Origin: an uncultured SAR86 cluster bacterium | Lineage (GTDB): Bacteria > Pseudomonadota > Gammaproteobacteria > Magnimaribacterales > AG-339-G14 | Assembly: GCA_902522825.1 (NCBI GenBank) | Contig: CABYXE010000002.1 | Location: 1 to 32,529 of the forward strand | Length of the DNA stretch: 32,529 bases | Direction of reading: 5' to 3' | Shown: positions 1 through 32,529 of the stretch, piece by piece | Position numbering within the stretch: the stretch's first letter is position 1 | Layout of the letters: every line of letters begins with the position of its first letter | The notes under the pieces: model-generated | What the model was told of the DNA's origin: nothing | Database searches by the model: none | The model's input: the letters and a program-made list of their open reading frames with translations, nothing else | Program-made: the position numbers and the translations under genes

Positions 1-34
1 TACAATTGATTTATATTACATTTAGGAGAACATT

Positions 35-253
35 ATGAGCGATAGCAAATGGGAATATAAAATCGTTGACTATAGCAATTCAACCTCAACGGGTTATTCA
101 AATCCACAAACAGAAGAATTCAAAGAAAAGCACAAAGACAAAGACTGGAAAATTGAAATGAGGAATATTAAAGTAAATAAACTTGGTCAAGATGGATGGG
201 AAATGGTTGGTATGAATGGTAACAATGAAATCTATTACAAACGCAAAATTTAA
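35..253 (+). CDS. DUF4177-like small protein
   Basis: 72 residues with no signal peptide or membrane segment. The opening KWEYKIVDY and the closing LGQDGWEMVG...IYYKRKI match the pattern of DUF4177-type proteins, which begin with a WEYK strand and end with LN-LG-x-GWE-(L/M)V and a YYKR strand. The middle (about residues 26-45) is a charged lysine-rich stretch. The family has no established function. A good ribosome site (AGGAGA, 24-29) lies 5 bases before the ATG, and TATATT at 12-17 could be a -10 box whose -35 falls at or before the window edge. The msr fusion gene follows 43 bases downstream. Confidence 0.75.
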   Translation: MSDSKWEYKIVDYSNSTSTGYSNPQTEEFKEKHKDKDWKIEMRNIKVNKLGQDGWEMVGMNGNNEIYYKRKI

Positions 254-296
254 TTCTCTGTTCGAAAACACTTTGTGACGGTGAAGTAGAAATATA

Positions 297-1604
297 ATGA
301 AAGTTTTTTCGCTTTTATTGATCTCTTTTTTTAGTGTATTTGCATTATCTGCAATCACCGAAGCAACGGTTCACTCTGAAAAAATTATTCTCGGCTCTGG
401 TTGTTTTTGGGGTGCTGAGAAAGGCTACGAATCTTTGCCTGGAGTAATAGACGCAGTATCTGGTTATGCTGATGGTGATGGAGTGCAACCAACTTATAAA
501 GAGATTACAAAACTAAAAAATAGATTTAACCCAAACAATCATGCCGAAGTGGTTGAGGTTACTTATAACAAAAATATTATCTCTACAGAGGGTATCCTCA
601 TCCATTACCTAGAATCACATGATCCAACTCAAGTGAACAGACAGGGCAATGATATTGGAACCCAATATAGATCGATAATTCTATATTCAAACGAAGAGCA
701 AAGATTAGAGATTTTGAAGATGATTTCTATCTATCAGGCGCTTCTTGCAGATGCTGGATACGGCAAGATAGCAACGGAAGTAAAGCCAATCCAAGATTTT
801 TATAAGGCTGAAAATTACCATCAAGACTATATCAAAAAGAATCCAAAAGGATACTGTCCAGATCACTCTACAGGGGTGACTTTCAACGAGGTTAAAAAAG
901 GTATATCAGATCTTAAGCTATTTGCTGAACCTGCTTTTGACAATAGCTCCTTATTGAAAGGAAAACATATTTTGGTGATAGTTTCAGATGGGTATTGTCC
1001 ATATTGCGAAAAATTTGAAAAAGATATTGCTAGCGAATACAAAGGCACGATTCCGCTTGTCAATAGAACAGCAAGCCAACTCGATGATTTAAATATCAAA
1101 ATACCAAAATGGGCCACACCAACAATTATCTTTATTCAAGACGGAACAGAGGTATTTGGTCAGCAAGGCTACATGACGCCCAAAGAGTTTTATAAAGCCC
1201 TTGGCAAATTCAAATTGGGTAATTCAGAGGCATTTAAAGTAGCTTTTGCAGATGGAACTGACGCAAGATTCTGCAAGGAATATGAAATTTTTAAGAATAC
1301 TCCCGATGGAGTTTTTGTAGACAAACTTAGTGGAGCTGCATTATTTGATACAAAAGATCGATTTGATTCTTCCACAGGCTGGCTATCATTCACAAAGCCA
1401 GTAGACAATTCTGTTTATACCAAACCTGATAACAGTTATGGGATGAGAAGAACAGAAATAAGATCTGTAAGTTCTGATATTCATCTAGGGCATGTATTTC
1501 CTGATGGGCCCAATGGGATGCCAAGGTATTGTATAAATGCCACGGTACTAGAATTTATCAAACGAGCAGATATCAAATCTAGCAATGTCCGTTACAGCGG
1601 ATAG
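297..1604 (+). CDS. msrAB: Exported MsrA-thioredoxin-MsrB methionine sulfoxide reductase fusion
   Basis: Repairs oxidised methionine, MsrA acting on the S- and MsrB on the R-sulfoxide. Residues 1-23 form a signal peptide, so it should act in the periplasm. MsrA spans about 28-190 with the GCFWG nucleophile at C36 and a C-terminal YCPDH cysteine (C187). A thioredoxin-like segment at about 205-305 has a CPYC redox motif (234-237) and the cis-proline loop ATPT (P275). MsrB spans about 320-425 with FDSSTGW, HLGH (396-399) and the RYCIN nucleophile C412. The MsrB part lacks the usual zinc CxxC pairs, and the position that holds the resolving cysteine in many MsrBs is T360. C326 is the only other cysteine there. 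Known PilB-type fusions put thioredoxin first; here it sits between the two reductases. The domain calls are secure; the redox relay is inferred. Confidence 0.95.
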   Translation: MKVFSLLLISFFSVFALSAITEATVHSEKIILGSGCFWGAEKGYESLPGVIDAVSGYADGDGVQPTYKEITKLKNRFNPNNHAEVVEVTYNKNIISTEGILIHYLESHDPTQVNRQGNDIGTQYRSIILYSNEEQRLEILKMISIYQALLADAGYGKIATEVKPIQDFYKAENYHQDYIKKNPKGYCPDHSTGVTFNEVKKGISDLKLFAEPAFDNSSLLKGKHILVIVSDGYCPYCEKFEKDIASEYKGTIPLVNRTASQLDDLNIKIPKWATPTIIFIQDGTEVFGQQGYMTPKEFYKALGKFKLGNSEAFKVAFADGTDARFCKEYEIFKNTPDGVFVDKLSGAALFDTKDRFDSSTGWLSFTKPVDNSVYTKPDNSYGMRRTEIRSVSSDIHLGHVFPDGPNGMPRYCINATVLEFIKRADIKSSNVRYSG

Positions 1605-1610
1605 AGACGA

Positions 1611-3125
1611 ATGACGCGCTTCTGCTATATAAAAAAAACTCTATATACTCTAATGATGTTTGGCATCATTTTGATTAGTCAACTTCATGCCAGTGAATTT
1701 AAAGTTGGATTCGCTAAGTTGCCGATCACCCCTAATCTAATCGATGAATGGGAAGATATAAATAACGATGCTCAATTTGATCCAGACATTGATAAGTGGA
1801 CTGATGTAAATGGTAATGGCCAATTTGATGCGGTATGGATGGCAGGTTTTCAAAATAAACGAGCTGCCCAAAGTATTAAAGATGATCTAATGGCTGTAGC
1901 CGTGGTGATAGATGATGGGCAGACTCGAATGGGAATCATAAGTGCTGACACAATAGGGTTAATGCGAAAATTTGTACTAAATGTCCGTGAGGATGTTCCC
2001 ACAGAATGGGGTTTAGATTACCTTATGGTGCATGCAACACATAATCATGAGGGTCCAGATACTCAAGGTCTTTGGGGCCCAGGTCTTTTAGAAAGCGGTG
2101 TCGACGATGTCTATATGAAGCGACTTAAAAAAGATTTCATAAACTCTTTAAAAATGGCTATAGATAATTTGGAGCCTGCTCAAATGAGCTTGGCTTTAAT
2201 TCCGACTAATCCATTAACACCTATCAAAGATAAACGAAAACCTATTGTGATAGACGATGACATAAGAGCTATTTTATTCAATCGCCCTGATGGTTCAATT
2301 ATTGGCTCGTTGATTAACTTTGGAATTCATGTCGAGCTCGCATGGGATAAAAATCTAGACTTAACCTCTGATGTTGCAGGCTACCTAAGAAGAGGTATTA
2401 GTGATGGAATTTATTATGACAATCAGCTTATTAAACCTGGACTTGGCGGAACCACATTATGGCTTACAGGAAATATCGGAGGCTTAATGACATCAGGACC
2501 AACCGATCCAATTTATGATCCTATTCTAAAAAAAATGCTCACCGCACCAAGTCATGCTAAAGCACGTGCCTATGGATATAGCTTGGCAAATAGTGTCATA
2601 GAGGCTTTTCATGCAGGCGATTTTAAAGCATCTCCAAAGCCATCGCTAACTGTCCGCTCAACAGAAATAGAACTAGGTATAGAAAACTTCACGCTCTCCT
2701 TAGGCACTTTACTTGGTGTGATTGATACCGATCCTAAATTTAGCCTGAGGCCGCCATTTATACGTTATCTTAGCGAAGTAGCATTCATACAATTAGGAGA
2801 CGCATCTATTACTGGCGTTCCTGGAGAGCTTTATCCAGAAATTGCTGTTGGAGGTATAGAAAACCCTATAGGCGCTGATTACGCCATAGCACCTCAAGAA
2901 GTTCCATATTTGCGAAGTCGATTTCCAAATAAACTGAACCTGATGGTGAATTTAGCAAATGATTCTATCGGTTACATCATTCCAAAAAGCGAATGGGACG
3001 AAGACGCTCCTTGGATCTACGAAGAGACTGAAGAAACTTATGGTGAGGAGGTGTCATTGGGCCCAGATACGGCTTCAGTGATTCACGAAAATATCATTAA
3101 ATTGATAGACGAATCAAAAAAATAA
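1611..3125 (+). CDS. Secreted neutral/alkaline ceramidase-like hydrolase
   Basis: 504 residues with an N-terminal signal peptide (about 1-27). The body resembles the N-terminal domain of neutral/alkaline non-lysosomal ceramidases, zinc amidases that cleave N-acyl-sphingosine. VGFAKLPITP opens the domain. HATHNHEGPD (H141, H144, H146) corresponds to the zinc-binding ATHTHSGP motif, and INFGIHVELAW is followed by a TSDVAGY segment like the downstream metal-ligand region. Residues 46-75 hold two Asp/Asn-rich loops (DINNDAQFD and DVNGNGQFD) of the calcium-binding kind seen in secreted members. It lacks the length of full ceramidases (about 650 or more), so the C-terminal domain seems absent and the substrate is uncertain. 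It starts 6 bases after the msr gene and is probably cotranscribed. A relic of the msrB 3' end follows it. Confidence 0.8.
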   Translation: MTRFCYIKKTLYTLMMFGIILISQLHASEFKVGFAKLPITPNLIDEWEDINNDAQFDPDIDKWTDVNGNGQFDAVWMAGFQNKRAAQSIKDDLMAVAVVIDDGQTRMGIISADTIGLMRKFVLNVREDVPTEWGLDYLMVHATHNHEGPDTQGLWGPGLLESGVDDVYMKRLKKDFINSLKMAIDNLEPAQMSLALIPTNPLTPIKDKRKPIVIDDDIRAILFNRPDGSIIGSLINFGIHVELAWDKNLDLTSDVAGYLRRGISDGIYYDNQLIKPGLGGTTLWLTGNIGGLMTSGPTDPIYDPILKKMLTAPSHAKARAYGYSLANSVIEAFHAGDFKASPKPSLTVRSTEIELGIENFTLSLGTLLGVIDTDPKFSLRPPFIRYLSEVAFIQLGDASITGVPGELYPEIAVGGIENPIGADYAIAPQEVPYLRSRFPNKLNLMVNLANDSIGYIIPKSEWDEDAPWIYEETEETYGEEVSLGPDTASVIHENIIKLIDESKK

Positions 3126-3175
3126 ATGTTTTCGTATTAGATTCTCGTGACGACTGTCGGGAAGAAAAAAGAAAA

Positions 3176-3243
3176 TTTACTTGTAAAGCGGTGCTAGAAT
3201 TCGTTCAACGAGCAGATGTAAAAAATTAGCAATGGCTGTCACA
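3176..3243 (+). pseudogene. Decayed duplicate of the msrB 3' end
   Basis: Bases 3190-3243 align with 1544-1596, the last part of the upstream msr gene, at roughly 75-80 percent identity by eye with a one-base insertion. Read in frame, 3188-3229 gives AVLEFVQRADVKN then a stop, against TVLEFIKRADIKSSN in the intact protein. A cysteine codon just upstream (3182-3184) may be what remains of the catalytic cysteine, with two codons lost. Nothing recognisable of MsrB lies further upstream. The intact and relic copies form direct repeats flanking the ceramidase-like gene. Confidence 0.7.
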
Positions 3244-3264
3244 TACTAATCAAGGAAGGTATTA

Positions 3265-3792
3265 ATGAATCAGTTTAAAAATTTAATTGTACTCAGTCCC
3301 TTAGTTTATGCCGTTCATCATTTTGAAGAACACGTAATATTTAATTTTATAGAGTGGAAATTAAAATACTTCTATCATTCAGCTGCGGCATTATCAACAG
3401 AAGCAATCTTGTCTATATTGATTTGTATATTTGTAATATTCACTCTTCTACACTTGGTTAAAAATAATAGGGCCAGCGCTTATATTATTTTATATATATT
3501 ATTTGCCATCCAAGTTGTAAACGCACTTTTTCACATATTTTTCAGTTTTTACTACAGCGACTTTAGTCCCGGCACGATCACAGCAGTCTTATTTTATTTG
3601 CCTGTAAACTTTTTCATAGTTCGCGCAGCATTCAAAGAGGGCTGGTTAAAATCTTATTTAGAATATGCAGTTATTGCTTTTTTAGGAACAATAACTTTCG
3701 CTTTATTTGAAATATATGGGCCAATAGTCATAGCTTTATCAATGGTAGCTAGTTTCATCTATTTTATTTGGGCCAGTAATAAATTAACTTAA
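3265..3792 (+). CDS. HXXEE-motif membrane protein
   Basis: 175 residues, largely hydrophobic, with about five predicted membrane helices. The N-terminal VHHFEEH (residues 17-23) is the HXXEE motif that names this family of uncharacterised membrane proteins, and a second conserved-looking NALFHIFFS lies in the third helix. Paired histidines and glutamates in the membrane could bind metal, but no function is established. A clear ribosome site (AAGGAAGG) precedes the ATG. Upstream is the msrB relic and downstream a 139-base gap, so it may be a single-gene unit. Confidence 0.8.
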   Translation: MNQFKNLIVLSPLVYAVHHFEEHVIFNFIEWKLKYFYHSAAALSTEAILSILICIFVIFTLLHLVKNNRASAYIILYILFAIQVVNALFHIFFSFYYSDFSPGTITAVLFYLPVNFFIVRAAFKEGWLKSYLEYAVIAFLGTITFALFEIYGPIVIALSMVASFIYFIWASNKLT

Positions 3793-3931
3793 TGCTTTTA
3801 TGATCTTTTAATTTTTAACTTTGTCAAAATTTGGCTCAGACTATTAAATTGGAATAAACCTGCAAATATTTGAGATTATCTTGAAAAGGCTTAGAATAAA
3901 AAAATTCAAATTTTAAAAAAAAGGGACTTAC
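3793..3931. other. Intergenic spacer, weak promoter-like bases only
   Basis: The spacer is AT-rich with no open frame of note. TTGTCA at 3821-3826 with TTAAAT 17 bases further on is a weak -35/-10 candidate for the cupin gene. The ribosome site AAGGGA lies just before the cupin ATG at 3932. No terminator hairpin is visible. Confidence 0.4.
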
Positions 3932-4387
3932 ATGCTAGACATTAATAATTTTGACGAAACAAAAATAGACTGGAAACCTCTACCTGGCCCTGATGGCGAG
4001 CCAACAGAGCATATTGAATTGTCAATTTTAAATGTTGATGACAATGCCAAGATAGTAGATATTTTGTTTAAATTTGCTGCCAATGAAAAAATACTTATGC
4101 ATAGACATACGTCTAACTATAGTACTTTCACAGTCAAAGGGGAGCTTAGAACTTATCTTCCTGATGGTGAGTTAAAAGATATTCGCCCAGCAGGAGTGTT
4201 TAAAGCTGGAGTACCTGGCGAAGCTCACACTGAGGGAGGCGGCGATGAAGATGTAGTGGTTTATTTTAGCCTCAGGCCTTACTCAGAGACGGATCCAATT
4301 TACGAGATTTTGGATGACAACATGCAAGTTACTCAAGAGATGAGTTTTAACGATCTAAAAAGCCTCAATGAAGAATATTCTAATTAA
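3932..4387 (+). CDS. Cupin-domain protein
   Basis: 151 residues, cytosolic, one cupin barrel. The metal-site half-motif MHRHTSNYSTFTVKGEL (about residues 52-68) supplies two histidines, and AGVPGEAHTEGG (about 93-104) supplies the later histidine. Overall it resembles ChrR-like or dihydroxyacetophenone-dioxygenase-like cupins, which bind one iron or zinc ion. Enzyme or sensor function cannot be told from sequence alone. The gene is followed after 28 bases by the DUF4399 gene in the same direction. Confidence 0.8.
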   Translation: MLDINNFDETKIDWKPLPGPDGEPTEHIELSILNVDDNAKIVDILFKFAANEKILMHRHTSNYSTFTVKGELRTYLPDGELKDIRPAGVFKAGVPGEAHTEGGGDEDVVVYFSLRPYSETDPIYEILDDNMQVTQEMSFNDLKSLNEEYSN

Positions 4388-4415
4388 AGTCTAAATATAA
4401 ATTTGGTACAAAATT

Positions 4416-4802
4416 ATGAAATTAATACTAGCCCTTTTATTGATAACTTCTTCGCTCAATATTCTTTCAGAAAAAGTCTATTTTATAAATATCAAAGACG
4501 GAGATATTTTGAAGTCTCCTTTTCTTATTCAATTCGGGTTAGCAGGAAAAGGAGTAGCCCCAGCCGGGGTTGATCGAAAAAACACTGGCCATCATCATTT
4601 ATTAATAAATGTAGACAAAATAGATCTCAGCATGCCAATTCCGTCTTCGGCGCAGCACCTTCACTTTGGATTAGGACAAACTGAAACTAATCTTGACCTT
4701 CCTTCAGGCAATCATATTCTTCAGCTAGTCCTGGGTGACAAATACCATGTTCCGCATCAGCCGCCATTGATGTCTCAAAGAATCGAGGTAACCGTCGAGT
4801 AG
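4416..4802 (+). CDS. Exported DUF4399 protein
   Basis: 128 residues with a signal peptide (about 1-18). The mature part matches DUF4399: VYFINIKDGDIL, FGLAGKGVAPAG, the triple histidine GHHHLLIN (about residues 57-64), HLHFGLGQTE, and LPSGNHILQLVLGDKYHVPH near the end. The conserved histidines (HHH, HLH, HVPH) suggest a periplasmic metal-binding role, which is inference; the family is uncharacterised. It may belong to one transcript with the upstream cupin. Confidence 0.85.
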   Translation: MKLILALLLITSSLNILSEKVYFINIKDGDILKSPFLIQFGLAGKGVAPAGVDRKNTGHHHLLINVDKIDLSMPIPSSAQHLHFGLGQTETNLDLPSGNHILQLVLGDKYHVPHQPPLMSQRIEVTVE

Positions 4803-4840
4803 AAACTTTGTCAAAAAATAAATGATTTTTTAAATGGTAT

Positions 4841-4874
4841 AAGAGCTTTTTGAAGATTATTCAAAAAGGTTCTT
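4841..4874 (+). promoter_or_regulatory. Hairpin in the leader of the MAPEG gene
   Basis: CTTTTTGAA (4846-4854) pairs perfectly with TTCAAAAAG (4860-4868) around a 5-base loop. Four further pairs follow outside a mismatch and a bulge. There is no T run after it, so it is not a standard terminator. It ends 13 bases before the ATG at 4888 and overlaps a possible TTG start at 4873, which favours the ATG. Confidence 0.35.
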
Positions 4875-4887
4875 GGGAATAAATAAT

Positions 4888-5277
4888 ATGGAAGTAACTT
4901 TAACTTTTGCAACGATACTCTCAGTTTTCATGTTAATTCTCTCGGTTAGAGTTTTGGATTTGAGGGGCAGTCCAGTCACAAAGGCTTTTCATTCAACAGA
5001 AAGAGAAATTGATCAGCGAGTTTTAGATAGGGCAATAAGGGGACATGGTAACTTAATTGAATATGCTCCGTTATTTTTGATTTTAATGCTCGCGCTCGAA
5101 TTAAGCGACGCTTCAAAATATTGGCTTTATTTTAATGGCTCAATTTTTACTATGGGAAGATTGATGCATGGTGTTGTTTTTGCATTTATGAAACCCAATC
5201 CTTTTATGAGAATTGGCGGCATGACACTAACTTTTATGGGTTTTTTAGGGCTAATTGTGTCTGCAATTTATCTTTAA
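4888..5277 (+). CDS. MAPEG-family membrane protein
   Basis: About 129 residues with four hydrophobic helices, the size and layout of MAPEG proteins (membrane-associated proteins in eicosanoid and glutathione metabolism). The core RAIRGHGNLIEYAPLFLI carries the family signature R-x-H-x-N-x-x-E-x-x-P, which in characterised members lies next to the glutathione site. An in-frame TTG at 4873 would add five residues, but it lies inside a hairpin; the ATG at 4888 with GGGA upstream is the better start. A glutathione-linked role is plausible for the family but not shown here. Confidence 0.88.
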   Translation: MEVTLTFATILSVFMLILSVRVLDLRGSPVTKAFHSTEREIDQRVLDRAIRGHGNLIEYAPLFLILMLALELSDASKYWLYFNGSIFTMGRLMHGVVFAFMKPNPFMRIGGMTLTFMGFLGLIVSAIYL

Positions 5278-5303
5278 AAAGTTAAAACTAGACTTTAAAG
5301 ATA
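5269..5303 (+). terminator. Inverted repeat at the end of the MAPEG gene
   Basis: TATCTTTAAA (5269-5278) and TTTAAAGATA (5294-5303) are perfect 10-base inverted copies around a 15-base loop, overlapping the MAPEG stop codon. The stem is almost all A/T and no clear T run follows, so it could terminate weakly, protect the 3' end, or be chance in AT-rich DNA. Confidence 0.35.
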
Positions 5304-5321
5304 AGAAAGATCATTTTCCGT

Positions 5322-5327
5322 TATAAT
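5322..5327 (+). promoter_or_regulatory. TATAAT box six bases before the micro-ORF
   Basis: A perfect -10 hexamer lies exactly 6 bases before the ATG at 5334, with no Shine-Dalgarno sequence between. If used, transcription would begin at or near the A of the ATG and give a leaderless mRNA. The -35 region (about 5298-5304) is poor. The same spacing is found before the genes starting at 16169 and 16648. Confidence 0.4.
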
Positions 5328-5333
5328 AATCAT

Positions 5334-5393
5334 ATGTGTGAATGTTGTGATTGCTGCGAGTGCGATTGTTGCTCTAAGCGAGATTTTAAATAA
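5334..5393 (+). CDS. Cysteine-rich 19-residue micro-ORF
   Basis: ATG-to-TAA frame encoding MCECCDCCECDCCSKRDFK: eight cysteines in the first 13 residues, interleaved only with Glu and Asp, then a short basic tail. The run of C, CC and acidic residues looks like a soft-metal-binding peptide. It is too short for usual gene finders. A TATAAT box sits 6 bases upstream, and the MerC-domain gene begins 83 bases downstream on the same strand. It could be a metal-binding peptide, or a leader peptide sensing cysteine supply or metal for the MerC gene. The composition is too biased to be a typical chance frame, but translation is unproven. Confidence 0.5.
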   Translation: MCECCDCCECDCCSKRDFK

Positions 5394-5417
5394 AACTTAA
5401 GCCTCTGCTTGATTGGG

Positions 5418-5446
5418 TTGTAGCGCTTTCAGCTATGATCTATAGT
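5418..5446 (+). promoter_or_regulatory. Candidate promoter of the MerC-domain gene
   Basis: TTGTAG (5418-5423) and TATAGT (5441-5446) are spaced 17 bases apart, about 30 bases before the GTG start. An overlapping alternative is TTGATT (5409-5414) with TATGAT (5434-5439) at 19 bases. Both are moderate matches only. Confidence 0.3.
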
Positions 5447-5476
5447 AATTTGCCTAATTTGGAGGAGAAAATATAA

Positions 5477-5875
5477 GTGAAAGCTTCACAAGCAATTACC
5501 GATAGACTGGCCATGACATTGTCATTTGCCTGCATATTGCACTGTCTTTTTATGCCGGCTTTTATAATTTCTTCGGTCACATTTGCTTCGTCGCAATTTA
5601 CAGATGAGCTTCTTCATTACTCCATTCTTTTCTTGGCAATTCCAATTAGTTTTTTTGCCTTAATGTCGGGAAAAAGAAATCACAACAACAATCTTGTTTT
5701 TGCTGTTGGGCTTTCAGGACTACTAGTTCTTTTTTCTGCTCTTTTCATGGAAGGTGAGTTCTATGGCTTGCCACTCGAAACTCTTATAACTCTTATCGGT
5801 TCAATTGTTGTCATATCAGCGCATTACAAAAACTATCAAATTTGTCAGCGCATTGATTGTGCCTGTCACGAATAA
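5477..5875 (+). CDS. MerC-domain membrane protein
   Basis: 132 residues and four membrane helices. Helix 1 has ACILHCLFMP (C19 to C23), the Cys-x-x-His-Cys pattern of MerC proteins, which in mer operons carry mercuric ions across the inner membrane. The C-terminus CQRIDCACHE adds three cysteines and a histidine on the presumed cytosolic side, as in MerC. There is no merA, merP or merR nearby, so another metal such as zinc is equally possible. The start is GTG at 5477, fixed by a strong GGAGGAG ribosome site 9 bases upstream. The cysteine-rich micro-ORF just upstream supports a metal-related setting. Confidence 0.85.
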   Translation: MKASQAITDRLAMTLSFACILHCLFMPAFIISSVTFASSQFTDELLHYSILFLAIPISFFALMSGKRNHNNNLVFAVGLSGLLVLFSALFMEGEFYGLPLETLITLIGSIVVISAHYKNYQICQRIDCACHE

Positions 5876-5906
5876 AAGTTTAAATTTTCTAAGGGAGAGA
5901 TAAAAT

Positions 5907-6278
5907 ATGAATTACTGGTTTTTAATGACTGGTGCCTCAGTCGCTTTAGTAGGTGCTTTTTTCCACGGCGTTGTGGGTCAAAAAATATATATGGGAAATA
6001 TTAATAAAAGCGAGCTGGAAACCCTAACTAAATCTTTAAGTTTGGTTTCTTGGCACATTTTTACAATATTCCTTATTGTTAGTGCCATTACCTTAGTTTC
6101 AGTTGCGTATTTTCCGTATTTTAGAATAGCTGCTTATCCAATTATCCTTGCCAATATGTTGGGTGCAATTTTGTTTGTCTTTCTTGGCTTAGGAAAACAC
6201 AATGCTCTTTTGAGCCTTCCTGGAGCTTATTTAATGATTGCAACTGCATTGCTAGGTGGGTTAGGCGTTTATCTATGA
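5907..6278 (+). CDS. Four-helix membrane protein of unknown function
   Basis: 123 residues, four hydrophobic helices (about 5-23, 47-70, 76-98, 103-122). A histidine sits in helix 1 (FFHGVVGQK) and another in helix 2 (SWHIF). I do not recognise the family. The ribosome site AGGGAGAG precedes the ATG. Its stop codon overlaps the start of the GST gene (ATGA), so the two are almost certainly cotranscribed and translationally coupled. Confidence 0.75.
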   Translation: MNYWFLMTGASVALVGAFFHGVVGQKIYMGNINKSELETLTKSLSLVSWHIFTIFLIVSAITLVSVAYFPYFRIAAYPIILANMLGAILFVFLGLGKHNALLSLPGAYLMIATALLGGLGVYL

Positions 6279-7009
6279 TAGATCTTTACTATGCTCCGAC
6301 GCCCAATGGCTGGAAGATTTCTATCATGCTAGAAGAGTGTGAAATGGATTACAACTTAATATTGGTGAATCTAGGCAAGGGTGATCAGTTTAAGCCAGAT
6401 TTTCTAAAGATCAGTCCCAACAATAGGATGCCGGCCATAGTAGATCACGATAATATAATAAATGAAGAGCCAATGAGCATTTTTGAATCTGGCGCTATTT
6501 TGATGTACCTCGGAGAAAAGGCAGGAAAATTTTTTCCTCAAACATCCCCCGAGAAAGAAAAAGTTTTGGAATGGCTTTTTTGGCAAATAGGTGGGCTTGG
6601 ACCCATGGCAGGGCAAGTGAGCCATTTTGTAAATTACGCACCAAACTTTCCTGGCGATCATTCTTACTCAGAAAAACGTTACAAGAATGAATACGATCGT
6701 TTGTTGGGAGTTATGGATAGAATTTTAGAAGAAAAAGAGTACTTGGCAGGCGATTATTCTATTGCTGATATGGCTTCCTTCCCATGGGTTACTGCTTACA
6801 AAAGATACGAAGTAGATTTAGATATATTTACCAATGTAAGAAGGTGGTTTGATGCAATTAAGGTTAGACCAGCAGTTAGAAGAGGAATGGATGCTGGTAA
6901 AGAAGCTAGAAATTTTGGCGAAGGTATTTCTAAAGATGCTTTAAAAACAATGTTTAAGCAAGATGCCAAAAGCATAGCCGAAATGGCAAAGAAGAAAGAA
7001 AAAGACTGA
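6275..7009 (+). CDS. Nu-class glutathione S-transferase (YfcG/YghU-like)
   Basis: 244 residues. The N-terminal thioredoxin-fold domain starts MIDLYYAPTPNGWKI, very close to the E. coli YfcG opening, with T9 and N11 in the positions that contact glutathione in that class. LGKGDQFKPDFLKISPNN and NRMPAIVDH follow, then ESGAILMYLGE, the glutathione gamma-glutamyl-binding Glu-Ser pair. The C-terminal helical domain spans about 90-210. Nu-class enzymes act as disulfide-bond oxidoreductases or peroxidases more than as conjugating transferases. A 35-residue Lys-rich tail goes beyond the usual length. The gene ends 12 bases before a convergent gene. Confidence 0.92.
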   Translation: MIDLYYAPTPNGWKISIMLEECEMDYNLILVNLGKGDQFKPDFLKISPNNRMPAIVDHDNIINEEPMSIFESGAILMYLGEKAGKFFPQTSPEKEKVLEWLFWQIGGLGPMAGQVSHFVNYAPNFPGDHSYSEKRYKNEYDRLLGVMDRILEEKEYLAGDYSIADMASFPWVTAYKRYEVDLDIFTNVRRWFDAIKVRPAVRRGMDAGKEARNFGEGISKDALKTMFKQDAKSIAEMAKKKEKD

Positions 7010-7021
7010 GATTAAGAGTTT

Positions 7022-7621
7022 TTAGAGCAATTTTTCTATCAACTGTATTCTGTCATTACCAAAATACATATCTTCTTCGTTAACAAAAAAAGTGGGTGAG
7101 CCAAAACCACCTCTAGTCATTAGCTCTTGTGTGTTTTCGATTAGTCTCGCTTTAGTTTCAGGTAAATTTATAAAATTTAGAAATTCTTCAGGCGAGACTT
7201 CATGCGAAGCTGCTAGCCCCTTTAAAAACTGATCATCTGATATGTCTGAACCATCTGTCCAATATGCTTTAAAAATTGAGTTTAGATAAGCCTCAATATC
7301 TTTACTATGATCTAGGAAATAAAAAGCCCCACGCATAGCTTTAACACTATTTATTGGAAAAATTTTAGGCCAATTAAACTCAATATCTCTGAGCTTTGCC
7401 CAATCTGCCATATCTTTTTGAGAATACTCTAGTTTTTCTTTAACCGGATGTTTTCTGCTTTCATAAACGCTAGGGTTAATCGAATTAAAGATTCCGCCCA
7501 CCAATATGGGCTTCCAAATAATTTCAAAATCTTTGACTTTTTTTAAGTCTATAATTCCTTTAAATGAAAGATAAGTCCAAGGGCTACTGCAATCTAAGAA
7601 GTACTCAATTTGTCTTGTCAT
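7022..7621 (-). CDS. 2-hydroxychromene-2-carboxylate isomerase-like, kappa-GST/DsbA fold
   Basis: 199 residues of the DsbA-like thioredoxin fold with an inserted helical domain. The N-terminus YFLDCSSPWTYLSF matches the glutathione-dependent HCCA isomerase and kappa-GST signature, S13 before Pro being the expected catalytic serine. GGFGSPTFFVN (about residues 171-181) is the cis-proline loop, and MYFGNDRIQLIEKLL closes the domain as in family members. HCCA isomerases work in naphthalene degradation, but no other pathway genes are present, so a different glutathione-linked reaction is likely. It lies 13 bases after the VOC gene in the same operon. Confidence 0.88.
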   Translation of the reverse strand: MTRQIEYFLDCSSPWTYLSFKGIIDLKKVKDFEIIWKPILVGGIFNSINPSVYESRKHPVKEKLEYSQKDMADWAKLRDIEFNWPKIFPINSVKAMRGAFYFLDHSKDIEAYLNSIFKAYWTDGSDISDDQFLKGLAASHEVSPEEFLNFINLPETKARLIENTQELMTRGGFGSPTFFVNEEDMYFGNDRIQLIEKLL

Positions 7622-7634
7622 TTTAATTAGGAGA

Positions 7635-8384
7635 TTAATCTAAAATTATTTTTACGCCACCAAGATAAATATTGCCATTTTGCAGAGCGTTTATTTTTTC
7701 TGCGTTTTCTAAAATTTTATTTTTATCTAAAGCTTTTACTGCGAAGGCGTTAATACCTTCGCCTTTACCATCTTCATCTGGCACAAAACTTATTTTTGAT
7801 TCATTTAAAAAAATAGATAGGTTATTTTCTGCAACTCTTTTTTTTCCTAAAGCTTTTTCCCATTTTGAACACAAAAGCTCAGGATTATCTGACTGCAACA
7901 CAACTCCAGAAATAACATCGACCAGAGTTTTATTAATATCTTTTTCCCAATCCGTTCCCGCCCAAAGCCATGCAGTTTTTGGATTCATATGATCAATAGA
8001 TAATATTGCTGCGCCGACTTGCTTGGGGTGCAAGTGTATAGTTCTAGCTTGAATATCCTCTTCTTCTCTATTGCCGTGCCAAACTATTTCTATGCCTGAT
8101 GTTTCTACGCGTTCTTGTTCTTCTTCAAAATTTTCTACATCAACGATTACCATGTAACCACCGTCACCACCTTTTTTATCTAAGAATCTTTCAGCAGTTG
8201 TATTTTCTTTTACGGGAGTAACAATTTCAAAAAAAGTATCTCCAAGAGGAATCAAAACATTCTCAAGACCAAAATTTATTAAGCCAGCATCGTTATAGCT
8301 TTCTTTTAAATCTAAAAGTTTACAAATCTTACTCCCTAATTCATCGCGCTCGCGCGATACAAAAACTAACTGTCTTAATCTCAT
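7635..8384 (-). CDS. VOC-fold, glyoxalase-like protein
   Basis: 249 residues with two paired vicinal-oxygen-chelate modules. The N-terminal RLRQLVFVSRERDELGSKICKLL is the first VOC strand-helix unit; GDTFFEIVTPV carries the end-of-module glutamate. TIHLHPKQVGAAILSID and the linker WLWAGTDWEK follow, then a second more degenerate module from about 155. This resembles the glyoxalase-like families found in marine proteobacteria. Substrate unknown. It is first in a two-gene - operon with the HCCA-isomerase-like gene and is divergent from the enoyl-CoA hydratase across a 41-base gap that holds an inverted repeat. No Shine-Dalgarno site is visible. Confidence 0.8.
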   Translation of the reverse strand: MRLRQLVFVSRERDELGSKICKLLDLKESYNDAGLINFGLENVLIPLGDTFFEIVTPVKENTTAERFLDKKGGDGGYMVIVDVENFEEEQERVETSGIEIVWHGNREEEDIQARTIHLHPKQVGAAILSIDHMNPKTAWLWAGTDWEKDINKTLVDVISGVVLQSDNPELLCSKWEKALGKKRVAENNLSIFLNESKISFVPDEDGKGEGINAFAVKALDKNKILENAEKINALQNGNIYLGGVKIILD

Positions 8385-8386
8385 AA

Positions 8387-8406
8387 TATTTGTAGAATAA
8401 CAAATA
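8387..8406. promoter_or_regulatory. Perfect inverted repeat in a divergent promoter gap
   Basis: TATTTGT (8387-8393) and ACAAATA (8400-8406) form a perfect 7-6-7 inverted repeat lying within the 41-base gap between two divergent genes. It starts 2 bases before the - strand start codon. The minus-strand hexamer TATTCT (8394-8399) lies in the middle and could serve as a -10 box for the VOC gene. The arrangement is what is expected of an operator for a dimeric repressor controlling both directions. No regulator gene is nearby. Confidence 0.45.
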
Positions 8407-8425
8407 AAAAACTAGTGAGGAAATA

Positions 8426-9247
8426 ATGAGAAAGATAGAAACAGGAACCGAACACTTACAAGCAAAAATAGATAATGGTGTGGGTTACTTAATAATGAAT
8501 AGGCCTGATGCAAGAAATGCAATGTCGGGTGAAATGAACGAAGCAATGCAAAAAAGCATAGCTGAATTTGAGCTTGATACGGAAGTACGTTGCATAGTTT
8601 TAACTGGTGCAGGTAAAGCTTTTTGTGCCGGCGGCGATGTTAAGGGAATGTCTTCTAGAAACTCAGAAGGCAGAGGCGATGAAACAATCGATAAGGCTAT
8701 TCATCGACAACGCGACCATCAAAGAGGAACGGCTGGTAAATTATTCAAAATGCCAAAACCTACCATAGCCGCTCTTCCTGGCGCAGCGGCTGGAGCAGGG
8801 CTGTCTTATGCTTTATCTTGTGATTTGCGAATAATGTCATCAGAGGCTTTTATGACAACAGCTTTTGCAAAAGTAGGATTTTCTGGTGATTATGGAGGTA
8901 CTTATTTCATGTCTCAGTTAGTTGGTTCCGCGAAAGCAAGAGAGTTATATTTTCTTTCAGACAGAGTATCTGCTGAAGAGGCATTAAAACTTGGCCTCAC
9001 CAATTGGGTGGTCGAGCCACACGATTTAGAGCAAAAAACCAAAGAGATTGCAGAGCAGCTGGCTTCTGGGCCTTCAGTTGCATATAGATATATGAAAGAA
9101 AATTTGAACAGAGCTATGAGTGGAGAAGTTGACGATTGCCTAGATTTAGAGGCAACGCATCACGTGCACTGCGGTGAAACAATAGACCATAAAAACGCTG
9201 TAAAAGCTTTCGTGGAAAAGAAAAAGCCTGAATTTCAAGGAAAATAA
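8426..9247 (+). CDS. Enoyl-CoA hydratase/isomerase family protein
   Basis: 273-residue crotonase. GAGKAFCAGGDVKGM and AALPGAAAGAGLSYALSCDL form the two oxyanion-hole segments, and FSGDYGGTYFMSQLVG gives the acidic loop, with Asp where isomerase-like crotonases often carry Asp rather than the second hydratase Glu. The C-terminal EATHHVHCGETIDHKNAVKAF region is the usual trimerisation helix. It acts on a CoA thioester in beta-oxidation or a similar pathway; hydratase or isomerase cannot be decided. A clear ribosome site (GTGAGGA) precedes the ATG. It leads a three-gene + operon. Confidence 0.92.
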   Translation: MRKIETGTEHLQAKIDNGVGYLIMNRPDARNAMSGEMNEAMQKSIAEFELDTEVRCIVLTGAGKAFCAGGDVKGMSSRNSEGRGDETIDKAIHRQRDHQRGTAGKLFKMPKPTIAALPGAAAGAGLSYALSCDLRIMSSEAFMTTAFAKVGFSGDYGGTYFMSQLVGSAKARELYFLSDRVSAEEALKLGLTNWVVEPHDLEQKTKEIAEQLASGPSVAYRYMKENLNRAMSGEVDDCLDLEATHHVHCGETIDHKNAVKAFVEKKKPEFQGK

Positions 9248-9265
9248 ATTTTAAAAGGAGCATCA

Positions 9266-9568
9266 ATGTTTTTAGCAATGAATAGATTTAAAATTGTAAA
9301 AGGTCGAGAAGAAGATTTTGAGACAATTTGGAAAGAAAGAGATACACATTTGCAAGGGGTAGATGGTTTCAAGGAGTTTAATTTACTGAAAGGGCGCTCT
9401 GAGGAAAACTATTCCTTATATGCTTCCCATAGTATTTGGCAATCACGAGAACATTTTGTTAACTGGACGAAATCAGAAGCCTTTCGACTTGCTCACAAAA
9501 ATGCAGGGAAAAATGCAGATATTTATTTAGGCCCTCCTGAATTAGAAACCTTTGAAAAAACATTATGA
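9266..9568 (+). CDS. IsdG-type (ABM-fold) monooxygenase
   Basis: 100 residues, a single antibiotic-biosynthesis-monooxygenase fold of the heme-degrading IsdG/HmoA kind. Residues N6, W67 and H77 fall at the positions of the Asn-Trp-His triad of staphylococcal IsdG (N7, W67, H77), where the histidine binds heme iron. The segments MNRFKIVKGREEDFETIWKE and SIWQSREHFVNW also follow that family. Heme degradation to release iron is therefore a good hypothesis, though ABM proteins have several activities. It sits 18 bases after the enoyl-CoA hydratase gene with an AAAAGGAG ribosome site, and overlaps the next gene by 4 bases. Confidence 0.85.
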   Translation: MFLAMNRFKIVKGREEDFETIWKERDTHLQGVDGFKEFNLLKGRSEENYSLYASHSIWQSREHFVNWTKSEAFRLAHKNAGKNADIYLGPPELETFEKTL

Positions 9569-10347
9569 TTAAAAAAATATTATTAATTTCTCTTTTATTT
9601 TCTGGATATTCAATTTTAGCCGATCCGCTAAATGATGCTCTAGATAGCTCAGATCGAAAGTTTGAAAATCTTAGTAGAGATGCTTATAGAAACCCTTACG
9701 AGACTATTTCTTTTTTTAAAATAGAACCCAACATGAAGGTCATCGAACTATCTCCAGGAGGAGGTTGGTATACAGAGATTCTTGCTAATTACTTAAGCGA
9801 TTCTGGGTTACTTATTGCGGCGCACTTTAATCCTGAAATTAAAAATAATTATTTAAAAAGGAGCAGAGCTAATTTCGAAAAAATGTTGAGCTCTAAAGAA
9901 AATTTCAAGCAAGTAAAATTAGTCAACTTAGATTCAACCTTAGCTCCTGCAAACTCGGTTGATGCAGTTTTAACTTTTAGAAATCTGCATAATTGGCTTG
10001 GACCAACTATGGATGGTATTTTTAGAAATAGTTTTCATGCGCTTAAGCCAGGTGGTTTTTTTGGTATTGTTGAGCATCGAGCTAAACCTGGTACATCAAT
10101 AAAAAAAATGAAACAAAGTGGCTATGTCACAGAAATGTATGCCATTGAAATCGCAGAAAGTATTGGATTTAAGTTAGTTGGAAAATCTGAAATCAATGCA
10201 AACCCAAACGACACTACTGATCATCCGAAAGGAGTTTGGACTTTACCTCCAACCTTAAGGATGAAAGACGTGGATAGGTCTAAATATATACAGATAGGTG
10301 AGAGTGATCGAATGACTCTATTATTCGTGAAACCTGAGAGTTCTTAA
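9565..10347 (+). CDS. Exported class I SAM-dependent methyltransferase-like protein
   Basis: 260 residues with a signal peptide (about 1-19, cleaved near ILA-DP). The mature protein has a Rossmann methyltransferase fold: motif I VIELSPGGGWYTEIL (about 59-73), motif II region LIAAHFNP, DAVLTFRNLHNW for motif IV, and LKPGGFFGIVEHRA for motif V. This matches the predicted methyltransferases grouped in COG4798. An exported SAM-dependent enzyme is odd because SAM is cytosolic, so the role may not be classic methyl transfer. It overlaps the monooxygenase gene by ATGA, indicating coupling. Confidence 0.85.
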   Translation: MIKKILLISLLFSGYSILADPLNDALDSSDRKFENLSRDAYRNPYETISFFKIEPNMKVIELSPGGGWYTEILANYLSDSGLLIAAHFNPEIKNNYLKRSRANFEKMLSSKENFKQVKLVNLDSTLAPANSVDAVLTFRNLHNWLGPTMDGIFRNSFHALKPGGFFGIVEHRAKPGTSIKKMKQSGYVTEMYAIEIAESIGFKLVGKSEINANPNDTTDHPKGVWTLPPTLRMKDVDRSKYIQIGESDRMTLLFVKPESS

Positions 10348-10381
10348 AATTATTTAAATATTTGAAGCTCATCTTCTCAGG
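10333..10381. terminator. Possible shared hairpin between convergent genes
   Basis: CCTGAGA (10333-10339) and TCTCAGG (10375-10381) are inverted copies spanning the ends of two convergent genes. The loop is long (35 bases) and AT-rich, with only short inner pairing. It might help end both transcripts, but the evidence is thin. Confidence 0.22.
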
Positions 10382-11778
10382 CGGCTTCCATGTTTTAAAT
10401 AAACTTCTCGAGCAATTCTTTTAAAATTTTTGTCTGCTCTCATTGACCATACTGTTTCTCTGGCTTTCTTAGCGCTTGCCTTGGGGTCGCAAATAATCTC
10501 TTTATAAGTTTCAGCCAGTTCTGCATTATGAATACTGTTTGCCGAGAAGTTGTTCAATTGAGGTATTTGACTTTTTATCCAAGAAGCTTCTGGATCCTGA
10601 TCCCTGCTTTGTTTATTAACGGAATAGATTCTTGGTAGATTTATTCCTGTAACGCCGCTTTGCATTTGCACCTGGCAAATGTGTATTCCAGGCTCGTAAT
10701 CGACGAACAATTGCGCTAACAATGGAGAAGTTTTTTGCCATGGTTGCCATAAGTTATAAGACGCAAACGACATTATCATTGCGCGCATCCTAAAGTTAAT
10801 CCATCCCTTTTTTTTAAGAAATTGCATACAAGCATCAAGAAATGGAAAGCCAGTTTCTCCTTTTATCCACTTTTCTATAATTTCGTTATCGCCTTCGCTT
10901 CTTAATCTGTCACACATAGGGTGCATAGAAGAAAATTCTAATTCTGGCTCAGTCTCTAACTTTTGAATGAAATGACAATGCCAATGAAGCCTTTTTTTGA
11001 AGGAATATAAATCTTTTTTAAAAAATGAATTTGGAATTGCCTCAATCAGAGATTGATAAACCGTTCTCAATGAAATGGAACCAAAGGCAATATGAGCGGA
11101 AAGTCTGGAACATGCAAATTCAGCTTCTACAGGACTAGACATTTTTAAAGCATAACCATTTGCTCTTTCTTTTAGAAAAGTATTCAGTAACTCAAACGCT
11201 CGAGTTTCGCCACCAACTTGAGATTCAGTAATTTGCTTAATTAAAGTTAATTTAGAAAAGAAATTTTCAAAAGTATTTAACTCAATATTTTTAAATACCA
11301 TCGGAGAAGAAGTTTCTATTTCAGATAAAATGGGTTTAGTCATAATTTGCTGCCAATCAGATGACCAGGCATCGCGATTAAAATTTTTAGTTTGAATGCC
11401 AAAATTTTCATAAATTTTTAGTCTCTTAAGATCGGCATAAAATCGCTTAAATTTATCGGTGCTCTTTTTGTAATACCCGATATCAGTAAAGTGATTCATA
11501 AATACTGTAGATTCTGAAAAATTCATTTCAATCCAAATTTTGAGATTCTCATAATTGCCTTCAAAAATATGAAGAGGAATATTCTTCTTTCTCAACCTAT
11601 CAGAAACTTCACTGAGACAATCCATTGCAAATTTAAATTGAATGTCAGATTTGCCATTACCCTGCCAATAGCTTTTATCATAAACATAAACTACAAGGGC
11701 GTTGTCAGAGCTTGTCCCATGGAATAACGCTGGATTATCGTTCACTCTTAAATCACGATGGAGTAATATTATGTTCAT
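10369..11778 (-). CDS. Cryptochrome/photolyase family flavoprotein
   Basis: 469 residues. The N-terminal alpha/beta antenna domain (about 1-130) starts IILLHRDLRVNDNPAL, and the C-terminal FAD domain (about 180-440) has GGETRAF, RLSAHIAFGSIS, GETGFPFLDACMQFL, GWINFRMRAMIMSF, YEPGIHICQVQMQSG and INLPRIYSV. Members use blue light and reduced FAD to repair pyrimidine dimers, or act as photoreceptors. The stretch RLHWHCHFIQKLE replaces the L-x-WREF motif of classic class I photolyases, so this belongs to a distinct subgroup; repair of CPD or another lesion is undecided. TAATCT lies 6 bases before the ATG with no Shine-Dalgarno site. Confidence 0.9.
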   Translation of the reverse strand: MNIILLHRDLRVNDNPALFHGTSSDNALVVYVYDKSYWQGNGKSDIQFKFAMDCLSEVSDRLRKKNIPLHIFEGNYENLKIWIEMNFSESTVFMNHFTDIGYYKKSTDKFKRFYADLKRLKIYENFGIQTKNFNRDAWSSDWQQIMTKPILSEIETSSPMVFKNIELNTFENFFSKLTLIKQITESQVGGETRAFELLNTFLKERANGYALKMSSPVEAEFACSRLSAHIAFGSISLRTVYQSLIEAIPNSFFKKDLYSFKKRLHWHCHFIQKLETEPELEFSSMHPMCDRLRSEGDNEIIEKWIKGETGFPFLDACMQFLKKKGWINFRMRAMIMSFASYNLWQPWQKTSPLLAQLFVDYEPGIHICQVQMQSGVTGINLPRIYSVNKQSRDQDPEASWIKSQIPQLNNFSANSIHNAELAETYKEIICDPKASAKKARETVWSMRADKNFKRIAREVYLKHGSRLRR

Positions 11779-11857
11779 TAAATTAGATTAACCTAGAACA
11801 GTTAAAAAACGGCTAATAACTTTATATGAATATTAAATAAAAAATTTAATGGAAGTT
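11779..11857. other. Gap between dehydrogenase and photolyase genes
   Basis: A 79-base AT-rich gap. On the - strand it contains a weak ATTAAAT/ATTTAAT stem around a T5 loop just after the dehydrogenase stop, and a TAATCT hexamer 6 bases before the photolyase ATG. No convincing -35 box is seen. Confidence 0.3.
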
Positions 11858-12826
11858 TTATCTATAAAGATTCGTAATTGGTTTATTTTCTTTAAAATTT
11901 TTAACGTTTTCCATAAATAACTCAAAAGCACGAGGCAAGCCCAAAAGAGAATGAGCTGAATCGTGAGCAGAGATAAAACAGTTTTTAGCTTTCCATAAAT
12001 CTGAAGAACTATCTAGTGGTTCAACTTTAGTGGTATCCAAAGCTGCTGCAGCAAGTTCATCTTTATTGAGAGCATCTGCAAGATCCTGCTCATTTACTGC
12101 ATTTCCTCTTCCAACATTTATAAGCATTGCTGAGTTGTTTAATTTTTCTAACACGCTTTTGTTAATTACATTGTCAGTATCTTTAGCATTTGGTAAAGCT
12201 AAGATTAAAAAATCAGTCAAAGGCAAGAATTCTTCTAAACTGTCCATAGTCACAACTTGATCAGCAAACTCGCACACTTTAGGATCTCTTCTTATACCAA
12301 TAACTTTCATGCCAAAAGCTTTACCAAGCTTCGCTACTTCTTTTCCTATGCCTCCATAGCCCAAGATTAATAAAGTCTTATTTGTTAACTCCCCATCACC
12401 GCCCATAGGACTCCAGTCCTTCTCTTTTTGCAATTCTATATGATGATCTATTCTCTTATTCCAGCGCAGCATTTGAGAAAAAACGTAATGTGCAATAGGA
12501 ATAGCATGAATGCTGCTGGCATTAGCAATAACGGCGCTGGTTTCTTTTAAAACAGCTTTACAAAAAGGGTCGTCCATACCAGCATAGCCCGTTTGAATAA
12601 ATTTCATTCTTTTACATAAATTCAATAACGGCTGAAAGAGAGTTTGGTTATCTCTGATAGCAAACAAAAATTGATAAGAAAGAAAGAAAGCATCGCATTC
12701 TGGAATTGAGTCCCAAGAAGGATTAGAAGAATCCTCTGGATCTATGGTTAAAATTTCTATGGAATCTAACTCTCTGAGTTGAGAGCCAAAATATTTATCT
12801 GTATCTTTTGCAATAACTAGCTTCAT
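11858..12826 (-). CDS. D-isomer-specific 2-hydroxyacid dehydrogenase
   Basis: 322 residues. The NAD(P)-binding domain has the Rossmann loop ILGYGGIGKEV (GYGGIG at 156-161). The catalytic triad of the family is present as R240 (INVGRG), E269 (TKVEPL) and H288 (ISAHDS). These enzymes interconvert 2-oxo acids and D-2-hydroxy acids in the cytosol. The sequence after H288, SAHS in place of the usual glycine-rich GG, and the arginine pair after the second strand (GIRRDP, favouring NADPH) suggest a glyoxylate/hydroxypyruvate reductase-like member, but the substrate is not certain. A strong hairpin separates it from the upstream TonB receptor gene. Confidence 0.9.
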   Translation of the reverse strand: MKLVIAKDTDKYFGSQLRELDSIEILTIDPEDSSNPSWDSIPECDAFFLSYQFLFAIRDNQTLFQPLLNLCKRMKFIQTGYAGMDDPFCKAVLKETSAVIANASSIHAIPIAHYVFSQMLRWNKRIDHHIELQKEKDWSPMGGDGELTNKTLLILGYGGIGKEVAKLGKAFGMKVIGIRRDPKVCEFADQVVTMDSLEEFLPLTDFLILALPNAKDTDNVINKSVLEKLNNSAMLINVGRGNAVNEQDLADALNKDELAAAALDTTKVEPLDSSSDLWKAKNCFISAHDSAHSLLGLPRAFELFMENVKNFKENKPITNLYR

Positions 12827-12851
12827 TGAATTCAGAAGCTATCTTAATCAT

Positions 12852-12892
12852 TTGAATGCCAAAAACAACTTAATATTGTCTTCGGCATTCAA
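12852..12892 (-). terminator. Long hairpin after the TonB receptor gene
   Basis: TTGAATGCC (12852-12860) pairs perfectly with GGCATTCAA (12884-12892). On the - strand RNA the stem continues inward for 8 more pairs, two of them G-U, leaving a 7-base loop (12869-12875), for about 17 continuous pairs. The G-U pairs exist only in - strand RNA, which fits a structure in that transcript. No T run follows, so it may be a 3' stabiliser, a processing site or a weak terminator between the receptor and the dehydrogenase. Confidence 0.5.
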
Positions 12893-12910
12893 GATGTGAA
12901 CCAGAATTAT

Positions 12911-14935
12911 TTACAGAGTAACTCTGAAGCCAATACCCAAGTTTTTGCCAGGTAATGGCACTTCATTTTTAACAGTAGATGAATGATTTCTAGCAATTTC
13001 GTCTAAGAGATTGTTAGCGAAAAGCACTACTTTAAAGTCTTCAACTCCTTCAACTAGGAAAGACCTGCTGATACTTAAATCGAGCAGTTCAAATCCAGCA
13101 GTAAATGAATCACCATCTGAACCAAAATCAGGCTGTGCATTTACTTCAGTTAAATCTATGTCAACTGACAAGTTGTCTTCTGTATAAGACAGCGTATAAA
13201 TGTCTCTCGCTGGAACCATTCTAGGAATATTGGAACCGTCTGTAAAAGTTCCGTTGACAGAATCTCTACCAATGGTTACACCTAAGTTTCCATTAAGAAA
13301 ATCAAAATCTTTTCCAACTTGAATCTCGTAACCATCAAGTTCAGCATCTTTTTGTACAAAATTTGCTATTTGTAATTTACTTGGCTCAGATCCTGCGTTA
13401 TCAATTTGGCCGGTATCTTTTCTGTAAATGTAATTATCAACTTCGTTTTGATAGAAGTTGATAGATCCATAAACAATCTCGTTATCAAAGCTTAGACCTA
13501 AATCAATATTTCGAGATTCTTCAGCTTTCATGTTTGGATTACCTACTTCAAATCTTTGAACAGCAGCGTGAGCTCCATTCATAAACATTTCTACCGATGA
13601 AGGCGCTCTTTCTGCCGAACCAAAACTTAGACTTAAATCAGTTGTCGAACTCAGATCAAAACCAAATCCTAGCACATAACTTGTTGAGTCAAAGTCTTTA
13701 TCATACGCAGTTGCACCGACCTTACTCTTTCTATTTACCTCATCTCTTCTGATACCAAAATCAAGATCGAAGCTAGAAAATCCTCTGCTAAGATAGTATC
13801 CAAAGCTTGTTTCTTCACTTTCTACATTTTCCATGAAAGCTTCCTCTCCAAGAATAGAAGTGTCTTCTTCCATCGAACGAATTATAACTTTTTGCGTTAA
13901 AGCGTCATTAGATAAATCCAACATTGCTCCAAGTTCCTGCGCATCATTTAAGAAAGTAGTCGCCTCACCATTATGCTTACCACCGATATGCAACTCAACA
14001 AGCTCATAATCAGTGTCGCTATAAAAATAGTCAATTTGATTTAAAAAATCACTAGATATATTGTAACTTCCCTTTAAGTTAACGGTGTCTGAATCGGTAG
14101 AAGATTCTATTCTTTCCTCGCCGTATTGTGCAATTTCAGCTTCATCGTGTTCGCCATGAAAAGGAATGCCATAGACATTTTCAATATTTTTTAGAGACAA
14201 ACCAAAATAACCCCAATCTTCAACAATTGAAATTCCTGCTTTGTAAGCGGCTGTCTTAGCATCTGAATTTTCTATATTATCTCTTTCTTCATGAGTTTCA
14301 CCTGGCTCATGAATAACAGCTTCGTCTGGTATTTCAAAATTATTGAAATTTGAATGTTTGTAAGCAAGGGTTAAATTAATACCTTGCAAATTATCACTAA
14401 AGTTAATGTTGTGCACTTTGCCATCATTAACTGAGTTATGCTCAAAACCCAACTTTATTTCTTGCTCAGAAAAGTCTTCTTTTGTAATTGTGTTATCTAC
14501 TAGGTTTACAATTCCACCAAGCGCACCATTGCTATACAGTAAAGAACTTGCACCACGAACGATTTCTACTTGTTGAATATTATTCATGTCAATATCAATC
14601 GGATGGTCCGCACCGATACCAGAAACGTCTCTATTCACTAAGCCATTTTCTAGAACTTTTATTCTTGCCCCAGAAAGACCCCTGATAACAGGTTGTCCAA
14701 CCATGGATCCGTAATCTGTATTAGAAACACCTAGCAGAGTATCAATTGACTCTCCTAAACTGTGAGTTCCAAACTTATTAAAGTCTTCCTCTAAAATCAA
14801 GTGAACAGGATTATCTATTTCACTACTTGATCCTAAAATTGAAGCCGATACAACAACATCTTCTATGTCATCAGCAAAGGCTAAGTTTATTGTCATCGCA
14901 GATATAATTGCGATTAAGTATGTAATTTTTTTCAT
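12911..14935 (-). CDS. ZnuD-like TonB-dependent outer-membrane receptor
   Basis: 674 residues with a signal peptide (1-21). A TonB-box-like DIEDVVVSAS follows, then a plug domain (about 40-150) with PVIRGLSGARIKVLENG, a DHPID segment and VEIVRGASSLLYSNGALGG, then a 22-strand type barrel. The plug and parts of the barrel (RAPSSVEMFMNGAHAA, FEVGNPNMKAEES, NYIYRKDTG) closely follow the Neisseria zinc receptor ZnuD. External loops contain His/Glu/Asp clusters such as HEPGETHEERDN and HGEHDEAEIAQ, as in ZnuD. Zinc or a related metal is the probable cargo. The ribosome site AGGAGG is strong. The His-rich small protein gene is immediately upstream. Confidence 0.9.
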   Translation of the reverse strand: MKKITYLIAIISAMTINLAFADDIEDVVVSASILGSSSEIDNPVHLILEEDFNKFGTHSLGESIDTLLGVSNTDYGSMVGQPVIRGLSGARIKVLENGLVNRDVSGIGADHPIDIDMNNIQQVEIVRGASSLLYSNGALGGIVNLVDNTITKEDFSEQEIKLGFEHNSVNDGKVHNINFSDNLQGINLTLAYKHSNFNNFEIPDEAVIHEPGETHEERDNIENSDAKTAAYKAGISIVEDWGYFGLSLKNIENVYGIPFHGEHDEAEIAQYGEERIESSTDSDTVNLKGSYNISSDFLNQIDYFYSDTDYELVELHIGGKHNGEATTFLNDAQELGAMLDLSNDALTQKVIIRSMEEDTSILGEEAFMENVESEETSFGYYLSRGFSSFDLDFGIRRDEVNRKSKVGATAYDKDFDSTSYVLGFGFDLSSTTDLSLSFGSAERAPSSVEMFMNGAHAAVQRFEVGNPNMKAEESRNIDLGLSFDNEIVYGSINFYQNEVDNYIYRKDTGQIDNAGSEPSKLQIANFVQKDAELDGYEIQVGKDFDFLNGNLGVTIGRDSVNGTFTDGSNIPRMVPARDIYTLSYTEDNLSVDIDLTEVNAQPDFGSDGDSFTAGFELLDLSISRSFLVEGVEDFKVVLFANNLLDEIARNHSSTVKNEVPLPGKNLGIGFRVTL

Positions 14936-14955
14936 AATACCTCCTATGAAAAATT

Positions 14956-14988
14956 AAAATTTAAATTAGAACGAGAAATTTAAATTTT
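14956..14988 (-). promoter_or_regulatory. AT-only 12-base inverted repeat between genes
   Basis: AAAATTTAAATT (14956-14967) and AATTTAAATTTT (14977-14988) are perfect inverted copies around a 9-base loop. They overlap the stop of the His-rich gene and precede the receptor start. On the - strand a short T run follows. It could be an intercistronic hairpin that sets relative expression, or chance in AT-rich DNA. Confidence 0.35.
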
Positions 14989-15255
14989 CGGAGGCGCTCT
15001 AGAGGAATAAGGGAATGAATAAGTTAATTGATAGGAACGGTTAATGGCTCCTTTTAATTCTTTAGTTGTATGGACTTCAGTAATTAATTCTGAATATTCA
15101 TCTAAGAATGAAACTACATTGAGATGGCATATTAAACAGTTTTCTTCAGCATGATCTTCTTCATAATGATCGTGAGCTAATGGCTCTGCTGCAATCGATA
15201 TAGAAAAAGCAAAAGCAGTTAAAAGAAGAAGAATTTTGTGATTGTTTATTTTCAA
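14980..15255 (-). CDS. Small exported His/Cys-rich protein, DUF2946-like
   Basis: 91 residues with a signal peptide (1-23). The mature N-terminus AHDHYEEDHAEENCLICH is packed with His, Asp/Glu and a CxxC-H motif, a likely metal-binding site. The C-terminus YSSRAPPKI matches the RAPP ending seen in small DUF2946-type proteins often encoded beside TonB receptors. It may hand metal to, or sense metal for, the receptor downstream. It begins 5 bases after the desaturase stop and ends 44 bases before the receptor start, so the three genes are probably one operon. Confidence 0.8.
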   Translation of the reverse strand: MKINNHKILLLLTAFAFSISIAAEPLAHDHYEEDHAEENCLICHLNVVSFLDEYSELITEVHTTKELKGAINRSYQLTYSFPYSSRAPPKI

Positions 15256-15260
15256 GGAAG

Positions 15261-16169
15261 TTACTGTATCAGAATTCTTTTTAAAACGGGCAGATATCCA
15301 TGGGAAATTTCCATCTCTTTAATAAAGCCTTTTTTAACAAGCATTCTGTGAGCCTTAGGAAGGTTGTACCAAGGACAAAAGGTAAACAAATGGTGTTCTA
15401 TATGATAATTCACATTTAGTGGCGCCAAAAAATATCTTAAATACCAGGGCACCAAAGTGGTTCTCGTAAAACTAAAATCATCATCTCCTTCGAGGCCCGA
15501 ATGCTCAGTAATACTTCTGATTCTATAAAATAAGCTAAAGAAAGTTAGCATTGGAAGCCACCATAATAATAAATATAACCAACCCTGATCAAAGGAAAGC
15601 AAAACAGCGAAAAGTAATGAGTTCGTCAAAAGAAAACCTTTCAGTTTAAAAAGAATTCTTTTCAAACTTTTAAAAAACATATTTTCTTTTCCCCAGGCTG
15701 AGATTAACACTGCAGAATATCTTCTAATGCCTGCGATGCCTGTTAAATCTCTCAAAAATTTTCTTGCAAGACTTTGCCACGACGTAGGAAAAGCATCGGT
15801 GAGCCCCAAGTCAGGATCCTTCTCTGTATCGGTATATTTATGATGTTGCGAATGTACTTTTCTATAAGGCAATGTATCTGACATGACAGGAAAAGCACAT
15901 AGCCATTGAGATGCTAAGTCATTTAATTTTCTATTTTTAAATATTAGGCCATGCGCACCATCATGCATAAAAACTACCATTTGGAACTGTTTTGCTGCAA
16001 TCACAAGCATAGAAATAAAAAAGGTAAACGGATTTGGAAAAAAAATAAAAAGGACGAATGCGAAAACAACCTGCAGCCACATAAATGAAAGGGCAAAAAT
16101 ATTTATGAAATCTTTTTTTTCTCTTAACTCTGAGATTTCGGCTGGATCTAATAAATCATCGAAGGACAT
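15261..16169 (-). CDS. Membrane fatty acid desaturase
   Basis: 302 residues with several membrane helices and the three histidine boxes of the membrane di-iron desaturase family: HDGAH (69-73), HSQHHKYTD (106-114) and HIEHH (256-260), plus an extra TEHSG (221-225). These enzymes insert double bonds into acyl chains using O2 and a di-iron centre; carotenoid or other lipid hydroxylases share the same motifs, so the substrate is not fixed. It has a good promoter and no Shine-Dalgarno site, suggesting a leaderless mRNA, and appears to lead the operon with the His-rich protein and ZnuD-like receptor. Confidence 0.9.
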   Translation of the reverse strand: MSFDDLLDPAEISELREKKDFINIFALSFMWLQVVFAFVLFIFFPNPFTFFISMLVIAAKQFQMVVFMHDGAHGLIFKNRKLNDLASQWLCAFPVMSDTLPYRKVHSQHHKYTDTEKDPDLGLTDAFPTSWQSLARKFLRDLTGIAGIRRYSAVLISAWGKENMFFKSLKRILFKLKGFLLTNSLLFAVLLSFDQGWLYLLLWWLPMLTFFSLFYRIRSITEHSGLEGDDDFSFTRTTLVPWYLRYFLAPLNVNYHIEHHLFTFCPWYNLPKAHRMLVKKGFIKEMEISHGYLPVLKRILIQ

Positions 16170-16175
16170 CTTAAA

Positions 16176-16205
16176 ATTATAACTAAAGAGTAATTTAGTT
16201 GTAAA
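16176..16205 (-). promoter_or_regulatory. Promoter with palindromic operator before the desaturase
   Basis: On the - strand TTTACA (16200-16205) and TATAAT (16176-16181) are 18 bases apart, and TATAAT is 6 bases before the ATG. The spacer holds a perfect inverted repeat, AACTAAA (16181-16187) and TTTAGTT (16194-16200), 7-6-7. This is a typical place for a repressor site that blocks polymerase. The predicted mRNA starts at the ATG itself. Confidence 0.5.
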
Positions 16206-16207
16206 AA

Positions 16208-16648
16208 CTATTTCTTAGCAGTTTTGGTTATAAATGCGTTTAATTGTTCAGCTTCCTCACAAGAATTGGGGCACAAGATGTACAATTTTTCTAAATTGCG
16301 TTTAGCTAGTTCTAACCTATTGGTTTGAACAAAAAGCTCTCCTTGATATTCTAATGCGGCTTTATTTTCTACATCTAAAACTAAAGCTTTTTCATAAAGT
16401 TTTTCAGCTTTTTCTAAAGCTCCCAATTTTCTCTCACTAAATGCATAAAGGGTCCAACCATAAGCATCTTCTGGTTTTGACTTTGTGTAAGCCTTTAGCA
16501 CTTTTTTTGCTTCAAAATATCTCTCTTGGTCGATAAATTTGACCGCTTTTGTATAGAGCTTGTTAGGATCAGTTTTTCCATATTTTGCTGCTGCTGCATA
16601 AGAAGAAAAACAGATAAAGAAAACCATAAATAAAGTTTTTAATTTCAT
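16208..16648 (-). CDS. Exported TPR-repeat protein
   Basis: 146 residues with a signal peptide (about 1-20, ending YAAAA). Two to three tetratricopeptide repeats cover about 28-130, clearest at AYGWTLYAFSERKLGALEKAEKLYEKAL and the following ALEYQGELFVQTNRLELAKRNLEKL (about 62-125). Two cysteines lie near the end (LCPNSCEEAEQL) and could form a disulfide in the periplasm. TPRs mediate protein contacts; the partner is unknown. A TATAAT box lies 6 bases before the ATG. It is followed by the desaturase gene, which has its own promoter. Confidence 0.82.
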   Translation of the reverse strand: MKLKTLFMVFFICFSSYAAAAKYGKTDPNKLYTKAVKFIDQERYFEAKKVLKAYTKSKPEDAYGWTLYAFSERKLGALEKAEKLYEKALVLDVENKAALEYQGELFVQTNRLELAKRNLEKLYILCPNSCEEAEQLNAFITKTAKK

Positions 16649-16654
16649 TTCAAA

Positions 16655-16698
16655 ATTATAACTATTAGAATTATATTTGATTCTTTTGTAAACTTTAA
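16655..16698 (-). promoter_or_regulatory. Promoter region of the TPR gene
   Basis: Two TATAAT boxes occur on the - strand: 16655-16660, 6 bases before the ATG at 16648, and 16670-16675, which has TTAAAG (16693-16698) at an ideal 17-base distance. The first would give a leaderless mRNA, the second a leader of about 15 bases. No Shine-Dalgarno site is visible. Confidence 0.42.
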
Positions 16699-16721
16699 AA
16701 AATAAGCTTTTAACTTAAATT

Positions 16722-17126
16722 ATGGGATTTTTTACTCAACTTTACTTGCTTTGTGCGGGCGTTATGTCTGGCGTTATATTATTTCAGTCATCTATTGTTG
16801 CATCATCAATCTTTAAAATTTTACCTGAAGAAAATGCAGGACTACTTCTTAGGAACCTGTTTCCTAAGTTTTTTCTTTTTTTAATATCGCTCGCAATACT
16901 TTCAATAATTAGTGCTTTTTTATCTGACCTAAATTTTGTGCCTTTCGGCTTAATTGAATTGATTAGTTTTTTGGCTATGCTGATTTGTTACTTGATTATC
17001 CCTAAAACTAATCAAGCGAGAGATGAAAAAAAAGATAGCCTTTTCGCAAAGCTTCATACGGTTAGTGTTTCCCTAACTTTATTAGTTTTAATTTTAAATA
17101 TATCTATTTTTTTTATGGTTGTTTGA
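16722..17126 (+). CDS. DUF4149 membrane protein
   Basis: 134 residues with four membrane helices. The opening helix LLCAGVMSGVILFQSSIVASSIF and the closing FAKLHTVSVSLTLLVLI match DUF4149 (TMEM205-like) proteins, in which an F-x-x-LH-x-x-S segment precedes the last helix. Function is not established. It is first of a tightly packed set: the cytochrome b561 gene begins 1 base after its stop if the ATG at 17128 is used. Confidence 0.8.
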   Translation: MGFFTQLYLLCAGVMSGVILFQSSIVASSIFKILPEENAGLLLRNLFPKFFLFLISLAILSIISAFLSDLNFVPFGLIELISFLAMLICYLIIPKTNQARDEKKDSLFAKLHTVSVSLTLLVLILNISIFFMVV

Positions 17127-17127
17127 A

Positions 17128-17673
17128 ATGGTTGATTATCTTAAAGCTCAAAAAATAATCCACTGGTTGATGGCTTTCGTCATTATGCTAGATTTGAATG
17201 TTGCTCAAAAATTTGGTGGCGACATGGAATTATGGGACAGATTAGAATCAAGAGCCGATCACGCGACCGCTGGCTTAATAGTTACCTTTTTGTTTTTTTT
17301 AAGATTGTATTTTAGATACAGATACGGAGCTCCCGCTTTGCCTGAGTCGATGCCCAAGTGGCAAGTAATCTCTGCAAAGGCAGGTCACTACGGTCTTTAT
17401 ATTCTTATGGGGATGCTAATAGTGACAGGAATTTTATCAGCCAATTACACTGCAGACCCTATAATCGTTTTCGGTTCTTTAAACCTTTCTTCTGAAGTAG
17501 AAAATATTCAAATGTTTAATTTAATTAGAGGAATACACGAGTTCGCCACCAATGCGATTATTGCCTTAATAATAATCCACATTTTAGCCGCTTTGTATCA
17601 TCAATTTATTGCGAAAGACGACACGACATTAAACATGACTAAATTTTGGACATCTAAATTAAATAATGAATAA
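17128..17673 (+). CDS. Cytochrome b561-type membrane protein
   Basis: About 181 residues and four helices. Heme-ligand-like histidines occur in KIIHWLMAF (helix 1), ADHATAG (start of helix 2), AGHYGLYILMGMLIVTG (helix 3) and HEFATNAIIALIIIHI (helix 4), the layout of bacterial b561 proteins that carry two hemes b and pass electrons across the inner membrane, often from quinol. An in-frame TTG at 17119 would extend it by three residues and overlap the upstream gene; I prefer the ATG. The next gene overlaps its end by 8 bases. Confidence 0.9.
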   Translation: MVDYLKAQKIIHWLMAFVIMLDLNVAQKFGGDMELWDRLESRADHATAGLIVTFLFFLRLYFRYRYGAPALPESMPKWQVISAKAGHYGLYILMGMLIVTGILSANYTADPIIVFGSLNLSSEVENIQMFNLIRGIHEFATNAIIALIIIHILAALYHQFIAKDDTTLNMTKFWTSKLNNE

Positions 17674-18637
17674 GTCAATTTTAGCATTGCTAATTTTTTC
17701 AACTTCTTTTTTTGCTTGTGCAAATTTTCCTAAATACGAAATTACAGTTTTAGCGACCAATATTGCTAATTACGGAGGTTTTGGAGAGTGGAGTTTTTCA
17801 GCCCTATATGAGAATGAGGACGAATCCGTTCTGTTTGATACAGGTTTTCACGAAGACACTGTCATACATAATGCTCAAGTTTTAAATAAAGATCTATCTA
17901 AGGTAGAGAAAGTTGTTTTGAGTCACTTTCATTCAGATCATACTGGAGGATTATTAAAATTAAGAAAAAAATATCGTTTAATTAACAAAGCAGCTTTTAC
18001 TAAAGTTTATGTAGCCAAAGGATTTTTTAAACAAAGATTCACCATTGATGGCCAAAAAGTCAAAGAAAATGGACCTGGCCCTGGAGGATATAGTGATGCC
18101 AGTCTCTTTAAAGCCGAAGCCGAAAAATTAGGTATTAAATTTTATGTTGTAGATTCTAAAACTCAAATAAGCGAAAATTTATATATAACTGGGCCTGTAA
18201 TTAGAAAAATTGAAAATTATAATGGTCCAACCAATTTGTATATAAAAGACAAAAAAAATAACCTAGTTCCGGACATAATTAAAGATGACCAGTCTATGGG
18301 CATGCTTACAGAAAAAGGCTGGGTCATGATGTCAGGCTGCGGTCACTCTGGAATTATAAATACTGGGGAAACGCTTAAAGAAATAAAAGATCTTCCTATA
18401 TATGGTGCTTTGGGAGGTTTTCATTTATGGCAGGCAAACGAAAAAACTGTCATGCAGACTGCAAAATGGTTAAAAAAGGAAGGGCTAGGTAAATTTATGG
18501 GAGGCCATTGCACTGGGATAAATGCCGCAACAAAAATCTCAAACATAGTTGGGCTTGAGGCGGAGGATTTATCTCACACGGCAGTAGGGAGTATTTTAAC
18601 AAAAGATCTTAAAATAATAAGAAGCTCTGTAGAGTAA
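17666..18637 (+). CDS. Exported metallo-beta-lactamase-fold hydrolase
   Basis: 323 residues with an N-terminal export signal; the FFAC at 15-18 is near a lipobox but not canonical, so lipoprotein or signal peptidase I are both open. The metal site is HFHSDHTGG (H87, H89, D91, H92), followed by GCGHSG and GGFHLW for the later histidines. The layout resembles COG1237, the group annotated as a dihydropterin-aminobenzene-phosphate synthase-like family. Substrate unknown. It overlaps the cytochrome b561 gene by 8 bases, so the two are likely coupled. Confidence 0.88.
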   Translation: MNKSILALLIFSTSFFACANFPKYEITVLATNIANYGGFGEWSFSALYENEDESVLFDTGFHEDTVIHNAQVLNKDLSKVEKVVLSHFHSDHTGGLLKLRKKYRLINKAAFTKVYVAKGFFKQRFTIDGQKVKENGPGPGGYSDASLFKAEAEKLGIKFYVVDSKTQISENLYITGPVIRKIENYNGPTNLYIKDKKNNLVPDIIKDDQSMGMLTEKGWVMMSGCGHSGIINTGETLKEIKDLPIYGALGGFHLWQANEKTVMQTAKWLKKEGLGKFMGGHCTGINAATKISNIVGLEAEDLSHTAVGSILTKDLKIIRSSVE

Positions 18638-18641
18638 TAAA

Positions 18642-19784
18642 TTATATATTTTCTGAAATTGCATTTATTCCTAAAAATGAATTTCCCAATATTATTGGAT
18701 CGTCTGGAGCAGGATGGGAAGAAAGTTTAACTATAACTAAACTATTTTTTTGATCAATAAATATTGCCTGGCCGTAAATCCCGAGACAAATTAAAGTAGT
18801 TTCATCTCCAACCCAAGTCTGATTTCGATAATGAAAACCAGGTAATCTTGCGGCGTAGTCGCCTTTTAAAAACTTATCTTTATAGCTTTGATCTTGATTG
18901 AGCGTCTCTTTAATCCAACTCTCTGGAACCACTCTTTCATTATTCAAAGTTCCATTATTCATAAGCATTAATCCAAATTTTGCTAAATCTCTGGCGCTAG
19001 CATTCATTCCTGCGCCCATGTAGGGGAAGTCTGTCTCATCTGCCACGATGTGTGCTGCATGTTCTGTATGTAATTTATCCCAAATATACTTTTGCAGAAG
19101 ATCTTGAAATTTTTCTCCGCACGCTCTTTGAGCAGTTAAAGCGACGACATTTGTTAAAACAGTTCTATAATTAAACTTCTCATCATCTTCTTGGGATGAG
19201 CTTGTTAAATTACACATAAAAGCTAAAATATTTTTTGGCGAATTGGTTTTCACTAATTCAGGGCGCCAACCAACAACAGCTGCTTCATGCCAAAATTCTG
19301 AATTTGAATCGTCGTAATCTTCTCCAAAACTTACCGCTGCAGTCATGTCCAAAGCGTGTTGTATTGTCGTATTTATAAAAGGAGAATTTTTTAATTCAGG
19401 AATATATTTAGTGATTTTGTCAACGGGGCTTAATTTTTTTTCTTCTACTAAAATTCCAATTAACATTCCAACAAAAGATTTTGATACGGAATTCATAAGA
19501 TGCAAACTTTCTGGCTTCATGTCATTTTGATATTCTTCAAAAATAATTTCGCCGTTTTTAAGGACAATAAAAGCGTCAGTAAATGAAGAATCAAGTTCTT
19601 GCCTAAGGGTTTTTTTACCATCTAGTCCATCAAACTCAAGAGAATCAATCGGTTGTAGATTTTGAGGAAGAATGAAAGGAGAGTTGGATTTTGTTAATTT
19701 AGTAGTTTTAAAAATAGAGCTCATATTTTGAAAGCTCCATCTATTATTCGGCGGCATTAACCAATTTGTCTTTGTTATTTTCAT
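18642..19784 (-). CDS. Serine hydrolase, NylB-like beta-lactamase fold
   Basis: 380 residues. The class C beta-lactamase fold has the nucleophile motif SVSK (S99, K102), the tyrosine segment FNYRTVLTN and, near the end, GIYGQAIFIDQKNSLVIVKLSSHP. The region around the serine (VLKNGEI...NSVSKSF) is shared with the hydrolase at 26633-27841, so they are paralogs. The type resembles 6-aminohexanoate-dimer hydrolase NylB and related carboxylesterases. No signal peptide is seen, unlike the second paralog with its N-terminal anchor. It converges with the metallo-hydrolase gene, leaving a 4-base gap. Confidence 0.88.
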   Translation of the reverse strand: MKITKTNWLMPPNNRWSFQNMSSIFKTTKLTKSNSPFILPQNLQPIDSLEFDGLDGKKTLRQELDSSFTDAFIVLKNGEIIFEEYQNDMKPESLHLMNSVSKSFVGMLIGILVEEKKLSPVDKITKYIPELKNSPFINTTIQHALDMTAAVSFGEDYDDSNSEFWHEAAVVGWRPELVKTNSPKNILAFMCNLTSSSQEDDEKFNYRTVLTNVVALTAQRACGEKFQDLLQKYIWDKLHTEHAAHIVADETDFPYMGAGMNASARDLAKFGLMLMNNGTLNNERVVPESWIKETLNQDQSYKDKFLKGDYAARLPGFHYRNQTWVGDETTLICLGIYGQAIFIDQKNSLVIVKLSSHPAPDDPIILGNSFLGINAISENI

Positions 19785-19807
19785 TTAATTTTTTCTGTGT
19801 TGATGTT

Positions 19808-19813
19808 TATAAT
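19808..19813 (+). promoter_or_regulatory. -10 box of the secreted unknown protein gene
   Basis: TATAAT at 19808-19813, in the 76-base gap between divergent genes, would give a leader of about 40 bases with a good AAAGGAGA ribosome site. The -35 (TTAATT, 19785-19790) is poor. The opposite strand has a TATAAA in the same place. Confidence 0.35.
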
Positions 19814-19860
19814 TTATCAAGCTAGTCTAAACAGCAAATAAAAAAAACTAAAGGAGAAAC

Positions 19861-20451
19861 ATGAAACAATCATTAATAATCTTTTTAACATTGGCCACTT
19901 CCATTTCTTTAAGTGCTGGAGGGCACTTGCCTGGAGAAAAGCACCAATCACCGTATTCTAAAAATGCCCTGATTAAAATGGCTAAAAGAGCGGCGCCTTC
20001 TAGTATTAGCGAAAATGCAACTTTTATGGATTTTGATGGCACGCTTATAGCAAAAGGAACTAGCGATTGGGTTTGTATGACAGGAAGCACACCACAAAGG
20101 ATTGCACCCATGTGTCTTGATGAAGAGTGGAGGAAATGGAATGCTAGATTTATGGCGGGAGAAAAAAATGATATTGAAAATCAAAAATTTGGTCAGGCAT
20201 ATATGCTGATGGGCGATGTGCCTGTTGATAATGACGTGCCAACAAGCGTTGGAATGGATGATCATATGAAATCTCCAAAAACTGGAAACTTCCATGATTC
20301 AGGACCGCATTTAATGTTGCTTCTTCCTCGGGGCGTTCTTAAACAGATAACTTCTAATCCATATGCAGGAGGTTCTTATGTAATGTTCCCAAATACTGAG
20401 TGGGAACATTTAATGATACCTATAACCAACGTAGTTCCTGCCTTTAACTAG
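19861..20451 (+). CDS. Secreted protein of uncharacterised family
   Basis: 196 residues with a signal peptide (1-19). Recognisable conserved-looking pieces are KRAAPSSISENATFMDFDGTLIAKG, DWVCMTG, MCLDEEWRKW, QAYMLMGD, GPHLMLLLP and MFPNTEWEHLMIPI. I have seen this pattern in secreted proteins of many proteobacteria (W-x-C-M, GPHxM and a terminal HLMxPI), but know no function. The two cysteines (CM and MCLDEEW) probably form a disulfide. The DFDGT string resembles a HAD phosphatase motif, but no other HAD motif follows, so it is not called one. Confidence 0.75.
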   Translation: MKQSLIIFLTLATSISLSAGGHLPGEKHQSPYSKNALIKMAKRAAPSSISENATFMDFDGTLIAKGTSDWVCMTGSTPQRIAPMCLDEEWRKWNARFMAGEKNDIENQKFGQAYMLMGDVPVDNDVPTSVGMDDHMKSPKTGNFHDSGPHLMLLLPRGVLKQITSNPYAGGSYVMFPNTEWEHLMIPITNVVPAFN

Positions 20452-20531
20452 ATTAAGACGTTCTTAAAGTATCTGGAGAAGCTTGAATCTCGGTGGTAAA
20501 TTGAGATAATTAACAATAAAGATCTAATATT
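20452..20531. other. Spacer before the BVMO gene
   Basis: Starts with a small palindrome TTAAGA-cgt-TCTTAA (20453-20467) right after a stop codon, possibly a weak 3' hairpin. No strong promoter or ribosome site is visible before the ATG at 20532. Confidence 0.3.
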
Positions 20532-22436
20532 ATGGAAGCAAATAAAGAAAATTTTGAATTTGATGCAAATCAATTAAGAGAGAAATACAGAGAAGAAAGA
20601 GACAAAAGGCTTAGAACTGATGGAAATGATCAATACAAAGAAGTTGAGGGCGACTTCAAGTATTTTGTTGAAGATCCTTATGTGGAGAAGATTGAGAAAG
20701 AGCCTGAAAATTTAGTTAGCGAAGTTGTAATCATTGGTGGTGGTTTTGGTGGAATATTAGCAGCATCAAGATTAAGGCTTGCTGGTATAGACGATTTTAA
20801 AATAATAGAAAAAGGTGGCGATTTCGGCGGTACTTGGTACTGGAATCGATATCCTGGCGCCTCATGTGATATTGAATCTTATATATATTTTCCTCTCCTT
20901 GAAGAAACAAAATTCATTCCTAAACATAAGTATACAAATGCTCCAGAAACGTTGGAGTACATAGGAAAAATTTCTGAAAAATTTAAACTTTCTGAAAACG
21001 CTATTTTTCAAACGGAGGTCACAGAAGTAGTCTGGTTAGAAAAAGAGGGCTTATGGAAAATTTCTACTAATAAAGGAGATGAAATTAGAGCTAAATATGT
21101 AGTTCATTCTAATGGTCCATTGAACAGGCCTAAGCTCCCAGCAATTGAAGGAATAAATGATTTTAAAGGGCATACTTTCCATACCAGCAGATGGGACTAC
21201 GCATACACGGGCGGAAGTTCAAAAGGAAACCTAGAAAACTTAAAAGATAAAAAAGTTGCAATTATAGGCACTGGAGCCACAGCAGTTCAGTGCATTCCAC
21301 ATTTAGGTGAAGCCGCGAAAGAGTTATATGTTTTTCAAAGAACTCCCTCTTCAATTGATGAAAGAAATAATTCTGAGACTGATAAAAATTGGTTCCAAAA
21401 TTTAAAACCAGGCTGGCACAACGAAAGAAGAGAAAACTTTGAAGGTTTTTTAACTGGAAATTTTCAGCAAAAAGATCTTGTGAATGATGGCTGGACTGAG
21501 ATATTTAGAACAATTTTGGGAAGCATTAGAAGTAGTGCTCCTTCAAAACTTAGAATGTTTTCTTGGTTTTTAGGAGGATTATTTACTAAAGATTTATACC
21601 AAAAAGGCATCAAAAAATACATGATGGATAAATTTATAAATTACGTTGGTGAAGACAACTTAATGAATAAAGTTGAAATGGTTGATTTTGAAAAAATGGA
21701 AAAAATAAGAGCAAGAGCCGAAGAAATAGTCAATGATCCAAATACAGCTGAATCTTTGAAACCTTACTATAGACAGTTTTGTAAAAGACCTTGTTTTCAT
21801 GATGAATACTTAAAAACTTACAATAGAGAGTCTGTTACCTTGGTTGACACTGACGGCAAGGGGCTAGATAAAATTACTGAAAAAGGAATTTTCTTTGATG
21901 GGAAAGAATATGAAGTAGATTGTATTATTTTCGCTACTGGCTTCGAAGTTGGAACCGAATATACTAGAAGAAGCGGTTATGAAATTATTGGAAAGGATAG
22001 CCTGTCTATTTCTGACAAATGGAAAGATGGTTTGATTACCTATCATGGAATGCATTGCAGAGGTTTTCCTAATTCCTTTTTCTTTGGTCCAGCGCAAGGA
22101 GGATTTACCGCTAACTATACTCACTCTTTAGATGAACAAAGCATTCATCTGTCTTATATCCTAGATAAAATGAAAAAAGATGGTAAAAATTTCATTGAAG
22201 CATCTGAAGAAGCAGAATCAAAATGGGTTGAGACGGTAATAGAAAAAGCCAGAAATATGCAATCTTTTCAAGAAAGCTGCACACCAGGTTATTACAACAA
22301 CGAAGGTCAGCCCAACACCTCGCCGCAAAATAATCCCTATGGTGGAGGGTCTTTAGAATTTTTTAGCTTAATGAAGAAATGGAGAAAAAAAGGTACTTTG
22401 GAAGGCCTTGAACTTCAGAGCAATTCTTTTAGTTAA
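20532..22436 (+). CDS. Baeyer-Villiger monooxygenase (class B flavoprotein)
   Basis: 634 residues. It has a FAD Rossmann motif GGGFGG (69-74), GGTWYWNRYPG (99-109), the BVMO fingerprint FKGHTFHTSRWDY (211-223), and a second NADPH Rossmann motif GTGATA (246-251). CKRPCFHDEYLKTYNR (417-432) corresponds to the active-site arginine region, with FATGFEVG near the C-terminal end of the core. The 60-residue N-terminal extension with LREKYREERDKRLRTDG is shared with the longer BVMO subgroup that includes macrocyclic ketone enzymes. It uses NADPH and O2 to insert oxygen beside a carbonyl, giving an ester or lactone. An esterase-type hydrolase follows 24 bases later. Confidence 0.93.
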   Translation: MEANKENFEFDANQLREKYREERDKRLRTDGNDQYKEVEGDFKYFVEDPYVEKIEKEPENLVSEVVIIGGGFGGILAASRLRLAGIDDFKIIEKGGDFGGTWYWNRYPGASCDIESYIYFPLLEETKFIPKHKYTNAPETLEYIGKISEKFKLSENAIFQTEVTEVVWLEKEGLWKISTNKGDEIRAKYVVHSNGPLNRPKLPAIEGINDFKGHTFHTSRWDYAYTGGSSKGNLENLKDKKVAIIGTGATAVQCIPHLGEAAKELYVFQRTPSSIDERNNSETDKNWFQNLKPGWHNERRENFEGFLTGNFQQKDLVNDGWTEIFRTILGSIRSSAPSKLRMFSWFLGGLFTKDLYQKGIKKYMMDKFINYVGEDNLMNKVEMVDFEKMEKIRARAEEIVNDPNTAESLKPYYRQFCKRPCFHDEYLKTYNRESVTLVDTDGKGLDKITEKGIFFDGKEYEVDCIIFATGFEVGTEYTRRSGYEIIGKDSLSISDKWKDGLITYHGMHCRGFPNSFFFGPAQGGFTANYTHSLDEQSIHLSYILDKMKKDGKNFIEASEEAESKWVETVIEKARNMQSFQESCTPGYYNNEGQPNTSPQNNPYGGGSLEFFSLMKKWRKKGTLEGLELQSNSFS

Positions 22437-22460
22437 GCATAAATAAAAAAGGGGGGACTA

Positions 22461-23684
22461 ATGGATAAATTTCCAGTAGGCGGATACTGCGACTCGCGGT
22501 TTAAAAAAATAGAATCTATTTTTACGGAAGCTATTGAATCTGGGCACGAACTTGGAGCTTCATTAGCAATTGAGCACGAAGGTGAAATGGTTGTTAATTT
22601 GTATGGTGGCCACAAAGACGAAAATAGAAAAGATTCTTGGGAGCAAGAAACTTGGGTAAATGTGTTTTCTGTAACAAAGGCGGTTACAGCAACTTGTATA
22701 GCTAAATTAATTGACGAAGGTAAATTAGATTTTAATGAAAAAGTTACTACCTATTGGCCAGAGTTTGGTAACAATGGAAAAGAGAATACAAAAGTAAGTG
22801 ATTTTTTGTGCCATCGAGCAGGTATGTTTGGCTTTGCAGAGGGAATTCCAATTACCAACTGGACTAAATGGGATCATTTTACAAAAGCCTTGCAAGAACA
22901 AAAACCTATAAGAGAGCCAGGCTCATCGCAAGGCTATCATGCGCTAACATATGGCTGGTTAGTTGGCGAGATTCTTAAAAGGATAGATGGCAGGTCTGTT
23001 GGGAAATATTTTGAAGATGAAATTGCTATTCCTTTTGGTGTTGATTTTAAAATTGGATTAGATTTGGAAGATTTCTCTAAATGTGCCGATATGATTATGA
23101 TTGAGAGAGACGATACTCAAAGCTTTCCTCTAGAGCGCATCAAATACATCCCATCCTTTATTTTGCCAAGAAAACTTAAAAATCTAAAAAATGCTATTGT
23201 CGATGGAGACTTTTATTGGGCTTTCCAGTCTGTAGCGCAAGGAGCAGGGCTAACTGGAGTGAATGATCCAGAATGGAGATGTGCAGAAATTCCGTCAGCA
23301 AATGGCCACGGCAGTGCAGAAGGCTTGGCTAAACTTTTCGGGATTCTAAGCTCTGGTGGAACAAGAAATGGTAAAACTATAATTAGCTCAGAAACTTTAA
23401 ATACGGTCACAAAAATGTTTTCAAATGGTCCAGATACAGTTTTGATGGGTGGAGATATGGCTTTTGGTTTGGGCTATATGTTACATAATAAATCTGCCAG
23501 AATTGAAGAGTCTCCAAGATATTCAAAAGGATATTTTGGTCATGCCGGTATTGGCGGCGCAGTGGCTTATGGCGATAAAGATAAAAACTTTGGCTATGCT
23601 TTTCTCTGCAATCAAGAACATCAAATGAGAGATCTCTATAAAACATCAAATCAAATATCTAAGGCTCTTCACTCGATTATTTAA
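22461..23684 (+). CDS. Serine hydrolase, EstB/LACTB type
   Basis: 407 residues, class C beta-lactamase fold without a signal peptide. The nucleophile is SVTK (S70, K73); GYHALTYGW (Y159) is the tyrosine motif and FGHAGIGG the later conserved HxG region. The openings GASLAIEHEGEMVVNLYGG and LSxFLCHRAG-like VSDFLCHRAGM are typical of EstB-like esterases. These hydrolyse esters and lactones rather than antibiotics. The ribosome site is a run of six G. Its position just after the BVMO suggests it hydrolyses the BVMO product. Confidence 0.9.
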   Translation: MDKFPVGGYCDSRFKKIESIFTEAIESGHELGASLAIEHEGEMVVNLYGGHKDENRKDSWEQETWVNVFSVTKAVTATCIAKLIDEGKLDFNEKVTTYWPEFGNNGKENTKVSDFLCHRAGMFGFAEGIPITNWTKWDHFTKALQEQKPIREPGSSQGYHALTYGWLVGEILKRIDGRSVGKYFEDEIAIPFGVDFKIGLDLEDFSKCADMIMIERDDTQSFPLERIKYIPSFILPRKLKNLKNAIVDGDFYWAFQSVAQGAGLTGVNDPEWRCAEIPSANGHGSAEGLAKLFGILSSGGTRNGKTIISSETLNTVTKMFSNGPDTVLMGGDMAFGLGYMLHNKSARIEESPRYSKGYFGHAGIGGAVAYGDKDKNFGYAFLCNQEHQMRDLYKTSNQISKALHSII

Positions 23685-23686
23685 AA

Positions 23687-24079
23687 ATGTTTAGTCACAT
23701 AATGATTGGCGCAAATAATATTGAAGAATCAAAAAAATTTTACGATGAAATTTTGGGTGTCTTGGGCTGTAAGCCTGGAAAATTTTTTCCGAATCTAACG
23801 GGCCAAACCAGATATTTTTATTTTCACGAAAATATGACATTTTGCATTTCTGAACCTATTGATAATGAGTTAGCAACGCATGGTAATGGCACCACCATAG
23901 GCTTCAGTATAAAAAATCTAGAACAAGGCAATCTCTGGCATGCAGCTGGCTTAGAAAACGGTGGTAAAACTTGTGAGGGACACCCTGGAATAAGAGAAGG
24001 AGAAGGATACAAAATGTATTTGGCTTACTTGAGAGATCCTTCTGGAAATAAATTATGTGGATTTCTAAATTTGAATTAA
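23687..24079 (+). CDS. VOC-family (glyoxalase/bleomycin-resistance fold) protein
   Basis: 130 residues, one pair of beta-alpha-beta-beta-beta modules. The first module is MFSHIMIGANNIEESKKFYDEILGVLG with H4 as the first metal position; the second runs NGTTIGFSIKN to YLRDPSGNKLCGF. The usual final Glu after the DPxGN turn is replaced by K-L-C, so metal binding may be altered. It starts 2 bases after the esterase stop without a clear ribosome site, suggesting translational coupling. Substrate unknown. Confidence 0.85.
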   Translation: MFSHIMIGANNIEESKKFYDEILGVLGCKPGKFFPNLTGQTRYFYFHENMTFCISEPIDNELATHGNGTTIGFSIKNLEQGNLWHAAGLENGGKTCEGHPGIREGEGYKMYLAYLRDPSGNKLCGFLNLN

Positions 24080-24089
24080 CAATAAAAAT

Positions 24090-24713
24090 ATGAGTTTTAG
24101 AAATCACTGGCTAATTTCATCAATTATTTATCTAATTTTTTTCTTTTGGTACACAAATATTTCTGGACCTTTAACTGAGGCAGAAATAGATCTCGTAATT
24201 AAAAGAATAGAGAATGGCAAAACAATAATTTCTCAAGATGATAGAGAAAATTTTTACAAATTTTTGCAAGAAGATGATGGCGGTGATTTTTACATGGTTA
24301 ATTATTTAGATATTAATGAAAATCCTCCTATCATGGAAAAGACGGGCCAAGGCGCCTCTGCTTTTGAATTATTAAATTACTATATGGAGTATATGTACCC
24401 AGAACTATTCATAAGAGCTTCTCACCCTGTATTTGCCGGAACAGTAACAGCAAATGCAATAGATCACATAGGTGCTGAAGAGACCAAAGAATGGGACCAA
24501 GTAGCAATTATGAGATACAGAAGCATAAGAGATATGTTAGAAATTGCTAACAATGAAATTTTCTCTGAAAGACACGAGTACAAAACAAATGCTTTATTAA
24601 AGACTATAGCCATTCCAGTGAGCGCACCTGTCTTTTTAGATTTTAGAATCATTATTTTTATGATTTTATTGATAATAACCTTGATAATAGATAGGTTAAT
24701 AAGCAGAAAGTAA
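24090..24713 (+). CDS. Membrane-anchored protein of unknown function
   Basis: 207 residues. One helix at each end (about 6-22 and 185-203) brackets a soluble domain of about 160 residues. The domain has GDFYMVNYLDINENPP, a tyrosine-rich AFELLNYYMEYMYPEL, ASHPVFAGTV and VAIMRYRSIRDMLEIANN. The last resembles the R-Y-R-S-R-x-D-x strand-helix of DUF1330/ABM-like ferredoxin-fold proteins, so a dimeric alpha-beta barrel fold is possible. I do not recognise a function. It lies between the VOC gene and a membrane protein gene, all in one direction. Confidence 0.7.
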   Translation: MSFRNHWLISSIIYLIFFFWYTNISGPLTEAEIDLVIKRIENGKTIISQDDRENFYKFLQEDDGGDFYMVNYLDINENPPIMEKTGQGASAFELLNYYMEYMYPELFIRASHPVFAGTVTANAIDHIGAEETKEWDQVAIMRYRSIRDMLEIANNEIFSERHEYKTNALLKTIAIPVSAPVFLDFRIIIFMILLIITLIIDRLISRK

Positions 24714-24733
24714 TATTTTTTAAGGGGGAAAAT

Positions 24734-25231
24734 ATGCCAGCAATTTCATTTTTAGGTTGGGTGCATACTATTTTAGGAGTCTCAGCACTTTTAATTGGAT
24801 TTTATTCTTTGGCAAAGTATAAATTTATAAAAGCTAAAAATCTTTCTGGAGAAATATATCTTGGCTTTACTCTAATCGTTGCAATCTCGTCTTTATTTAT
24901 TTATCACCAAGGAGGGTTTGGCCCAGCCCACTTCATGGGCGTGTTAGCAATTCTGGCAGTAATGGTAGGTTTTGTAGCAGAGAAGAAAAGGATCTTTGGA
25001 TTTTTTACACCTTATGTTGAAACACTTGCATACACCTCGACATTTCTGTTTCATGTCTTACCTGCAATCACGGATGGATTGAGAAGACTGCCTCCTAGCG
25101 ATCCATTTATAGATTCTTTTGAAGACCCATTGTTATTAAATTTCTTTTTGCTCTTCTTAACTATGTATATAGTAGAGTTGGGGATTCAATTTATATTAAT
25201 TTTTAAAAACAGGAAGACGGCTTTAAATTAA
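24734..25231 (+). CDS. Polytopic membrane protein, DUF2306-like
   Basis: 165 residues, about five hydrophobic helices. The N-terminal WVHTILGVSALLIGFYSL, central FIYHQGGFGPAHFMGVLAI with two histidines, and FLFHVLPAITDGLRRLP follow the style of DUF2306 membrane proteins, where the membrane histidines are conserved. Function unknown; heme or metal binding is possible. A good ribosome site (AAGGGGG) precedes the ATG. It lies 10 bases upstream of the MDR reductase gene. Confidence 0.7.
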   Translation: MPAISFLGWVHTILGVSALLIGFYSLAKYKFIKAKNLSGEIYLGFTLIVAISSLFIYHQGGFGPAHFMGVLAILAVMVGFVAEKKRIFGFFTPYVETLAYTSTFLFHVLPAITDGLRRLPPSDPFIDSFEDPLLLNFFLLFLTMYIVELGIQFILIFKNRKTALN

Positions 25232-25241
25232 GGAGACATTA

Positions 25242-26378
25242 ATGACAGAATTAAAATCTAAAGAAATTAGATCTGAGATAACTAGTGAAGGAAAATTAAA
25301 TTTATCAATTGCTATTTCAGATGTGCCTATTCCTGGCGATGACGAAGTTTTAATTAAAGTAGAAGCGTCGCCTATTAATCCTTCAGATTTAGGTTTGTTA
25401 ATAAGTTTTGCTGCTGATCTTGATAGTATTTCTTCTTCAGGTTTAGGAGATGAAACAGTCACAACTATGGGAATTCATCCAGGACTGATGCAATCAATGA
25501 AACCTAGATTGGATAAATCTATGCAAGTCGGTAATGAAGGCGGCGGTGTCATTGTAGATGCTGGAAAAAACGTAAAAGATTTAATAGGTAAGACGGTTGG
25601 AGTTGCTGGCGGCGCTATGTATTCTCAATACCGCTGTTTACCTTCAATGAGTTGTTTGGTCATGAATGATGGTACAACTTCTGCAGAAGCAGCCTCTTCT
25701 TTTGTTAATCCTCTCACTGCGCTTGGATTTACAGAAACAATGAAACTAGAAAATCATACAGCCTTGGTTCACACTGCAGCGGCATCAAATTTAGGACAAA
25801 TGTTAGTTAAGATTTGTCTTGCTGACGATATCCCTCTAGTAAATATAGTGAGAAAACAAGAACATGTAGATTTACTTAAAAACTTAGGAGCTAAATATAT
25901 TTGTAACACTTCTGATGAAGATTTTATGAAGTGTTTAATAGACTGTTTAGTTGAAACTGGTGCCACTCTCGGTTTTGATGCAACAGGCGGAGGTAATGAA
26001 GGAAAATTAGCAGGACAGATTTTATCTGCCATGGAAATTGCTGCAAATAAAAATGCTACGGAATATAGTCGTTACGGATCTGACACTTATAAACAAGTTT
26101 ATATTTATGGTGGCTTAGATCCAACTCCTACAGTTTTGAATAGATCCTTCGGACTCTCTTGGGGCCTGGGCGGATGGTTATTAACTCCTTTTATAGGAAG
26201 AGTAGGCATGGAAAAATTTCAAGAAATGCGAGATAGAGTGGCTAAAGAAATTAAAACAACTTTTGCCAGTAATTATACAAAAGAGGTTTCTTTAGAGGAG
26301 ATGTTGGCTCCGGATGCTATAAAGACTTATGCTAAACAAGCGACTGGAACAAAATATTTGGTAACGCCACATAAGTAA
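25242..26378 (+). CDS. Zinc-independent MDR oxidoreductase
   Basis: 378 residues of the medium-chain dehydrogenase/reductase family. The N-terminal GroES-like part has PGDDEVLIKVEASPINPSDL and VGNEGGGVIVDAG (96-108); the NADPH domain has VHTAAASNLGQMLVKIC (176-192), then DATGGGNEGKLAGQIL. The zinc-binding residues of alcohol dehydrogenases are absent, so it belongs with quinone and enoyl reductases (QOR or 2-enoyl-CoA reductase type). A 25-residue stretch (about 55-80) rich in Ser and Asp is inserted near the start. It could reduce an enone intermediate in the BVMO gene set. The GGAGA ribosome site is clear. Confidence 0.88.
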   Translation: MTELKSKEIRSEITSEGKLNLSIAISDVPIPGDDEVLIKVEASPINPSDLGLLISFAADLDSISSSGLGDETVTTMGIHPGLMQSMKPRLDKSMQVGNEGGGVIVDAGKNVKDLIGKTVGVAGGAMYSQYRCLPSMSCLVMNDGTTSAEAASSFVNPLTALGFTETMKLENHTALVHTAAASNLGQMLVKICLADDIPLVNIVRKQEHVDLLKNLGAKYICNTSDEDFMKCLIDCLVETGATLGFDATGGGNEGKLAGQILSAMEIAANKNATEYSRYGSDTYKQVYIYGGLDPTPTVLNRSFGLSWGLGGWLLTPFIGRVGMEKFQEMRDRVAKEIKTTFASNYTKEVSLEEMLAPDAIKTYAKQATGTKYLVTPHK

Positions 26379-26381
26379 TTT

Positions 26382-26633
26382 ATGTTGCTTAGGATATTTG
26401 GGGTAGGTTTAATCTTATTATCAGCAGCTGTTTATCCATTAATAGGAGCTATAGCATTAAATTCTTATTTTACTGTCACAGAAAAAGCTATTTATTCTTC
26501 TTTGGCGTATGGCTTTAGTTGGTTAATTTTATTGTTGGGAGTTTTTTTAGCAGGACCTGAATTAGTAGAAAAATTAAAGTTAGTTTACGAAAGATTCAAA
26601 AACAGAATTTTAAAAAAAAATAAGGGGATTTAA
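26382..26633 (+). CDS. Small two-helix membrane protein
   Basis: 83 residues with two hydrophobic helices (about 4-25 and 42-62) and a basic tail KNRILKKNKGI. No family recognised. It starts 3 bases after the MDR gene and its TAA shares one base with the next start codon, so it is part of the same unit. Confidence 0.65.
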   Translation: MLLRIFGVGLILLSAAVYPLIGAIALNSYFTVTEKAIYSSLAYGFSWLILLLGVFLAGPELVEKLKLVYERFKNRILKKNKGI

Positions 26634-27841
26634 TGAGAATGTATTGGATATTTACTGGCATCATCGTAGTTTTAATTATTTTGGCTATAATGTTTGGACC
26701 TAATGCTTGGAGGCTTTACAAAGTGACTCACCTTTTCGATAAAAATACTATTTCCTATAACTTTATAAATATGAAGGAGTTTTTTCCAACTTCAACTCCA
26801 ATAAAAGCTTCAAATAATCCTTACGTCTTCAAGAAAAGAGATGATTTTTTATTACCAGATCTATTTGAATTTGAGGGAGAGGAGAAAAAAATAAAAGAAG
26901 CAATTGATTATTTTAATACAGATGGCCTGATGATTTTGAAGGATGGAGAGATAGTTTACGAAAATTATTGGAATAAAAATAAAGAGAATAGTAAGCATAT
27001 AATTTGGTCTGTTTCTAAGTCTTTTTTGTCTGCTCTTGTAGGAATAGCTTTAGACGAAGGCTTAATTGAAGATATAAATGACCCCATCATCAAATATTTG
27101 GATGATTTTAAAGGCACTGGATATGAGGGAGTCTCAATTAAAAATCTTTTACAAATGTCTTCTGGAATAAAATTTAATGAGGATTATGGTGATCCCGATT
27201 CGGATATCAATAGATATGGCAGGGTAACTGCTACCGGAACCTCGCAGAGAGAGTTCGCAAAAACACTTAAAAACTCAAAAAAGCCAGGAACTTATAATCA
27301 CTACATCAGCTTAGATTCTCAAATGTTGGGGATGTTGGTTGCAGAAGTATCTAATATGAGCGTTAAAGAATATTTGTATGAAAAAATTTGGAGTCAAATT
27401 GGAATGCAAGACGATGCATTTTATCTAACTGATAAACAAGAAGTAGAAATGTCTCTAGGTGGTTTGAACGTAACCTTAAGGGATATGGCAAAATTTGGAC
27501 AACTTTACTTAAACAAAGGGAAATGGAATGGCAATCAAATAGTTCCCTCTGAGTGGGTTGCAAACTCAACCGTGCCATTAGACAAACATGTTCAACCTAA
27601 TGCCGGAGAAGAATTTACTTCAGATGCTTGGGGTTACGGATATCAATGGTGGGTTCCTGGCCCTGAAGTTTCTGATTATACTGCTCACGGAATATACAAT
27701 CAGTTCATTTATGTAAATCCAGAATCGAATGTTGTTATTGCTAAAACTTCTTCCAATTATAATTTTGTTGAGGAAAGGCAATATACTAAAGATGCTCACA
27801 TCGCTATTTTCAGAACTATAGCCAAATCTTTTTCACAATAA
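26633..27841 (+). CDS. Membrane-anchored serine hydrolase, NylB-like
   Basis: 402 residues. A single N-terminal helix (about 5-21) is an uncleaved anchor or signal, so the catalytic domain should face the periplasm. The nucleophile is SVSK (S126, K129); YNHYISLDSQMLG is the tyrosine motif, and WGYGYQWWVPG with HGIYNQFIYVNPESNVVIAKTS end the fold. It is a paralog of the gene at 18642-19784 (shared ILKDGEIVYE-SVSKSF region). NylB-like enzymes cleave short amides and esters. The start overlaps the preceding stop by one base. Confidence 0.88.
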   Translation: MRMYWIFTGIIVVLIILAIMFGPNAWRLYKVTHLFDKNTISYNFINMKEFFPTSTPIKASNNPYVFKKRDDFLLPDLFEFEGEEKKIKEAIDYFNTDGLMILKDGEIVYENYWNKNKENSKHIIWSVSKSFLSALVGIALDEGLIEDINDPIIKYLDDFKGTGYEGVSIKNLLQMSSGIKFNEDYGDPDSDINRYGRVTATGTSQREFAKTLKNSKKPGTYNHYISLDSQMLGMLVAEVSNMSVKEYLYEKIWSQIGMQDDAFYLTDKQEVEMSLGGLNVTLRDMAKFGQLYLNKGKWNGNQIVPSEWVANSTVPLDKHVQPNAGEEFTSDAWGYGYQWWVPGPEVSDYTAHGIYNQFIYVNPESNVVIAKTSSNYNFVEERQYTKDAHIAIFRTIAKSFSQ

Positions 27842-27854
27842 AAATTATTTAAAA

Positions 27855-28451
27855 TTGAACTCTTCAATTAAAACGATTGTTCCCGAAATTCATTTGGCAA
27901 ATAGGCCCAAATTCATCCAATGGTTCGGTAGATCTTTGCACAAAGTATCTGGATGGAAAGTAGAGGGAGAAATACCAAATTTAAAGAAATTTATTTTAGT
28001 AGGAGCTCCGCATACCTCAAACTGGGATTTTGTCCATGCTTTGATTTTGATTTGGGCTATAGATTTAAAGCTAAATGTTTTGGCTAAACACACTCTTTTT
28101 AAAATACCTTTTTTGAAAAATATTCTCTCTGGAATAGGAGGGATTCCTGTCGATAGAAAAAATCCTCAATTAGTTGTAGACGAAGTTTCCAAGTTAACTG
28201 ATGGTGACGGAGGAGTCATTATTGGGCTTACTCCAGAAGGAACAAGAAAAAGGGTAGAAAAGTGGAAGAGCGGATTTTTGAGGATTGCAGAACAAACTGA
28301 AAGCAAAATTGTTTTAATAGGCATAGACTTTGATAAAAAGATTTGCTCCTTTAGTGGTTTTTTTGATCCAACGGGAGATAATGATAAAGATATAGAATAT
28401 ATAAAAAGTTTTTATAAAAAATTTAAACCAAAAATACCAAATAATTTTTAA
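27855..28451 (+). CDS. PlsC-like acyltransferase
   Basis: 198 residues. HTSNWD (H53, D58) is the HxxxxD catalytic motif of glycerolipid acyltransferases, GGIPVDR (95-101) the acceptor motif and PEGTR (127-131) the third motif. It transfers an acyl chain to a lysolipid or other hydroxyl; at about 200 residues it belongs to the short subfamily distinct from PlsC itself. No ATG exists near the N-terminus, so TTG at 27855 is the best start; no clear ribosome site is seen, which suggests coupling to the upstream hydrolase 13 bases away. Confidence 0.85.
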   Translation: MNSSIKTIVPEIHLANRPKFIQWFGRSLHKVSGWKVEGEIPNLKKFILVGAPHTSNWDFVHALILIWAIDLKLNVLAKHTLFKIPFLKNILSGIGGIPVDRKNPQLVVDEVSKLTDGDGGVIIGLTPEGTRKRVEKWKSGFLRIAEQTESKIVLIGIDFDKKICSFSGFFDPTGDNDKDIEYIKSFYKKFKPKIPNNF

Positions 28452-28471
28452 CTACTTGGGGGAAATAAATT

Positions 28472-28888
28472 ATGGAAATGTATCAAATTGTATTTGTAGG
28501 ATTATGGCTTATTCTCACAACTATTGTTTTTCAAGCAATAATAATGGTGGGTGCTCACAGGGCGGAAAAAGACTATAAAGTCGGAAAAATAGATCCTAAT
28601 TTAGGTCAAGAATCTTTCTTTTTTAGAAGCCATAGAGCTTTTTGGAATTCTTTAGAAAATATTATTCCTATTCTAGGAATGGCTATAGTTGCTATTATGT
28701 CCGGGTATAGTCCGTTTAAATTGGGAATAGTAACTTGGATTTATGCAATTTCTAGAATCATTCATATGCTTCTTTATTATTATATTGCCACAGAAGAAAA
28801 TCCCAGTCCCAGAAGTTATTTTTATGGATTTGGATTATTAGCCACACTCTACTTAATTGTTGATCTCGGAATCTTTTTGATATTTTAG
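28472..28888 (+). CDS. MAPEG-family membrane protein
   Basis: 138 residues, four helices. FRSHRAFWNSLENIIPILGM is the MAPEG motif (R-x-x-R-A-x-x-N-x-x-E-x-x-P), and RIIHMLLYY lies in the third helix. It is the second MAPEG gene of the window, with little sequence likeness to the first outside the motif. A GGGGGAAA ribosome site is present. Specific function unknown. Confidence 0.87.
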   Translation: MEMYQIVFVGLWLILTTIVFQAIIMVGAHRAEKDYKVGKIDPNLGQESFFFRSHRAFWNSLENIIPILGMAIVAIMSGYSPFKLGIVTWIYAISRIIHMLLYYYIATEENPSPRSYFYGFGLLATLYLIVDLGIFLIF

Positions 28889-28907
28889 ATTCAACATATA
28901 ATGGCTC

Positions 28908-29759
28908 ATGAGTCTTTTAAAGGAGAATATTTCCTTTGTCGTTGTCTGTTATAAAAGCAGTGCAGCTCTTAAATCACTTTTAATATCTATTCCAAAAGAG
29001 CTCGAGGTCGTCTTAGTAGACAACTCAAATGATAAAGAAACTAGCGAAATTGCAAACTCCTATGATTGCACACTAATACAAAATCAAGAAAATATTGGAT
29101 ATGGTGCAGCATGTAATCTTGGCGCTGAAAAAGCTTCCGGCACTTATCTTTTATTCATCAATCCGGATTCTGAGCTGAAGCCCGAAACCCTTAATGAATT
29201 AATTAAAGCAGCAGATAATTATCCAAATGCAAGCGCTTTTAATCCTAAAATAATAGGTCGGTCAGGAAAGCAAAGTTTTAAAAGAAGGTCAGTTCTTCTT
29301 CAAAAATCGGAATGGATGAGTAGGAAATTTCCTGAATCTGATAAAGAAGTATCAGTTTTAAGTGGGGCCGCAATATTTATTAAGAAAGAAAATTTTACAA
29401 AAATTAATGGTTTCGATGAAAAAATATTTTTGTATCACGAAGACGACGATATTTCTATAAGACTAAAAGAGGAGATTGGACCGTTGATTTATATTCATAA
29501 CTCAATAATCACACACATTGGCGGAAGCTCAAGTTCGAGAGACAAGACTATTGCAAAAATTAAAGGCTATCACATGGGTAGATCAAGAGTTTATGCTCAA
29601 AAAAAACATGGTTTAAAAGTAGTTACAATAAGAAATATTATGTTGGCTGTAATTCAAATACTTTCCCCTGAAATGCTTTTTTCCAAAAGAAAAAGAGCTA
29701 AATATACTTCTTTCTTAAAAGGAGTTTTCGCAGAACTTAATTTAAAAAGGATATTTTAA
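28908..29759 (+). CDS. Family 2 glycosyltransferase, rhamnosyltransferase-like
   Basis: 283 residues of GT-A fold. The N-terminus SFVVVCYKSSAALKSLL and VVLVDNSN bind the nucleotide; NIGYGAACNLGAEKASGTYLLFINPDSEL holds the NPD metal motif (the DxD equivalent); FLYHEDDDISIRLKEE carries the catalytic ED-D acceptor motif. These features fit the rhamnosyltransferases that add L-rhamnose to surface polysaccharides, and the rml genes directly downstream support that. An ATG at 28901 is in another frame. The stop shares one base with the rmlB start. Confidence 0.9.
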   Translation: MSLLKENISFVVVCYKSSAALKSLLISIPKELEVVLVDNSNDKETSEIANSYDCTLIQNQENIGYGAACNLGAEKASGTYLLFINPDSELKPETLNELIKAADNYPNASAFNPKIIGRSGKQSFKRRSVLLQKSEWMSRKFPESDKEVSVLSGAAIFIKKENFTKINGFDEKIFLYHEDDDISIRLKEEIGPLIYIHNSIITHIGGSSSSRDKTIAKIKGYHMGRSRVYAQKKHGLKVVTIRNIMLAVIQILSPEMLFSKRKRAKYTSFLKGVFAELNLKRIF

Positions 29760-30754
29760 TGATTGTTGTAACCGGAGGAGCAGGATTTATAGGTTCTAAT
29801 TTTATTTTAAAGTGGCTCGAAAACTCTAAGGAAAATATATTAAATATAGATAATCTTAGTTATGCTGCAAATTTAAGGAACCTAAAGGTTATTGAATCGG
29901 ATCCTAGATACTCTTTTATCAAAACAGACATTCAAAATAAAAATGAAATTACAGAAATAATTAAAGAACTCAAACCGAGAGCTATACTTAATTTTGCTGC
30001 TGAAAGTCACGTAGATAGATCAATCGAAGGCCCTGAAAGTTTCATAAATACTAATATTCTTGGGACATACTCCTTGCTGGAAGCTTCTTTAGATTATTGG
30101 AATGAATTAGATGAAAGCGATAAGAAAATTTTTAGATTTTTTCATATTTCAACAGACGAAGTCTTTGGTTCTTTAAATTTAAACGAGAAAAAATCAACAG
30201 AAAATAGCTCCTATAAGCCAAACAGCCCTTATTCCGCATCTAAGGCAGCAAGCGATCATTTGGTAAGAGCTTGGCATCATACTTTTAAGTTACCAACTTT
30301 AGTTTCAAATTGCACAAACAATTATGGCCCTCACCAGCATGAAGAAAAACTTATTCCTCTAGTTATTACCAAAGCTTTAAAAAATGAGAATCTTCCCATA
30401 TACGGAGATGGGAAAAATATTAGAGATTGGCTCTATGTAGAAGATCATTGCGAAGCAATTATGAAAATATTAGAGAGTGGCAAACCAGGTGAGACTTATA
30501 ATATTGGGGGTAATTGCGAAAAAAATAATTTAGAAGTGGTTGACGAAATTTGTAAAATTTTAGATTCTAAGAATCCAAAGCAAAATGGCTCTTCTTATTC
30601 AGAACAAATAAAGTTTGTAAAAGATCGACCCGGACATGATTATAGATACAGCCTAGATATAGCAAAGATAGAAAATAACTTAAATTGGAAGCCAAAGGAG
30701 TCCTTTGCGTCAGGTTTGGCAAAAACAGTCCAGTGGTATCTAGATCGATCATAA
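29759..30754 (+). CDS. rmlB: dTDP-glucose 4,6-dehydratase
   Basis: 331 residues of the extended SDR family. The NAD site is TGGAGFIGSN (5-14), the catalytic Thr-Asp-Glu is at 132-134 (STDEVFG), and Y158-x-x-x-K162 (YSASK) completes the active site. NYGPHQHEEKLIP and GDGKNIRDWLYV are typical of RmlB. It converts dTDP-glucose to dTDP-4-keto-6-deoxyglucose, step two of dTDP-L-rhamnose synthesis. Length is slightly below the usual 350. Confidence 0.96.
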   Translation: MIVVTGGAGFIGSNFILKWLENSKENILNIDNLSYAANLRNLKVIESDPRYSFIKTDIQNKNEITEIIKELKPRAILNFAAESHVDRSIEGPESFINTNILGTYSLLEASLDYWNELDESDKKIFRFFHISTDEVFGSLNLNEKKSTENSSYKPNSPYSASKAASDHLVRAWHHTFKLPTLVSNCTNNYGPHQHEEKLIPLVITKALKNENLPIYGDGKNIRDWLYVEDHCEAIMKILESGKPGETYNIGGNCEKNNLEVVDEICKILDSKNPKQNGSSYSEQIKFVKDRPGHDYRYSLDIAKIENNLNWKPKESFASGLAKTVQWYLDRS

Positions 30755-30784
30755 TAATTTAAGTTAAATTAATTAAAAATATTT

Positions 30785-31681
30785 ATGAAGAAAATATTAG
30801 TTTTAGGAGCTTCTGGCCAAATAGGAAGAGCACTAAAAAAAGACTTGATCGAATGGAATGAGGTAGAATTTTTGAGTCGAAAAGATTTAGATTTTCAAAA
30901 AATAGAATTAATAGAAACTAAAATCAAAAAATTTCAACCCGACTTTATTATTAATGCTGCAGCCTATACAAATGTTGATGGTGCAGAGGATTCTCGTGAA
31001 GAAGCATTTCAAATAAATAGTTTCGCTCTAGATAAACTATCTAAATTAGCGGATTTTTATGGAATTGTTTTGGTGCATTTTTCTACTGATTATGTTTTTG
31101 ACGGTCAAAAAAATACCCCTTATTTGGAAACCGATACCCCAAATCCATTATCTATTTATGGAAAATCCAAATTAGAAGGTGAAAAATTCATCGAAGATAA
31201 TTGCTCTAAATTTTTTATCATTCGAACAAGTGGCGTTATATCGAGAAATGAAGATAATTTTATTTCAAAGATAAAGAAATTTTCTGAAACGCAAAAAAAC
31301 TTATCTGTAATTACTGATCAAATCACTTCCATAAATTATGCTGCATATGTTTCCAAAAGCACTTCAATTTTGCTAAAAAAAATTGAAGACAATATAGAAA
31401 ATGAAAGAAGGTGGGGCACTTATCACATGTCTGGAAATAAATCTGGATCCTGGTTTGATTTTGCTATTCATGCTCAAAAAATAAGCAGAGCTATAGATCC
31501 TAAATCTATTTTTTCTGAAACAATAATCGAACCCACTAATTCTAAGAATTTTAATCAAAAAGCGAAAAGACCTAACTATTCTTTTCTATCTTCTGATAAA
31601 TTGAAAATGGAGTTTGGTATAAAGCTGCCTAATTGGGAAGAAAGCATATTCGAAGTTATTAAAGAAAATGGACAAAAGTAG
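30785..31681 (+). CDS. rmlD: dTDP-4-dehydrorhamnose reductase
   Basis: 298 residues. VLGASGQIGRAL (6-17) binds NADPH, INAAAYTNVDGAED (56-69) and STDYVFDG (100-107) are RmlD signatures, and Y125-GKS-K129 forms the catalytic pair. It reduces dTDP-4-keto-L-rhamnose to dTDP-L-rhamnose. rmlC, the epimerase that makes its substrate, is not in the window and may lie beyond the end. The rmlA start overlaps its last 14 bases. Confidence 0.95.
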   Translation: MKKILVLGASGQIGRALKKDLIEWNEVEFLSRKDLDFQKIELIETKIKKFQPDFIINAAAYTNVDGAEDSREEAFQINSFALDKLSKLADFYGIVLVHFSTDYVFDGQKNTPYLETDTPNPLSIYGKSKLEGEKFIEDNCSKFFIIRTSGVISRNEDNFISKIKKFSETQKNLSVITDQITSINYAAYVSKSTSILLKKIEDNIENERRWGTYHMSGNKSGSWFDFAIHAQKISRAIDPKSIFSETIIEPTNSKNFNQKAKRPNYSFLSSDKLKMEFGIKLPNWEESIFEVIKENGQK

Positions 31682-32529
31682 GAAAGGTATTATTCTGGCT
31701 GGAGGTATAGGCTCCAGGCTGCATCCTTTAACTCAAGTTATTTCAAAACAATTGTTACCTGTTTTTGATAAACCTATGATCTATTACCCTTTATCTACTT
31801 TAATGCTGGCTGGCATTAAAGAAATAGCAATCATTTCAACGCCTCGAGACCTACCAAAATTTAAAAAACTTTTAAGGTCGGGCAGACAATGGGGCTTAAA
31901 ACTTACTTATTTAGAGCAAAGAAAACCCAATGGCATTGCTGAAGCATTTATTTTAGCTGAAAAATTTATTAAAAATTCACCAAGTTGTCTCATTCTCGGT
32001 GACAATATTTATTATGGAAATAATCTGTCAAAAATTCTAAAGGAAGTTGGAAATGATACTAATAACTCAACAATATTTACCTACCAGGTTAAAGACCCAA
32101 AAAGATTTGGAATACTTAATTTAGATAAAGAGGGAAGGGCGGTAAAAATTATAGAAAAACCTAAAGCTCCAAGAAGTAATTTAGCGATTACAGGTTTATA
32201 TTTTTTTCCTAAAGATGTAAGTTTTAGGGCTAGAAAATTGAAACCATCTAAAAGAGGAGAGTTAGAAATTTCAGACCTTAATCAAAGCTATTTAAATGAT
32301 AAAAAATTAAAGGTAAAGATCTTAAATAGAGGCTTTACCTGGCTAGATACTGGCACTTTTGATAGTTTACTGGAGGCTTCAAACTTTATCTCATTAATTC
32401 AAAACAGGCAAAATACTATAGTCGCTTGCCCAGAAGAAATTGCTTTTGCGAATAAGTGGATAAATAAGGCTGACATAAAAAAAGTAATAAAAGATATGCA
32501 GAGCTCATATGGAGAGTATTTAAGGGACC
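31668..32529 (+). CDS. rmlA: Glucose-1-phosphate thymidylyltransferase (3' end cut by window)
   Basis: 287 codons are present with no stop before the window edge; the family is about 290 residues, so only a few residues are missing. The nucleotide motif is LAGGIGSRLHPLT (10-22), with SKQLLPVFDKPMIYYPLS following, LGDNIYYG for the metal aspartate, and GFTWLDTGTFDSLLEAS near the end, all diagnostic of RmlA. It makes dTDP-glucose from dTTP and glucose-1-phosphate, the first step of the pathway. The ATG at 31668 lies within the end of rmlD, so the two are translationally coupled. Confidence 0.95.
   Translation, partial: MDKSRKGIILAGGIGSRLHPLTQVISKQLLPVFDKPMIYYPLSTLMLAGIKEIAIISTPRDLPKFKKLLRSGRQWGLKLTYLEQRKPNGIAEAFILAEKFIKNSPSCLILGDNIYYGNNLSKILKEVGNDTNNSTIFTYQVKDPKRFGILNLDKEGRAVKIIEKPKAPRSNLAITGLYFFPKDVSFRARKLKPSKRGELEISDLNQSYLNDKKLKVKILNRGFTWLDTGTFDSLLEASNFISLIQNRQNTIVACPEEIAFANKWINKADIKKVIKDMQSSYGEYLRD

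Follow-up and report, generated by a model that had tools for sequence, protein, structure and literature searches.

Metallothioneins are very small proteins, densely packed with Cys in CxC motifs between polar spacers, whose thiolate clusters hold metals. Bacterial metallothioneins include SmtA and MymT (PMC7558416), and the Cu-thioneins of Neurospora and Agaricus, with 26 aa and seven Cys, have been described as formerly the shortest metallothioneins reported (PMC4755600). Short Cys-containing ORFs are also found among regulatory elements. Mycobacterial polycysteine leaderless ORFs are described as regulating downstream genes via cysteine availability (Canestrari et al., 2020, cited in PMC9031893), and CruR/DUF2946 is a copper-responsive upstream ORF (uORF) for a predicted exported protein of 145 residues, which has a single CXXC and a C-terminal RAPP arrest motif and heads TonB-receptor operons (PMC9426467).

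The micro-ORF described here, from the SAR86 cluster, shares features with metallothioneins and with the mycobacterial polycysteine uORFs and fully matches neither, which is why its peptide is assigned to neither class. With metallothioneins it has in common a very high content of Cys in CxC, CC and CxxC arrangements (eight Cys in 13–19 residues, invariant in the 34 loci of the tree presented below) and core spacers that, in SAR86, largely or wholly lack aromatic and hydrophobic residues. It differs from them in its length of 13–19 aa, in a denser and other spacing of its eight Cys (CxCCxCCxCxCC) and in an apparently leaderless expression (in SAR86), and metal binding by the SAR86 and phage peptides is putative. 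Like the polycysteine uORFs, it is very short, rich in Cys codons and leaderless (with a start site deduced from the register of its −10 box). Unlike them, it is tied to no particular downstream operon and shows no leaning towards sulfur genes – rather than heading operons for sulfur or cysteine metabolism, it precedes 31 unrelated gene families in 65 loci –, its spacing and polar spacers are conserved, and its phage copies use Shine–Dalgarno (SD) sites. With CruR it shares being a Cys-containing ORF considered for metal sensing, but the 19 aa encoded here contain no RAPP motif and are no exported CXXC protein of ~145 aa.

The micro-ORF and its conservation

The window, that is, the whole stretch of 32,529 nucleotides that was analysed, belongs to an uncultured member of SAR86, one of the common uncultured lineages in surface seawater, whose genome is represented by 1.11 Mb in 30 contigs. 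The features discussed below are as follows.

5316–5321, + strand: place of the promoter's upstream extension, which reads TTAGT in the family consensus (−18 to −14) and is occupied by TTCCGT in this copy (−18 to −13)
5322–5327, + strand: TATAAT −10 box, in a fixed register of −12 to −7 from the ATG (logo of 69 loci)
5334–5393, + strand: micro-ORF, 19 aa, MCECCDCCECDCCSKRDFK, core MCxCCxCCxCxCC
5417–5439, + strand: MerC-proximal element GTTGTAGCGCTTTCAGCTATGAT, read from upstream sequences
5477–5875, + strand: membrane protein of the MerC family (PF03203), starting with GTG, SD GGAGGAG
Cys peptide sequences: MCDCCDCCECSCCAK; MCKCCKCCNCTCC

An eight-Cys micro-ORF at 5334–5393, with TATAAT six bases before its ATG and a MerC gene 83 bases past its stop, had been proposed in an original prediction, and all three elements are indeed there. 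The ORF runs over 19 codons from the ATG at 5334 to a TAA at 5391–5393, with Cys at positions 2, 4, 5, 7, 8, 10, 12 and 13, hence eight within the first 13 residues, and this core is followed by an SKRDFK tail that was missing from the sequence first quoted. The gene that starts with GTG at 5477 matches PF03203 with E = 2.9e-25 and 89.4 bits (gathering score 27.6). Upstream in the window, 297–1604 encodes a protein in which MsrA, a thioredoxin-like part and MsrB (SelR) are fused.

The exact spacing MCxCCxCCxCxCC is present in 49 of the 151 related genomes searched, its reversed control gave no match there, and a simulation (8 Mb, order-2 Markov, composition of the window) gave at most five Cys in the 12 codons after any ATG. 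When TATAnT followed by MCxCC after a gap of 4–8 was searched for, every one of the 44 matches was a full eight-Cys member, and the gap was exactly 6 in 42 of them. Across 84,980 species (one genome each), the strict pattern gave 78 matches, 70 of which are of SAR86 type, that is, SAR86 or unlabelled gammaproteobacterial/Pseudomonadota records, several of the latter being genomes of the same order by position. The other eight – in Dehalococcoidales, Eubacterium, Stenotrophomonas, Gallionellaceae, Cryptobacteroides, Flavobacteriaceae, Granulosicoccus and Weeksellaceae – are poly-Cys frames and were rejected as family members. The shorter pattern MCxCCxCCxC occurred in one of the 398 genomes of a phylum-wide sample, namely the window's own. 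The SAR86 consensus is MC[DEKN]CC[DSK]CC[ENQTK]C[STADN]CC with a short tail behind it, 14–19 aa in total. Its core has D, E, K, S, N, T, Q or A as spacers, and hydrophobic residues are limited to a few tails (e.g. Phe in the window copy). The distribution is patchy, since the micro-ORF was found neither in one family (f2) nor in two genera (g3 and g4), whose genomes mostly keep MerC. One genome (G093) has two different copies, MCDCCKCCECSCCSK and MCDCCNCCKCSCCSK, at loci L106 and L132. Compared with solved structures, a profile of the micro-peptide retrieved nothing at E ≤ 10, its 15 positions being perhaps too few for such a search, and a literature text search with the motif letters, and with SAR86 and metallothionein, returned nothing relevant. 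Judged from its sequence record, the micro-ORF is a real, unannotated gene that is conserved across SAR86.

Selection acts on the cysteines themselves. In a tree built from MerC proteins, using 34 loci with both MerC and the micro-ORF, the eight Cys codons underwent at least 37 synonymous TGT/TGC changes and no residue change, and the four spacer codons underwent 29 residue changes. Since a TGY codon can mutate at a single base in nine ways, just one of them synonymous, this ratio argues for strong purifying selection on the peptide, bearing in mind that Cys loss is invisible in this tree because its 34 loci (like the 69 of the logo) were selected by a Cys-requiring pattern. A search allowing three mismatches, which is able to reveal such loss, gave two altered copies alone, one with C2Y (G054) and one with its start codon changed from ATG to AAT (G143); no copy was frameshifted, and otherwise the micro-ORF was either whole or gone. 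This was the outcome of the test set by the original prediction, which asked for frameshifts or loss of the cysteines in close relatives.

Promoter and translation start

In the 69 non-redundant loci aligned on the ATG, the −10 box reads T64 A66 T61 A67 N T67 at −12 to −7; the consensus includes the TTAGT extension but no SD site. We infer that the micro-ORF mRNA is leaderless and would start at the AUG, because this is where the register of the −10 box puts the start site. Elsewhere in these loci, the promoter motif was followed by an ATG at the matching offset 18 times (18 expected), and a general leaderless promoter of SAR86 was rejected for want of any such excess. An exception within SAR86 is informative: at one locus (L163, 1640–1740), the same peptide is encoded behind a promoter of consensus type (TTGACA and TATAAT), with a 5′ leader and the SD site GAGAGG in between, and this use of a different initiation mode for the same product argues that the peptide is made. 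RNA structure was assessed by folding four regions, of which those from the window (z = 0.23) and L119 showed no excess and a single one stands out (L164, z = −2.45), the region folded for L095 having missed its ORF. Across the regions folded, no consistent structure speaks for an RNA attenuator.

Neighbouring genes and metal context

No gene family neighbours the micro-ORF more often than MerC, found within 4 kb and always on the same strand in 35 of 70 loci (the second commonest family is found in 20 of 70). Near a random position, MerC would be expected at ~0.5% per locus, but a nominal probability for this linkage is meaningless because the loci share ancestry, and the linkage may be inherited synteny. 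MerC is often 1–4 kb off, being directly downstream in 6 of 65 loci and directly upstream in another 6 of 65. In 65 of the 70 loci it is known which gene comes first downstream; these genes belong to 31 families and are on the same strand in 59 of 65 cases, near the background of 653 of 765 for other neighbours (individual gene boundaries are rough because a simple ORF script was used to call these genes). Other recurrent neighbours in the 70 SAR86 loci are HXXEE, an SMR-like small membrane protein, PepSY_TM and a Met/His-rich secreted protein, and small accessory genes seem to have a hotspot in this region. The element at 5417–5439 (GTTGTAGCGCTTTCAGCTATGAT) is inverted-repeat-like, with paired changes in a relative (L003/L164), and is possibly a promoter/operator of MerC. 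An element resembling GTTGTANCNCTNANAGNTATNAT precedes MerC in members of the genus with and without the micro-ORF, and two of these genomes (G001 and G002) keep MerC and its upstream element, the micro-ORF being gone with no remnant found.

P-type ATPases (PF00122) scored over the cut-off in one of 151 SAR86 genomes versus 14 of 14 control genomes, and the usual copper/zinc exporters therefore seem to be missing, in genomes with and without the micro-ORF alike. The presence of HMA domains was not significantly associated with that of the micro-ORF (Fisher p = 0.09), and a copper link via HMA proteins was rejected. The proximity of MerC and the scarcity of P-type pumps form a link to metals that is circumstantial.

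Copies in marine phages

The strict pattern is also present in 24 IMG/VR contigs. One match is a poly-Cys frame, and the remaining ones encode MCxCCKCC[NS]CxCC, in 13 or 14 residues, mostly behind an SD-like motif. A shorter pattern adds MCKCCKCCTCTCPECN, MCNCCDCCDCGCGCKS, MCKCCDCCDCGCDC and others in phage contigs, which brings the short Cys ORFs behind an SD-like motif to ~42 marine phage contigs in all, and a start-codon-free pattern retrieved, among the matches listed, copies in which the same core is extended at its start by MQNK, MSS, MKTK, MAK or MSK. The flanks point to several phage types, including a Kyanoviridae-like one and another with a T5-like terminase small subunit. The annotated relatives of these phages that neighbouring genes led to are Kyanoviridae (including cyanophages), phages of Methylophilales and Pelagibacter, and carriers of a T5-like terminase; no peptide copy was seen in the four stretches of these records that were checked. 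In the phage with the T5-like terminase (L067, 3577–4360), and in this one lineage only, a 14-residue Cys micro-ORF is directly followed by NifU_N/IscU-like (PF01592) and then IscA-like (PF01521) genes. The charge of the spacers flips, from D/E in most SAR86 copies to K in many phage copies. The SAR86 micro-genes are related to, or convergent with, these marine phage micro-genes.

Alternative explanations

That the micro-ORF arose as a chance open reading frame is next to impossible; nothing was found in its favour, and it is contradicted by the pattern counts in genomes and reversed control (49 of 151 versus 0), by the 70 SAR86-type matches among 84,980 species, by the five-Cys maximum in simulated sequence, by the selection on the Cys and by the fixed −10 register. 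A leader dedicated to MerC, sensing metal or Cys, could appeal to the adjacency of the two genes, which the window shares with G006 as its closest relative, as well as to the rank of MerC among the neighbours. However, this idea is scarcely credible as a general explanation, since MerC immediately follows in so few loci, 31 families take the downstream place, the ORF is found downstream of MerC in several species, G001 and G002 have MerC without the ORF, and MerC's own element is kept whether or not the ORF is there. A Cys-responsive leaderless uORF, at which ribosomes would slow on the Cys codons if Cys-tRNA is scarce and thereby alter how the next gene is expressed, is in keeping with the leaderless register, with a short and Cys-dense ORF and with a next same-strand gene that usually starts ~45–200 nt downstream. 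It is nevertheless rather improbable in view of (i) the lack of a sulfur-assimilation theme in the 31 downstream families, (ii) a same-strand frequency close to background, (iii) the conservation of exact spacing and polar spacers, (iv) the folding results, unremarkable in the window and conspicuous at L164 alone, and (v) phage versions with SD sites and other neighbours.

The product might instead be a thiol-redox or Fe-S peptide, carrying a cluster or acting as a disulfide buffer rather than as a Cu/Zn sink, as hinted at by Cys 2, 5, 8 and 4, 7, 10, 13, whose CxxCxxC(xxC) runs resemble those of Fe-S proteins, and by the phage copy that precedes IscU-like and IscA-like genes. We regard this as unlikely, because that neighbourhood was encountered in a single phage lineage and the recurrent neighbours in SAR86 include no recognised Fe-S assembly genes. 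Alternatively, many bacterial micro-proteins bind protein partners as regulators, and the Cys could fold the peptide around zinc for this widespread mode of action. Such a role is very unlikely here, since a polar core without hydrophobic positions (bar an occasional Ala) and with spacers that flip in charge leaves little surface for a specific partner.

A candidate metal-thiolate micro-protein

The explanation that we favour is that SAR86 possesses an independently expressed micro-gene whose peptide probably buffers or detoxifies a thiophilic metal, much like a minimal metallothionein. It draws on what is legible in the DNA itself: the micro-gene is conserved, its Cys are under selection, its promoter keeps a fixed register, its phage copies have ribosome-binding sites, and it is independent of the downstream gene. 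The product would be a cytosolic peptide of 13–19 residues, with the fixed spacing CxCCxCCxCxCC and polar spacers, which would accumulate and wrap a thiophilic metal ion or small cluster in a thiolate cage. The candidate metals are Cu(I), Zn, Cd or Hg, with Fe-S also possible, and their caging would result in buffering or detoxification, perhaps in cooperation with MerC. A thiolate cage fits better than a codon-level sensor because the spacing of the Cys is fixed, the polar spacers are interchangeable and may bear either charge, a hydrophobic core is absent and expression is free-standing. The part of the original prediction that envisaged a metal-chelating peptide overlooked by annotation therefore gains support, from the invariance of the Cys under many synonymous changes and also from the varied initiation architectures, the phage copies and the position of MerC as commonest neighbour, and the part that envisaged a MerC leader does not.

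It is conceivable, although we put it forward tentatively, that these peptides make up an undescribed family of metal-thiolate proteins of ~13–19 residues, shared by SAR86 and several kinds of marine phages, which would serve as the main cytosolic sink for a soft metal in cells nearly devoid of P-type metal pumps and be delivered by phages during infection. The micro-peptide is shorter than the 26 aa of the shortest metallothionein that we found reported. If the proposal is true, a gene of ~14–19 codons would set a lower size limit for natural metal-binding proteins, it would hint at the way in which streamlined cells cope with copper, zinc or mercury when they lack ATPases for metal export, and phages would turn out to carry an unusually short host-like gene.
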